This document shows, piece after piece, positions 1 through 63,354 of a stretch of 63,354 bases of DNA. Below the pieces are notes generated by a model, which saw nothing but the letters and a program-made list of their open reading frames with translations, was not told the origin of the DNA and did no database searches. The DNA lies in the NCBI GenBank assembly GCA_016179965.1, contig JACPCF010000025.1, positions 1 to 63,354 of the forward strand, read 5' to 3'. This stretch comes from Candidatus Rokuibacteriota bacterium. Its GTDB lineage: Bacteria; Methylomirabilota; Methylomirabilia; Rokubacteriales; CSP1-6. Each line of letters begins with the position of its first letter. The stretch's first letter is position 1. The position numbers and the translations under genes were made by a program.

Positions 1-1
1 C

Positions 2-496
2 CGCAAGGGGGCGTTTGGACAGAATCCCCTCTATCGTCTCCGGATCATCACCCGCAGCGGGCTTCGCGTATTCGCCGAAGGGATCGGGTTCTTTTCCTCA
101 GCCAAGGCGTCCCGGCTTCGACGAGGGTTGACGAAGGCGTGGGAGTTCAACGACGTGATTCCCTTCCAGGGCCCGCTGCTCCGAAAGGTCTACGGTGGGC
201 CGGGTAGGGGCAGCGGTCCCGGGCGTGGCTCGCGAGGAGCCAACCGCAAGCTCTATCGCGCGCTCCAGCATTACCTCCCTCGAGTCGCCGCTCCGCGGCA
301 CTTGACGCGCTCTCGGCTTGAGAAGCTGGCGGAAACACATCCCGCGATCGCGGATCACCCGACCCTCGCTTGGTTCCTGACGAATAACCAGTTCTATGAC
401 CAAGTCGCCAAAATCGAGGAGGGTGAGTCTCTCACCCTTGATCTGTCGGTACCGGCTAATAACACGTACGTGGCGAATGGCTTCGTGAGCCACAAC
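2..496 (+). mobile_element. Intein 1 of NrdJ (C-terminal part only)
   Basis: Only the last about 165 residues are inside the window. The segment ends with NNTYVANGFVSHN followed by extein Thr, the normal C-terminal splicing block (His-Asn / Thr +1). The splice point is between bases 496 and 497, just before the TRRGANMG extein. The upstream residues are basic and endonuclease-like, but the motifs needed to name the homing endonuclease are outside the window. Confidence 0.9.
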
Positions 497-3400
497 ACCC
501 GCCGCGGTGCAAACATGGGGATCCTGAAGGTGGATCACCCGGACATCCTGGAGTTCATCGAGTGCAAGCTGGACGGCGGGATCACCAACTTCAATATTTC
601 GGTGGCCGCCACCGATCGCTTCATGGACGCCCTGGAGAAGGGCGAGGAGTACGAGCTGATCAACCCTCACACCGGCGCCGTGGTGGGAAGGCTATCAGCG
701 CGCGAGGTTTTTGAACGGATCGTCAGAGCGGCCTGGCGCACGGGCGACCCGGGCATGGTCTTCCTCGACCGCATCAACCGGAGCCCCGCTAACCCGACGC
801 CAGAGGTGGGGCTGGTGGAGGCGACGAACCCGTGTCTGGCGGGAGACGCTCTTGTACCTACAGACCACGGGCTTCTGAGGATGGAAGATCTTGTCGCTCA
901 GTACGGCAATGGAGGTGTCGCAGTTCAGGTTGACTCTCGGATGCTGCCCTCGCAGCTCATGGTGTGGGAGGGGACCCACAACGTGCCGATTGCCTCTTAC
1001 AGTCATGGATGCCTTCCGATCAGCCGGGCCTTCTGCTCTGGGGAGCGGGAGACCGTCCGGGTTCGTACGAAAGCCGGCTTCGAGCTGATCTGCACTCCGG
1101 ACCACCGTCTAATGACCAACCGAGCATGGGTACGGGCCGGCGAGTTGAAGGTGGGGGTGGATCGGGTGTTTATCCAGAGTAACCCCGGAATGTTCGGCAC
1201 CGATTCGCGCCTCCCCTTCGAAGTGTCAAACGAAATCCGCGGTCGGAACGGTCGGGTGTATCGACATGATCTCCCGAACACCTGGAGTCAAGACCTCGGA
1301 GTGGTCCTCGGATGGCTCGTCGGCGATGGTTGGCTTCGGTCGGGAGACAAGAACTGTCGCGCGGGGTTCAGCTTCGGGGGCGATGATCTAGACATTCTCG
1401 AGCGAATCAAGACCGGCGTGAACCGCTGGTACGGCCGACCCGTCCATGCCGTGAGGCGACCGCGTGGCGTTTACCACCTTTCCTATCATGGGAAGTTTTT
1501 CGTCGAGTTCTTCCAGCGCCTGGGCGTACGGCCCGTCCCGGCAAACCGCAAGGTAGTGCCCGAAAGTCTGTTCTCGGCCCCACGGGAAGCAGTCGTTGGC
1601 TTCCTCCAAGGGCTCTTCACGGCCGACGGGACGGTGCGTGACAATCCCCAGAGCAATAGCTCGTGGATCGCTCTCACGTCCAAGAGTCGGGACCTGCTGC
1701 GGGGAGTACAAATCCTCCTGCTCAATTTGGGCATCAAGAGTCAAATCATGGACCGGTCCCGCCCTCCGCGAACGGGGCTCTTCTCGTACGAGACCGTGGG
1801 TGGGGTGAAGCGATCCTACGAGTCGGACGGTGTACTATTCGAACTGGGCATCTTCGGAAGATCTCGGGAGGTTTTCCGTCAGGAAGTCGGATTCCTGAAT
1901 GCCAAGCGTCAGCGGCTCGAAAACGTCCGCTACCGAGGATTCTACACTCAGAAGTTCAACGATACCGTCGTGGTTGTCGAGCCGGCCGGTGTGCGACCGG
2001 TCTATGACCTGACCGAGCCTCAGACCCACACGATGATTGCCAACGGGGTTGTAGTTCATCAATGCGGCGAGCAACCTCTTTTACCCAACGAAGCCTGTGT
2101 TGCCCCGGAGACGCGGATCACCACGGATCGGGGGTTGGAGACAGTGGCCGATCTCTATGCGCGCCAGCGACGGGGAGAGTCGATCCTCGTCGCAACCAAC
2201 CTCAACGGGAAAGGAATGCAGATCATCTTCCGCCCCGCCGCGGTCGTGAAGGTTGGGGTGAAGCCAACGGTTCGGGTCACTCTGACCAACGGTCAGCAGA
2301 TCCGCGTGACGGCGGATCACAAGATTCTGACCGAAGAAGGCTGGAAGGAGGCTGGAACGCTCGCACGAGAAGACCGAGTGCTCATCCAAACCAGCATGGC
2401 TGGCCCCCTCACCGTCACGAGTACTGACGGGGATCTCCAGCGCATGTTTGGATGGTTCACGGGCGATGGCTGGTTCACCGACGCCGTCGGGCTCACCTTC
2501 GGCCCAGCGGATGAATTGGCCTTCGAGCGCTTGGTGCCGGTCTGGCGCCAGTTCACCGGAAGCGCGACGAGAGTCCAGACCCAGGCGGCGACCATGGTTC
2601 GCTGCATCGGAACGGAGCGGGCCGCGGCGATCGCCGCCTTCAAGACCTACGGCTTCGAGCCCGGGCGAGGTCCCAAGAAGCGGATGCCGAAGTTCATCTT
2701 CACCGCGCCAAAAGAGGAGCAGATCCGGTACCTCCAGGGGCTCTTCGGCGCCGATGGCTCCAAGACGCACCGGAAACCCCAGGTCACCCTGAGTTCGGCC
2801 TCTTTGGAGTTGCTACGGGATGTTCAGCTGCTCCTCCTGAACCTCGGCATGCGGAGCAACATCAAGTATTATCCCCATCGCCCCACGGGCCGGGCTTGGG
2901 GGCAGGTCAAAGTGAACGGCGAGAGCTACCACCACTTCCTCGACCTCATCGGCTTCCCCCTGACACCCCAGAAGCAGGAACGCTGCGACCAATTCCCCTG
3001 GCAGCGGACCAAGCAGGATCGACTCGCAATCCCGGTCGCATCCGTGGTTCCGGACGAGGAGGTCGAGGTCTACGACGTCTCCGAGCCGGTGACCCATTCG
3101 CTGATCGCTGAGGGAATGATCGTCCACAACTGCAATCTGGGTTCCCTCAACGTCTCCAAGTTCGCCCGGCGGGCCGACAACGGCGAGTGGACCATCGACT
3201 GGGTGGAGCTGGAGCGGGTGGTGCGGCTGTCGGTGCGCTTCCTGGACGACGTGATCGAGATGAACCCGTACCCGCTGCCCGAAATCGACGCCACGGTCAA
3301 GTCCAACCGGCGGATCGGCCTGGGCATCATGGGCTGGGCGGACCTCCTCTTCATCATGGGCATTCCCTACGACAGCCAGGAGGCGCTGGACCTGGCCGAG

Positions 3401-5890
3401 CAGATCATGGCCTTCGTCAAGGAGCAGGGCCACGACCAGTCGGCCAAGCTCGCCGAGGAGCGCGGGCCGTTCCCCAACTGGTCGCGCTCCATCTACAAGC
3501 ACGGCCGCCCCATGCGCAACTCCACGGTAACCACGATCGCACCCACCGGGACGATCTCGATGATCGCCGGCTGCTCCTCCGGCATCGAGCCGATCTTCGC
3601 CCTGGCCTTCGAGCACCGGGTGAAGCAGCCCGACGGCGAGCGCGTGCTCCCCTTCGTGAACGAAGTATTCGAGCGGCTCGCCCGGGAGCAGAGCTTCTAT
3701 TCCGAGGCCCTCATGCAGGAAGTCCTCAAGCGCGGCTCGCTCCACGGGATTCCCGGCATGCCGGAGCGCGCCCAGCAGGTCTTCAAGACCTCCCACGAGA
3801 TCCCCTACGAATGGCACGTGCGGCATCAAGCCGCCTTTCAGATGTACACGGACAACGGGGTGTCGAAGTGCGTGACAGGGGACACGCTGATCTTCACCGA
3901 CCGAGGCATCTTGAGAATTCAAGACTTGTACCGGGGGGAATCCTCCGGTGCGTTCAGCCCGATCGAGCTAAAGGTGGCCGACTGGACAGGGTTGGAACCG
4001 GCTGACCTCTTCTACTTCGGCGGGAAGCGGGATGTTGTTGCCTTGGAAGCGGATCTCGGCTTCTCCCTCCGCGCAACACCGAACCACCGGCTTCGGGTGA
4101 TGGCGAACGGAGAGATTGTCTGGCGGCGGATGGATGAGATCAGGGTCGGGGATTCTCTGGTCGTCCCATACGGGTTCGATGTCTACGGCCATTTGCACGA
4201 CTTGGGGGCAATTTACGGAGCTCAGTACCGCCCGGCAGAGCGAACCAATGCCGTCCGACTTCAGTGGCCCAAGAAAATCACAACGGATCTGGCCCGGCTC
4301 ATCGGCTACCTCATCGCCGACGGCGGCTTCAACGAAAATCAGGTTATCTTTACGCAGAAGGACGATGCGGTCACCGAGGATTACCGACAGGTCATGCAAC
4401 GGCGCTTCGGCGTAGAGCCTCGGGTGGGTCTCGACCCACGCCGGGAGAATCTCAAGCAGGTGGTCGTCAACTCCCGGGATTTGATCGCCTTCTTCGCTGA
4501 CTATCTCGGGACCGGGGATCGGGCTGAAACCAAACGCACCCCTCGCTGCATTCTCGCCTCGGGACCCGAGGTGATGAAGGAGTATGTGCGTGGGCTGACC
4601 CTGGACGGTTATGTTAGCGAGCGGGGGCGCGTGGTTGTTCTCGGAACGGTCTCTCGCCAGCTCGCGGAGGAAGTCCAGGCTCTCCTCCTGAACCTCGGGA
4701 TCGTCGCCCGGTTGGAAACGAAGGGGATCCATTACGAGTATCGGCACGTCGAGAACCGCAAGGACGCCTGCTATGAGGTTGTGGTGCTCTCGAAATTCCG
4801 GCGGGCGTTCTTGGAGCGCATCGGCTTTGCCGAAGACCGAAAGCAGACCCGGGCAAGAAAACATCTTGGGCAGCAAAGCCATCCTGATACCCACTATGTC
4901 GTCCCGGGCGTGCGACCGCTGGCGGTGACTCTTGCCCGCGCAAAGATGGCGGAAGCCTCCTCCAGGAAGCTTCAGGACTGGCTCCACAGCTTCATGACGG
5001 CGGATGCAGAGATCACTGAAGAGACCATCATATGGCTACTGGACATTACACGGGAGCTGAAGGAAACCAGCGAATGGAAGACCCTTTCGTGTGTGGCGAA
5101 TCGGAAGGTCATGTACACCCCGGTCACGAGGCTCTGGAGTGACAAGGACGAGGTCTTTGACCTGCAGGTCCCCTCGACTCATTCCTTCATCACCAACGGA
5201 CTGATCAGTCACAACACCATAAACCTGCCCAACGCGGCCTCCGAGGAGGACGTCGCCAGCGCCTATCTCCTGGCCTGGAAGCTCAACTGCCTGGGGATCA
5301 CGGTCTTCCGCGACGGGTGCAAGGGGGATCAGGTGTTGAACGTCGGGATCGGGGCGAAGACGAAGAAGGAGGAGGTGGCGGCGCCGACCACCGGGCCGGC
5401 CGTGATCAAGCCGCGGCCCCACAGCCTCCACGGGCTCACGTACCGGATGGAGACGCCCATCGGCACCGCGTTCATCACGGTGAACGAGACGACCGACGGC
5501 GAGCCGTTCGAGGTCTTCGTCCAGGTGGGCAAGGGGGGCTCGGACACGATGGCGGTGGCCGAGGCCCTGGGGAGACTCATCTCCCTCGGCCTCCGCCTGC
5601 CGTCGCCGTTCTCAGCCGGGCGCCGGCTGGAGGAAGTGATCAACCAGCTCTCCCGCATCGGCGGCGGCCAGCCGACTGGCTTCGGGCCCTCGAAGGTGCT
5701 CTCGCTCCCCGACGCGCTGGCGCGCACCCTCGCCGAGTACCTCGGCCACGTGAAGCCGGACGCGGCGGAAGAGGGCAACGGATCTCGACCGCACCGGATC
5801 GGCGACCTCTGCAAGGAGTGCGGCCAGGCCACCTTTATCTACGAGGAGGGATGCAAGAAGTGCCTGTCGTGCGGCTACAACGAGTGCTGA
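2..5890 (+). CDS. nrdJ: Class II (B12-dependent) ribonucleotide reductase, intein-interrupted, 5' partial
   Basis: Reduces ribonucleotides to deoxyribonucleotides in the cytoplasm using adenosylcobalamin. The frame is open from base 2, so the TTG start at 128 in the ORF track is artificial and the 5' part lies outside the window. After removal of the inteins the exteins read TRRGANMG, NPCGEQPLLPNEACNLGS, PTGTIS and SKTINLPN, all class II/NrdJ landmarks. By homology with Thermotoga NrdJ, NPCGE holds the thiyl-radical Cys322 with Asn320 and Glu324, and the Cys of ACNLGS is redox Cys333. The C-terminus has a CxxC...CxxCG...C zinc-ribbon-like tail (LCKECG, CKKCLSCG) typical of the family. Extein pieces in the window are 112, 11, 246 and 224 residues. 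Inteins visibly use more A/T at third positions than exteins, which suggests separate acquisition. Confidence 0.96.
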   Translation, partial: RKGAFGQNPLYRLRIITRSGLRVFAEGIGFFSSAKASRLRRGLTKAWEFNDVIPFQGPLLRKVYGGPGRGSGPGRGSRGANRKLYRALQHYLPRVAAPRHLTRSRLEKLAETHPAIADHPTLAWFLTNNQFYDQVAKIEEGESLTLDLSVPANNTYVANGFVSHNTRRGANMGILKVDHPDILEFIECKLDGGITNFNISVAATDRFMDALEKGEEYELINPHTGAVVGRLSAREVFERIVRAAWRTGDPGMVFLDRINRSPANPTPEVGLVEATNPCLAGDALVPTDHGLLRMEDLVAQYGNGGVAVQVDSRMLPSQLMVWEGTHNVPIASYSHGCLPISRAFCSGERETVRVRTKAGFELICTPDHRLMTNRAWVRAGELKVGVDRVFIQSNPGMFGTDSRLPFEVSNEIRGRNGRVYRHDLPNTWSQDLGVVLGWLVGDGWLRSGDKNCRAGFSFGGDDLDILERIKTGVNRWYGRPVHAVRRPRGVYHLSYHGKFFVEFFQRLGVRPVPANRKVVPESLFSAPREAVVGFLQGLFTADGTVRDNPQSNSSWIALTSKSRDLLRGVQILLLNLGIKSQIMDRSRPPRTGLFSYETVGGVKRSYESDGVLFELGIFGRSREVFRQEVGFLNAKRQRLENVRYRGFYTQKFNDTVVVVEPAGVRPVYDLTEPQTHTMIANGVVVHQCGEQPLLPNEACVAPETRITTDRGLETVADLYARQRRGESILVATNLNGKGMQIIFRPAAVVKVGVKPTVRVTLTNGQQIRVTADHKILTEEGWKEAGTLAREDRVLIQTSMAGPLTVTSTDGDLQRMFGWFTGDGWFTDAVGLTFGPADELAFERLVPVWRQFTGSATRVQTQAATMVRCIGTERAAAIAAFKTYGFEPGRGPKKRMPKFIFTAPKEEQIRYLQGLFGADGSKTHRKPQVTLSSASLELLRDVQLLLLNLGMRSNIKYYPHRPTGRAWGQVKVNGESYHHFLDLIGFPLTPQKQERCDQFPWQRTKQDRLAIPVASVVPDEEVEVYDVSEPVTHSLIAEGMIVHNCNLGSLNVSKFARRADNGEWTIDWVELERVVRLSVRFLDDVIEMNPYPLPEIDATVKSNRRIGLGIMGWADLLFIMGIPYDSQEALDLAEQIMAFVKEQGHDQSAKLAEERGPFPNWSRSIYKHGRPMRNSTVTTIAPTGTISMIAGCSSGIEPIFALAFEHRVKQPDGERVLPFVNEVFERLAREQSFYSEALMQEVLKRGSLHGIPGMPERAQQVFKTSHEIPYEWHVRHQAAFQMYTDNGVSKCVTGDTLIFTDRGILRIQDLYRGESSGAFSPIELKVADWTGLEPADLFYFGGKRDVVALEADLGFSLRATPNHRLRVMANGEIVWRRMDEIRVGDSLVVPYGFDVYGHLHDLGAIYGAQYRPAERTNAVRLQWPKKITTDLARLIGYLIADGGFNENQVIFTQKDDAVTEDYRQVMQRRFGVEPRVGLDPRRENLKQVVVNSRDLIAFFADYLGTGDRAETKRTPRCILASGPEVMKEYVRGLTLDGYVSERGRVVVLGTVSRQLAEEVQALLLNLGIVARLETKGIHYEYRHVENRKDACYEVVVLSKFRRAFLERIGFAEDRKQTRARKHLGQQSHPDTHYVVPGVRPLAVTLARAKMAEASSRKLQDWLHSFMTADAEITEETIIWLLDITRELKETSEWKTLSCVANRKVMYTPVTRLWSDKDEVFDLQVPSTHSFITNGLISHNTINLPNAASEEDVASAYLLAWKLNCLGITVFRDGCKGDQVLNVGIGAKTKKEEVAAPTTGPAVIKPRPHSLHGLTYRMETPIGTAFITVNETTDGEPFEVFVQVGKGGSDTMAVAEALGRLISLGLRLPSPFSAGRRLEEVINQLSRIGGGQPTGFGPSKVLSLPDALARTLAEYLGHVKPDAAEEGNGSRPHRIGDLCKECGQATFIYEEGCKKCLSCGYNEC
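833..2062 (+). mobile_element. Intein 2 of NrdJ with LAGLIDADG homing endonuclease
   Basis: A complete 410-residue intein. It begins CLAGDALVPTDHG (block A, Cys1) and block B is CTPDHRLM. It has two dodecapeptide motifs, GWLVGDGW near residue 160 and GLFTADGTV about 100 residues later. It ends TMIANGVVVHQ before extein Cys. The last intein residue is Gln rather than Asn, a rare but known variant. It is inserted between NP and CGEQ, so its +1 residue is the cysteine predicted to carry the thiyl radical. Without splicing the reductase would be inactive. Confidence 0.95.
2096..3130 (+). mobile_element. Intein 3 of NrdJ with LAGLIDADG homing endonuclease
   Basis: A complete 345-residue intein. 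Block A is CVAPETRITTDRG and block B is RVTADHKILTEEGW. The endonuclease dodecapeptides are FGWFTGDGWF and GLFGADGSK, and the C-terminus is SLIAEGMIVHN before extein Cys. It sits only 11 extein residues (CGEQPLLPNEA) after intein 2. Its +1 residue is the cysteine equivalent to redox-active Cys333 of Thermotoga NrdJ. Length and blocks are those of a full splicing intein with an intact-looking endonuclease. Confidence 0.95.
3869..5215 (+). mobile_element. Intein 4 of NrdJ with LAGLIDADG-type endonuclease
   Basis: A complete 449-residue intein. It begins CVTGDTLIFTDRG and has block B RATPNHRLRVM. Endonuclease motifs are IGYLIADGGF and a weaker second one, GLTLDGYVS. It ends HSFITNGLISHN before extein Thr. 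It splits the conserved DNGVSK / TINLPNAA sequence. The weaker second dodecapeptide suggests the endonuclease may be decaying, but the splicing blocks look complete. Confidence 0.94.
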
Positions 5891-5913
5891 GCCCCTGAGG
5901 GGCGGGTGCCAGC

Positions 5914-5934
5914 GGGGGCGGGTCATCCGCCCCC
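5914..5934 (+). terminator. GC-rich hairpin after nrdJ
   Basis: GGGGGCGG and CCGCCCCC pair around a GTCAT loop, 24 bases after the nrdJ stop. A smaller GCCCC-TGA-GGGGC hairpin directly follows the stop. No T-run follows, so it may be a weak terminator or an mRNA 3' end stabiliser. Confidence 0.5.
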
Positions 5935-5958
5935 GTCGCCGGTTAAGAGGAGGCGGCA

Positions 5959-6153
5959 ATGGAAATTCTGCGGACACTGGTCTTCCTCTGCATCCTGCTG
6001 GCCGCGGTCTGCTTCGTCGTGGGTCTCGCCTACATGGGGGGCATGATCAGCACGGTCTATCGAGTCACGCCGGGCGGTTGGCTCAACGGGGCTCAGACCC
6101 TGCTCCTGTTCGCCATCGCGCTGTACTGCTACGGCCGCACCATCCGCTGGTAG
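5959..6153 (+). CDS. Small two-helix membrane protein
   Basis: A 64-residue protein of unknown function. It has two hydrophobic segments, residues about 5-27 (VFLCILLAAVCFVVGLAYMGG) and about 42-58, joined by a short loop containing TPGGWLNGAQ. A strong ribosome binding site (AAGAGGAGG) sits 5-6 bases before the ATG, which supports real translation. It lies between nrdJ and another small hypothetical gene. No family is recognised. Confidence 0.7.
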   Translation: MEILRTLVFLCILLAAVCFVVGLAYMGGMISTVYRVTPGGWLNGAQTLLLFAIALYCYGRTIRW

Positions 6154-6170
6154 CTTGCTAGAATAGCGGC

Positions 6171-6494
6171 GTGTTCGCGGGCGGCAGCTACGAGGACGTC
6201 GGGCGCTGGCTCCTGGGCTTCGTCAACTCCCACGCCAAGCGTGAGAGTCCCCGTGTCGAGGCCATCGTCGAGGCCGGGGATGAGCGCGCGGGTAAGACCT
6301 TCGCCGTGAGGCTCCGTCTCGGCGAGCGATACCAGCCGCCCCTCGACCAGCCGGCCATCGAGTTCTCCTTCCACGAGGTCGCCGCCGGCAAAGGGAGCTT
6401 GGCCTGGTGTCAGGCGGTGGCCCAGCGCGTGTGCGGCTGGGCCCGCCAGCTGCTCGAGGCCGAGCGAGCCGCCCCGATCACCCGCGCCGGCTGA
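6171..6494 (+). CDS. Hypothetical soluble protein, 107 aa
   Basis: Begins at GTG 6171. The product is mixed charged/hydrophobic, with neither signal peptide nor membrane segment. It contains the conserved-looking stretch FAVRLRLGERYQPPL followed by a helical C-terminal half rich in Ala and Arg. A TAGAAT box ends 6 bases before the start codon, so the mRNA may be leaderless. The stop is 6 bases before the downstream permease start, suggesting an operon. No family is recognised. Confidence 0.6.
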   Translation: MFAGGSYEDVGRWLLGFVNSHAKRESPRVEAIVEAGDERAGKTFAVRLRLGERYQPPLDQPAIEFSFHEVAAGKGSLAWCQAVAQRVCGWARQLLEAERAAPITRAG

Positions 6495-6500
6495 GGGGCC

Positions 6501-7935
6501 GTGCGCTCCCGCCTTCGCTGGTACGCCCCGGGGGACGTCAACGCCTTCTTCGGCCTCGCCCTCGACAACCTGACCCAGCTGGTCATCCTCTCGTCCCTCC
6601 TCATCGGACTCTTCAAGTTCCCCGCCGACCTGGTGCTCTTCCGGATGATCCCCGGCACCGCCCTGGGGGTGCTGGTCGGGGACCTGACCTACACGTGGCT
6701 GGCCGTGAGGCTCGCGCGCCGGACGGGCAGGGAGGACGTGACGGCGATGCCCTTCGGTAGGAATGGGCGTGACCGTGGCCATGGGGATCGCGAAGCTCAT
6801 CCTCTCCTTCGCGGGCGACTGGGTGCGGCGGATCGTCCCCCGCGCCGCGCTCCTGGGCTCCATCGCCGGCGTGGCGATCCTCCTCATCGCGTTTCTCCCG
6901 GCCCTCAAGATCTTCGCCGACCCGCTGGTGGGCCTCGTGTCCCTCGTGGTCCTGCTGGTCGCGCTGGTGGGGAAGCGGCGCCTTCCCTGGGGGATCCCGG
7001 GCGCGTTCGCTGCGGTGGCCCTCGGGGCGGCGATCTTCTGGGCGCGGGAGGGCCTCGGGCTCGCGGGACCCGGCCAGCGCGCCATGGGAATCCCGACTCC
7101 TGTCCTGGCGCTGCCGTTCCCCACCCTCGCGTGGGTAGCGGCCTTCGAGGCCACGCTCCCCTACTTGGCGGTGGCGCTCCCGTTCGCCCTGGCCACGATC
7201 ATCGGGGGGATCGACAACACTGAATCCGCTGTCGCCGCCGGCGACGAGTACCGGGCCCGCGACATCCTGCTCACGGAGGCGGTGGCCACGCTCCTCGCGG
7301 GGATCGCGGGCGGCGTGATCCAGAACACCCCCTACATCGGTCACCCCGCCTACAAGGCCATGGGCGCCCGCGCCGGCTACACGCTCGCCACGGGGCTCGT
7401 CGTCGGCCTTGGGGCCATGGTCGGCGTCGTGGCGCTGCTCGTCGGCCTCCTGCCCGAGGCGGCGGTGGCGCCGATCCTGGTCTTCATCGGCCTCGAGATC
7501 ACCGCCCAGGCGTTCGTCGCGAGCCCGCCACGCCACGCCCCCGCGGTGGCCGTCAGCTTTCTTCCCGCCGTCGCCGCGCTGCTCCTCATCCAGGAGGGCT
7601 CCCTCCTGGCGGCGGTCGGAAAGGGGTTCGCCGATCTGGGCGGCGAGGCGAGGGCCGGCTACCAGACCCTCCTGGTCCTTGGAAACGGGTTCATCCTCAC
7701 CGCCCTCCTCTGGGGGTGCGCCGTCGCGCTCATCATCGAGCGACGGCTCCGGCTGGCGGGAGTGGCCTTTGCCGTCGCGAGCGTGGCAACCCTGTTCGGG
7801 GTGATCCACTCGCCTCTGCCCAACGGGTCGCTCTTCTGGCCGGGAAGCCCCCCCTCGGCGATCCCCGCGGTGCTCGCCGGCTCCTACGGGGTGGTCGCGG
7901 CGCTCCTCTGGCTCCCGGGGGACCACGCCGAATGA
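6501..7935 (+). pseudogene. NCS2/AzgA-like membrane permease, frameshifted with internal deletion
   Basis: Two adjacent frames together resemble one purine/uracil/xanthine-type permease. The first (from GTG 6501) gives MRSRLRWYAPGD through VTAMPFG. The second (from about 6760, ATG at 6763) begins MGVTVAMGIAKLILSFAGDW and continues to the stop at 7935 with about ten membrane helices. After TAMPFG, family members normally continue in frame through roughly 50 more residues before the equivalent of LSFAGDW. Here that segment is missing and the frame changes. The gene is therefore a pseudogene or a collapsed piece of assembly. Substrate cannot be assigned. Confidence 0.75.
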
Positions 7936-7955
7936 TCGAACGAAGGCTCCCCTCC

Positions 7956-7984
7956 TTGACAGGGGTGGCGGCGCCGCCTATAGT
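7956..7984 (+). promoter_or_regulatory. Sigma-70-type promoter for the CBS gene
   Basis: TTGACA at 7956-7961, a 17-base spacer and TATAGT at 7979-7984. This is close to the housekeeping consensus. Predicted start near 7991 gives a leader of about 27 bases before ATG 8018, which is preceded by an AAGGGAGGG ribosome binding site. Confidence 0.8.
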
Positions 7985-8017
7985 CGCGCCAACTCCAGGA
8001 ACAAGGGAGGGCCACCC

Positions 8018-8452
8018 ATGAACATCGCCAGCCTCCTGGCGGCCACGAGCCGGCCGCCGATCGCCATCCGACCCGAACAATCGATCCGGGAAGCCGTCGC
8101 GCTGCTGAGCCGCCACAACATCGGCGCGCTCGTCGTCGTCAACGCGGCCGACGCGCCCGTGGGGATCATCTCCGAACGCGACATCGTCCGGGAGGCCGCG
8201 CGGAACGAGCAGGTGTTCACGCGCCCCGTGAGCGAGATCATGACCCGGGACGTCATCACCGGGCTGCCGGAGGACGATCTGCTGTCGGTGGCCAACCTCA
8301 TGACCGAGAAGCGGATCCGGCACGTGCCGGTCGTGGACAAGGGGAAACTCATCGGCATCGTCTCCATCGGCGATGTGGTCAAGGCCCAGCGGGACAAATA
8401 CCGGGGGGAGGTCGAAACCCTCGAAACCCAGATCCTGGCCGACCAGAAGTGA
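8018..8452 (+). CDS. Two-CBS-domain protein, 144 aa
   Basis: A stand-alone CBS pair, a fold that binds adenosine nucleotides and acts as an energy sensor. The first CBS runs about residues 10-65 (HNIGALVVVNAADAPVGIISERD) and the second about 74-130 (KRIRHVPVVDKGKLIGIVSIGDVV). The C-terminus is a short charged helix. It has its own strong promoter and RBS. Its TGA overlaps the ATG of the downstream reductase (TGATG), so the two are translationally coupled and the CBS protein may sense nucleotide state for the redox enzyme. The target is not known. Confidence 0.92.
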   Translation: MNIASLLAATSRPPIAIRPEQSIREAVALLSRHNIGALVVVNAADAPVGIISERDIVREAARNEQVFTRPVSEIMTRDVITGLPEDDLLSVANLMTEKRIRHVPVVDKGKLIGIVSIGDVVKAQRDKYRGEVETLETQILADQK

Positions 8453-9864
8453 TGGTCCTCCCCGGGACGCCCGCCGCGCCGCTGCGCGTCGCCATCATCG
8501 GCTCCGGACCGGCGGCCTTCTACACGGCGGAGCACCTCCTGAAGCGGGAAGATCTCGGGGTCGAGCTCGACATGTTCGAGCGCCTGCCGACGCCGTTCGG
8601 CCTCGTGCGCGGCGGCGTGGCGCCGGATCACCAGAAGATCAAGTCCGTCGCCGCGGCCTTCGACAAGGTCGCCGCCGATCCCCGGTTCCGGTTCTACGGC
8701 TACGTCGAGTTCGGCAAGGACGTGACGCTGGCGGACCTCCGAGAGCACTACCACCAGATCGTGTACGCCACCGGCGCCCAGACCGACCGGCGCATGGGGA
8801 TTCCGGGGGAGGATCTCCGGGGGAGTCATCCGGCCACGGAGTTCGTCGCCTGGTACAACGGCCATCCCGACTACCAGGACTGCCAGTTCGACCTCCAGCA
8901 GGAGCGCGTGGCGGTGGTCGGCGTGGGCAACGTGGCGGTGGACGTGGCCCGCATCCTCTGCCGCACGCCGGACGAGCTGGCGGCCACCGACATCAGCGAG
9001 CGCGCGCTGGAGGCGCTCAGGCAGAGTCGGGTCAGGGAAGTGTACATGCTGGGACGGCGCGGGCCGGCCCAAGCGGCCTTCACCAACCCGGAGATCAAGG
9101 AGCTGGGCGCGCTCGGGGGCGCCGACATCGTCGTCCTCCCGGAAGAGGTCCGGCTGGACGAGTTGAGCCGGGCGGCGCTCGAAAAGAGCCAGGACCGGGC
9201 GACCCAGAAGAAAGTGGAGATCCTCCACGGATACGCCCAGCGAACGCCGAGCGGCAAGCCGCGGAAGCTGATTCTCCGCTTCCTGGTCTCGCCCGTCGAG
9301 CTCATCGGCAACGCGGACGGCCAGGTCGTGGCGATCCGCCTCGTGAAGAACGAGCTCCACGCCACCGCCGCCGGCACGCTTCAGCCCAGGCCCACCGACA
9401 ACCTCGAAGAGCTCCCCGTGGGGTTGGTGTTCCGCTCGGTTGGGTACAAGGGGGTCGTCCTGCCGGGCGTGCCGTTCAACGACGACTGGGGCGTCATTGT
9501 AAACGACAAGGGGCGCGTCCTGGACCCCGACACCCGCCGCCCCGTGGTGGGCGAGTACGCCGCCGGCTGGATCAAGCGCGGGCCCACAGGGGTCATCGGC
9601 ACCAACAAGCCCGACGCCGCCGAAACCGTCGTCTCCATGCTCGAAGACCTGGCCCAGGGAACGATCCTCACCCCCGCGCATCCCGAGCCGGCCGCGGCCG
9701 AGGCACTGATCCGCCAGCGCCAACCGAACTGCGTCTCCTACGCGGAGTGGCGGCGCCTCGACGAACTGGAGGTCGCGCGGGGACGGGCCGCGGGGCGCCC
9801 CCGCGTCAAGTTCACGCGCGTCGAGGAGATGCTGGCCGCCCTCGGCCCGAGACAAAAGGCTTGA
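8452..9864 (+). CDS. FprA-type ferredoxin/adrenodoxin-NADP reductase
   Basis: A cytoplasmic FAD- and NADP-dependent reductase of the adrenodoxin reductase/FprA family, about 470 residues as usual. Near the N-terminus are the FAD dinucleotide motif AIIGSGPAAFYTAEHL and the family signature FGLVRGGVAPDHQ. The NADPH Rossmann motif VVGVGNVAVDVARIL is near residue 150, and the C-terminal FAD contact is GWIKRGPTGVIGTNK. ATG 8452 is chosen over the GTG three bases earlier because it gives the usual stop-start overlap. It probably transfers electrons between NADPH and a ferredoxin. The partner is not encoded nearby. Confidence 0.93.
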   Translation: MVLPGTPAAPLRVAIIGSGPAAFYTAEHLLKREDLGVELDMFERLPTPFGLVRGGVAPDHQKIKSVAAAFDKVAADPRFRFYGYVEFGKDVTLADLREHYHQIVYATGAQTDRRMGIPGEDLRGSHPATEFVAWYNGHPDYQDCQFDLQQERVAVVGVGNVAVDVARILCRTPDELAATDISERALEALRQSRVREVYMLGRRGPAQAAFTNPEIKELGALGGADIVVLPEEVRLDELSRAALEKSQDRATQKKVEILHGYAQRTPSGKPRKLILRFLVSPVELIGNADGQVVAIRLVKNELHATAAGTLQPRPTDNLEELPVGLVFRSVGYKGVVLPGVPFNDDWGVIVNDKGRVLDPDTRRPVVGEYAAGWIKRGPTGVIGTNKPDAAETVVSMLEDLAQGTILTPAHPEPAAAEALIRQRQPNCVSYAEWRRLDELEVARGRAAGRPRVKFTRVEEMLAALGPRQKA

Positions 9865-9889
9865 CCGCGGCCCCGAGGCGCGGTTAAAT
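9861..9889 (+). promoter_or_regulatory. Promoter for the cytochrome c gene
   Basis: TTGACC at 9861-9866, a 17-base spacer, then TTAAAT. The -35 box overlaps the stop codon of the reductase gene. The leader is about 58 bases and ends in a GAGGAGGG ribosome binding site. Confidence 0.65.
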
Positions 9890-9953
9890 ACGCCGAATTG
9901 AGGGCCGACCTCGTCCGTCAAATCAAACGAGCAGACCGACAAGAGGAGGGAAC

Positions 9954-10358
9954 ATGAACGCGCGCTGGGGAGCATCCGTGGTGGGAGTCGCGGCGGCGGT
10001 GGCCGTGCTCGGGCTGGGCGCGGGAGTCTGGGCCCAGGGGAAGTGGGTCGCCCCGCCCGAGGCGAAAAACTTGAAGAACCCGATCGCCAGGTCGGACAAG
10101 GTGATCGCCGACGCCAAGAAGACCGCCGAGGCCAACTGCGTGGCCTGCCACGGCGCCAAGGGCGCCGGGGACGGCCCGGCGGCGGCCGCCCTGCCCGTGA
10201 AGCCCGCCAACTGGACGTCGCCGGCCGTTCAGGGGGAGAGCGACGGCGAGATCTTCTGGAAGATCACCAACGGCCGCGGGCCCATGCCGCCCTGGAAGCA
10301 TCTTTCCGAGAAGGATCGCTGGGCGCTGGTGCACTACATCCGGACGCTCAAGAAGTAA
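9954..10358 (+). CDS. Periplasmic monoheme cytochrome c
   Basis: A 134-residue secreted electron carrier. An N-terminal signal peptide runs to about residue 27 (cleavage near VWAQG). The single heme site is CVACH near residue 63, and the distal ligand is likely the Met in GPMPPWKHL. The C-terminal helix DRWALVHYIRTLKK is the usual end of class I c cytochromes. It has its own promoter and is followed by a strong terminator, so it is monocistronic. The redox partner cannot be inferred. Confidence 0.95.
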   Translation: MNARWGASVVGVAAAVAVLGLGAGVWAQGKWVAPPEAKNLKNPIARSDKVIADAKKTAEANCVACHGAKGAGDGPAAAALPVKPANWTSPAVQGESDGEIFWKITNGRGPMPPWKHLSEKDRWALVHYIRTLKK

Positions 10359-10376
10359 CCCCGACGGTCTCCTGAG

Positions 10377-10406
10377 GCCCCCTCCGGCTCCGGAGGGGGC
10401 GTTTGT
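10377..10406 (+). terminator. Rho-independent terminator after cytochrome c
   Basis: A near-perfect inverted repeat, GCCCCCTCCGG / CCGGAGGGGGC, separated by two bases, followed by GTTTGT. It lies 18 bases after the stop codon. Confidence 0.8.
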
Positions 10407-10415
10407 ATGTCGGGC

Positions 10416-10445
10416 TTGACTTGACCTCGAGGGCGCCTCTATAAT
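10416..10445 (+). promoter_or_regulatory. Promoter for the histidine kinase gene
   Basis: TTGACT at 10416, an 18-base spacer and a perfect TATAAT at 10440-10445. A second TTGACC overlaps it but would leave only 13 bases. The leader is about 110 bases. Confidence 0.75.
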
Positions 10446-10561
10446 TCGACGATTTTTGCGCTGCGTGGGCTTCCTCCTGCCGACCGTCCGCGGTTCCGGC
10501 CCCGCAGAGTTCCCTTCCGCGGACGATGGGGCCCGGGCCACGGGGTCTGGAAGGATCCGGA

Positions 10562-12943
10562 ATGGACCATCCTGAGCAGGAGCCACCCGACAGTCGCGCC
10601 TGGAATTCCCTCGCCGAGGTCAGCCGGGCGCTCGACTCGCTTCGGGAACGCGTGCAGCAGCTGGAACGACCCGGATCCTCCCGCGGCCCCGCCCACCCTG
10701 AGCCGCCGCTGGAGGCTCTCCGTCAGGCCGTCGGCGAGCCGCTGACCGAGGCCCAGCAGCGGGCCCTCGCCCACTTCCAGGAGATCGCGTCCATTCCGTC
10801 CACCGGCCTGGACGCCAACGAGCTCTTTGGCCTGGCGATGGACCGGATCACCCGGCTGCTGATCGTGGATCGCGCCGTCCTCTTTCTGCTGGATCCCGAC
10901 CAGGGTCGGCTGTACCCCAAGAGCTCCCGCGGGTTCCGCCGGGACGACCTCACCGAGTTCTCCATCCTGCCGGGGGAATGGCTCGTGGGACGGGCCTTCC
11001 GGGAGGGCCGGCCGGTCGTCCACTCCACCCCCGTCGGCGACACGCCGGCGGATCCGTTCATCGTTCGGTTTCCGGTCCGGGACGCGATCGCGCTGCCCAT
11101 CCGCGCCGAAGGGGAGGTCGTGGGCGTCCTCTACGCCGGCCGGCGCGGCCGCCCGGCGCCCTTCGGCGCGGACGAGGTGCAGCTGCTGCTGTTCATCGCC
11201 GACCGGGTAGGGACCGCGCTCGTTCATCGGCGCCTCGTGGACAAAATCGCCGGCCAGGTGGACCGCCTCCGGGAGCTGGTGGCGGTGTCGGTGCGGTCCA
11301 GCCTGCGCTTCGACGTCGAAGAGGCCCTCTCCTCCGCGTGCGAGGCCGGCTGTCGGCTGCTGGGGGTGCGCGGCGCCGCCATCGCCCTGACCCGCCCCGA
11401 CGGTCACCTGGGGCCGCGCGGGAGCTATGGGCTCGCGCGGGACGCCCTCGATCCGTGGCGCCCCCGACGCGACGAAGGGCTGACGGGGGACGCGTTCGCC
11501 AGCCAGCAGCCGGTGGTCTGCCCCGACCTCACGGGCCGGGCGGAGGGCGCGGACCCGTCGCTGCTGGCGCTGGGCCTGCGCTCCCTCCTCCTCGTTCCCC
11601 TCCGGACCCGAAACGGCGTGATCGGGTGCCTCTACCTGGGAGACCGGAGCGTCAAGGATTTTTCCGCCGACGAGGTCGAGGCCGCGCGACTCCTGGCCGC
11701 GCTGGCCGCGATCGCCGTGGAGAATTCGCAGCTCTACGACGAACTGCGGCGAGCGCACCACGAGCTCGAGACGACCTTCGAGCAGCTGCTCCAGAGCGAG
11801 AAGGCGCGGGCCCTGGGCGAGATGTCGGCGGGCGTCGCCCACGAGTTCAACAACGTGCTGGCGATCATCGTGGGCAAGGCTCAGCTGATGCTCGAGCGCA
11901 CGCAGGAGGCGTCGGTCCGCGAGGATCTCGGCGTCATCGAGGAGGCGGCCTGGCGCGCCGCCGACACCATCCGCCGCCTCCAGCGCTTCGCGCTGACGCG
12001 GATGGACGAGAAGCCGACCCTGCTGGATCTCAACCGGCTCATCGACGACGCCGTCACCCTGACGCGGCCGCGCTGGAAGGACGAAGCCGAGGCGCGCGGC
12101 ATCCGCGTGGAGGTGGTGACCGACCTGGAAGAGACGACACCGGTCCTCGGCGATCCGGCCGACCTCCGCGAGATGGTGACGAACCTGATCCTGAACGCGC
12201 TCGACGCCATGCCCAACGGCGGCCGCCTGCTCTTCAGCACGCGGAGACGCCCGCACGCCGTGGAGCTGGTCGTCACCGACACGGGGGGGGGGATGCCGGA
12301 GGAGGTGCGCCGCCGGGTCTTCGAGCCGTTCTTCACCACGCGCTCCCCCCAGCGCACCGGGCTGGGGCTCTCCGTCGCCCACGGCATCGTCGCGCGCCAC
12401 CGGGGAAGCATCGAGATCGAGAGCCAGGAAGGACACGGCACGACGGTGCGGATCTCCCTGCCGACCACTGCCGCGGCCGGGACCGTTCCCGCGCCGAGCC
12501 CGGGGCCCCTCGCCGAGGCCGCTGCACCCACGCACCCGCAGAGCGGGCACCCGGCGTGGGGACCCGCCGCCACGATCCTGGTCATCGAGGATGAGGATCG
12601 CCTGCGGCGGACGCTCGTGGATATGCTGACCCGGGCGGGGCACTCGGTGGAAGCGGCCCGGGATGGGCTCGACGGGTTGGCCCGCTTCCAGGGCGGGCGC
12701 TTCGACCTCGTGGTCACCGACCTCAGCATGCCCGAGTGCTCCGGCCTGGAGGTCGCCCGCGGCGTGAAGAAGATGAGCCCCGCGACCCCCGTCGTCCTGA
12801 TCACGGGCTGGGGGGATCTGCTGGACCCCGCCCGCATCGAGGAGGCGGGGGTGGATCTGATGATCGTCAAGCCGTTCCGGGTCGAGCGGGTCCTGACCGT
12901 CGTCGCCGACGCCCTGAGACTCGGACGCCGCCCCGGTTCCTGA
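10562..12943 (+). CDS. Hybrid sensor histidine kinase (GAF-GAF-HisKA-HATPase-REC)
   Basis: A cytoplasmic hybrid two-component kinase of about 793 residues. It has a short coiled N-terminus, then two GAF sensor domains (about residues 75-220 and 235-400). HisKA follows with the H-box EMSAGVAHEFNNVLAI. The ATP-binding domain has NLILNALDAMPNGG (N-box), VTDTGGGMPEEV and TGLGLSVAHG. A C-terminal receiver domain has LVIEDED, phospho-acceptor Asp in VVTDLSMP and the conserved Lys in VKPF. No transmembrane segment is seen, so the signal is cytosolic. ATG 10562 is preferred over ATG 10526 because GGAAGGA precedes it at good spacing. The stop is one base from the next gene, so signalling could be tied to the phosphatase there. 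Confidence 0.92.
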   Translation: MDHPEQEPPDSRAWNSLAEVSRALDSLRERVQQLERPGSSRGPAHPEPPLEALRQAVGEPLTEAQQRALAHFQEIASIPSTGLDANELFGLAMDRITRLLIVDRAVLFLLDPDQGRLYPKSSRGFRRDDLTEFSILPGEWLVGRAFREGRPVVHSTPVGDTPADPFIVRFPVRDAIALPIRAEGEVVGVLYAGRRGRPAPFGADEVQLLLFIADRVGTALVHRRLVDKIAGQVDRLRELVAVSVRSSLRFDVEEALSSACEAGCRLLGVRGAAIALTRPDGHLGPRGSYGLARDALDPWRPRRDEGLTGDAFASQQPVVCPDLTGRAEGADPSLLALGLRSLLLVPLRTRNGVIGCLYLGDRSVKDFSADEVEAARLLAALAAIAVENSQLYDELRRAHHELETTFEQLLQSEKARALGEMSAGVAHEFNNVLAIIVGKAQLMLERTQEASVREDLGVIEEAAWRAADTIRRLQRFALTRMDEKPTLLDLNRLIDDAVTLTRPRWKDEAEARGIRVEVVTDLEETTPVLGDPADLREMVTNLILNALDAMPNGGRLLFSTRRRPHAVELVVTDTGGGMPEEVRRRVFEPFFTTRSPQRTGLGLSVAHGIVARHRGSIEIESQEGHGTTVRISLPTTAAAGTVPAPSPGPLAEAAAPTHPQSGHPAWGPAATILVIEDEDRLRRTLVDMLTRAGHSVEAARDGLDGLARFQGGRFDLVVTDLSMPECSGLEVARGVKKMSPATPVVLITGWGDLLDPARIEEAGVDLMIVKPFRVERVLTVVADALRLGRRPGS

Positions 12944-12944
12944 C

Positions 12945-13877
12945 ATTCGTCGGCTGGCCGCCATCGATCTCGGCACCAACACGGTCCGTCTGCTCGTCGT
13001 GGAAGTCCCGCCCAGGGGGCCGCGGCGCGCGCTCGATCAGACCCAGGTCATCACTCGCCTCGGCGAAGGGCTCGCCGTCACGCGGCGCCTGGGCGAGGCC
13101 GCGATGAGCCGCACCCTCGCCGTCGTGGACGAGTTCTGCCGGCGGGCGCACGCTCAGGGCGCCGACGACATCCTGATCGTCGCCACCAGTGCCGTGCGCG
13201 AGGCCCTGAACCGTCAGGAGTTCGTGGATCGTGTGCAGCGCGCGGTCGGGCGCGCCGTGGAGGTGGTGACGGGAGAGGAAGAGGCTCGTCTCGCCCTCCT
13301 CGGCGTCCTGGACGGGCTTCCCGATCTGCCCAGCGCCTTCGTGCTGTTCGACATCGGCGGAGGGAGCACCGAGTTCATCCGGGGCCGCGAGCGACGGGTC
13401 GTGGCGGCCGTGAGCCTCCCGCTCGGGGTCGTGGGGCTCGCGGAGCGCTACATGACCGCGGGCCCGGTGGACTGGTCGCGCTACGCGGCCATGGAGCGGG
13501 AGATCCGCGTCGCACTGAGCGCCGGCCTGAGCGGGTTCGCCACCGCCTCCCAGCCCGAGCCGCTGGTCGGCACCGCCGGCACTGTGACGACGCTCGCGGC
13601 GCTGGATCAGGAGCTTCAAGCCTACGATCCCGAGCGCGTCCAGGGATACGTGCTCGAGCGGCCGCGCATCGAGCGCCTCCTCCGGCGCCTCGGAGCGCTG
13701 CCGGTGGCGGCGCGGGCCGCGCTGCCCTGCCTCGAGCCCGGGCGGGCGGACCTCATCATCCCCGGGACCGCGATCTGCCTGGCCGCCATGGAGCGCTTCG
13801 GCGCGGCGGCCATCCGCGTCAGCGACGTCGGCCTTCGCGAAGGCATCCTGATCGAGTACCTCTCCGGCTCGCCTTGA
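12945..13877 (+). CDS. Ppx/GppA-family exopolyphosphatase/pppGpp phosphatase, non-canonical start
   Basis: An ASKHA-fold phosphatase that hydrolyses polyphosphate or (p)ppGpp. Motifs are AAIDLGTNTVRLLV, GEEEARLALLGV, FDIGGGSTEF and VGTAGTVTTLAALD. The ORF track start (GTG 12999) removes the first phosphate-binding motif. The frame is open back to a stop at 12915, but no ATG, GTG or TTG lies before the motif. The only plausible starts are ATT 12945 (giving MRRLAAIDLGTN, like family N-termini) or CTG 12954. The product is about 310 residues, the size of the short Ppx/GppA form. It is tightly linked to the upstream kinase. Confidence 0.85.
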   Translation: MRRLAAIDLGTNTVRLLVVEVPPRGPRRALDQTQVITRLGEGLAVTRRLGEAAMSRTLAVVDEFCRRAHAQGADDILIVATSAVREALNRQEFVDRVQRAVGRAVEVVTGEEEARLALLGVLDGLPDLPSAFVLFDIGGGSTEFIRGRERRVVAAVSLPLGVVGLAERYMTAGPVDWSRYAAMEREIRVALSAGLSGFATASQPEPLVGTAGTVTTLAALDQELQAYDPERVQGYVLERPRIERLLRRLGALPVAARAALPCLEPGRADLIIPGTAICLAAMERFGAAAIRVSDVGLREGILIEYLSGSP

Positions 13878-13909
13878 CGGGGCTCGCGGCCCGGTGTTAG
13901 CGTCCGGGT

Positions 13910-14836
13910 GTGCTCCGAGCGTTCCTCCTTTATCTGTCCAACAAGCCCCGCCTGGGGCGGACGCTCGACCGCGTGCCGCTCACCCGCCGTCTGGTCCGGC
14001 GCTTCGTGGCCGGCACGACGGCCGAGGCGGCCTTCCCTGTCATCGAGCGCCTCCAGGTCGCCGACCTCCTCTCCGCGATCACGTACCTCGGGGAGAACGT
14101 GCTGACGGAGGCGGCGGCGCGGCGAGCCGCGGACGTCTACCTTTCCCTCTTGGACGAGATCAAGCGGCGCGACCTCCCCTGCGTCCCGTCCCTCAAGCTC
14201 ACCCACCTGGGGCTCGACCTCTCGGCGGCGCTCTGCCGCGAGAACCTCGAGCGCGTGCTGGACCGGGCCCAGGCTGCCGGGAGACTCTGCTGGATCGACA
14301 TGGAATCGTCCGCCTACACGGACCGGACCCTGGCGCTCTACGAAGCCCTCAGGCGGCGCTTCCTCAACGCGGCGTGCGTCATCCAGGCCTACCTCCGGCG
14401 GAGCGCCGACGACCTCCCACGCCTGATCGGGCTCGGCGCGACGATCCGGCTCTGCAAGGGGGCCTATCGAGAGCCCCCGCGGCTGGCATTCGTCACGAAG
14501 CGGGAGGTGGACGCGAACTACGCGCGGCTCATGGACCTGCTCTTGACCCCCGAGGCGCTCGCCCGCGGCGCGTACCCCGCCTTCGCCACCCACGATGAGC
14601 GGCTGATCGCGCGGGCGGCGGGCCGGGCGCGGGAGCTGGGGATCCCGCCCGAGAAATTCGAGATCCAGATGCTCTACGGGATCCGCCACGACCTGCGCAC
14701 CAGGATCCGGGATCAGGGACTGCGGCTCAGGGTCCTGGTCCCATTCGGGGAAGACTGGTACGGCTACTTCGTGCGCCGTCTGGCCGAGCGCCCCGCCAAC
14801 CTCCTCTTCCTCCTGAAGAACCTGGTGCGCCCGTGA
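13910..14836 (+). CDS. Proline dehydrogenase (monofunctional)
   Basis: Oxidises L-proline to pyrroline-5-carboxylate with FAD. At 308 residues it is the stand-alone PRODH size rather than PutA. Motifs of the (beta/alpha)8 FAD barrel are visible: IDMESSAYTD, IQAYLRRSADDL, RLCKGAYREPP, ATHDERL, EIQMLYGIRHDL and the C-terminal VPFGEDWYGYFVRRLAERPAN. GTG 13910 is the first in-frame start. A TTGACG sequence overlaps the stop of the preceding gene, with a poor -10 (TTAGCG). No P5C dehydrogenase partner is in the window. Confidence 0.95.
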   Translation: MLRAFLLYLSNKPRLGRTLDRVPLTRRLVRRFVAGTTAEAAFPVIERLQVADLLSAITYLGENVLTEAAARRAADVYLSLLDEIKRRDLPCVPSLKLTHLGLDLSAALCRENLERVLDRAQAAGRLCWIDMESSAYTDRTLALYEALRRRFLNAACVIQAYLRRSADDLPRLIGLGATIRLCKGAYREPPRLAFVTKREVDANYARLMDLLLTPEALARGAYPAFATHDERLIARAAGRARELGIPPEKFEIQMLYGIRHDLRTRIRDQGLRLRVLVPFGEDWYGYFVRRLAERPANLLFLLKNLVRP

Positions 14837-14938
14837 CGTCCACGCAAACACGGAGGCCAGCGGGGAGTGCTCCCTTCGCTCGGACCTCCTCGCCTCGACG
14901 GCCCCGGCTCGCTCGAGCACCGTCGCTGGCCCCCCCAT

Positions 14939-14966
14939 CCCCCCGAGGCAGGGGGCAGGCGGTTTT
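14939..14966 (+). terminator. Possible terminator after proline dehydrogenase
   Basis: A CCCCC/GGGGG stem around GAGGCA, followed about seven bases later by TTTT. It is about 100 bases after the stop, within a 286-base gene-free stretch otherwise holding only the palindromes at 14993-15020. Confidence 0.45.
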
Positions 14967-14992
14967 CTCCTGTAGCAAGAATTTGACAGTCC

Positions 14993-15020
14993 CTGACGTC
15001 AGACGCTGTCAGCGTCTGAC
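14993..15020. repeat. Overlapping perfect palindromes
   Basis: CTGACGTCAG (14993-15002) is a perfect 10-base palindrome. It overlaps a second perfect inverted repeat, GTCAGACGCTG / CAGCGTCTGAC, with one base between the arms (14998-15020). There is no T-run. It could be an operator, a REP-type element or a relic of a mobile repeat. Confidence 0.8.
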
Positions 15021-15122
15021 ACCTGCCCTCACGAGACCTCTAGAAAAGAATAGAATCTCAAGCAGTTACGGCTCGACGGGCCTGGCATCGCCGATGCAAT
15101 TTGAGACGGCGGGGCCGACACT

Positions 15123-15572
15123 ATGAACGCGCATCAAGGAGTGGCGAACCTGATGGATTACCGCCAGAGCCGGCCGTGGATGGAGCTGATTCTGCCCCTC
15201 TACTCGCTGGCGATGGTGATCCTCTACTACCGCCCCCAGGCGCTCCCGCCCGCCATCGAGGAGAAGCTGGTGGACGGGATGTTCAGGTGGGTGATCTGGG
15301 GCATCGTGGGGGCGCTGGGTGGCGTCCTCGCCCTCTCGGCCCTCTTCCTGGCCTTCTACCTCCTCTACTCGCCCGTCTACCTCGTCGAAAACGCCCGGCG
15401 GATCCTGGACCCCCACGTGTGGGTGGACCACCGGGAGGTGCGCTTCTACCTGGGGTGCTTCGTCCTGCTCGTGTCCCTGGTGGCCCTCGCGCTGATGAAT
15501 CCCGACGCCGCCCTCGTCTCCTTCGTCCTGTTGGCCGGCTCCGCCCAGTTCCTCTGGCGCTTCCTCGTCTAA
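15123..15572 (+). CDS. Hypothetical membrane protein, four predicted helices
   Basis: A 149-residue inner-membrane protein. Hydrophobic segments lie about residues 20-37, 55-83, 107-125 and 128-147. A charged stretch containing DPHVWVDHREVRFYLG sits between the second and third. The start may instead be ATG 15153, which would leave MDYRQSRPWMELILPL and has an AAGGAG sequence 11 bases upstream. No family is recognised, and no functional link to the neighbouring HNH gene is evident. Confidence 0.7.
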   Translation: MNAHQGVANLMDYRQSRPWMELILPLYSLAMVILYYRPQALPPAIEEKLVDGMFRWVIWGIVGALGGVLALSALFLAFYLLYSPVYLVENARRILDPHVWVDHREVRFYLGCFVLLVSLVALALMNPDAALVSFVLLAGSAQFLWRFLV

Positions 15573-15621
15573 CCCGGCTCTGAGCCAATCTTTTCGCCGG
15601 CTTGGGCCGCCCTCGACCCGG

Positions 15622-15650
15622 TTGACAGGCGGGGGCCTCCCGATTATCCT
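15622..15650 (+). promoter_or_regulatory. Promoter for the HNH endonuclease gene
   Basis: TTGACA at 15622-15627, a 17-base spacer and TATCCT at 15645-15650. The start codon is only 11 bases after the -10 box, so the leader is very short. Confidence 0.65.
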
Positions 15651-15661
15651 TTGAGAGGTAT

Positions 15662-16192
15662 ATGGATGAAATTGCCGTATTGGTCCTGAACTATACCTTC
15701 GAGCCGCTCCACTTCACGAATGCCAAGCGAGCCATCACGCTTCTCCTCAGCGGCAAGGCCCAGAGCGTCGAGCCGTCGCCCCGGGTGATCCGCTCCCCCT
15801 CGGTGAGCTTCCAGCTGCCGTCGGTGATCCGCCTGGCCGTGTACATCCGGAAGCCGTTCCTGGACCGGGTCGCCTTCAACAAGAAAAACATCCTGCGGCG
15901 GGACGGCTACACCTGCCAGTACTGCGCCCGGCGCGGCGAGCGGCTGACCGTGGATCACATCGTCCCGCGCTCCCGCGGCGGGGAGACGACGTGGACCAAC
16001 GTGGTGGCCGCCTGCCTCCGCTGCAACCTCCGAAAGGGCAACCGCACGCTCCACGAAGGCGCGATGACGCTGATCCGGGAGCCGGTGCATCCACAGTTCC
16101 TGTTCTCGGTCCATCTCTTACGTCACCCGCACGCGAACTCCTTCCTCGATTCCTGGCGCAAGTACCTCGTCGCCGTCCCCTCCACCCTCTGA
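15662..16192 (+). CDS. HNH endonuclease family protein
   Basis: A 176-residue nuclease-like protein of a widespread bacterial family. The N-terminal half ([19 protein letters not shown]) is typical of this stand-alone HNH type. The HNH/treble-clef core is CQYC ... [34 protein letters not shown], with two CxxC zinc pairs, the catalytic His in VDHIVP and the Asn in TNVVAAC. It lies directly upstream of uvrB (5 bases between stop and start), so it is probably cotranscribed with excision repair genes. A repair or defence role is inference. Confidence 0.9.
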
Positions 16193-16197
16193 ATCCG

Positions 16198-18183
16198 GTG
16201 TTTCAACTCTCCTCCGATTTCGAGCCCCGGGGAGACCAGCCCCAGGCGATCGAGCGGCTGGTCCGCCTGATCGAGGAAAGGCGCCCGCACGCGGTGCTCC
16301 TCGGCGTCACCGGCTCGGGGAAGACGTTCACCGTGGCCAGCGCGATCGCACGAGTGCAGCGCTCAACCCTGGTCATCTCGCCGAACAAGACCCTGGCGGC
16401 GCAGCTCTACAGCGAGTTCAAGGCCTTCTTCCCGTCGAGCGCGGTCGAGTACTTCGTCTCCTACTACGACTACTACCAGCCCGAGGCCTACATCCCCCAG
16501 ACGGACACCTACATCGAGAAGGACGCCCTGATCAACGACGAGATCGACCGGATGCGCCACTCCGCGACCCAGGCGCTCTTCGAGCGGCGGGACGTCATCG
16601 TCGTGGCCTCGGTCTCCTGCATCTACGGCATCGGCGCCCCCGAAACGTACCGCGGCATGCACGTGGCACTCGCCGAGGGCGCGACGCTGGACCGCGACCG
16701 CATGATCCAGCAGCTCGTGGCCATCCAGTACGAGCGCAACGACTACGACTTCCACCGCGGCACCTTCCGCGTGCGCGGGGACGTGGTCGAGGTTTTTCCA
16801 GCATCAGGTGACACGACGGCCCTCAGGATCGAGCTGTTCGGCGACACGGTAGAGGCCATCTGCCAGATCGACCCCCTCAAGGGCCAGCTGCGGGAGCGGG
16901 TGGGGCAGGTCGCCATCTATCCCGCCAACCACTACGTGACCCCGGAGGACCAGCTGGAACGGGCGATCGAAGGGATCAAGGAGGAGCTGGCAGAGCGGCT
17001 GGAGTTCTTCCGCTCCACCAACCGGTTGCTTGAAGCTCAGAGACTCGAGCAACGTACGTTGTTCGACATCGAGATGCTGCGCGAGATCGGCTACTGCCAC
17101 GGGATCGAGAACTACTCGCGCCACCTGACCGGGCGGAAGCCGGGAGAGCCGCCGCCGACCCTCATGGACTACCTGCCCAAGGACGCGCTGATCATCATCG
17201 ACGAGAGCCACGTGGCCGTCCCCCAGATCCGGGGGATGTACCACGGCGACCGGTCGCGGAAAGAGACTCTCGTGGAATACGGGTTTCGCCTCCCCTCAGC
17301 CTTCGACAACCGGCCGCTGACCTTCGAGGAGTTCTGCGCGATGACCGGGCAGACCGTGTACGTCTCCGCGACCCCCGCGGCGTACGAGCTCCACCAGGCG
17401 GGCGACGCGGTGGCCGAGCAGATCATCCGGCCCACCGGGCTCATGGATCCCGCCATGACGGTGCGCCCCGCGACGGAGCAGGTGGACGACCTGCTCCACG
17501 AGATCAGGACGCGGGCCGAGCGCGACGAGCGGGTGCTGGTGACCACGCTGACCAAGCGGATGGCCGAGGATCTCACCGAGTACTACCAGCAGATGGGGTG
17601 TCGGGTCCGGTACCTCCACTCGGACATCGACACCCTGGACCGGGTCGAGCTGATCCGCGACCTCCGCCTCGGGAAGTTCGACTCCCTGATCGGCATCAAC
17701 CTCCTCCGGGAGGGACTCGACATCCCCGAGGTCTCGCTGGTCGCGATCCTCGACGCCGACAAGGAGGGCTACCTCCGCTCGGCGACCTCCCTCATCCAGA
17801 CCGCCGGCCGCGCCGCCCGGAACGTCCGGGGCGAGGTCATCCTCTACGCCGACCGGATGACGGAATCGATGAAAACCACCATCGCCGAGACCGAGCGCCG
17901 GAGGAAGGTCCAGGAAGAGTACAACCGGCAACACGGGATCACCCCGGAATCCATCAAGAAGTCCATCCGCGAGCTGCTCCAGACCGTGTGGGAGCGCGAC
18001 TACTACACGGTGGAGGTCGCCCGGGAGCGCGAGGAGGCCTACGCGTCCAGCGAAGCGCTCGAGGCCCGGGTGAAGGAGCTGGAGGCGGCGATGAAGGAGG
18101 CGGCCCGGCGCCTGGACTTCGAGCGGGCGGCCGAGCTGCGCGACAGGATCAAGGCGTTGAAGAAGAAGGAGCTGACGCTCTAG
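16198..18183 (+). CDS. uvrB: Excinuclease ABC subunit B
   Basis: Damage-verifying helicase-like subunit of nucleotide excision repair. At 661 residues it is full length. Visible are Walker [11 protein letters not shown], the beta-hairpin [21 protein letters not shown], the DEAD-like [12 protein letters not shown], the helicase region [29 protein letters not shown] with [15 protein letters not shown], and the C-terminal UVR domain ([23 protein letters not shown]) that binds UvrC. The ORF track extends to 15991, but GTG 16198 ([16 protein letters not shown]) gives the normal UvrB N-terminus. uvrC follows after 6 bases. Confidence 0.98.
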
Positions 18184-18189
18184 CGCGCC

Positions 18190-20061
18190 ATGACCCTCGA
18201 CGACAAGCTCCAGCGCCTGCCCGACCGGTCCGGCGTCTATCTCTTCAGGGACGCCAAGGGCCAGGTCGTCTACATCGGCAAGGCGGCCTCCCTCCGGAGC
18301 CGCGTCCGCTCGTACTTTCAGGAGTCCCGGCCCCGGGACCCCAAAACGGACGCCTTGGTGCGGCAGATCAGAGAGCTCGATGTCATCGTCACCGACAACG
18401 AGCTGGAGGCCCTGATCCTCGAGTCCAACCTCGTCAAGAAGCACCGCCCCCGCTACAACATCATCCTCCGGGACGACAAGCACTACCCGTTCCTCAAGCT
18501 CACCACCAACGAGGACTTCCCCCGCCTCGTGGTCGCCCGCCGGGTCCAGAACGACGGCGGCGCCTACTTCGGACCGTTCTATCCGGCCACGGCCATGCGC
18601 GAGACGTTGAGGCTCGTCAGGCAGCTCTTTCCCCTCAGGACCTGCCGGATCAAGATCGACGGGTCGCTCGAGCGGCCCTGCGTCCAGTACTACATCCACC
18701 GCTGCAAGGCCCCGTGCACCGGGTGGGAGACGAAGGAGGGCTACGCCCAGACCGTCAGGGACGTGGAGCGGTTCCTGGAGGGCAAGAACGACGACTTGGC
18801 CAAGGAGCTGACCCGGGAGATGGAGAGCGCGGCGGCCGAGCTGAAGTTCGAGCGGGCGGCGGCGTTGCGCGATCAGGTCCAGGCCCTGAACACGGTGAGG
18901 GAGCGCCAGAAAATCATCTCCACGGAAGAGGTGGATCAGGACATCCTCGGGGTGGTGCGCCAGGGGAGCGACGCGTGCGTCCAGCTCTTCTTCGTGAGGC
19001 GCGGGCGCCTCCTGGGCCGGGAGTCCTTCTTCTTCGACCGCGTGTCGGGGTGGAGCGACGGCGAGATCCTGGGGGCGTTCATCCGACAGTTCTACGCGAA
19101 AAACGTCACCCCGCCGCCCGAGCTCCTCCTCTCCGAGGAGATTCCCGACGCCGAGCTGACCCGGGAGTGGCTGAGCCGCCGGCGCGAGGCGCGGGTGGAG
19201 CTCTTCGCCCCCCGGCGGGGCAAGAAGCGCGAGTTCGTGGCGATGGCGGAGGAGAACGCGGCCCTGGCGCTTCAGACTCACCTGCTCTCCCGGGACAACC
19301 GCCAGCAGGTCATCCAGGAGGAGCTGCGGCGCGCGCTGAACCTCCCCGGCCTTCCCAACCGGATCGAAGGCTTCGACATCTCCAACATCCAGGGGAGCGA
19401 GGCCGTCGGCTCCATGGTCGTCTGGGAGAACGGGGGCATGAAGAAGGACGACTACAAGCGCTTCAAGATCAAGAGCGTCGAGGGGGCGGACGACTACGCC
19501 ATGCTCGGGGAGGTGCTCGCGCGCCGCTACGCCCGGGCCCTGGAGGAGGGAGGGGTGCTGCCGGATCTGATCCTCCTCGACGGGGGCCGCGGCCAGCTCA
19601 ACGTGGGGGTAAAAATTCTGGAGGACCTCGGGCTGGACTGGATCCCCCTGGTGGCCCTCGCCAAGCGGGAGGAGGAGGTGTACACGCCCGAGAGCCTCCA
19701 GCCGCTCGCCCTCGACCTGACCGCCCCCGGGCTCTTGACGCTCAGAAAAATCCGCGACGAGGCCCACCGGTTCGCCGTGTCCTACCACAAGACCCTCAGG
19801 AGCCGGCGGACGATCCAGTCGGTACTGGACCAGATTCCCGGCGTGGGCCCGGCCATTCGAACCACCCTCCTGAAATCCCTGGGCTCCGCCCGCAAGGTCC
19901 GGGAGGCCTCCGTCGCGGAGCTGGCGGCCGTTCCCAAGGTCACTCCGAAGCTCGCCCAGAAGATCCACGCCTTCTTCCACCCGGCCGCCGCGGCGGAGGG
20001 GGGGAACTTTCCGGAGGGTCCGCCGGTTAATGGGAGTGAACTCCACAACGGAAGGGGGTGA
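18190..20061 (+). CDS. uvrC: Excinuclease ABC subunit C
   Basis: Dual-incision nuclease of nucleotide excision repair, 623 residues. It has an N-terminal GIY-YIG nuclease (GVYLFRDAKGQVVYIGKAASLRSRVRSYF), a UVR domain near residue 200 (ELKFERAAALRDQVQAL) and an RNase H-like C-terminal nuclease with EGFDISNIQGSEAVGSMV and LILLDGGRGQLN. It ends in tandem helix-hairpin-helix motifs (QIPGVGPAIRTTLL, VPKVTPKLAQKI). It is cotranscribed with uvrB, and its stop abuts the first small secreted protein gene, so that gene may share the transcript. Confidence 0.98.
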   Translation: MTLDDKLQRLPDRSGVYLFRDAKGQVVYIGKAASLRSRVRSYFQESRPRDPKTDALVRQIRELDVIVTDNELEALILESNLVKKHRPRYNIILRDDKHYPFLKLTTNEDFPRLVVARRVQNDGGAYFGPFYPATAMRETLRLVRQLFPLRTCRIKIDGSLERPCVQYYIHRCKAPCTGWETKEGYAQTVRDVERFLEGKNDDLAKELTREMESAAAELKFERAAALRDQVQALNTVRERQKIISTEEVDQDILGVVRQGSDACVQLFFVRRGRLLGRESFFFDRVSGWSDGEILGAFIRQFYAKNVTPPPELLLSEEIPDAELTREWLSRRREARVELFAPRRGKKREFVAMAEENAALALQTHLLSRDNRQQVIQEELRRALNLPGLPNRIEGFDISNIQGSEAVGSMVVWENGGMKKDDYKRFKIKSVEGADDYAMLGEVLARRYARALEEGGVLPDLILLDGGRGQLNVGVKILEDLGLDWIPLVALAKREEEVYTPESLQPLALDLTAPGLLTLRKIRDEAHRFAVSYHKTLRSRRTIQSVLDQIPGVGPAIRTTLLKSLGSARKVREASVAELAAVPKVTPKLAQKIHAFFHPAAAAEGGNFPEGPPVNGSELHNGRG

Positions 20062-20067
20062 ATGCTC

Positions 20068-20325
20068 ATGAAGGCACTCGTGATCGCGATCGCCGCGCTG
20101 ATCCTGGTGGCCAGCCCCGCCATGGCCGGCCAGTGCCCGCTGCTGATCAAACAGCTGAACGAGGCCGTGGGGAAGATGAAGGCGGATGATGCGAAGGTGA
20201 AGGCGGCCAAGCCGCTGATCGCCGACGCCCAGAAGCTCCACGACGGCGCCAAGCACGCCGACGCCATCAAGAAGTGCGACGAGGCGGCCAAGGTTCTCGG
20301 AGTCAAGCTGGAGAAGAAGATGTAG
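20068..20325 (+). CDS. Small secreted protein, paralog 1 of 3
   Basis: About 85 residues with a signal peptide (MKALVIAIAALILVASPAMA, cleavage before GQCP). ATG 20068 is preferred over ATG 20062 because it gives a standard signal peptide and suits the GGAAGGGGGTGA ribosome site. The mature part begins QCPLLIKQLNEA and ends KHADAIKKCDEAAKVLGVKLEKKM, an all-helical, Lys/Ala-rich pattern shared with the two paralogs at 20343 and 22706. Here, uniquely, there is a second Cys. No known family is recognised. It acts in the periplasm or outside. Confidence 0.8.
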   Translation: MKALVIAIAALILVASPAMAGQCPLLIKQLNEAVGKMKADDAKVKAAKPLIADAQKLHDGAKHADAIKKCDEAAKVLGVKLEKKM

Positions 20326-20342
20326 GCCCTAGTGAGTTCAGG

Positions 20343-20603
20343 ATGCGCCGACTGATCATGGCGGTTGCGACGGGAGCCCTCGGGCTGGTTCTGTCCGCGG
20401 GGCCGGTCCTGGCCTTTCAGTGCCCGACACTGATCAAGCAGATCAATGACGCGGCGAGCAACCGCTTCGACGCGGGAGCCGCCAGCGCTAAGGCGATGGC
20501 CGCGGAAGCCGACGCCCTGCACAAAGCGGGCAAGCACGCCGAGGCGGTGGCCAAGGCCGACGAGGCTGCCAAGGCGATGGGTCTCAAGCTCATGAAGAAG
20601 TAG
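20343..20603 (+). CDS. Small secreted protein, paralog 2 of 3
   Basis: An 86-residue protein with a signal peptide (MRRLIMAVATGALGLVLSAGPVLA). The mature sequence begins FQCPTLIKQINDAASNRFDAGAAS and ends GKHAEAVAKADEAAKAMGLKLMKK. It is most similar to paralog 3, sharing the NRFD-G-AASA stretch. It follows paralog 1 by 17 bases, so the two are likely one transcript, ended by the hairpin at 20617. The ORF track start at 20274 is too far upstream. Function unknown. The single Cys may attach a ligand or form an intermolecular disulfide. Confidence 0.82.
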   Translation: MRRLIMAVATGALGLVLSAGPVLAFQCPTLIKQINDAASNRFDAGAASAKAMAAEADALHKAGKHAEAVAKADEAAKAMGLKLMKK

Positions 20604-20616
20604 CCGCGAAGCCGAC

Positions 20617-20669
20617 CCCGGGGGCCCGTCCCGCCACGCACGGCGGCGCGGCCCCCGGGAAGCTTTCTT
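20617..20669 (+). terminator. Terminator after secreted paralog 2
   Basis: CCCGGGGGCC and GGCCCCCGGG form the outer stem, with an inner CCGCC/GGCGG stem, followed by AAGCTTTCTT. A similar hairpin follows paralog 3, so this is part of a duplicated block. Confidence 0.7.
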
Positions 20670-20706
20670 GCGTCTCCCGCCTAAGTGTGGAAAAATCAGC
20701 ACTAAT
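20668..20706 (+). promoter_or_regulatory. Duplicated 28-base element (copy A), possible promoter of the cupredoxin gene
   Basis: The 28 bases 20679-20706, including CTAAGTGTGGAAAAATCAGC, are identical to 23061-23088. In both places the element ends 0-1 bases before an ATG. TTGCGT at 20668 with 17-base spacing to AAAAAT (20691) could be a promoter. The same spacing is kept in copy B (TTGCTT, 17, AAAAAT). Confidence 0.7.
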
Positions 20707-20707
20707 C

Positions 20708-21040
20708 ATGATGACATGGCTCCGGGGAGCAGCACTGGCGCTCGCTCCGCTGGGTGCCCTTCTCGTTCACGCTTATGGTACGGCGGCTGACTTCACGATC
20801 ATCCAGAAGAACAGCACCTTTTCCGTCCACCAGATCACGATCAAGGTCGGGGATCGGATTACATTCGTGAACGCGGACAGCGCGAACCACAACGTGTATT
20901 CAGAGACAAAAGGCTCCGAGTTTGACATACTCCAGCGTCCCGGGCGCTCCGATACGGTTCGCTTCTCGCAGCCTGGCAGCGTCGAGGTCCAGTGCGCCAT
21001 CCATCCCGACATGACACTGGAGGTGCAGGTGAGGCCGTAA
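20708..21040 (+). CDS. Periplasmic cupredoxin (plastocyanin-like blue copper protein)
   Basis: About 110 residues with a signal peptide (WLRGAALALAPLGALLVHAYGTA). The type-1 copper ligands are visible: His in SANHNVYSE, then Cys, His and Met in QCAIHPDM. The beta-strand region KVGDRITFVNADS is typical of short plastocyanin-like cupredoxins. ATG 20708 is chosen because the ORF track start (GTG 20687) lies inside the duplicated 28-base element. The next gene, a heme-c sensor cyclase, begins 11 bases after the stop. The copper protein may pass electrons or copper status to that sensor (inference). Confidence 0.92.
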   Translation: MMTWLRGAALALAPLGALLVHAYGTAADFTIIQKNSTFSVHQITIKVGDRITFVNADSANHNVYSETKGSEFDILQRPGRSDTVRFSQPGSVEVQCAIHPDMTLEVQVRP

Positions 21041-21051
21041 CGGACGTGGGG

Positions 21052-22605
21052 ATGATGCTCCTCGACCACCTGCAGCGGCGCCTTCGCGTCAAGGTCATCG
21101 CGTTGATCGCCGGGATCCTGATCGTCGGCTTCGGCCTCCTCGTGATCCTGAACATCGGGCGCGAGGCCCAGATACTCGGAAGCATCCAGAGCGGCATGCT
21201 CCAGGCACGGCCGGACGTCATCCGCCGGCTCGTGCAGGACCTCAGGTCGGAGCTCAAGGACGTCCGTCGGCTCGACGTGTATCGGGCGAACGGCGTGGAG
21301 GCGTTCTCCGACCTCGAGACGCTGAATCGGGTGAACCAGCTCGCCAAGCTGGACCCGGAGGTGGTCAAGCGCATCTACCGGATGCACCGCGAGCCGGGAG
21401 AGCGGATCAGCCATCCGCTGTTCACGCGGGCCGTGGAGACCATCACGTCCCAGGAGACCTACGAGTCCCTCGACGGCGGCCGAGTGCTCACCCTCTTCCG
21501 ACCCCTGGAGAACCGCAAGAGGTGCCAGGCGTGCCACGGCGAAGACCACCGGGTCCGCGGCGTGGTCCGGATCACCCTCGGGGTCGAGAAGCTGGATGCG
21601 GAGCTTCGGGCGGCCCGGAACCGGCAGATCGCGATCGCCGCGCTGACGATCCTCGGCGTGACGGCCACTGTGATCGTCTTCCTGGGCCGTGTCGTCCTGG
21701 AGCCGATCGCCCGGGTGGCGGCCGCCGCTCGGCGAATCGGCGCCGGGGACTTCGACGCGCGGGTGGCGGCGGGGAGGCGGGACGAGATCGGTGATCTCGG
21801 ACGGGTGATCAACGACATGGCGAACCGCCTCGACGCCGCGCGCACCGACCTGGAGGCGCGTAATGCCGAGCTCGCGACCACCTTGCAGAGCCTCACGGAG
21901 TCGATGAAGAAGGTCGAGCTGCTCGAGCAGGTCAAGGGCGAGCTGGCCAAGTTCGTGCCCGAGTCCGTGAAGCGGCTGCTCGAGCAGAACCCGGACGCGC
22001 GTGAGCTCGAGAAGCGCGAGGCGGACGTGTCCGTCCTGTTCCTCGACGTGGAAGGCTACACGCGCCTCTCCGAGCAGCTCGCGCCCCAGCAGCTCAACCG
22101 GATGATCCAGGCCTACTTCTCGGGCTTCCTCGAGATCATCCGGGCCCACCACGGCGACGTCAACGAAACGGCGGGCGACGGCCTCATGGTGATCTTCCAG
22201 AGCGAGGGGAGCCGCACACGCCACGCCCAGAACGCTGCGGGCGCGGCCTTCGAGCTCCTCGGCAAGGTCGTCGAGCTCAACCAGGAGTTCGTCGGGGTCT
22301 ACCCGCCCGTGGCAATCCACGTCGGGATCAACAGCGGCCCGGCGCTGGTCGGCGCGACGAAGCTGGATGCCAGCGGCGGCGGCCGCTGGACCTTCACCGC
22401 TTCTGGCCCGACGACAAACCTGGCGGCCCGCACCGCGGGGCTCACGAAGGGGGGCGAGGTCAGGGTGGGCCCCGAGACGGCCGAGCGGATCAAGCACCAC
22501 TACGTGCTCCAGGACACCGGTGAGCATCAACTCAAGAATGTCTCTCAGCCGGTGCGGGTCTACCGGCTGGTTCCCGCGGGGGTCTACCGGACAGTCGACC
22601 CCTGA
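21052..22605 (+). CDS. Membrane nucleotidyl cyclase (class III) with periplasmic c-heme sensor domain and HAMP
   Basis: About 517 residues. A first TM helix (VIALIAGILIVGFGLLVIL, near residue 18) is followed by a periplasmic domain of about 150 residues ending in a c-heme motif, CQACHG, followed by VRGVVRITLGV, as in heme-c Cache/PAS-type sensors. A second TM (about 189-212), a HAMP linker (RRDEIGDLGRVINDMA), a coiled coil and the catalytic domain follow. The metal Asps are in LFLDVEGYTRLSE and TAGDGLMVIF, and the transition-state Asn/Arg in TTNLAARTAG. The base-selecting position that is Lys in adenylate cyclases is Glu here (NETAGD), as in guanylate cyclases, so the product could be cGMP or cAMP. 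Confidence 0.92.
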   Translation: MMLLDHLQRRLRVKVIALIAGILIVGFGLLVILNIGREAQILGSIQSGMLQARPDVIRRLVQDLRSELKDVRRLDVYRANGVEAFSDLETLNRVNQLAKLDPEVVKRIYRMHREPGERISHPLFTRAVETITSQETYESLDGGRVLTLFRPLENRKRCQACHGEDHRVRGVVRITLGVEKLDAELRAARNRQIAIAALTILGVTATVIVFLGRVVLEPIARVAAAARRIGAGDFDARVAAGRRDEIGDLGRVINDMANRLDAARTDLEARNAELATTLQSLTESMKKVELLEQVKGELAKFVPESVKRLLEQNPDARELEKREADVSVLFLDVEGYTRLSEQLAPQQLNRMIQAYFSGFLEIIRAHHGDVNETAGDGLMVIFQSEGSRTRHAQNAAGAAFELLGKVVELNQEFVGVYPPVAIHVGINSGPALVGATKLDASGGGRWTFTASGPTTNLAARTAGLTKGGEVRVGPETAERIKHHYVLQDTGEHQLKNVSQPVRVYRLVPAGVYRTVDP

Positions 22606-22705
22606 CGGAACTTTGAGGAGCTGTTCGTGGTTTTTTAGGGTAGAGTCGCTGAAACGGGCCCTGCCTCCCTGGAAGCGAGCCCCAAAGGAAAGGGGGTGAT
22701 TCAGA

Positions 22706-22987
22706 ATGAACCGCCCGATCATCGGGATTACCACGTTGCTCCTGGCCGTCGGCCTCTCCGTCAGTCCCGCGGTGGCCGGCCAGTGCCCGGCGCTGATCGC
22801 CCAGATCATGGCTGCGGCGGGCAACCGTTTCGACGGGAGCGCCGCCAGCGCGAGGGCGCTGGCCGCTCAGGCAAAGATGCTCCACGACGAAGCCGTTAGC
22901 ATGAAGCAAGCTGCGAAGCATGCCGAGTCCGTGGCGAAGGCCCAAGAGGCCGCCAAAGCGATCGGTCTGACCCTCAAGATGAAGTAG
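22706..22987 (+). CDS. Small secreted protein, paralog 3 of 3
   Basis: A 93-residue protein with a signal peptide (MNRPIIGITTLLLAVGLSVSPAVA). The mature part begins GQCPALIAQIMAAAGNRFDGSAAS and ends KHAESVAKAQEAAKAIGLTLKMK. Compared with paralog 2 it has a short extra helix segment (EAVSMKQA). The ribosome site is GGAAAGGGGGTGA. The downstream hairpin and the 28-base element match those after paralog 2, so this gene with its 3' flank is a duplicated unit now lying on the far side of the cupredoxin and cyclase genes. Function unknown. Confidence 0.82.
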   Translation: MNRPIIGITTLLLAVGLSVSPAVAGQCPALIAQIMAAAGNRFDGSAASARALAAQAKMLHDEAVSMKQAAKHAESVAKAQEAAKAIGLTLKMK

Positions 22988-22997
22988 CCCCCAGCCC

Positions 22998-23051
22998 CCC
23001 CGGGGGCCGACCTGCCGTTTGGCGCGGGGCCGGCCCCCGGGGACCTTTCTT
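22998..23051 (+). terminator. Terminator after secreted paralog 3
   Basis: The arms CCCCGGGGGCCG and CGGCCCCCGGGG form a perfect 12-base stem around a GC-rich loop, followed by ACCTTTCTT. It is the counterpart of the hairpin at 20617. Confidence 0.7.
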
Positions 23052-23088
23052 GCTTCCTTGGCCTAAGTGTGGAAAAATCAGCACTAAT
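23050..23088 (+). promoter_or_regulatory. Duplicated 28-base element (copy B), possible promoter of leuS
   Basis: Bases 23061-23088 are identical to 20679-20706. TTGCTT (23050) is spaced 17 bases from AAAAAT (23073-23078). The ATG of leuS follows the element immediately, so a transcript from this promoter would be almost leaderless. Confidence 0.7.
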
Positions 23089-25567
<2,479 letters not shown>

Positions 25568-25631
25568 ACTGGCGCGGGTGCCCGCAGAGGTGGCTCGCTT
25601 GCGCTCGCGCGTCCGTGAGGTCTACTTGAGC

Positions 25632-26144
25632 ATGAGCCGGTGCCGTCGAGTCTGGGCCCTCGTCGCCGCGGCCATCGTGCTCCTGGCAGGCTGCGGCTAC
25701 TCCCTCCGCGGGAGCCTGCCGGGGCACATCCGAACCGTGGCCGTCCCGGTGTTCGTCAACAAAACCCAGGAGCCGGCGGTGGAGAACTTCCTGACGCGGG
25801 CCGTCGTGGACGCCTTCGTCACCAGCGGGAGGCTCAAGGTCGTGCGGCTGGAGGAGGCCGACTCCATCCTGGAGGGCGAGATCGTCGGCTACCGGGTGGA
25901 TTCGCTCTCCTTCGATCCCCGGGCCAACGTCCGCGAATACCGCTTGACCGTCACCCTGAACCTCCAATTCCGCGACGTCAGGCAGAACGTCACGCTCTGG
26001 CGCCAGGAGGGCATCCAGGAGAAGGCCGACTTCAGGGTCCCCGGCCAGGTTGCCGCCACGATCACCAGCGAGGAATCCGCCCTGCGGCTGGCGGCCGTGG
26101 ACATCGGGCGCGCCATTGTCAACCTGGCAGTAGACCGGTTCTAG
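25632..26144 (+). CDS. lptE: LptE-like LPS-assembly lipoprotein
   Basis: A 170-residue outer-membrane lipoprotein. The N-terminus is a lipoprotein signal with lipobox LLAGC and mature start CGYSLRGSLPGHIRTVAVPVF, the hallmark of the LptE (formerly RlpB) family. The rest is a small alpha/beta domain (EPAVENFLTRAVVDAF, ILEGEIVGYRVDS, LAAVDIGRAIVNL). LptE plugs and helps assemble LptD in the outer membrane. LptD itself is not in the window. ATG 25632 is chosen because it begins the signal peptide. It lies between leuS and holA, the conserved order. Confidence 0.88.
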   Translation: MSRCRRVWALVAAAIVLLAGCGYSLRGSLPGHIRTVAVPVFVNKTQEPAVENFLTRAVVDAFVTSGRLKVVRLEEADSILEGEIVGYRVDSLSFDPRANVREYRLTVTLNLQFRDVRQNVTLWRQEGIQEKADFRVPGQVAATITSEESALRLAAVDIGRAIVNLAVDRF

Positions 26145-26155
26145 CTCCCCGCCGG

Positions 26156-27148
26156 ATGGACTACGCCGGATTCCTCCGCGACGTGGAGCGTGAACGCGTT
26201 CCACCGATCGTCCTCCTCCACGGCGGCGAACCCCGGCTCCTCGACGAGGCCCTGGCCAAGATCACCGGCGCCCTCTTCTCGGACCCCTCCCTCCTCGCGC
26301 TGAACCGCGAGGTGTTCGATGGCGCGGAGACGGCGGGAGAGGACGTCGTGCGGTCCGCGCTCACGCTGCCGTTACTGGCCGCGGCTCGCCTCGTGGTGGT
26401 GAAGGACGCCCAGGCGCTCCCGGCGAAGACCGGGGACGCGCTGGTCGAATACTGCCGGGATCCCAGCCCCTACGCGCGGCTCGTCTTCCTCGCCAGCGAA
26501 CCGCTGGCGCCCAGCCACTGGCTCCTGAAAGCCCTGCCGCCCGCCTCCGTGGTCGAAGTCCGCGGCCTCGCCGGGCGGGCCCTGGTCTCCTGGCTCCAGG
26601 CCCGCGCCCGGGAGGAGGGGGCCGACCTGACGGAGGGCGCGGCCCAGCTGCTGGTCCGCTGGGCCGGCGAGGATCTGACGACGCTCTCGGGCGAGCTGGA
26701 AAAGGCCCTCCTCTTCGCCGGGGAGCGCTCCATCACGGAGGACCATGTCCGGGGCGTGGTCGGCGAGCATCGACTGCTCAGGACGTTCGAGCTGACCGAC
26801 GCCATCGAGCGTCGCGAGACCGGCCGCGCGCTGACGCTTCTGGAGAGCCTGCTCGCGTCGGGCGAGGAGCCGCTGGCGATCCTGGGCCTGCTCGCGCGAC
26901 AGGTGCGGACGACGTGGCAGGTCGCCGAGTGGCGGAGGCAGGGAACGTCGGCGGAGGAGATCGCTCGTCTCCTTCGCCGCCCTCCCTTCGCCGTCGAGAG
27001 CCTGGCGGCGCGCGCCGCGACCCTCTCCGCGCCGTGGCTCGCCCGCGCCCTCGCCCGCTGCTGGGAGGTCGAGCGGAGCCTGAAGAGCGGCGGGCGCCCG
27101 CGGCCCGAGCTGACCCTCCTCGTCGCCGACCTCTGCCGGGCCGGATGA
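26156..27148 (+). CDS. holA: DNA polymerase III delta subunit
   Basis: Clamp-loader subunit that opens the sliding clamp. At 330 residues it has the family length. Recognisable parts are the N-terminal VPPIVLLHGGEPRLLDEALAKI, VFDGAE, LPLLAAARLVVVKDAQALP, the middle helical ITEDHVRGVVGEH and the C-terminal collar region FELTDAIERRETGRALTLLESLLASGEEPLAILGLLARQVR. ATG 26156 starts 11 bases after the lptE stop. The stop overlaps the start of the ceramidase-like gene (ATGA). Its presence with dnaE in the same window is notable but not unusual. Confidence 0.93.
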   Translation: MDYAGFLRDVERERVPPIVLLHGGEPRLLDEALAKITGALFSDPSLLALNREVFDGAETAGEDVVRSALTLPLLAAARLVVVKDAQALPAKTGDALVEYCRDPSPYARLVFLASEPLAPSHWLLKALPPASVVEVRGLAGRALVSWLQARAREEGADLTEGAAQLLVRWAGEDLTTLSGELEKALLFAGERSITEDHVRGVVGEHRLLRTFELTDAIERRETGRALTLLESLLASGEEPLAILGLLARQVRTTWQVAEWRRQGTSAEEIARLLRRPPFAVESLAARAATLSAPWLARALARCWEVERSLKSGGRPRPELTLLVADLCRAG

Positions 27149-28470
27149 GGCGCGCCTTCCTGGTCGCGCTGGCCCTGCTGTCGGCCGTGGGCGGGCCGGC
27201 GGCCGGCGACGCCGGCGCGTCACGCCCCCCGCTGCTGGCGGGAGCGCGCGCGTTGGACGTCACGCCCCCCGTCGGGGTGCCGCTCGCGGGCTACGGGGGG
27301 GCGGGCCGACGACTCCTCATCCCCGACGTCCTGAACCGCTACCCCTCCGCGTTCTGGTTCAAGCCCTCGACGGGCGCTCATGATCCCATCATGGCCCGGG
27401 CCCTCGTCCTCCAGTGGGGTGAGCGGCGGGTGCTGTGGATCGCGGTGGACCTCGTGGGGCCGGACGGGGAGATGGTGCCGGAGCTCAGGGAGCGACTGGC
27501 GGCCCTCGGCCTCCGCTACGACGCCGTCATCCTGTCGGCCTCCCACACCCATTCGGGCCCCGGGGGATTTTCCCGGTCGCGGCTCTTCGCGTTCCTCGCC
27601 CTCGACCGCTTCGTTCCTCGGGTCCGCGAGCACCTCCTCGGCGGCATGGCCCAGGCCGCCGAGGAGGCCGACCGGATCAAAGCCCCCGCGCGCGTCGGCG
27701 TCGGGCGGGGAGAGGTGAAGGACGTGATCCGGAGCCGGGTGGGTCTGCCGCTGGATCCCGAGGTCGGCGTGCTGAAGGTCGTCGCCCTCGATGGGCGGCC
27801 GATCGCGCTCCTCTGGAACTACGCCATCCACGGGACGGTGCTCGGGAAGGAGAACCTGCTGCTCTCGGGCGACGTCATGGGGGCCGCCTCGCTGGAGCTG
27901 GAGCGGGCCCTGGGCGTCCCGGCGCTCTACACGAACGGCGCCGGCGGCGACGTGAGCCCGGCGCTCCGCGGCTGGCCTGGCGTCCGGCAGACCGCCGACA
28001 CGCTCGCGCGGGAGGTCCTCACCACGTGGCGGCGAACTCCCGTGCAGCGCGAATCGGAGCTCCGCGCGGTGTCCGACCGCCTTCGCCTGCCGCCGCCGCG
28101 CCTGTCGCTCAGGAACTGTCTCGGCCGATGGGTGCCGGGCTGGCTGACCGTCGGCGTGGGATGGGGGTTCCCTTCCCAATCCGAGATGGTCGGGGTGGCC
28201 GTGGGCGCCAGCGCGTGGGTGACCGTCCCCGGAGAACTCCAGACCCGCCTCGGCCAGGCGGTGAAGGCCGAGGGGCGGAGGCTCTTCGGCGACGCCTTCG
28301 TCGTGGGAATCGCGAACGACTACGCCGGGTACTTCCTCACGGCCGAGGAGTACGCCCGGCCGAGCTACATCGCGTGCGCGAGCCTTTACGGGGAGGGAGG
28401 CGGACAGATCGTGGCCGCCCGGGCCATGGAAATCTTGGGTAGGCTGCGCCAGCGCGGGGAGGGACGCTAG
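27145..28470 (+). CDS. Secreted neutral/alkaline ceramidase-like hydrolase
   Basis: About 441 residues with a signal peptide ([21 protein letters not shown]). The mature start [23 protein letters not shown] and the metal/substrate motif [12 protein letters not shown] match the neutral ceramidase N-terminal family. [23 protein letters not shown] and [11 protein letters not shown] are further conserved pieces. It lacks the long C-terminal Ig-like domain of full ceramidases, so it is the short form common in bacteria. Substrate could be a ceramide or another amide/ester. It overlaps holA by four bases and interrupts the usual holA-rpsT-murJ order. Its stop shares CTAG with the stop of rpsT. Confidence 0.85.
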
Positions 28471-28724
28471 TGGGCGACCAGGTGGCGGGCGAGGGCCGAC
28501 TTCTTGCGGGCGGCGGTGTTCGGATGGATGACGCCCTTCGACACCGCCTTGTCGAGAATGCGGATCGCCTCATGCACCGAGGCGGGAGCCGCCGGCGCCT
28601 TGGCTCCGACGGCCTCGCGGGCTGCCTTGACCGCTGTGCGGATCCGGGTACGGATCGCCCGGTTCCGGAGCCGCCGGCGCTCATTCTGCCTGACCCGCTT
28701 CTTCGCGGACTTGATGTTGGCCAC
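28467..28724 (-). CDS. rpsT: 30S ribosomal protein S20
   Basis: An 85-residue basic helical protein binding 16S rRNA. The N-terminus [29 protein letters not shown] is the S20 signature and the C-terminus [20 protein letters not shown] is also typical. It starts with GTG. A promoter with TTGACA and TACCTT lies directly upstream, so the transcript would begin 2-3 bases before GTG and be leaderless. No ribosome binding site is visible. It is convergent with the ceramidase-like gene and divergent from murJ. Confidence 0.97.
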
Positions 28725-28732
28725 GTCGGAAG

Positions 28733-28761
28733 AAGGTACCCTCGCCCCCGTCGCGTGTCAA
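28733..28761 (-). promoter_or_regulatory. Promoter for rpsT
   Basis: On the minus strand TTGACA (28761-28756), a 17-base spacer and TACCTT (28738-28733). The -10 box ends 8 bases before the GTG start of rpsT. The -35 overlaps the ribosome site of murJ on the other strand. Confidence 0.75.
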
Positions 28762-28768
28762 GGAATTT

Positions 28769-30308
28769 GTGCCCGTGACGCTCCCGGATCCCAACGAGAA
28801 CGGTGGCACGCTCGCGTCGGTGGAGGCCGGGGTCGTCCGGGCGGTGGGGAGCATCGGCCTCGCCACGCTGGCCAGCCGGATCCTGGGGTTCGCCCGCGAC
28901 GTGGTGGTGGCGCGGGCCTTCGGCGCGGCCTTCATCCCGGTGTTCACCGACTACCTGACCACCCGGCCGCGCGTCGAGTTCAACCGCATGGTCCGCGCGG
29001 TCGCCGGCGCGCTCCTGCTGGCGCTGTGCCTCGTCGCCGCCCTCGGCATCCTGCTGGCAGAGCAGATCGTGGGCGTGATGGCCTGGGGCTTCTCCGCCGA
29101 CCAGCTGCGACGGGCCACCACGCTCACTCGCGTGATGTTCCCGTACCTCATCTTCGTGGGACTAGCGGCCCTCGCCATGGGGGTGCTGAACGCCCACCGC
29201 CGATTCTTCACCTCGGCGCTGGGGCCGGCGGTCCTCAACGTCGGAATCATCGCTGCGGTTCTCACGCTGACGCCCCATTTCAAGGTTCCCATCATGGCCC
29301 TCGCCGTCGGCGTTCTCGTCGGGGGGCTCGGGCAGTTCGTCATCCAGCTGCCGGAGATCCGGCGGGCCGGGGTGCCGCTCCGACCGTCCGCCGAACTGTC
29401 CCATCCGGCGCTGGGCCGGATCGCCCAGCTCCTCGGGCCGACGGTGTTCGGCCTGGCCGCCGTTCAGCTCAACGTCTTCGTGAACACGCTACTGGCCTCC
29501 CTCCTTCCGGGGGGGAGCATCTCGTATCTCTACTACGCCGACCGGGTCGTGGAGTTCCCGCTCGGCGTGTTCGGGATCGCCGTGGCCACGGCCGCCCTCC
29601 CGCCGATGGCCGAACAGGCGGCGCGCCGCGATCTGTCCGGTTTCCAGGAAACGATCAATTTCGCGCTCCGGCTCTCGTGCTTCGTGGCGATCCCGGCCTC
29701 GGCGGGACTCTGGCTCCTCCGCGAGCCGATCACGCGCGTGCTCTTCGAGCGTGGGCGCTTCGGCCCCGCGGAGACCCAGGCCACCGCCTGGGCGCTGGGC
29801 TTCTACGCCCTGGGGTTGACCGCGTTCGCCGCGGCGCGCATCGCCGCGCAGGCGTTCTACGCGCTGGGGGACTCCCGCACGCCTGTCAAGGCCGGTATCG
29901 CGGCTGTCGCTCTCAACGTCGTTGTTGCCGTCGCCCTGATGGGGCCGCTCCAGCATGGCGGGCTCGCTCTCGCCGCCTCGGCGTCGGCCACCGCCAATCT
30001 GGCCATCCTCCTCTGGCTGCTCCGATGGCGACTCGGAACCCTGGGCGGGCGGCGCATGGCGAAGAGCCTCTGGCGGGTGGCGGTGGCGACCGCGGTGATG
30101 AGCGCCTGGTGCGGCCTCCTGCGCTGGACCTGGCCCCTGAGCGCCACGGGCGGCGGCGGCGGCGGTGGCGTGGCTCGCGGCCGCGATCGGCGGAGCGGTG
30201 GGAACCTATGCCGCCGCGAGTCTCGCCCTCCGCGGCGAGGAGGGCCCCGCGCTGCTCGCGCTGGGGCGTCGGCGCGGGCGAAAGTTGCCTTCCCCTGGGG
30301 CAGGTTGA
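28769..30308 (+). CDS. murJ: Lipid II flippase MurJ (MVF family), with internal deletion and 3' frameshift
   Basis: Flips lipid II across the inner membrane for peptidoglycan synthesis. The start is GTG 28769 (or 28775), after AAGGAAT. VVVARAFGAAFIPVFTDYL shows that the normally following segment (ADAFxVAFRIPNLLRRLFAEGA, about 28 residues) is missing in frame near 28928. This segment carries part of TM2 and an arginine important in E. coli MurJ. The rest (LYYADRVVEFPLGVFGIAVATAALP, ALGDSRTPVKAG) is normal to about 30145. There a GGC run changes the frame. The true C-terminus (AVAWLAAAIGGAVGTYAAASLALRGEE) continues in the next frame to TGA 30308. The ORF track end at 30436 is out of frame. Confidence 0.9.
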
Positions 30309-30314
30309 TATACT
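30285..30314 (+). promoter_or_regulatory. Promoter for xerD and downstream genes
   Basis: TTGCCT at 30285, an 18-base spacer and TATACT at 30309-30314, across the end of murJ. The leader of about 115 bases contains a GCCGG...CCGGC stem and a TTTTT run close to the start codon. Confidence 0.55.
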
Positions 30315-30435
30315 TCCGACCTGAAGGACCTCGGATGCTCCTGTTCCCCCAGCCGGCGAAGGACGCCTCGGCGAGGGCCGGTCATCAGCGACCCGGCCCG
30401 CATGCCCGGGGCGTCGGCGTTTTTCCTCATCGCTG

Positions 30436-31329
30436 ATGGATTCCGTGACCGAGCACCTCGAAGCCCTCCAGACGGAGCGGGGGGCCTCCCCCAACACTCT
30501 GTCCGCCTACCGTCGCGACCTGTCGGGGTTCACGCGATTTCTCCGCCGCCGTGGCTCGACGATCGAGCGCGCCAGCGCCGATCAGGTGGCGCGCTACCTG
30601 CTGGCTCTCCGCCAGGCGGGACTCGGGCCGCGGAGCGTGGCCCGACACCTGTCGGCCGTGCGCGGGCTCTACCGCTTCCTCGTACGGGAGGGACGCCTGG
30701 GGCGCGACCCCACCGAGCGCCTGGAGGCGCCGCGACCGCCGCGCCGGCTGCCCCGGACCCTGTCGCCCAAAGAAACCGAGCTTCTCGTGGAATCCCCGCC
30801 AACGGACGATCAGATCGGCCTCAGGGATCGAGCCCTTCTGGAACTCCTCTACGCCACCGGCATGCGCGCCTCGGAATGCCTCGCCCTCCGGATCGAGGAC
30901 GTGAACCACGCCGCCGGCTATGTCGTCTGCACGGGGAAGGGGGACCGGCAGCGGCTGGTCCCCGTGGGCGCCCAGGCCCTCCACTGGCTGCGGGTGTACC
31001 TCAAGACCGCGCGGCCCGCGCTCACCCCGCGCGCCGACCCGGGAACCCTCTTCGTCAACCGCGCGGGCCGCAGGCTCTCCCGCCAGGGGCTCTGGGGGAT
31101 CATCAAGAAGGCCGCCCGGCGCGCCGGCGTCCGGGCGGTCGTGTCGCCCCACACGCTCCGCCACTCCTTCGCCAGCCATCTGCTCGAGCGCGGGGCCGAC
31201 CTCCGATCCATTCAGGCCATGCTCGGTCACGCGGACATTTCCACGACGCAGATCTACACCCACCTGCCGTCGGCGGCCGTTCGCGACATGTACCGCCGGT
31301 TCCATCCGAGAGCCCGGGCCAGCGCATGA
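30436..31329 (+). CDS. xerD: Tyrosine recombinase XerD/XerC-like
   Basis: A 297-residue chromosome-dimer-resolution recombinase. The N-terminal SAM-like domain has ERGASPNTLSAYRRDLSGFTRFL. The catalytic set is complete: Arg in TGMRASECLAL, Lys in TGKGDRQRLVP, His-x-x-Arg in PHTLRHSFASHLL, His in LGHADISTTQIYTH and the nucleophile Tyr in QIYTHL. It is closest to XerD by N-terminal pattern, but XerC cannot be excluded without alignment. It begins the large operon-like run to GH57. Confidence 0.93.
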   Translation: MDSVTEHLEALQTERGASPNTLSAYRRDLSGFTRFLRRRGSTIERASADQVARYLLALRQAGLGPRSVARHLSAVRGLYRFLVREGRLGRDPTERLEAPRPPRRLPRTLSPKETELLVESPPTDDQIGLRDRALLELLYATGMRASECLALRIEDVNHAAGYVVCTGKGDRQRLVPVGAQALHWLRVYLKTARPALTPRADPGTLFVNRAGRRLSRQGLWGIIKKAARRAGVRAVVSPHTLRHSFASHLLERGADLRSIQAMLGHADISTTQIYTHLPSAAVRDMYRRFHPRARASA

Positions 31330-31387
31330 GGGCCGCCGTGTGGTCACGGACCTCCCCGGGCGCCGTTCGAGCGCCGGCGGTGCCGCG

Positions 31388-34668
<3,281 letters not shown>

Positions 34669-34747
34669 GACCATGCCGGCCGGACGCGCGAGCGGAGGCG
34701 AGCCTCCTCAGCGGGCACCCGAGCGGGTCGGCGGAGCCGACCCCCCA

Positions 34748-35593
34748 ATGCGAGGGTCGCGGGAGGTCGTCGTCGGAAAGGTCCGGATCGGAGGCGACAA
34801 CCCGCTGGCCCTCATCGCCGGCCCCTGCGCCATCGAGGACGAGCCCCACGCCCTGATGCTGGCCGAGCGGCTCGCGCGCGTCGCCCGGGACGCCAAGGTG
34901 CCGTTCATCTACAAGTCCTCCTACGACAAGGCCAACCGCTCCTCGGTGGACTCCTATCGCGGCCCAGGCCTCCGCCAGGGGCTCAGCATCCTTCGGCGCG
35001 TCCGGGAGACCGTCGGCTGCCCCGTGCTGTCGGACGTTCACGACGTCTCGGAGGTCGAGCCCGCCGCCGAAGTGCTGGACGTGCTCCAGGTGCCGGCCTT
35101 CCTCTGCCGGCAGACCGACCTCGTCCTGGCCTGCGGGCGCACGCGGAAGCCCGTGAACGTCAAGAAGGGGCAGTTCCTGTCGCCGCGGGAGATGGGGAAC
35201 ATCGTGGAAAAGCTCCGCTCCACTCAGAACGACCAGATACTGCTCACCGAACGTGGCACCACCTTCGGCTATAATAACCTGGTCGTGGACTTCCGAGCTT
35301 TTCAGATCATGCGGGAGTTCGGCTATCCCGTCGTCTTCGACGCGACCCACTCCCTGCAGCTACCCGGCGGCGAGGGGACCCGGTCGGGCGGCGAGCGGAA
35401 GTACGTCCCCGCTCTGGCCAGAGCAGCGGTGGCGGTTGGAATCGACGCATTATTCATGGAGATCCACGAAGACCCCGACCGGAGGCTGAAGGACGGCCGC
35501 CCGCTCTCCGACGGCCCGAACATGCTGCGCCTCGACGACCTCCCGCGGCTGCTGGCGGAGATCACGGCCATTCGGGCCGCCCTCGGCCGATGA
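34748..35593 (+). CDS. kdsA: 3-deoxy-8-phosphooctulonate (KDO-8-P) synthase
   Basis: Condenses phosphoenolpyruvate with arabinose-5-phosphate for lipid A inner core synthesis. 281 residues from ATG 34748, which matches family N-termini (REVVVGKVRIGGDNPLALIAGPC). The ORF track start at 34673 is about 25 residues too early. Motifs are KSSYDKANRSS, PVLSDVHD, VNVKKGQFLSP and VFDATHSLQLPGG. Cys in IAGPCAIED suggests the metal-dependent class, in contrast to the Asn of E. coli KdsA. The stop overlaps the kdsD start (ATGA). Confidence 0.96.
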   Translation: MRGSREVVVGKVRIGGDNPLALIAGPCAIEDEPHALMLAERLARVARDAKVPFIYKSSYDKANRSSVDSYRGPGLRQGLSILRRVRETVGCPVLSDVHDVSEVEPAAEVLDVLQVPAFLCRQTDLVLACGRTRKPVNVKKGQFLSPREMGNIVEKLRSTQNDQILLTERGTTFGYNNLVVDFRAFQIMREFGYPVVFDATHSLQLPGGEGTRSGGERKYVPALARAAVAVGIDALFMEIHEDPDRRLKDGRPLSDGPNMLRLDDLPRLLAEITAIRAALGR

Positions 35594-36561
35594 CGAGGGA
35601 CGACCGGCTCAAGCTGGCCGGGCGCGTCCTCAGGCTGGAGGCGGAGGGGATCCTCGGCCTGGTGTCCCGCCTCGACGCCCGGTTCCTGACGGTGGTGGAC
35701 CTCCTCCACGACTGCCGGGGACGCGTGATCGTCACGGGCATGGGGAAGTCCGGGCTCGTGGGCCGAAAGATCGCGGCCACGTTCGCCAGCACGGGCACCC
35801 CCGCCTACTTCCTCCACCCGGCGGAGGGGGTCCACGGCGACATCGGCATGGTGGCCCGCGACGACGTCGTCCTGGCCATCTCCAACTCGGGAGAAACGGA
35901 CGAGCTCCTCGCGATCCTCCCCCAGCTCAAGCGGCTCGGCGTGCCCCTCATCCTCCTGACGGGGACGCCCACGTCCACGCTGGCCAAGCAGTCCGACGTG
36001 GTGCTGGACGTGAGCGTGGCGGAGGAAGCGTGCCCGATGAACCTGGCCCCCACCTCCAGCACCGCGGCGGCGCTGGCCCTTGGGGACGCGCTCGCCATGG
36101 TCCTCCTCGATCTCAAGGGGCTCAGGCCGGAAGACTATGCGGCGCTCCACCCGCGCGGCGCCCTCGGTTGGCGGGCCCTGTTCAGGGTGGCGGACCTGAT
36201 GCACGCGGGCGAGGCCGTCCCCAGGGTCCACGAGGACGCGCCCATGGCGGAGGTGATCCGTGAGATGACCGACAAGCGCCTCGGCGTCACAACGGTGGTG
36301 GAGGCCACGGGGCGGCTGGTCGGGATCTTCACGGACGGTGACCTCCGCCGCGTCCACCTCAAGGACCAGCCGATCGCCGCCCTCAGGGCGCGGGACTGCA
36401 TGACCCGGTCGCCCAAGCTCATCGGGAAAGACGAGCTCGCGGCCAAGGCGCTCCAGGTCATGGAGTCCTTCGCCATCACCAGCCTCGTCATCGTGGACGA
36501 GGCCCAGCGCCCCCTGGGCATCATCCACCTGCACGACATCCTTCGCGCCAAGATCGTCTGA
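35590..36561 (+). CDS. kdsD: Arabinose-5-phosphate isomerase
   Basis: Converts ribulose-5-phosphate to arabinose-5-phosphate, the substrate for KdsA. 323 residues. An N-terminal SIS domain (VTGMGKSGLVGRKIAATFASTGTPAYFLHPAEG; AISNSGETDELL; AEEACPMNLAPTSSTAAALALGD) is followed by a CBS pair from about residue 205. Translationally coupled to kdsA. The usual next gene, kdsC (KDO-8-P phosphatase), is absent, as only 61 bases separate it from lptC. Confidence 0.96.
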   Translation: MTRDDRLKLAGRVLRLEAEGILGLVSRLDARFLTVVDLLHDCRGRVIVTGMGKSGLVGRKIAATFASTGTPAYFLHPAEGVHGDIGMVARDDVVLAISNSGETDELLAILPQLKRLGVPLILLTGTPTSTLAKQSDVVLDVSVAEEACPMNLAPTSSTAAALALGDALAMVLLDLKGLRPEDYAALHPRGALGWRALFRVADLMHAGEAVPRVHEDAPMAEVIREMTDKRLGVTTVVEATGRLVGIFTDGDLRRVHLKDQPIAALRARDCMTRSPKLIGKDELAAKALQVMESFAITSLVIVDEAQRPLGIIHLHDILRAKIV

Positions 36562-36622
36562 CCCCCCGCCCGTTCTTAGATCTTGCCTGGATGGGCAACC
36601 TGGTATTAGACTTGCATCCGGT

Positions 36623-37195
36623 ATGGCCTTTTCGCCCCAACGGCTGTCACGCTGGATCCTCACGGGGGTGACCCTCTTCGCCCTCTTCGTGGTGGGGGTC
36701 CTCGTCATCCGGGGGTACCTGACCCGCCCCCCCCATGACCTTCCCCCGAGCAAGGCCGACTACCGCATCAAGGAGGTCCGCCTCCAGGAACAGGGGAGCG
36801 GCAAGGTTCAGTGGCGGCTCACGGCCGACCAGGCCGAGGTCTTCGAGCGCGAGGGGAAGACCGTCATGCGGAAGGTGACCGTCACGATCCAGGACCCCGA
36901 CCGGACCTGGACGGTTACCGGCGAGGAGGGCGACCTCCTGGACGCCACCAAGAACGTGGAAATCCGCAAGAACGTCGTGCTGGTCTCGAGCGACGGCCTC
37001 CGGCTCGAGACCGACCGCCTCTCCTGGCAGGCCAAGGAGCGACGCCTCTGGACCAGCGAACCGGTGACGATCTTCCGCCAGGGCGCCATGGTGAGGGGCC
37101 AGGGACTGGAGGCCTGGATGGCGGATGAGCGGACCCAGGTGAAGGGGCGCCTCCGGGCCACCTTCTCCGAGCGAGCCGGGGAGCGGGCGCGGTGA
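36623..37195 (+). CDS. lptC: LptC-like LPS export bitopic protein
   Basis: 190 residues. One N-terminal membrane helix (WILTGVTLFALFVVGVLVIRGYL) anchors a periplasmic beta-jellyroll (YRIKEVRLQEQGSGKVQWRLTADQAEVFE, ATKNVEIRKNVVLVSSDGLRLETDRLSWQ) of the LptC/OstA type. It accepts LPS from the LptBFG transporter and passes it to LptA. A TATTAG box lies 13 bases before ATG. It overlaps lptA by GTGA. Sequence similarity to E. coli LptC is low, and the assignment rests on architecture and position. Confidence 0.88.
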   Translation: MAFSPQRLSRWILTGVTLFALFVVGVLVIRGYLTRPPHDLPPSKADYRIKEVRLQEQGSGKVQWRLTADQAEVFEREGKTVMRKVTVTIQDPDRTWTVTGEEGDLLDATKNVEIRKNVVLVSSDGLRLETDRLSWQAKERRLWTSEPVTIFRQGAMVRGQGLEAWMADERTQVKGRLRATFSERAGERAR

Positions 37196-37797
37196 GGGGG
37201 CAGGGGCTCCTCGCTCTGGCGCTCCTCGGAGCCCTCCTGGGCCCGGCGGTCCCGCCATTCCCCGGTGACGCTCCGGCCCAGCCCGCCAAGCCGAAGAAGC
37301 CGGCGGCCCGGTCGGACGCCCCCGCGCCCAAGCCGGAGGAGGACGAGAAGAATCAGCCCGTGACCGTGGACGCGGACCAGATGGAGAGCCTACAGAAAGA
37401 AGGGTTGGTCATCTTCACCGGCAACGTGGTGGCGCGTCAGAATAACTCGGTTCAGTACGCCGACCGGACTGAGGTGTACTTGGACCAAAAGGGAGAGCGC
37501 ATCGTTCGGACCGTCTCGGTGGGCAACGTCAGGATCATCACCAAGGACTGCCGCACCGGCACCGCGAAGCGGGCGGAATACTACGACGCCGAGCAGCGCG
37601 TCGTGCTCATCGGCAACGCGCGGGTCTGGCAGGAGGACAACGTGGTGACGGGCGACCGGATCACGATCTACCTGGCCGAGGAGCGGAGCGTGGTCCAGAG
37701 CGGCAACCAGGAGCGCGTGAAGGCGGTGTTCTACCCGAAATCGCAGGAACGCCGGAGCGACAGGCCGAAGGTGTCGGGCCCCTTCCCGTGCCCGTGA
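37192..37797 (+). CDS. lptA: LptA/OstA periplasmic LPS bridge protein
   Basis: 201 residues with an N-terminal signal ([25 protein letters not shown]), a Pro/Lys-rich linker and the OstA-like domain [44 protein letters not shown]. LptA oligomers bridge the periplasm for LPS. It is GTG-started and overlaps lptC. lptB follows in 7 bases. Confidence 0.92.
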
Positions 37798-37804
37798 GCC
37801 TCCC

Positions 37805-38527
37805 ATGGAAGGCCTGATCGCTCAGGGGCTGCTCAAACGCTTTGGCGCGCGGCGTGTCGTTGATCACGTCGGCTTCGACATCCAGCGGGGCGAAGTGGTC
37901 GGCCTCCTCGGCCCGAACGGGGCGGGGAAGACCACATCCTTCTACATGATGGTGGGGCTCCTCAAGCCCGACGGCGGGGGGATCTTCCTCGAGGGCGAGG
38001 AGATCACCGACCTGCCCATGTACAAGCGCTGCCGGATGGGGATCGGGTATCTCCCCCAGGAGTCTTCCGTGTTCAGGAAGCTGACCGTCGAGGAGAACCT
38101 GCTGGCGATTCTCGAGACCCTGGACCTCTCGCACAGCGAGCGGATCGGCCGGCTCCGGGAGCTGCTCCAAGAATTGGACCTGACCCCCCTCGCCCGCCAC
38201 AAGGCGTTCACGCTGTCGGGCGGGGAGCGGCGGCGCCTGGAAATCACGCGCGCGCTCGTCACGTCGCCCCGGTACCTCCTCCTCGACGAGCCGTTCACCG
38301 GGATCGACCCGATCGCGATCGGTGACATCCAGGAGATCGTCGCCCGGCTCCGGGAGCGGGGCATCGGCATCCTCATCACGGACCATAACGTGCGCGAGAC
38401 ACTCGCCATCACCGATCGCGCCTACATCCTCTACGACGGAAAGATCCTCGTGTCGGGCACCGCCATGGAGCTGGCCCAGAACCCCACCGCCCGCGAGATT
38501 TACCTGGGCGAGAAGTTCTCGCTCTAG
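37805..38527 (+). CDS. lptB: LPS export ABC transporter ATPase
   Basis: 240-residue ATPase powering LptFG. Walker [11 protein letters not shown]-loop [18 protein letters not shown], signature [15 protein letters not shown], Walker B YLLLDEPF and H-switch ITDHNV are all intact. The LptB subtype is shown by FRKLTVEEN and [11 protein letters not shown]. Its membrane partners are on the opposite strand at 49.3-51.6 kb. lptCAB-rpoN-hpf order is conserved. Confidence 0.97.
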
Positions 38528-38551
38528 GGTCCAGGGGCGAGGACGATCCCG

Positions 38552-40018
38552 ATGGCCATCGAGGCGCGCCTCTCTCTCCGGCAGACCCAGCGGGTCGTGA
38601 TGACCCCGCTCCTGCAGCAGGCGATCCAGCTCCTCCAGCTGTCCACGCTGGAGCTCCAGGAGCTGGTGCAGAAGGAGCTCCTCGAGAATCCCCTCCTGGA
38701 GGAGTTGCCCCCCGACGGGGCCGAGGCCCCCGACGGGGCCGCCGAGGAGGCGAGCCCCGCTCCCGCCGCGACGCCGCCCACGTCGGAGGCGCCAGCCGGT
38801 GACGGGGCATCCCTCGATCCCGCCCAGACGGACGTGCTGCCCTTCGATCTCACCGCCGCCATCTTCGACTATCCGGAGGAGCCCACGCTGGTGCAGCAGG
38901 AGGACCGGGAGGAGCCGCCCTTCGAGAATTTCAGCCGCAACGATTCCTCCCTCGCGGACCACCTGGACGAGCAGCTCCGGATGGCGTCCGACGACCCGCG
39001 CGTCCGGGCCATCGGGGAGGCCATCATCGGCAACCTCGACGAGGACGGCTACCTTCGCTGCGAGCTGGAGGAGATCGCCAAGAACACGGGCGCGGGGATC
39101 GCCGAGGTGGAGAAGGTGCTCGTCGAACTCATCCAGAAGTTCGACCCGCCGGGGATCGCCGCCCGGACTCCCCAGGAGTGCCTGCTGAACCAGCTCCGGG
39201 CGGACCCCATGCCCGACCCCGTGGCGATCGAGATCGTGGAGCAGCACTTCGAGGCCCTCGAGCGCCGCCGGTACCTGGACATCTCCAAGGCGCTGAGGCT
39301 CCCTATCGAGCGGATCATGGAGGCGGTGGAGGAAATCCAGGCCCTGGAGCCGAAGCCAGGCCGGCGGTTCGGGGCGCCGGACACCCGCTACATCACCCCC
39401 GACGTGTTCGTCCACAAGATGGGCGACGAGTATACGGTCGTCCTGAACGAGGACGGGATTCCCCGCCTCAGGGTGAATTCCCTGTACCGGAGCCTCCTCC
39501 GCGGCTCCGGCCAGGAGGCCAAGCAGTACGTGGAGCAGAAGCTCCGCTCGGCCATCTGGCTCATCAAGAGCGTGCACCAGCGCCAGCGGACCCTCTACCG
39601 CGTCACCGAGAGCATCGTGAAGTTCCAGCGGGAGTTTCTCGACAAGGGGCTCGCCTGCCTCCGGCCGCTCGCGCTCCGGGACGTCGGGGAGGACATCGGC
39701 ATGCACGAGTCCACGATCAGCCGCGTCACCACCAACAAGTACGTGCAGACCCCGCAGGGGCTCTTCGAGCTCAAGTACTTTTTCCACAGCGGCATCGCCA
39801 CCGGCGCCGGGGACATGGTGTCCTCGCTCTCCGTCAAGAAGATGATCCGCGATCTCCTGGAGACGGAAGAGCCCTCCAAGCCGCTCTCCGACCAGGAGAT
39901 CGCCCAGGTCCTCAAGGAGCGGGGGCTCGTCATCGCCCGACGCACGGTGGCCAAGTACCGGGAGGAGCTCGGCATCCTGCCCTCCCACCGACGGCGGCTC
40001 GCCCCGAAGAAGCGTTAG
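38552..40018 (+). CDS. rpoN: RNA polymerase sigma-54 factor
   Basis: 488 residues. Region I is glutamine/leucine rich (RQTQRVVMTPLLQQAIQLLQLSTLELQELV), and region II is acidic with a repeated PDGAEAPDGAAEE stretch. The core-binding domain has DEDGYL and FDPPGIAARTPQECLLNQL. The HTH is LRDVGEDIGMHESTISRVTTNKYVQTP and the RpoN box ARRTVAKYRE is at about residue 462. It directs transcription from -24/-12 promoters with enhancer ATPases. No such activator is encoded in this window. Confidence 0.98.
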   Translation: MAIEARLSLRQTQRVVMTPLLQQAIQLLQLSTLELQELVQKELLENPLLEELPPDGAEAPDGAAEEASPAPAATPPTSEAPAGDGASLDPAQTDVLPFDLTAAIFDYPEEPTLVQQEDREEPPFENFSRNDSSLADHLDEQLRMASDDPRVRAIGEAIIGNLDEDGYLRCELEEIAKNTGAGIAEVEKVLVELIQKFDPPGIAARTPQECLLNQLRADPMPDPVAIEIVEQHFEALERRRYLDISKALRLPIERIMEAVEEIQALEPKPGRRFGAPDTRYITPDVFVHKMGDEYTVVLNEDGIPRLRVNSLYRSLLRGSGQEAKQYVEQKLRSAIWLIKSVHQRQRTLYRVTESIVKFQREFLDKGLACLRPLALRDVGEDIGMHESTISRVTTNKYVQTPQGLFELKYFFHSGIATGAGDMVSSLSVKKMIRDLLETEEPSKPLSDQEIAQVLKERGLVIARRTVAKYREELGILPSHRRRLAPKKR

Positions 40019-40029
40019 AGGTGCCGGCC

Positions 40030-40557
40030 ATGCGTTACATCATCAGCAGCCACGGCGTCGCCCCCACACCCGCCTTCCGCCAGATGGTGGAGCGGAAGGT
40101 CGGCAAGCTGGGGCGGATCCTCCCGAAGATCATCGAGGCCAAGGTGATGCTGTCGGCCGAGAAGTACCGCAGAACCGCGCACATCACGCTCCTCGCGAAG
40201 CGTCGGGTCTTCAGGAGCGAAGAGACGGCCGGGGACCTCGCGGCGGCGGTGGATCTGGCGATCGACGCGCTCACCCGGCAGGTGCGGCAGGTCAAGGACC
40301 GGCTCCGCCAGCGGAAGCCCCGGGTCTCGCGCCACCGGCCCCCCGCCCGCATGCCGAGCGACGGCGAGCCCGCCGCGGGCCCGCTGGTGGTCTCCCGGCG
40401 CGTCCCCGCCAAGCCCATGTCCGTGGAGGAAGCCGTGATGCAGCTCGGGCTCCGGGACGATCAGTTCCTGGTCTTCACCAACGCCGCCACCGAGACGGTC
40501 AACGTCCTCTACCGCCGGAAGAACGGCGGGCTCGGTCTCATCGAGCCGGTGGCCTGA
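40030..40557 (+). CDS. hpf: Ribosome hibernation promoting factor, long form
   Basis: 175 residues. The N-terminal RaiA/HPF domain (MRYIISSHGVAPTPAFRQMVERKVGKLGRIL) binds the 30S decoding site. The C-terminal domain (VVSRRVPAKPMSVEEAVMQLGLRDDQFLVFTNAATETVNVLYRRKNGGLGLIEP) mediates 100S dimerisation and marks the long form. ATG 40030 is preferred to GTG 40021 because it begins the domain. The position after rpoN is conserved. Confidence 0.95.
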   Translation: MRYIISSHGVAPTPAFRQMVERKVGKLGRILPKIIEAKVMLSAEKYRRTAHITLLAKRRVFRSEETAGDLAAAVDLAIDALTRQVRQVKDRLRQRKPRVSRHRPPARMPSDGEPAAGPLVVSRRVPAKPMSVEEAVMQLGLRDDQFLVFTNAATETVNVLYRRKNGGLGLIEPVA

Positions 40558-40578
40558 TGCCGGGCCAATTGACTTCGC

Positions 40579-40644
40579 CACGACCCACTTCGTGCGACCC
40601 ATCCACTGGATGGGTCCCCCGCGCCAGGGATGGCCTTCGGCCAT
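40579..40644 (+). other. Three consecutive hairpins in the hpf-rapZ gap
   Basis: The 193-base gap has CACGA/TCGTG (40579-40594), GACCCATCCA/TGGATGGGTC with a one-base centre (40596-40616) and ATGGCC-TTC-GGCCAT (40630-40644). No T-runs follow. The rest of the gap shows no gene. This could be a structured leader, processing site or repeat relic. Confidence 0.6.
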
Positions 40645-40750
40645 TGATCAGCGTCGGTCGTCGCCGGTCCTCACCGTACAACCGCGTACGCCTCCGGCCG
40701 GCTCCTCCCTCGGGCCTTGTCTGGCTTGCCACTTGGCCCGGCACTCCCGG

Positions 40751-41620
40751 ATGAACGAGAAGCCGCGCTTCGCCATCATCACCGGCCTCAGCGGGGCGGG
40801 GAAGAGCTACGCCATCAAGTGCTTCGAGGACATGGGGTACTTCTGCGTGGATAACCTGCCCACGACGCTCATCCCGACGTTCGCCGAGCTCTGCGCCCAG
40901 TCCACCCGTGAGATCCGGCGGATCGCCCTGGGCGTGGACGTCCGGGAGGGGGAGTACCTGGCCCACCTGGTGGAGACCCTCCAGGAGCTGAAGGCGAAGG
41001 GATACCCCACGGAGGTGCTGTTCCTCGAGGCGGGGGACGAGTCGCTCGTCCGGCGCTATCACGAGACGCGGCGTCGGCACCCCCTCGCGGGGGAGGGCAA
41101 CGTCCTGGACGGGATCCGTGCCGAGCGGAAGGCGATGGCCGACCTCCGGGAGATCGCCGATCGGATCGTGGACACCTCCGGCCTGACCGTCCACCAGCTC
41201 AAAGAGCTGGTGGTGGACTTTTACGGGGAGGCGAGGACGCGGGGCGCCCTCACGGTGTCGCTGGTCTCCTTCGGCTACAAGCACGGCCTCCCGTACGACT
41301 CGGACCTGGTCTTCGACGTCCGCTTCCTCCCCAATCCTCACTTCGTGGAAGAGCTACGCCCCCTCGATGGTCGGGCGCCAGCGGTGAGGGACTTCGTCCT
41401 CCAGCACGCCGAGAGCCGCCAGCTCCTGGACCGGCTCAAAGACCTGCTCGCCTTCCTCCTGCCCTTCTACCAGCGGGAGGGCAAGGCGTACCTCACCGTC
41501 GCGCTCGGCTGCACCGGAGGGCGGCACCGGTCCGTCGTCCTCGTCGAAGAGCTCCGCCCGTTCCTCGAGGCCCAGGGGTTCCCGCCCACGGTCACTCACC
41601 GGGACCTCGACCGTGAGTGA
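40751..41620 (+). CDS. rapZ: RNase adapter / nucleotide-binding protein RapZ (YvcJ family)
   Basis: 289 residues. P-loop ITGLSGAGKSYAIKCFEDMGYFCVDNLP and second nucleotide motif GVDVREGEYL are at the N-terminus. The C-terminal domain FGYKHGLPYDSDLVFDVRFLPNPHF and TVALGCTGGRHRSVVLVEEL define the family. In E. coli it guides RNase E to GlmZ RNA, controlling GlmS and hence envelope precursor synthesis. A similar role here is inference. ATG 40751 is the family start. It overlaps the GH57 gene by 8 bases. Confidence 0.96.
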   Translation: MNEKPRFAIITGLSGAGKSYAIKCFEDMGYFCVDNLPTTLIPTFAELCAQSTREIRRIALGVDVREGEYLAHLVETLQELKAKGYPTEVLFLEAGDESLVRRYHETRRRHPLAGEGNVLDGIRAERKAMADLREIADRIVDTSGLTVHQLKELVVDFYGEARTRGALTVSLVSFGYKHGLPYDSDLVFDVRFLPNPHFVEELRPLDGRAPAVRDFVLQHAESRQLLDRLKDLLAFLLPFYQREGKAYLTVALGCTGGRHRSVVLVEELRPFLEAQGFPPTVTHRDLDRE

Positions 41621-43751
41621 TGCCCGCCGGGAGCCGAGCGCGCGCGATCCGCTGACCTTCCTCTTCGGCGTTCACAACCACCAGCCGACGGCTAACTTCG
41701 ACTGGGTGATCCGCGAGGCCACGGATCACGCCTACCACCCCTTCCTGGCCCTCCTCCAGCAGTTCCCGGAGCTGCCCGCTACGGTTCACACATCGGGCGG
41801 GCTCCTCATGTGGCTGAAGGAACAGGCGCCCCGCACGTTCGACCTGCTGGGGACGCTGGCGGCAAGGGGGCAGGTCGAGCTACTGACCGGCGGCTTCTAC
41901 GAGCCGATCCTCCCCATCCTGCCCGACTGGGACAAGGTGGGCCAGATCGGCGAGCTCACTGACTTCATCCGCCGTCACTTCGGGGTGACCCCGCGGGGGA
42001 TGTGGCTGGCCGAGCGGGTCTGGGAGCCCCACCTGCCGAAGGCGCTCCGGGAGGCGCGAGTCGAGTACGTCCTGGTGGACGACAGCCACTTCGGCCTGGC
42101 CGGGCTGAACCCCGCCGACTTGGGCGGCTACTATCTGACCGAAGAGCAGGGCGCGACCCTGGCGGTGTTTCCGATCAGTCAGCGCTTGCGGTATCTGGTC
42201 CCCTTCGCCGAGCCCGAGGACACCCTCGCCTACCTCGCCGAGAGGCGGGAGACGGCGGGCAGCCTGACGCTGGTGGACGACGGGGAGAAGTTCGGGGTCT
42301 GGCCGGGGACGCACCGGCTCTGTCACGAAGCGGGCTGGCTCCGGCGCTTCTTCGAGGCGGTGGTCGGCGCCTCGTGGCTGCGTGCCTCCACGCCCTCCCG
42401 ATACCTCGACAGCCACCCCCCACGCGGCAGCATCTACCTCCCCACCGCGGCCTACCGGGAGATGGGGGAGTGGGCGCTGCCGGCCGACGCCGCCCGCGAG
42501 CTCGAGGAGGCCAAGCACCGCATCCAGGCGCTCCCCGACGGGGAACGGCTCGTCACGCTCCTCCGCGGCGGGTTCTGGCGGAACTTCCTCGTCAAGTATC
42601 CGGAGGTCAACGACCTCTACTGGACCATGCTGCGGCTTTCCCGCGCCCTCCACGACTGCCTGGCCCAGCGCCCCGCTGATCCGAGGCTTCGCGAAGCCCG
42701 GAGGCATCTCTGGCGCGGCCAGGGCAACGACACCTACTGGCACGGAGTGTTCGGCGGATGCTACCTCCCTCATCTCCGCCGGGGCGCGCGGCAGGCCCTC
42801 CTCGCGGCCGAGCGGCTGCTGGCCGAGGCCACGAAGGCTCCACCCATGGCCTGGAGCCGCGGGGACCTCAACGGCGACGGGCGCGCCGAGCTGCGCGTCC
42901 GGACCCGGACGCTGGCGCTAACGCTCCACCCGTCGGCGGGGGGAAGCGTCACCGAGCTGGCGTCTCTCGCCAAGCCGCTGGATCTGGCTGACGTGCTGAC
43001 CCGCCGGCCGGAGGCCTACCATGCGCGGGTCAAGGCCGCTCCCGCTCAGGGGAGCGAGAATGGCGCGAGGACGATCCACGAGCGGCTGGAGGTCAAGGAG
43101 GCCGGCCTCGCCGAGTTGCTGGTGTATGACCGCTTCAGGCGCGCGTCCCTCCTGGATGGGCTCTTCCCGGAATCGGGGGAGCTCGATCCGCTCCACCCCT
43201 GGGACTTGGCAGACGTGGTTCTCGGGGACCAGCCGATGGAGCACCGAATTCGCCGTCGGCCCGGTCAGCTCGCCATACTCTTTTCGAGAGCAAATCCCGG
43301 AGGATGGCCTCTCCTCATTGAGAAAACGGTGACAGCCCGGGAGAAGGCCTCCGAGGTGAGCGTGAGCTACCACCTCCGCTGGAAGGGGAGCCGCCGACTC
43401 AGGGCGCGCTGGGCGGTGCAGTGGAACCTCGCCCTGACGGGGGGCGACCTCCCGGAACGGTACTACGACCTCCCCGGTCGGCCGAGCCTCCGCAGCCGAG
43501 GCGCCGCGGCTGACCGGGTCGGCGTGGAGCTCGTGGATGAATGGGTGGCGCTCGCCGCCGCCGTCCGCTGGGAGCGGCCCGCCGCCGTCGGGTGGGCGCC
43601 CGTGGAAACGGTCTCGCTCTCCGAAGCGGGCCTGGAGCGGATCTTCCAGGGCGCGTCGCTGCTCCTGGTCTGGCCTCTGGCCCTGGAGCCGGGCGAAGAC
43701 TGGGTGGAGCGCGTGCGCCTCACGATCAGGGATCGAGCCAATTCTCCTTGA
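41613..43751 (+). CDS. GH57 alpha-glucan transferase/amylase with DUF1926-type C-terminal domain
   Basis: 712 residues, cytoplasmic (no signal). The five GH57 regions are visible, notably VHNHQP (region 1), GGFYEPI (2), the nucleophile Glu in WLAERVWEP (3) and the general acid Asp in LVDDGEKFGVWPG (4). The C-terminal half (from about 430) resembles the beta-sandwich domains of 4-alpha-glucanotransferases such as the Thermococcus litoralis enzyme. It likely remodels glycogen or maltodextrins. GTG 41613 overlaps the rapZ stop, coupling an alpha-glucan enzyme to the sigma-54/LPS cluster. Confidence 0.9.
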   Translation: MSDARREPSARDPLTFLFGVHNHQPTANFDWVIREATDHAYHPFLALLQQFPELPATVHTSGGLLMWLKEQAPRTFDLLGTLAARGQVELLTGGFYEPILPILPDWDKVGQIGELTDFIRRHFGVTPRGMWLAERVWEPHLPKALREARVEYVLVDDSHFGLAGLNPADLGGYYLTEEQGATLAVFPISQRLRYLVPFAEPEDTLAYLAERRETAGSLTLVDDGEKFGVWPGTHRLCHEAGWLRRFFEAVVGASWLRASTPSRYLDSHPPRGSIYLPTAAYREMGEWALPADAARELEEAKHRIQALPDGERLVTLLRGGFWRNFLVKYPEVNDLYWTMLRLSRALHDCLAQRPADPRLREARRHLWRGQGNDTYWHGVFGGCYLPHLRRGARQALLAAERLLAEATKAPPMAWSRGDLNGDGRAELRVRTRTLALTLHPSAGGSVTELASLAKPLDLADVLTRRPEAYHARVKAAPAQGSENGARTIHERLEVKEAGLAELLVYDRFRRASLLDGLFPESGELDPLHPWDLADVVLGDQPMEHRIRRRPGQLAILFSRANPGGWPLLIEKTVTAREKASEVSVSYHLRWKGSRRLRARWAVQWNLALTGGDLPERYYDLPGRPSLRSRGAAADRVGVELVDEWVALAAAVRWERPAAVGWAPVETVSLSEAGLERIFQGASLLLVWPLALEPGEDWVERVRLTIRDRANSP

Positions 43752-43776
43752 GGCCGTTCCGGCGATGTGCTAACGT
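43748..43776 (+). promoter_or_regulatory. Promoter for metK
   Basis: TTGAGG, a 17-base spacer and TAACGT. The leader of about 40 bases ends in GGGAGGAG before ATG 43821. No SAM riboswitch-like fold is evident in it. Confidence 0.5.
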
Positions 43777-43820
43777 ACCGTTCTTAGAGCCAAAGGAAAC
43801 TTTCGAGCGGGAGGAGTGAC

Positions 43821-44966
43821 ATGGTGCAGGCCGAACACCTCTTCACCTCGGAGTCGGTGACGGAGGGACACCCGGACAAGATCGCCGACCAGATCTCCGA
43901 CGCCGTGCTCGACGCGATCATCGCGCAGGACCCCGTCGGCCGCGTCGCGTGCGAATGCCTCCTCACCACCGGCCTCGTGGTCGTCGCGGGCGAAATCACG
44001 ACCTCCTGCTACGTGGACATCCCGCGGATCGCCCGCGAGACGATCAAGGAGGTGGGCTACACCCGCGCCAAGTACGGGTTCGACTACGAGACCTGCGGCG
44101 TCATCACGGCCATCGACGAGCAGTCGGCGGACATCGCCATGGGTGTGGACGCGCTGGGCGCGGGGGACCAGGGGCTCATGTTCGGCTACGCGTGCCGGGA
44201 GACGCCGGAGCTGATGCCGCTCCCGATCATGCTCGCCCACCGCCTCGTCCGCCGGCTCACGGAGGTGCGGCGCACGGGCGTCCTGGAGTACCTGCGGCCG
44301 GATGGCAAGAGCCAGGTCACGGTCCGGTACGTGGACGGCAAGCCGCGCTCGGTGGAGACGGTGGTCGTCTCGGCCCAGCACAGCCCCGACGTCACCCTCC
44401 AGCAGATCCGCGAGGACATCATCCAGCACGTCATCCAGCCCGCGATCCCGCCCGACCTCCTGGACCCCAAGCGCTGCGTCTTCCACATCAACCCCACGGG
44501 GCGGTTTGTAAGGGGTGGACCCATGGGGGATACAGGACTCACCGGCCGGAAGATCATCGTGGACACCTACGGCGGCTCGTGCCCTCACGGCGGCGGCGCG
44601 TTCTCGGGGAAGGACCCCACCAAGGTGGACCGGTCCGCGTGCTACATGGCCCGGCACATCGCGAAGAATATCGTCGCCGCGGAGCTCGCGGAGCGGGTCC
44701 AGGTCCAGGTGGCGTATGCCATCGGCGTCGCCGATCCGGTCTCGATCATGGTGGACACGTTCGAGACGGGCAAGGTCCCCCACGGGAAGCTCCAGGACAT
44801 GATCCGGCGGCACTTCGACCTGACCCCCGCGGGCATCATCAAGTATTTGAACCTTCGCCGGCCGATCTTCAAGAAGACGGCAGCGTACGGGCACTTTGGC
44901 CGGAACGAGCCCGAGTTCACCTGGGAGCGCACCGACCGCGTCAAAGACCTCCGGGACGACGCCTAA
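43821..44966 (+). CDS. metK: S-adenosylmethionine synthetase
   Basis: 381 residues. Makes SAM from ATP and methionine. Motifs are [88 protein letters not shown] and AIGVADPVS. All metal, ATP and phosphate-binding elements are present. The active enzyme is a tetramer in the cytoplasm. It is followed by ahcY, which recycles the product of SAM-dependent methylation. Confidence 0.98.
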
Positions 44967-44970
44967 CTCT

Positions 44971-45005
44971 AACTCGGAGGGGGGCTTTGCCCCCCTTCCG
45001 ACGCC
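44971..45005. repeat. GC-rich dispersed palindrome, copy 1
   Basis: Contains GGAGGGGGGC-TTT-GCCCCCCTTCC. It matches 49223-49257 on the other strand at 32 of 35 positions by my reading. It lies 5 bases after the metK stop and can act as a terminator. The following 120 bases hold further small stems (GGCGAAGCCGCC twice, CCCCTCGCTTCGCTCGGGG) and no gene. Confidence 0.75.
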
Positions 45006-45071
45006 CCTCGGCGAAGCCGCCCCCTCGCTTCGCTCGGGGCTTCGGGGGCTGCCTCCCCCCAGGGGCAATAG

Positions 45072-46388
<1,317 letters not shown>

Positions 46389-46441
46389 TCCCGGGCGGAC
46401 GGCTCCGCCGGGGCACGACCCCCCTGTCCTAAGGAGGCGCG

Positions 46442-49162
46442 ATGGCCAACCGACGTCCCCGACCCATCCTCTGGCTCCTGCTGATCGTCATCGTCCTGGC
46501 CCTGGTGGGCCAGGCCGTGCCTCTGTACACGGACTGGCTCTGGTTCCAGGAGGTGGGATACGTCGGGGTCTTCGTCACCATCCTCACCCTGCGGGGCTGG
46601 CTCTTCCTCGGGGTGGGCCTCGGGACCTTCCTCTTCCTCTCCCTGAACCTGACCTTCGCCGCGCGGACGGCGCGGCCGGACGTGCTCTGGGAGCTCGAGG
46701 ATCAGCTAGGCCTCCCCAGCCGCGTCGTGCTCGAGCCGCTCATCCGGCGCCTCCTGCTCCCGGTCCTGGCGGTCATCTCCTTTTTCTCGGGGGTCTCGGC
46801 GAGCGGCAGCTGGGAGACGGTACTGGAGTATTTCAACCGCACGCCCTTCGACACCACCGACCCGCTCTTCAGCCGCGATCTGTCCTTTTACGTGTTCACG
46901 CTCCCGTTCTGGCGGCTCCTGTACGGATGGGCGATGCTGCTCCTCGTCGCCACCATCGGGCTGAGCCTCGCGCTCTACGTCCTCCAGCGGAGCCTGGTGC
47001 TGACCGCCCGGGGGCCGCGCCTAGCCGCGGGGGCCCGGGCACACCTGCTCGCCCTGGGGGCGGCGTTCCTCGGGCTCAAGGCCTGGGGGTTCTGGCTCGA
47101 TCGCTTTGACCTCCTGTACTCCTCCCGGGGGGTGGTGTTCGGCGCCTCCTACACGGACGTGAACGCCTCGCTGCCGGTCCTCGGGATCCTGGTGGTGCTG
47201 GCGCTTCTCTGCGCCGCGGCCTGTCTCTTTCAGGTCTGGCGCCCGGGCTGGCGGTTCCTCGTCGCGGGCCTGGTCGTGCTGGGGGCCGTGTGGGTCGGCG
47301 GCCTCGGTCTCTACCCGGCGTTCCTCCAGCGCTTCCGGGTGACTCCCAACGAGCTGGTCGCGGAGCGGCCCTACATCGTCCACAATATCCGGATGACCCG
47401 GAAGGCCTACGGCCTGGACCGGATCGAGGAGAAGGACTTTCCCGCGGAGGAGAACCTGACCGCCGCCGCGCTGGAGCGGAACAACCCCACGATCAAGAAC
47501 ATCCGGCTCTGGGACCACCGTCCCCTCCTGACCACTTTCGGGCAGCTCCAGGAGATCCGGACCTACTACAAGTTCACGGACGTGGACAACGACCGCTACC
47601 TCATCGACGGCGAGTACCGGCAGATCATGCTCTCCCCCCGCGAGCTCTCCTACCGGCACCTGCCGAGCCGGATCTGGATCAACGAGCGCCTGACCTACAC
47701 CCACGGCTATGGGGTGATCGTCGGGCCGGTGAACCGGATCAGCCCCGAGGGGTTGCCGGAGTTCTTCGTCAAGGACATCCCGCCGGTCTCCTCGGGGTTC
47801 CTCAAGGTCACCCGGCCCGAGATCTACTACGGGGAGATCTCCAACGACTACGTCTTCGTCCGCACCAAATCCCAGGAGCTGGACTACCCGGCGGGGGACC
47901 AGAACGTCTACACGCGCTACGCGGGGCGGGGCGGGATCCCCGTCGGGTCGTTCCTGACCAAGCTGGCCGTCGCCATCCGCTTCGGCGAGATCAAGATCGT
48001 GCTCTCCGACGACCTGACCGGCGAGAGCCGGATCATGATCCACCGGGAGGTCGCCAAGCGGGTGCGTCAGATCGCGCCATTCCTCCGCTTCGACCGGGAT
48101 CCGTATCTCGTCGTCACCGACGACGGCCGGCTCGTCTGGATGATCGACGGATACACGGCGAGCGACCGGTATCCCTACTCCCAGCCCGTGCGCGACCTCG
48201 GCAACTACATCCGCAACTCGGTGAAGGCCACGGTGGACGCCTACCACGGGACGGTGACGTTCTACCTCGCCGACCCGACCGACCCGGTGATCCGCACCTA
48301 CGCCCGGGCCTTCCCGGGGCTCTTCAAGCCCCTCGGCGAGATGCCCGCGGATCTCCAGCGCCACATCCGCTATCCGGAGGACCTCTTCTCGATCCAGGCG
48401 AAGATGTACGCCACGTATCACATGGAAGAACCCCAGGTGTTCTACAACAAGGAGGACCTCTGGGCGATCCCGCGGCGGACGGTGGAGGGGCGGGACCGGG
48501 AGATGGAGCCGTACTACACGATCATGCGTCTGCCCGGGGAGAAGAAGGAGGAGTTCATCCTCCTCACCCTCTTCAACCCGAGCCGCCGGGACAACATGAT
48601 CGCCTGGCTGGCGGCGCGCACGGACCCGCCGAACTACGGACGCCTCATCGTCTACAACTTCCCCAAGGCCAAGCTCGTCTACGGGCCGCGGCAGATCGAC
48701 GCGCGGATCGACCAGGATCCGACCATCTCCCAGCAGCTCTCGCTCTGGAATCAGCGGGGCTCCACGACGATTCGGGGCTCGCTCCTGGCGATCCCCCTCG
48801 ATCAGTCCCTGATCTACGTCCAGCCCCTCTACCTGGCGGCTTCCGAGCAGGGCGCGTTGCCCGAACTCCGGCGCGTGTTCGTCTCCTACGGTAACCAGAT
48901 CGCCATGGAGCCGACGCTCGAGCAGTCGCTCCAGCGGATCTTCGGCGGGCGCGCCCGGATCGGGGACGCCGTCGGGCGACCCGCCGCGGGCGTCGCGCCC
49001 GGGCCTCCGGGCGATGCCGGCCTTCAGGGCCTGGTCCGGCGGGCGTGGGAGGCCTGGAGCCGGGCGCAGGACGCCCTCCGGCGAGGCGACTGGTCCGGCT
49101 ACGGCGAGGAGCAGCGCCGCCTCGAGCAGACGCTCCGCGAACTCCGCGACCGCTCCCGCTAG
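46442..49162 (+). CDS. UPF0182 family large membrane protein
   Basis: 906 residues. About seven membrane helices fill the first about 300 residues (starting ILWLLLIVIVLALVGQAVPLYTDWLWFQEVGY, a UPF0182 signature). A large extracytoplasmic region follows (ERPYIVHNIRMTRKAYGLDRIEE, NIRLWDHRPLL, THGYGVIVGPVNRIS, VFYNKEDLWAIP, EEFILLTLFNPSRRDNMIAWLAARTD). A charged C-terminal tail ends the protein. A strong AAGGAGG site precedes ATG. Biochemical function is unknown. The family occurs mainly in Actinobacteria, cyanobacteria and some uncultured lineages. Confidence 0.95.
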   Translation: MANRRPRPILWLLLIVIVLALVGQAVPLYTDWLWFQEVGYVGVFVTILTLRGWLFLGVGLGTFLFLSLNLTFAARTARPDVLWELEDQLGLPSRVVLEPLIRRLLLPVLAVISFFSGVSASGSWETVLEYFNRTPFDTTDPLFSRDLSFYVFTLPFWRLLYGWAMLLLVATIGLSLALYVLQRSLVLTARGPRLAAGARAHLLALGAAFLGLKAWGFWLDRFDLLYSSRGVVFGASYTDVNASLPVLGILVVLALLCAAACLFQVWRPGWRFLVAGLVVLGAVWVGGLGLYPAFLQRFRVTPNELVAERPYIVHNIRMTRKAYGLDRIEEKDFPAEENLTAAALERNNPTIKNIRLWDHRPLLTTFGQLQEIRTYYKFTDVDNDRYLIDGEYRQIMLSPRELSYRHLPSRIWINERLTYTHGYGVIVGPVNRISPEGLPEFFVKDIPPVSSGFLKVTRPEIYYGEISNDYVFVRTKSQELDYPAGDQNVYTRYAGRGGIPVGSFLTKLAVAIRFGEIKIVLSDDLTGESRIMIHREVAKRVRQIAPFLRFDRDPYLVVTDDGRLVWMIDGYTASDRYPYSQPVRDLGNYIRNSVKATVDAYHGTVTFYLADPTDPVIRTYARAFPGLFKPLGEMPADLQRHIRYPEDLFSIQAKMYATYHMEEPQVFYNKEDLWAIPRRTVEGRDREMEPYYTIMRLPGEKKEEFILLTLFNPSRRDNMIAWLAARTDPPNYGRLIVYNFPKAKLVYGPRQIDARIDQDPTISQQLSLWNQRGSTTIRGSLLAIPLDQSLIYVQPLYLAASEQGALPELRRVFVSYGNQIAMEPTLEQSLQRIFGGRARIGDAVGRPAAGVAPGPPGDAGLQGLVRRAWEAWSRAQDALRRGDWSGYGEEQRRLEQTLRELRDRSR

Positions 49163-49222
49163 ACCACGCGCGTTTGATCGACCGCTCCGAGCGCGGGCTT
49201 GGCCCGCGCAATCCCGGGGGGA

Positions 49223-49257
49223 GGCATCGGAAGGGGGGCGGAGCCCCCCTCCGAGTT
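49223..49257. repeat. GC-rich dispersed palindrome, copy 2 (likely bidirectional terminator)
   Basis: Minus-strand version of the element at 44971. It lies between the convergent UPF0182 and lptFG genes, 2 bases from the lptFG stop. The stem GGAAGGGGGGC-GGA-GCCCCCCTCC is followed by GAGTTTCT on the plus strand. Nearby GCGCGGGC-TTG-GCCCGCGC adds a second stem. Confidence 0.75.
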
Positions 49258-49258
49258 T

Positions 49259-51565
49259 CTACGTTCGGGCGCGCAGGAAGAGCGAGACGCCGAGCCCCGC
49301 GAACACGATGTTGGGGGTCCAGGCGGCCAGGAGCGGCGGCAGGAGATCCGCCTTGGCGAACGAGAGCGCCAGCGAGCTCACCAGCCAGTATCCCATCGAG
49401 ATCGCGATCGCCAGGGCGATGCCGATGACGCGGCCGCCCCGCGGCCACTGGAGCGCGAAGGGAATCGCCACCAGCACCATGATCACGTGGATCAGCGGGA
49501 AGGAGAGCTTCGAGTAGAGCTGGACGAGGTACTTGCCGACCTGGTGGCCGCTCTCCTGCAACTTGATCAGGTAGGCCCGGAGCTCGCGAAAGCTCATCGT
49601 CTCCGGGGGCTGCTGGGTCCGCGTGAAGTCCTCGAGCGATTCCGGGAGCTCGAGCGAGCTCAGCGTAAACGGCACGGCCTCGACGCTGGTGTCGCTCCCA
49701 AATTCCCGGAAAAAGCCGCGTTCGAATTCCCAGCCATTCGCGGTCCAGTGAGCCCGTCCCGCGTCCAGCCGGTTGAGCAGCCGGTAATTCCGGTCGATCT
49801 CGAGCACCGTCACCCCGTCCATCTGCTGGCCGACGGGATCCACCAACTCCAGCCGGAAGAAGCGCGAATCCGAGCTCCGGTACCAGATCTGGGTCCGTCG
49901 CTGGAGGTGGCGCGGGAGCTCGCCCCGGATCTTGATCCGGTCCACCTCTTCCCCCTTCGCGTTCAGCACGGGAAGCACCGTCTCCTGGAATGCCACCGAG
50001 GCCAGGCTGACCGCGAAGGCGAGCAGCAGGATCGGCAGGCTCACGCGGTAGAGGCTGACGCCGGCCGCTTTGAGCGCCGTGAGCTCGTGCTGGCGGCTCA
50101 GGGCCAGAAAGAGGAAAATCGTGGAGACCAGGACGATCACCGGGAAGCCCTCGTAGAGCCCTGCCGGGAGCCGATAGACGAAGTGCTCCAGGATGTAGAG
50201 GAGAGGCGGCTTGACGCGGAGATACCGGTCCAGGGTCTGGAAGAGGTCCACGACGACGAAGAGCGCCGCCCCGACGCTGACGCCGAACCCCACGTACATG
50301 AGGAACTGGCGGACCAGGTAGCGATCCAAGAGGTGACTCGAATCCCGCGGTCCCCGCAGGCGTGGAGGTCGCCGCCGGGAGATCGGGCGGCCCCGGGCCG
50401 GCGCCCGCGCCGCGAGCCGGTCCCGGAACCGGAGCACGGCGTTCACCCACGCCGGCGGCAGGTCCGTGGTGCTGAAGCGCAGCAACCCCAGCCCGACGAG
50501 GCCGAACACCACCGTCGGGGTCCAGACCGCCACCGCCGGCGCCAGGCGGCGGCTCAGCGCGACGCCCTCGAGGGAGTTCAGCGTGAGGTAGTAGCCGACC
50601 AGGATGCCCAGGCTCCCCACCAGCGCCACGCCCCACCCGCCCCGGTGCGCCCGGATGCCCAGGGGGAAGCCGACCATGACGAAGATGAGGGCGGCGACGG
50701 GGAAGGCAAAGCGCTTGTGGAACTCCAGGAAGTACGGCGTGGTGATCTGCCCTTCACGGTCGAGGTAGCGCGCGGTTCGGAGCAGCTCGAACAGGGGCAG
50801 GTTCTTCTCGGGCTTGTCCAGCCGCGGGGCGCTCTTGAACGGGGTCTCGACGGAGAGGTTCATGTCGTACAGCCCGAAGGTCGTGTAGCGGTAGCGGGAT
50901 GAGGTGTCGGTGTCCGACTCGTGGATCGCCCCGTCGATGAGCCGGAGGGTGATGCGCTGGTTCTCCTCGTCGGTGAAGAGCCGCCCCTGGCGGGCCGTGA
51001 CGATCCGCGAGAGCTTCGGGTCCCGCTCGTCGGCCACGAGGAGCCCGCGGAGCCCCACCTGGGAGGCCGAGACCTCCTCCACGTAAATCACGAACTGGCC
51101 GAAGGCGGTGTTGAACACCCGCTCCTTGATCCCCGTCGAGGCCCGGCTCTGGAGAATCTTGAAGAGCTGTCGCTGGAACGCCCTGTTCGACGCCGGATTC
51201 AGGGCCAGGGTCAGGACGGCGGTGAGGGTCGTCACGGCCATGGCCGCGACCAGGAACGGCACGAAGAGGCGCAGCGGGCTCACGCCCGAGGCCTTCAGCG
51301 CCACGACCTCCAGATCCGAGGCCAGGCGGCCGGCGGCCAACAGGACCGCCACCAGGAGGGCCATGGGCAGGGTGTGGGCCAGGAACGACGGCAGCATGTA
51401 CACCAGGAGCTGGAGCACGAGGTGGAAGGGCACGCCCTTCGTGACCACCAGATCCGTGAGGCTGTAGATCCGGTCGATCGTGAGGAAGAAGGTGAAGAGC
51501 CCCACCCCGACGAGGAAGGGGTAGAGGAGCTCCTGAAAGACGTAGCGATCCAGCAGCCGGGTCAC
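49259..51565 (-). CDS. Fused LptF-LptG LPS export permease
   Basis: 768 residues from a GTG whose first base is 51565. Two complete YjgP/YjgQ permease units occur in one frame. The first (about 1-370) starts TRLLDRYVFQELLYPFLVGVGLF and has GRLASDLEVVALKASGVSP (LptF-like). After a basic linker (RGRPISRRRPPRLRGP) the second starts HLLDRYLVRQFLMYVGFGVSVG and has LSRQHELTALKAAGVSLYR (LptG-like). Each has six predicted helices, three on each side of a periplasmic jellyroll. Normally these are two adjacent genes. With LptB (37.8 kb) they form the LPS extractor. The GGAGG site lies 6-8 bases before GTG. Confidence 0.93.
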   Translation of the reverse strand: MTRLLDRYVFQELLYPFLVGVGLFTFFLTIDRIYSLTDLVVTKGVPFHLVLQLLVYMLPSFLAHTLPMALLVAVLLAAGRLASDLEVVALKASGVSPLRLFVPFLVAAMAVTTLTAVLTLALNPASNRAFQRQLFKILQSRASTGIKERVFNTAFGQFVIYVEEVSASQVGLRGLLVADERDPKLSRIVTARQGRLFTDEENQRITLRLIDGAIHESDTDTSSRYRYTTFGLYDMNLSVETPFKSAPRLDKPEKNLPLFELLRTARYLDREGQITTPYFLEFHKRFAFPVAALIFVMVGFPLGIRAHRGGWGVALVGSLGILVGYYLTLNSLEGVALSRRLAPAVAVWTPTVVFGLVGLGLLRFSTTDLPPAWVNAVLRFRDRLAARAPARGRPISRRRPPRLRGPRDSSHLLDRYLVRQFLMYVGFGVSVGAALFVVVDLFQTLDRYLRVKPPLLYILEHFVYRLPAGLYEGFPVIVLVSTIFLFLALSRQHELTALKAAGVSLYRVSLPILLLAFAVSLASVAFQETVLPVLNAKGEEVDRIKIRGELPRHLQRRTQIWYRSSDSRFFRLELVDPVGQQMDGVTVLEIDRNYRLLNRLDAGRAHWTANGWEFERGFFREFGSDTSVEAVPFTLSSLELPESLEDFTRTQQPPETMSFRELRAYLIKLQESGHQVGKYLVQLYSKLSFPLIHVIMVLVAIPFALQWPRGGRVIGIALAIAISMGYWLVSSLALSFAKADLLPPLLAAWTPNIVFAGLGVSLFLRART

Positions 51566-51599
51566 CGCGGGCCTCCGCGTTCTGTTGTACCATATCCCC

Positions 51600-52658
51600 G
51601 TGAAGCGCCGGATGGTCTTTGGACTCCTCGTCGCGTGGCTCGCCCTGGGGACCTCGGCGGCCGGGACCGAGCGCGATGTCCCGTCCGGCAGGCTGGAGCG
51701 CTTTCGCGCCATCGCGGCCGCCGGGCTGGGGGCGCTGGAGCTCTCGGGACACGAGCCCGCCCCCGAGAGCATCGGGGAGATCTACGCCCTCCTCGACGCC
51801 GAGATTGTGGACAACCTCGCGAGTGGCAGCCTCTTCGCCTCGGAGGGATTTCTCCAGGAGCGGCTCGACGCCTTCAACGAGGCCTGGGGCGGAACGGCGT
51901 TCCGGGTGCTGGCGCTCCGGCCGAGCGGCCTCACCGTCGGCGCGTTTCAGCTCTCGCCGGGCGGATGGGGGAACAGCGTCCGCGTCTACGGACGGAGCGG
52001 GTCCGGGGCCGCGCTGATCCGCGCGATCCAGCGGGAGGGAGTGCCGGTCCTCCACGAAATGCCCTCGACCCGGGGGGGAGATCCCCAATTCCTCGTCGCC
52101 TGGGTCGGCCCCCAGTCGAGCCGTGGCAGCACCGGTCTTCGCCTGGAACTCTGGCGGAGGCAGGGAACGTCCATCAGCCTGGCCTGGTCCACCGACGCGG
52201 TGACAGAGGGAGGCCTGCTGGTCGGCCGCTTCTCCCTGGGCGCGCAGCAGGCCTCGTTCCGCTACGAGGTGAGATACCCGGGCTGGAAGCCCGGCTGCGA
52301 GGGCCAGACCGAGCACGAAGACCTGTACCGCTACGACCCCGGCGCGGAGACGTTCGTCCTGGCCCGGCGGCAGGTCGTGAACGGCTGGCATCGGGAGTTT
52401 CACGCCTTCCTCGCCAGCTTTCTGTCGGCCCTGAGCGCGCGGAACGAGCGGGCGCTGGCGGGGCTGGTGCCGCCCATCCTCCGCCCGAGGCTCCCCGCGC
52501 GCTTGGAGGCGGACCTCGCCTGCGATGAGGCGGTGGGAACGCCGCCCACCTCCGTCGCCGTGGCCGCCGTATCGCCGGACGACCGTCGTCCCTGGAGCCT
52601 GGTGTTCCGCCGGGCGGCGGGGGGGTGGCGCCTCGCCGCGGCGGCTCCCGCCGAGTGA
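51600..52658 (+). CDS. Hypothetical secreted protein
   Basis: 352 residues with a signal peptide (RRMVFGLLVAWLALGTSAAG). The mature region is a mixed alpha/beta protein without recognised motifs. A stretch YEVRYPGWKPGCEGQTEHEDLYRYDPGAETFVLARR suggests a beta-rich domain. GTG 51600 lies 34 bases from the divergent lptFG start, with a shared TACCATA -10-like sequence that reads in both directions. Its coupling to an LPS exporter hints at an envelope role (inference). Confidence 0.75.
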   Translation: MKRRMVFGLLVAWLALGTSAAGTERDVPSGRLERFRAIAAAGLGALELSGHEPAPESIGEIYALLDAEIVDNLASGSLFASEGFLQERLDAFNEAWGGTAFRVLALRPSGLTVGAFQLSPGGWGNSVRVYGRSGSGAALIRAIQREGVPVLHEMPSTRGGDPQFLVAWVGPQSSRGSTGLRLELWRRQGTSISLAWSTDAVTEGGLLVGRFSLGAQQASFRYEVRYPGWKPGCEGQTEHEDLYRYDPGAETFVLARRQVVNGWHREFHAFLASFLSALSARNERALAGLVPPILRPRLPARLEADLACDEAVGTPPTSVAVAAVSPDDRRPWSLVFRRAAGGWRLAAAAPAE

Positions 52659-52715
52659 CGACCCGCGCCACCCTGGCCCGCCTCGTGCGTGAACACGCGT
52701 TCCGCGTCGTGCGCA

Positions 52716-52773
52716 CCCCCTCACCTCTTCTCCTCTCCCCACTGGGGAGAGGTAGGGTGAGGGGGGAGAGGAT
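52716..52773. repeat. Dispersed palindromic repeat of the CCCTCACC...CTCTCCCC type
   Basis: CTCTCCCC-ACT-GGGGAGAG forms the core, flanked by CCCTCACC and GGTGAGGG arms, with further GGTGAGGGG copies after it. It lies in the 195-base gap before valS, which contains no gene. The arrangement is typical of interspersed palindromes found in many environmental bacterial genomes. Confidence 0.75.
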
Positions 52774-52853
52774 GAAGGTGAGGGGATCATGAGTGGGGTG
52801 AGGGGGCCGTGCGAGCTCACGAATAACCCGGGCTAGCGGTAGAATAGAGAGCA

Positions 52854-55502
52854 ATGATCGCCGACCGGTACGACCCGCGGCAGGTCGAGGAGCGCTGGTA
52901 CCGTCACTGGCTGGAGCGCGGCTACTTCCGCGCCGACCCGGCCTCCCCCAAGAAGCCCTACTGCATCGTCATCCCGCCCCCCAACGTCACCGGCTCCCTC
53001 CACATGGGGCACGCCCTCGACAACACCATCCAGGACATCCTGATCCGCTGGAAGCGGATGGACGGTCTGAACGCCCTCTGGGTGCCCGGCACCGACCATG
53101 CCGGCATCGCGACCCAGTACGTCGTCGAGCGTCAGCTCGCCGCCGAGGGCAAGACCAAGGAAGACCTGGGGCGCGACGCGTTCATCGCGCGGATCTGGAA
53201 GTGGAAGGACGAATCGGGCGGGACCATCATCCGCCAGCTCCAGCGCCTGGGCGCCTCCTGCGACTGGGAGCGCACCCGCTTCACGATGGACCCGGGGTTG
53301 TCCGAGGCTGTCAGGGAAGTCTTCGTGAGGCTCTGGGAGGAAGGGCTCCTCTACCGGGGCGACTACATTGTCAACTGGTGCCCGCGCTGCCAGACGGTGC
53401 TCTCTGATCTGGAGGTGGAGCACGAGGAGCGCGACGCCCAGCTTTTCTACATCAAGTACGGCCCGCTCACGCTGGCCACCGTGCGCCCTGAGACCAAGCT
53501 CGGCGACACGGCCCTGGCGGTGCATCCCCGCGACCGGCGCTACGCCCAGTACGTCGGGAAGGTCCTCGAGGTCCGCTCCGTGGAGGGCACCATCCGGATG
53601 AAGGTGGTGGCCGACGAGGCGGTGGACCCGAAGTTCGGCACCGGCGTCGTCAAGGTGACGCCGGCCCACGACCCGGCCGACTTCGAGATCGGCAAGCGGC
53701 ACGGGCTGGAGGTGCGCCAGGTGATCGGCTTCGACGCCAAGATGAACGAGCGGGCCGGCCGGTACGCCGGGCTCGACCGCTTCGAGTGCCGGAAGCGGAT
53801 CGTCGAGGACATGCAGCGGCTGGGCCTCATCGAGAAGATCGAGCCCTACCGCCACAGCGTGGGGGTCTGCTACCGCTGCAAGACGGTCGTCGAGCCGCTC
53901 GTCTCCACCCAGTGGTATGTCAGGATGAAGCCCCTCGCGGAGCCCGCCATTAAGGCGGTCAGCTCCGGGAAGATTAAGATCATCCCGCGCGGGTGGACCA
54001 AGACCTACTACCACTGGATGGAGAACATCCGCGACTGGCCGATCTCCCGCCAGCTCTGGTGGGGGCACCGGATCCCGGCCTGGTACTGCGACAAAGAGGG
54101 CGCGGTCCACGTCTCGCGCACGGACCTCCCCTGCTGTCCCGCGTGCGGCGGGCCGCTCCGCCAGGACGAGGACGTCCTGGACACCTGGTTCTCGTCGGGG
54201 CTCTGGCCCTTCTCGACGCTCGGGTGGCCGCACGAAACGCCGGAGCTCGGGACGTTTTACCCGACGTCCTGCCTCGTCACCGGCTTCGACATCCTGTTCT
54301 TCTGGGTCGCGCGCATGGTGATGCTCGGCATCAAGTTCATGGGCGACGTCCCGTTCCGCGACGTGTACCTGCACGCGCTGATCCGCGACCTGGAGGGCCA
54401 GAAGATGTCCAAGGTCAAGGGGAACATCATCGATCCCCTGGACCTCATGGACAAGTACGGAACCGACGCCCTCCGCTTCACGCTGGCCGCGCTGGCGGGG
54501 CAGGGGCGCGACATTCGCTTCGGCGAGGAGCGGGTGGAGGCGTACCGGAACTTCGCCAACAAGATCTGGAACGCGGCGCGGTTCGTCCTGACCAACCTGG
54601 AGGATTACGATCCGGCGAAGGCCGACGGCGTGGCGCCCGGCCTGCCTGACCGCTGGATCCGGAGCCGCCTGGCGGTCGCGATCGGCAAGGTCCGAAAGGC
54701 CCTCGCCACCTATCGCTTCAACGACGCCGCCGGCGCGGCCTACCAGTTCGTCTGGCACGAGTTCTGCGACTGGTACGTGGAGTGCGTGAAGCTGACCCTC
54801 TACCGGGGCGACGACCCCGCGGCGCGCTGCCGCAGCCAACAGACGCTCGCCGAAGTCCTGGAAACGACCCTCCGGCTCCTCCACCCCTTCATGCCGTTCA
54901 TCACCGAGGAGATCTGGCAACGACTCCCCACGCTTGGCGTGGGGGCCCGCGCGCTTCGCGCGGGGGCCCGCCACGCGGGGTCGAGCATCATGCTGGCTCC
55001 GTTTCCCAAGGCGGCCAAGAAGGCCCAGGACCCCGCGGCCGAGAAGGACATGGCCCTGCTGATCGGCGTGATCACCGCCATCCGGAACATCCGGGGCGAG
55101 ATGCGCATCCCCCCGTCCACGACCCTGCGTGCGGTCCTCAGGCCCACGACCCGCCCGGCCGCGAAGCTCCTGACGGCGCACGCCGCCCTCGTCCAGAGCC
55201 TGGCGCGCTGCGACGCGACCGTGGACCCGCGGGCGAAGCGCCCCGCTGCCTCCGCCATGGCGATCGCGCAGGGGGTGGAATGCTTCGTCCCGCTGGAAGG
55301 CCTCGTGGACCTCGCCGCCGAACGCCAGCGTCTCGCTAAGGAGATCAAGAGGGCGGAGGAGCAGATCGCCTTCCTGAAGGCCAAGCTGGGGAACCGGGAG
55401 TTCATGGCCAAGGCCCCACGGGACGTGGTGGAGCGGGAGAAAGGGCGGCTCCAGGAACAGATGGGGGTCCGACAGAAGCTCCTTGGGGTCAGGCCTGAGT
55501 AA
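52854..55502 (+). CDS. valS: Valyl-tRNA synthetase
   Basis: 882 residues. Charges tRNA-Val. PPPNVTGSLHMGHALDNTIQDILIRWKRM holds the HIGH-type site. The editing domain has TVRPETKLGDTALAVHP and GTGVVKVTPAHDPADFEIG. DWPISRQLWWGHRIPAWYC and KMSKVKGNIIDPLDL (KMSKV rather than KMSKS) complete the active site. The C-terminus is the coiled-coil arm (LAAERQRLAKEIKRAEEQIAFLKAKLGN). An in-frame insert at about residue 692-709 is encoded by three hairpins. A TAGAAT box ends 8 bases before ATG, so it may be leaderless. Confidence 0.97.
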   Translation: MIADRYDPRQVEERWYRHWLERGYFRADPASPKKPYCIVIPPPNVTGSLHMGHALDNTIQDILIRWKRMDGLNALWVPGTDHAGIATQYVVERQLAAEGKTKEDLGRDAFIARIWKWKDESGGTIIRQLQRLGASCDWERTRFTMDPGLSEAVREVFVRLWEEGLLYRGDYIVNWCPRCQTVLSDLEVEHEERDAQLFYIKYGPLTLATVRPETKLGDTALAVHPRDRRYAQYVGKVLEVRSVEGTIRMKVVADEAVDPKFGTGVVKVTPAHDPADFEIGKRHGLEVRQVIGFDAKMNERAGRYAGLDRFECRKRIVEDMQRLGLIEKIEPYRHSVGVCYRCKTVVEPLVSTQWYVRMKPLAEPAIKAVSSGKIKIIPRGWTKTYYHWMENIRDWPISRQLWWGHRIPAWYCDKEGAVHVSRTDLPCCPACGGPLRQDEDVLDTWFSSGLWPFSTLGWPHETPELGTFYPTSCLVTGFDILFFWVARMVMLGIKFMGDVPFRDVYLHALIRDLEGQKMSKVKGNIIDPLDLMDKYGTDALRFTLAALAGQGRDIRFGEERVEAYRNFANKIWNAARFVLTNLEDYDPAKADGVAPGLPDRWIRSRLAVAIGKVRKALATYRFNDAAGAAYQFVWHEFCDWYVECVKLTLYRGDDPAARCRSQQTLAEVLETTLRLLHPFMPFITEEIWQRLPTLGVGARALRAGARHAGSSIMLAPFPKAAKKAQDPAAEKDMALLIGVITAIRNIRGEMRIPPSTTLRAVLRPTTRPAAKLLTAHAALVQSLARCDATVDPRAKRPAASAMAIAQGVECFVPLEGLVDLAAERQRLAKEIKRAEEQIAFLKAKLGNREFMAKAPRDVVEREKGRLQEQMGVRQKLLGVRPE
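54926..54979. repeat. Three tandem hairpins inserted in frame within valS
   Basis: CCCCACGC-TTG-GCGTGGGG, CCCGCGCG-CTT-CGCGCGGG and CCCGC-CAC-GCGGG follow each other. They encode TLGVGARALRAGARHAG between EEIWQRLP and SSIMLAPFP, which are normally close in ValS. The insertion keeps the frame. Confidence 0.75.
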
Positions 55503-55505
55503 TTG
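55485..55505 (+). repeat. 21-base inverted repeat, left arm (with 56265-56285)
   Basis: Contains GTCAGGCCTGAGTAATTG. It spans the last codons and stop of valS. The exact reverse complement is at 56265-56285, so birA is enclosed between the arms. Each arm contains the palindrome TCAGGCCTGA. Confidence 0.85.
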
Positions 55506-55512
55506 CGTATCA

Positions 55513-56262
55513 ATGATGCGGACAGGTGAAGCCGTCCACGGCTGGGCGTCGCGCCCGGTGGTGAGCCTGGGCGAAGTGGGCTCGACCCAGACCGAGGCGC
55601 GGCGGCTGGCCGAGGCCGGGGCGCCGGAGGGGACCGCCGTCGTGGCCGAGCACCAGACCCAGGGCCGCGGGCGCCTGGGGCGGCGCTGGATCGACGAGCC
55701 GGGAGCCGCGCTGCTGGTTTCAATCGTCCTCCGTCCCACTCTGGACGCGCCGCGGCTCCCCCAGCTCTCCCTCGTGGCCGGGGTCGCCGTGGCCGAAGCG
55801 CTGGCGGAGGCGTCGGGCTTGCGGGTGACCCTCTCCTGGCCGAACGACCTGCTCCTCCGGGGACGCAAAGTGGCGGGGATCCTGGCGGAGTCCTTCGCCG
55901 GGCGTGACGCCGGCGCCAGCGTCATTCTCGGCATCGGCATCAACGTCAACCAAGAGCGCTTCCCCGAGGACCTGGCGGCGCGCGCCACGTCACTGGCTTT
56001 CGAGGCGAGACACCCATTCGACCGGGAGCAGCTGCTGAGGACCGTGCTCAACCGCCTGGAGGCCTGGTACCGGCGGTGGGTGGGGGAGGGCTTCGAGCCG
56101 GCGCGGGAAGCGTGGCGCCGCGGCTCGGCGACTCTCGGCCAGCGCGTCACGATCGGGGAGGGCGTGAACGGGACGGCCCTGGACCTGGCAGAAGATGGGG
56201 CCCTTCTCGTGAGGACCGACGCCGGTGCCCTCGTCCGGCGGATCGCCGCCCTGGGACCATAA
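55513..56262 (+). CDS. birA: Biotin-protein ligase (BirA, no DNA-binding domain)
   Basis: About 249 residues. Attaches biotin to carboxylase carrier proteins. EVGSTQTEARRLAEAGAPEGTAVVAEHQTQGRGRLGRRW holds the biotinyl-AMP loop GRGRxGR. SWPNDLLLRGRKVAGILAE and VILGIGINVN are the ligase core. The C-terminal SH3-like domain ends the protein. There is no N-terminal HTH, so it is not a biotin repressor. ATG 55513 or 55516 is the start. The gene is flanked by perfect 21-base inverted repeats and precedes coaX, a common pairing. Confidence 0.95.
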   Translation: MMRTGEAVHGWASRPVVSLGEVGSTQTEARRLAEAGAPEGTAVVAEHQTQGRGRLGRRWIDEPGAALLVSIVLRPTLDAPRLPQLSLVAGVAVAEALAEASGLRVTLSWPNDLLLRGRKVAGILAESFAGRDAGASVILGIGINVNQERFPEDLAARATSLAFEARHPFDREQLLRTVLNRLEAWYRRWVGEGFEPAREAWRRGSATLGQRVTIGEGVNGTALDLAEDGALLVRTDAGALVRRIAALGP

Positions 56263-56264
56263 GT

Positions 56265-56285
56265 CAATTACTCAGGCCTGACCCC
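56265..56285 (-). repeat. 21-base inverted repeat, right arm (with 55485-55505)
   Basis: Exact reverse complement of the left arm, beginning CAATTACTCAGGCCTGAC, three bases after the birA stop. The two arms are about 760 bases apart. Confidence 0.85.
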
Positions 56286-56317
56286 GGGAGGGGCGGGCGA
56301 ACTGACAGGAGGCGGCC

Positions 56318-57094
56318 ATGCTGCTGGTCATTGAAGTGGGGAACACCAACACGGGGCTCGGCGTCTTCGACGGCCGCCGCCTGCTGGTCTCCTGGCGCCT
56401 GACCAGCCGCCGCGAGCAGACGGCTGACGAATACGGCGTCTTCATCCGGACCCTCCTCGGCAATCAGGGAATCGACCCCGGGCGGATCAGGGCGGTGGCA
56501 ATCTCCAACGTCGTCCCGCCGGTCCAGCAGACGCTCGAGTGGATGTGCGAGAAGTACTTCGGCCTCCCCGCCTTCAGCGTCGAGCCCGGGGTCAACGTCA
56601 AGATCCCCATGCGGGTGGACAACCCTCACGAGGTCGGGGCCGACCGCCTCTGCAACGCCGTCGCCGCCGTGGAGTTCTACGGCCCGCCCCTCATCGTCGT
56701 GGATTTCGGGACGGCCACGAACTTCGACTGTGTGAACGCCCGCGGCGAGTTCATCGGCGGCGCCATCGCCCCCGGCCTCACCCTGGCGGCGGAGGCGCTC
56801 TTCTCCCGGGCGGCGCGCCTTTACCGGGTGGAGCTCGTGAGGCCGAAAGAGGCCATCGGGCGAAACACCGTGACCAATATCCAGTCGGGGCTGGTCTACG
56901 GTTACGCCGGCCTCGTGGACGGGCTGGTGGAGCGCATCCGGGCCGAGATGGACGGGGAGCCCAAGGTCATCGCCACCGGGGGCCTCGCCACCCTGATCCA
57001 GGGGGTGGCCCGCTCCATCCAGCACGTGAACCCCGACCTCAGGCTCGAGGGCCTCCGGCTGATCTGGGAGCAGACCCACCCCCAGGGTCCTTGA
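56318..57094 (+). CDS. coaX: Type III pantothenate kinase
   Basis: 258 residues. First step of coenzyme A synthesis. The N-terminal phosphate motif is IEVGNTNTGLGVFDG. The usual Asp of DVGNTN is Glu here. NPHEVGADRLCNAVAA, IVVDFGTATNFDCVNARGEFIGGAIAPGL and ATGGLA are family signatures. AGGAGG precedes ATG. CoaX enzymes are not inhibited by CoA and need a monovalent cation. birA-coaX adjacency is conserved in many bacteria. Confidence 0.95.
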   Translation: MLLVIEVGNTNTGLGVFDGRRLLVSWRLTSRREQTADEYGVFIRTLLGNQGIDPGRIRAVAISNVVPPVQQTLEWMCEKYFGLPAFSVEPGVNVKIPMRVDNPHEVGADRLCNAVAAVEFYGPPLIVVDFGTATNFDCVNARGEFIGGAIAPGLTLAAEALFSRAARLYRVELVRPKEAIGRNTVTNIQSGLVYGYAGLVDGLVERIRAEMDGEPKVIATGGLATLIQGVARSIQHVNPDLRLEGLRLIWEQTHPQGP

Positions 57095-57135
57095 CAGGGG
57101 AGGCCCAGGCCCTGAACCGGTACACTACCCCGAAA

Positions 57136-57141
57136 TATAGT
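57136..57141 (+). promoter_or_regulatory. Possible -10 box upstream of the IMP dehydrogenase-like gene
   Basis: TATAGT, with a poor -35 (TGAACC) 17 bases upstream. A perfect TTGACA at 57091 overlaps the coaX end but is too far from any -10. AGGGGAGGG precedes the ATG. Confidence 0.35.
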
Positions 57142-57162
57142 AGTAGGGGAGGGCGGCGACAC

Positions 57163-58323
57163 ATGGGCATGTGGATCGGGCGGGGGCGCAAGGCCAGGAT
57201 CGCGTACGGCTTCGACGACATCGCCCTGGTGCCGGGAGCCGTCACCGTGAACTCCAACGAAGTCGATATCGCGTGGGAACTCTGCGGCCGGCGCTTCGAC
57301 ATTCCGATCATCGCCGCGGCCATGGACGGCGTCGTGGGCCCCCGCCTCGCCATCGAGATGGGACGCCTGGGCGGTCTGGCGGTGCTGAACCTCGAGGGGA
57401 TCCAGACGCGGTACGAGAACCCCGATGAGGTGCTCGACCACATCGTGGCGGCCAGCCTCGACGAGGCGACCCGCATCATCCAGGGGATCTACGGTGAGCC
57501 CATCAAGGAGGAGCTGATCCACAAGCGGCTCAGCCTGATCAAGAAGGGCGGCGGCCCCGCCGTGGTCTCCTCCATCCCCCAGCGCGCCGAGCGCTTCGCC
57601 AAGATCGCCGAGGAGGCGGGGGCCGACATCTTCGTCGTGCAGTCCACCGTCACGACCGCCCGCCACCTCGCCACCGAGTACACCCCGCTCGACTTCAGCA
57701 GGCTGAAGAAGAACCTCTCGATCCCGCTGATCGTCGGCAACTGCGTGACCTACGAGGCCTGCCTCGAGCTGATGCAGTGCGGGGTTGACGCGCTGCTCAT
57801 TGGCGTGGGGCCGGGCGCTGCCTGTACCAGCCGCGAGGTCCTCGGGCTCGGCGTCCCCCAGGTGACCGCGACCGTGGATTCGGCGGCGGCCCGCGACTTC
57901 CACTACAAGCAGACCGGGCGCTACGTGCCCATCATCACCGACGGCGGGATGACCACCGGGGGCGACATCTGCAAGGCCCTCGCCGCGGGGGCGGACGCCG
58001 TGATGATCGGCTCGGCGTTCGCGCGCGCGGAAGAGGCCCCCGGGCGCGGTTACCACTGGGGCATGGCGACGCCCCACCAGAACCTGCCGCGCGGCACCCG
58101 GATCCGCGTGGGCGTGACGGGGCCGCTCGAGCAGATCCTCTTCGGGCCCGCCTTCACCGACGACGGCACCCAGAACCTCGTGGGGGCCATTCGGACCTGC
58201 ATGGGATCCGTCGGCGCCCGCAACATCCGCGAGCTCCAGCTCACCGAGCTCATCATCGCTCCGGCCATCAAGACTGAGGGGAAAGTCTTCCAACGCGCGC
58301 AGAAGCTGGGGCTGCCCAAGTAG
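57163..58323 (+). CDS. GuaB3-type IMP dehydrogenase family protein
   Basis: 386 residues from ATG 57163. A (beta/alpha)8 barrel of the IMPDH/GMPR family without CBS domains. [20 protein letters not shown] is the N-terminus, [36 protein letters not shown] follows, and the catalytic Cys lies in [44 protein letters not shown] binds phosphate. The sequence fits the GuaB3 group known from Actinobacteria and cyanobacteria rather than canonical GuaB. Directly upstream of guaA, so it probably supplies XMP or acts on GMP (substrate not proven). Confidence 0.88.
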
Positions 58324-58346
58324 TCAACCGGCGACCATGGCCGGTA

Positions 58347-59888
58347 ATGGATAAGATCGCTGTCCTCGATTTTGGCTCCCAGTACACCCAGCTGATCGCC
58401 CGCCGCATCCGCGAGCTCTCCGTCTACTCCGAGATCTTCTCCTGCCTCCACCCGCTCGACGACATCCTCGCGGGCGGCTACAAGGGGATCGTCCTGTCCG
58501 GGGGCCCTTCCAGCGTCTACGAGGATGGCGCCCCGCTCCCGCCGCGGAAGCTCTTCGAGGCGGACATCCCGATCCTCGGCATCTGCTACGGGATGCAGGC
58601 CATGGCCTACCTCCTTGGAGGACACGTGATCCCGGCCGAGCGGAGGGAGTACGGGGCGGCCGACCTCCGCCTCGAGGGGAGCGAAGGCCTCTTCGACGGC
58701 GTGAGGCCGGAGCACGGCGACCGGATCCGGGTCTGGATGAGCCACGGCGACACGGTGTTGAAGCCGCCCAGGGGGTTCGTGACCCTCGGCTCCACCGACA
58801 ACTGCCCCGTCGCGGCGATGGCCGACCCCAAGCGCCGCCGCTACGCCGTCCAGTTTCACCCCGAGGTCGTCCACACCCCGCAGGGGAAGACGATCCTCCA
58901 GAACTTCGTCGCCCTCTCGGAGGCCAACCCCACCTGGTCCATGGCCTCCTTCATCGACGCGGCCGTGGAGGCGATCCGGCACACGGTGGGGAGCGAGCGG
59001 GTCCTCTGCGCGCTCTCCGGCGGCGTGGACTCCGCCGTGGTCGCGGTCCTCGTCCACCGGGCGGTGGGCGACCAGCTCACGTGCGTCTTCGTTGACAACG
59101 GGGTCTTGCGCAAAGGTGAAGCCGCGTCAGTAGTCCACACCTTTCGGGACCACTTCAAGATCAACCTCGTGCACGTGGACGCGTCCAAGCGCTTCCTCCA
59201 GCAGCTCAGCGGGGTGGCCGACCCGGAGCTCAAGCGCAAGCGCATCGGCGCCGAGTTCATCGCCGTGTTCGAGGAGGAGGCCCGCAAGCTGGGCGAGATC
59301 CCCTGGCTCGCCCAAGGGACGCTCTATCCCGACGTCATCGAGTCGGTCTCCTTTCGGGGGCCGTCGGCGACCATCAAAACGCACCATAACGTCGGGGGCT
59401 TGCCGACCACCATGAGGTTCAAGCTCCTGGAACCCCTGCGCGAGCTCTTCAAGGACGAGGTGCGCCAGTTGGGCGAGCTCCTCGGGCTCCCGCCCGAGAT
59501 CGTCTGGCGGCAGCCGTTCCCCGGCCCGGGCCTGGCCATCCGGATCCTGGGGGAGGTGACCGAGGACCGGCTCGAGCTGCTGCGCGAGGCCGACGCCATC
59601 GTCCAGGAGGAGGTGCGGCGCGCCGGGCTCGAGCGGGAGCTCTGGCAGGCCTTCGCGGTGCTCCTGCCGGTCAAGACGGTGGGGGTGATGGGGGACTTCC
59701 GCACCTATGCCCAGGTGATCGCCCTGCGCGCGGTCATGAGCCAGGACGCCATGACCGCAGACTGGGCGCGGCTGCCGTACGAGCTGCTGGGGCGGATCTC
59801 GAACCGCATCATCAACGAGGTGAAGGGCGTCAACCGGGTCGTCTTCGACATCTCCTCGAAGCCCCCGAGCACCATCGAGTGGGAGTGA
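58347..59888 (+). CDS. guaA: GMP synthase (glutamine-hydrolysing)
   Basis: 513 residues. Converts XMP to GMP. The N-terminal class I glutaminase has [20 protein letters not shown], nucleophile Cys in [17 protein letters not shown] and the VQFHPEV histidine-glutamate. The ATP pyrophosphatase has the P-loop [21 protein letters not shown] and [13 protein letters not shown]. The dimerisation domain has [16 protein letters not shown] and ends in [11 protein letters not shown]. Complete. It lies 23 bases after the GuaB3-type gene. Confidence 0.98.
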
Positions 59889-59889
59889 C

Positions 59890-60210
59890 GTGACCACCCG
59901 GCACGAGATCGAGGACATCGTCAAGCGGATCGCCGAGGGGTATCAGCCCCTGAAGGTGATCCTCTTCGGGTCCTACGCCTACGGCGAGCCAACGCCAGAC
60001 AGCGACATCGACCTTTTGATCGTGAAGGACACGTCGGAGCGGTTCATTGATCGCTGGGTGGCGGTGAGGGAATTGATCGCGGACCCCGCACGGCGCATTC
60101 CGGTGGAGCCGATCGTTGTGACCCCCGACGAGCTACAGCGCCGTCTCGCCGGGGGGGATCAGTTCTTCCAGGAGATCATCGCCCGCGGGAAACTCCTCTA
60201 TGCCGGGTGA
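59890..60210 (+). CDS. MNT-type nucleotidyltransferase (antitoxin-like)
   Basis: 106 residues, minimal nucleotidyltransferase. The active site is VILFGSYAYGEPTPDSDIDLLIV, with GSxxxG and DxD. GTG 59890 starts one base after the guaA stop. It overlaps the HEPN gene by 11 bases. Such MNT-HEPN pairs are candidate toxin-antitoxin systems in which MNT modifies HEPN. Its insertion between guaA and dnaE is unusual. Confidence 0.9.
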   Translation: MTTRHEIEDIVKRIAEGYQPLKVILFGSYAYGEPTPDSDIDLLIVKDTSERFIDRWVAVRELIADPARRIPVEPIVVTPDELQRRLAGGDQFFQEIIARGKLLYAG

Positions 60211-60568
60211 GGAATCCCACTATGCGAGGGATTGGCGGCGCATCGGCCATGCCCTGGAGGACGGTGACCCCGAAGAGGCCGGATTTTGGCTCCAGCAGGC
60301 CCTTGAGAAATTCCTGAAAGCGTACCTCTTGTCCAAGGGCTGGAGTCTCAGGAAAGTGCACGACCTGGAGGTCCTGGTGAACGAAGCCGCCGTGTACATG
60401 CCGGATGTGGCGCGTTATGCGAAGGCTTGCCGGAAGATCAGCGGTTACTACGTCGCCGAACGATATCCGCTCCTGGACTCCCTCCAGCCGACGGTGGAGG
60501 AGGTGTCTCGCTCGAGGGAGGAGGTCACCGGGCTGGTGGAATTCATCCGCCGGGAGTGCGGGAAATGA
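60200..60568 (+). CDS. HEPN domain protein (partner of the MNT gene)
   Basis: 122 residues, all helical. The region AGFWLQQALEKFLKAYLLSKGWSLRKVHDLEVLVNEAA is typical of the HEPN family (KxxHDL). The RNase motif Rx4-6H of active HEPN toxins is not clearly present, so activity is uncertain. A terminal helix REEVTGLVEFIRREC ends it. The stop overlaps the start of dnaE (ATGA), so this pair is translationally coupled to the replicative polymerase gene. Confidence 0.88.
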   Translation: MPGEESHYARDWRRIGHALEDGDPEEAGFWLQQALEKFLKAYLLSKGWSLRKVHDLEVLVNEAAVYMPDVARYAKACRKISGYYVAERYPLLDSLQPTVEEVSRSREEVTGLVEFIRRECGK

Positions 60569-63354
60569 CCCATTCGGACTTCGTCCACCTGCACGTTCAC
60601 TCGGAGTACAGCCTCCTGGACGGGGCGAGCCACCTGGACAAGCTCGTCGCCCGGGCCAAGGAGCTCCGCTTCCCCGCGCTGGCCCTCACGGATCACGGCA
60701 ATCTCTTCGGGGCGGTGGACTTCTACCTGGCCTGCCAGAAGGCGGGGATCAAGCCGCTCCTCGGCGCCGAGCTCTACGTCGCGCCGGGGAGCCGGTTCGA
60801 GCGGGCCAACCTGGACGGCTCCTACGAAGGAGCCAACCACTGCACCGTCCTGGCGAGGAACCGGGAGGGGTACAAGAACCTCATCAAGCTCGTCTCTAAA
60901 GCGTACCTTGAAGGCTTCTACTATAAGCCCCGGGTAGATAAGGAGCTTTTGGCCCAGCATTCCGACGGTCTCCTGGTCCTGTCCGGGTGCCTGAACTCTG
61001 AGGTCTCGCGGCTCCTGGCCGGGGGCGAGGAGGACAAGGCCCGGCAGGTGGCCGGCTGGTTCCAGGAGGTGTTCGGCAAGGACTACTACTTCATGGAGGT
61101 TCAGTCCCACGGGCTCCCTGAGCAGGCTCGGGTGACGGAGGCCACGGTCAGGATCGCCGCAGCCATCGGCGCCCCCGTGGCCGGCACGAACGACGCCCAC
61201 TACCTCGAGGCCGCCCACGCGCGGGCTCACGAGGCGCTCCTCTGCATCCAGACCGGGACCGCGATGCGGGACCCGAACCGCTGGCGTTTCGCCAGCGACC
61301 AGTTCTACCTGAAGTCCGCCGAGGAGATGCAGCGGGTCTTCGCGGACCTGCCGGAGGCCTGCCGCCATACTCTGGCGGTTGCGGAACGCTGCAATCTTGA
61401 GTTGAGCTTCGGCCAGTTCCACCTCCCGCGGTACCAGGTGCCCGAGGGGCACACGCTCGAGAGTTACCTGACGCAGCTCGCCACTGAGGGCCTGCGTCAG
61501 CGCTACGGCCCGGCGCCCCCCGACGCCGTGGTCGAGCGGCTCGAGCAGGAGCTGGCCGTCATCGAGAAGATGGGCTTCGCGGGCTACTTCCTCGTGGTGT
61601 GGGACTTCATCCGCTACGCCAAGGCCCAGGGGATCGCCGTGGGGCCGGGGCGCGGCTCCTCCGCCGGCTCGCTGGTGGCCTACGCGCTCGGAATCACCAA
61701 CATCGACCCGATCCGGTACGGGCTCCTGTTCGAGCGGTTTCTCAACCCCGAGAGGATCTCGATGCCCGATATGGACATCGACTTCGCCGACGACCGGCGC
61801 GACGAGGTCATCGAGTACGTTGCCCAGAAGTACGGCAGGGGGAACGTCGCCCAGATCATCACCTTCGGCACTCTCGGGGCCAAGGCTGCCATCCGAGATG
61901 TCGGCCGCGTCCTCGGAATGCCCTACAACGAGGTGGACCGGATCGCCAAGCTCGTCCCCGCGTTCCCGCTCAACATCACCCTGGACGAGGCCCTTTCGCA
62001 GTCTCCGGCGCTGGCCGAGGCGATCAGGAGCCAGCCCGAGCTCGCCGAGCTCTGGGAGATCGCCAAGTCGCTGGAGGGGCTCACCCGCCACGCCTCCAAG
62101 CACGCCGCGGGCGTGGTGATCTCGGACGAGCCGCTGATCGAGCACGTCCCCCTCTACAAGGACCCGAAGCGGAACGAGGTGGTCACCGGCTACGCCATGG
62201 GGCCCATCGAGAAGATCGGCCTCCTGAAGATGGACTTCCTCGGCCTCCGCACGCTGACCGTCCTCGCCAACACCGCCCGGCTGGTGGCGGAAGCGACCGG
62301 GAAACCGGTGGACCTGGACGCGATCCCCTTCGACGACCCGAAGAGCTACCAGCTCCTGTCGGAGGGCAAGACCTTCGGCGTCTTCCAGCTGGAGTCTGGG
62401 GGCATGCGCGAGCACCTGAAGAGCCTCAAGCCCGAGCGGCTGGAAGACGTCATCGCCATGGTGTCCCTCTACCGGCCCGGCCCCATGGATCTCATCCCCG
62501 ACTACATCAACCGGAAGCACGGCCGGGCCAAGATCACCTACGAGCACCCGCTGATGGAGAAGTATCTGCGGGAGACGTACGGGATCATGGTCTACCAGGA
62601 GAGCGTGATGCAGATCGCCTCGGAGATGGCCGGCTTCACGATGGGCGAGGCCGACATCCTCCGGCGCGCCATGGGGAAGAAGGACCGGGAGCTGATGGCC
62701 AAGCAGCGGGCCAAGTTCATCGAGGGGGCGAAGGGCCGAGGCATCCCGGAGCGGAAGGCGGAGAAGATCTTCGACCTCATGGAGAAGTTCGCGGGGTACG
62801 GTTTCAACAAGTGCCTGAGAGGTGACGCCCTTATCGAGCTGGCAGACGGCACCGTGAAGCCGATCACCGAGGTCCGCACCGGCGACCTCGTCCTGACGAA
62901 GGACGGCCCCTTCAGGGCCCTCGGTGTCCGGCCGAGCGGCGTCAGAAAGGTCGGACGGCTTCGCCTCGCAGACGGGATGGAGGTGCACTGCACTCCCGAC
63001 CATCCGGTCTTCACCCAGCGTGGGTGGGTGAATGCGGAGGACCTGGCCGCCGACGACTTCGTGGCCGTGGCGCGCCATCTTTCTCCGCCCGGGACCGCTG
63101 ACGTGATCCCGCTGGCCCTCTGCCGGGACCCCCTTCGAGAGGCGATCCTCAAGCGTTTTGCGAGTTTGAGCGCTGGCTGTCGCGAACTAGGTGTGGCGTA
63201 TGGCCTCGTATACCGAGACAGCCAGAAGCGAGGAATCCGCCGGGACACACTCGAATACGTCGCCGAGCGGCTCGATTCCCCCGAGCTTCACGCGCTCGTT
63301 GATCCCCTCATTGGCTGGTCGAGGCCCAAGAAGTTCGCCCCCCAGGGCTTCGAG
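60565..63354 (+). CDS. dnaE: DNA polymerase III alpha subunit, intein-interrupted, 3' partial
   Basis: Replicative polymerase. Absent from the ORF track because it has no stop in the window. The start ATG 60565 gives THSDFVHLHVHSEYSLLDGASHLDKLV (PHP domain), then LTDHGNLFGAVDFY. The polymerase core has GPGRGSSAGSLVAYALGITNIDP and the catalytic Asps in PDMDIDFADDRRDEVIEYV. HASKHAAGVVIS, FQLESGGMREHLK, SLYRPGPMDLIPDYI and YGIMVYQESVMQIA follow. 749 extein residues precede the intein, which interrupts the conserved GYGFNK/SH site. The remaining C-terminal part is outside. Confidence 0.97.
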   Translation, partial: MTHSDFVHLHVHSEYSLLDGASHLDKLVARAKELRFPALALTDHGNLFGAVDFYLACQKAGIKPLLGAELYVAPGSRFERANLDGSYEGANHCTVLARNREGYKNLIKLVSKAYLEGFYYKPRVDKELLAQHSDGLLVLSGCLNSEVSRLLAGGEEDKARQVAGWFQEVFGKDYYFMEVQSHGLPEQARVTEATVRIAAAIGAPVAGTNDAHYLEAAHARAHEALLCIQTGTAMRDPNRWRFASDQFYLKSAEEMQRVFADLPEACRHTLAVAERCNLELSFGQFHLPRYQVPEGHTLESYLTQLATEGLRQRYGPAPPDAVVERLEQELAVIEKMGFAGYFLVVWDFIRYAKAQGIAVGPGRGSSAGSLVAYALGITNIDPIRYGLLFERFLNPERISMPDMDIDFADDRRDEVIEYVAQKYGRGNVAQIITFGTLGAKAAIRDVGRVLGMPYNEVDRIAKLVPAFPLNITLDEALSQSPALAEAIRSQPELAELWEIAKSLEGLTRHASKHAAGVVISDEPLIEHVPLYKDPKRNEVVTGYAMGPIEKIGLLKMDFLGLRTLTVLANTARLVAEATGKPVDLDAIPFDDPKSYQLLSEGKTFGVFQLESGGMREHLKSLKPERLEDVIAMVSLYRPGPMDLIPDYINRKHGRAKITYEHPLMEKYLRETYGIMVYQESVMQIASEMAGFTMGEADILRRAMGKKDRELMAKQRAKFIEGAKGRGIPERKAEKIFDLMEKFAGYGFNKCLRGDALIELADGTVKPITEVRTGDLVLTKDGPFRALGVRPSGVRKVGRLRLADGMEVHCTPDHPVFTQRGWVNAEDLAADDFVAVARHLSPPGTADVIPLALCRDPLREAILKRFASLSAGCRELGVAYGLVYRDSQKRGIRRDTLEYVAERLDSPELHALVDPLIGWSRPKKFAPQGFE
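62812..63354 (+). mobile_element. Intein in DnaE (N-terminal part, runs off the window)
   Basis: Starts CLRGDALIELADG (block A, Cys1) directly after KFAGYGFNK and has block B VHCTPDHPVFTQRGW near residue 60. 181 residues are visible, without a recognisable LAGLIDADG motif yet. The normal extein residue after GFNK is Ser (GFNKSHSAAY), so the +1 residue should be Ser. As in nrdJ, the intein uses more A/T at third positions than the extein. Confidence 0.92.

Follow-up and report, generated by a model that had tools for sequence, protein, structure and literature searches.

In E. coli, lptF and lptG lie at 4.487 Mb with a one-base overlap, a place distinct from that of lptCAB. The solved LptF/LptG relatives that we found are all of 355–375 residues, and none of them is fused. 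LPS enters LptB2FGC at the interface of LptF-TM5 and LptG-TM1, the site of the LptC helix, and docking on LptB is the role of a Glu in the coupling helix (PMC10094684). Here we analyse a window of 63,354 nucleotides (contig JACPCF010000025.1 of a Candidatus Rokuibacteriota bacterium) in which the two genes had been predicted to be fused. We find that the fused LptFG is genuine and shared across its clade. It represents a variant of an essential machine that is otherwise ordinary, and we found no description of such a fusion in the open-access literature.

The fused gene and its linker

The frame (Table 1) opens with a GTG at 51565–51563, a start found at the same codon in the four closest relatives, and its sole stop is at 49261–49259. 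Two matches of the protein to the Pfam LptF_LptG profile cover positions 1–352 and 1–353 of 353, and the two full permease units that had been proposed are thus matched end to end. To identify the halves, the protein was cut in two and each part was scored against the NCBIfam equivalog cut-offs. Alone, the N-terminal half gives 242.3 bits on the LptF model TIGR04407 (cut-off 230) and 153 on the LptG model, while the C-terminal half gives 254.2 bits on the LptG model TIGR04408 (cut-off 240) and 99 on the LptF model. With a single frame, no stop between the halves and both equivalog cut-offs passed, the original prediction of LptF and LptG in one polypeptide is borne out. Since one open frame encodes what are otherwise two separate polypeptides, we class the protein as a variant rather than as a plain LptF/LptG member. 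The genome is metagenome-assembled (2.99 Mb, 166 contigs, 92% complete), and a search of it with the Pfam LptF_LptG profile returned the fused gene as the sole LptF/LptG locus; at this completeness, therefore, no separate LptF or LptG partner was found.

Table 1. Positions in the window of the fused gene, its parts and its partner genes
Feature	Position	Strand	Basis
Fused lptF-lptG gene	49259..51565	−	768 codons + stop, GTG start; Pfam LptF_LptG twice
Shine-Dalgarno-like GGAGG	51572..51576	−	6 nt 5' of GTG start; read from sequence
LptF half, residues 1–363	50477..51565	−	TIGR04407; coupling-helix Glu kept
Cytoplasmic basic linker, residues 364–411	50333..50476	−	Charge, hydropathy, coding-type GC3, no conserved internal start with Shine-Dalgarno site
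LptG half, residues 412–768	49262..50332	−	TIGR04408; coupling-helix Glu kept
kdsA and kdsD-type genes (KDO synthesis), upstream of lptCAB	34673..36561	+	NCBIfam KDO8P synthase and KpsF/GutQ subfamily, both over cut-off
lptC	36623..37195	+	TIGR04409, 93.6 bits (cut-off 38); single N-terminal TM helix
lptA	37192..37797	+	TIGR03002, 96.1 bits (cut-off 71.7)
lptB (ATPase)	37805..38527	+	TIGR04406, 350 bits (cut-off 240)

The linker, bounded by the last residue of TM6 (R363) and the first of the LDRY motif (L412), measures 48 residues and contains 12 basic and 3 acidic ones; the basic linker of about 30 residues described at the outset matches its Arg-rich core. Across 33 homologues the linker spans 44–57 residues and is always Arg-rich and poor in Asp/Glu. 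Its middle is poorly conserved, and its end, (S/T)(S/T)H-x-x-DRY, is semi-conserved in most of them. For the linker in the window, the GC content at the three codon positions is 0.77/0.71/0.88; the means of 32 loci are 0.76/0.70/0.94, and the mean GC3 equals that of the flanking LptF and LptG halves. Substitutions at the three positions among the five closest sequences number 190/152/212, a test that is weakly informative because the linker is fast-evolving. In shuffles the chance of an open linker was about 0.5–0.8 each, and since the DNA is of 76–86% GC an open linker alone is weak evidence of fusion. The evidence for fusion is the shared frame together with the missing lptF stop in every readable member of the family.

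Hydropathy and alignment to E. coli are consistent with a topology in which each half has six TM helices and a periplasmic domain separating TM3 from TM4, although TM2 merges with its neighbours. Since each half is predicted to have six helices and both its ends in the cytoplasm, as judged from family-averaged hydropathy and homology, the linker is placed on the cytoplasmic side, where it had been expected; its charge agrees, and hydropathy reveals no hydrophobic segment within it. An AlphaFold2 model of the fused protein, built with five sequences, was too poor to use (mean pLDDT 40, pTM 0.25).

One may ask whether the chain, once made whole, is cut by a protease within the Arg-rich linker to give an ordinary LptF/LptG heterodimer. 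An exposed, basic and fast-evolving linker of unconserved sequence would suit such processing. However, no conserved cleavage motif is seen among the 33 linkers, yet their length and charge are kept, and split genes, which occur in sister families, would serve equally well. We therefore regard cleavage as improbable. It is highly improbable that LptG also has an independent start inside the linker, so that fused protein and free LptG are both made. The residue just before DRY is encoded by TTG in the window and by ATG or GTG in five relatives, but none of these codons is accompanied by a Shine-Dalgarno-like site, and most of the 33 homologues have no start codon there (STHIIDRY). Throughout the linker, a start codon with a Shine-Dalgarno-like site is absent from all homologues but one, where it lies at an unshared place.

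The junction in relatives and its origin

Full-length fused homologues with 55–78% identity are present in most of the GTDB family, including four Candidatus Rokubacteria genomes at 75–78%. A first set comprised 36 same-family genomes, among them the window genome. In 34 of these the match runs through the linker without a change of frame; one of the remaining two retains just the last 66 residues, and the second, 64% complete, gives no match. In 15 additional family members the two halves share an open frame and their start offsets are multiples of three, and the in-frame fusion is present in every same-family genome with a readable junction (49/49). The frame breaks of G007 and G024 are inside LptG and LptF, away from the linker. 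A stop and a new start between the halves, named beforehand as the observation that would speak against a fusion, are thus absent from the same-family genomes with a readable junction. That a stop was lost or the frame shifted through faulty sequencing or assembly is conceivable for a window from a metagenome-assembled genome in 166 contigs. This reading is refuted by the relatives, since the junction recurs in frame in dozens of assembled genomes of about 24 genera with varied in-frame linker lengths; we give it next to no credence.

The survey covered genomes of the window's class (families f1–f9). The fused gene is also found in one genome each of families f4 (G038) and f3 (G037), of the same order; in G036 (f2) the gene is truncated before the junction and is uninformative on fusion. 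In the five families f5–f9 lptF and lptG are separate adjacent genes, with lptG starting, in most cases, between 14 nt before the lptF stop and 67 nt beyond it, and mostly in another frame. The plasmid records yielded split relatives only.

Several loci depart from this pattern. In L043 (G049, family f8) lptF and lptG share a frame but LptG lacks its initial portion, and in congeners the genes are split; the locus is either an atypical fusion distinct from the others or a product of faulty assembly. Six family members (G020, G029, G069, G070, G073 and G076) have two fused loci each, which may be due to gene duplication or, where bins are more contaminated, to a mixture of strains. G015 carries, beside its fused gene, a second, divergent split lptF/lptG-like pair (L085, C93:6908-9084) with about 25–28% identity, and the GC of both loci is similar.

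In a tree of the separated halves, the fused F halves cluster as one clade adjoining split LptF, and the fused G halves likewise form a single clade next to split LptG; a long, well-supported branch parts the F and G sides. The tree was midpoint-rooted and the E. coli rows were disregarded, the one retained having a very long branch. Since one Pfam family covers both halves, the protein could be imagined to be a single permease half duplicated in tandem and moving another lipid. This reading has a negligible probability given that the halves pass different equivalog cut-offs, that in the tree each joins its split counterpart of the class, on opposite sides of the well-supported branch, and that lptCAB, KDO genes and lpxC are present.

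Split genes occur in the sister families and in E. coli, and on this ground we regard the split state as ancestral. The tree supports a single fusion event in place, which probably occurred near the base of the Rokubacteria order, before the divergence of f1 and f4. The lptF stop would have been lost once, within an existing lptF-lptG operon, to give the fused gene. LptF of the split relatives already has a hydrophilic C-terminal tail of 19–40 residues, so the linker is most simply read as the old LptF tail plus a short join.

The gene order in f1 is metK-ahcY-UPF0182-(lptFG)-hypothetical-valS-birA-coaX-guaA, and in f8 and f9 metK-ahcY is followed by lptG-lptF on the opposite strand. The position of lptFG away from lptCAB and on the opposite strand, which the original prediction had pointed out, is correct; it is not a noteworthy trait, being the usual arrangement, and split relatives too keep lptF-lptG beside metK-ahcY. 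A hypothetical gene (51600–52658, plus strand) is oriented divergently to lptFG, about 34 nt separating the two start codons. Its product is probably secreted and has no Pfam or NCBIfam match; its homologues (36–68% identity) are kept between lptFG and valS across the family.

Conserved residues, partner genes and a proposed mechanism

The coupling-helix Glu (E. coli LptF E84, LptG E88) is invariant in each half among 24 fused and 11 split sequences. At the positions of E. coli LptG TM1 K34/K40/K41 the LptG half in the window has D/D/R. The split relatives also lack K34 (mostly Asp) and K40, with R at 41 mostly kept, so these residues are not defining for the wider family; the lysines are an E. 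coli observation and not a family-wide rule.

The genome carries lptA, lptB and lptC along with genes for lipid A and KDO synthesis, the gene set of LptB2FGC, with lpxC on another contig. A match to lptD was not found in the window genome (92% complete). LptD is present in both same-genus relatives and in 51 of 60 relatives, and because congeners have it we ascribe its absence to incompleteness or divergence. Elsewhere in the window, at 128–5890 on the plus strand, a ribonucleotide reductase chain is interrupted by inteins with LAGLIDADG endonuclease domains, matching Pfam Intein_splicing in three stretches and LAGLIDADG_3 in four.

The fused protein is predicted to function in LPS export. We consider it very likely that LptFG is a single-chain permease within an ordinary LptB2FGC extractor, a covalent F:G pair with one origin in place. 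Each half would contribute six membrane helices and a periplasmic beta-jellyroll, and the halves would pair with each other within one chain. Two LptB ATPases would dock onto the two coupling helices, LptC would join at the LptF-TM5/LptG-TM1 gate, and LPS would be handed to LptC, to LptA and then to the outer membrane. The linker would act as a flexible cytoplasmic tether derived from the old LptF C-terminal tail, securing 1:1 F:G pairing and co-insertion; a fixed F:G stoichiometry, which the original prediction had put forward, may reasonably be regarded as the benefit of the fusion. By connecting LptF TM6 with LptG TM1 at the cytoplasmic side, the linker is attached to a gate helix; with at least 44 flexible residues it should not hinder movement of the gate. 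A bolder suggestion, which we think unlikely, is that the single-chain LptFG, on which the whole order would depend, has an active linker: attached to LptG TM1, this basic segment would tune gate opening or LptC residence instead of serving as a passive tether.

Implications and comparison with known systems

LptF and LptG act asymmetrically in a much-studied essential envelope machine, and a natural single chain that has become fixed throughout an order indicates that the F:G pair can be joined covalently, here next to the entry gate for LPS and LptC. The fused protein offers a ready-made construct for structural or single-molecule work, in which half-specific mutations and changes of linker length could be made at a certain 1:1 stoichiometry. 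The fusion is also a clean shared trait marking the Rokubacteria order. Surveys that count two genes may score the fused gene as one missing, and public databases may well contain automatically named double-domain LptFG proteins, perhaps from other phyla as well. Both lptF and lptG are reported as apparently lacking in Acidobacteria (PMC8871954), which are a possible place for fused forms.

The split lptF-lptG operons of the same class (f5–f9) have the same gene order and adjacent genes, and those of f8 and f9 also lie beside metK-ahcY; unlike the fusion, they have a stop codon and a second start codon where the halves meet, and the frame usually changes there. A fused two-half permease is also known in iron-hydroxamate import, namely FhuB. 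It resembles LptFG in carrying two ABC permease halves in one chain, and differs in being part of an importer, in its other fold and in belonging to an unrelated family. With LptF and LptG of the LptB2FGC complexes of E. coli, Pseudomonas and the other solved structures, the fusion has in common the domain families, the coupling-helix Glu and the partner genes. At K34 and K40 of E. coli LptG TM1, in contrast, the fused LptG half has Asp or Asn, and whereas the known LptB2FGC structures contain LptF and LptG as two separate chains, the Rokubacteria protein is one.
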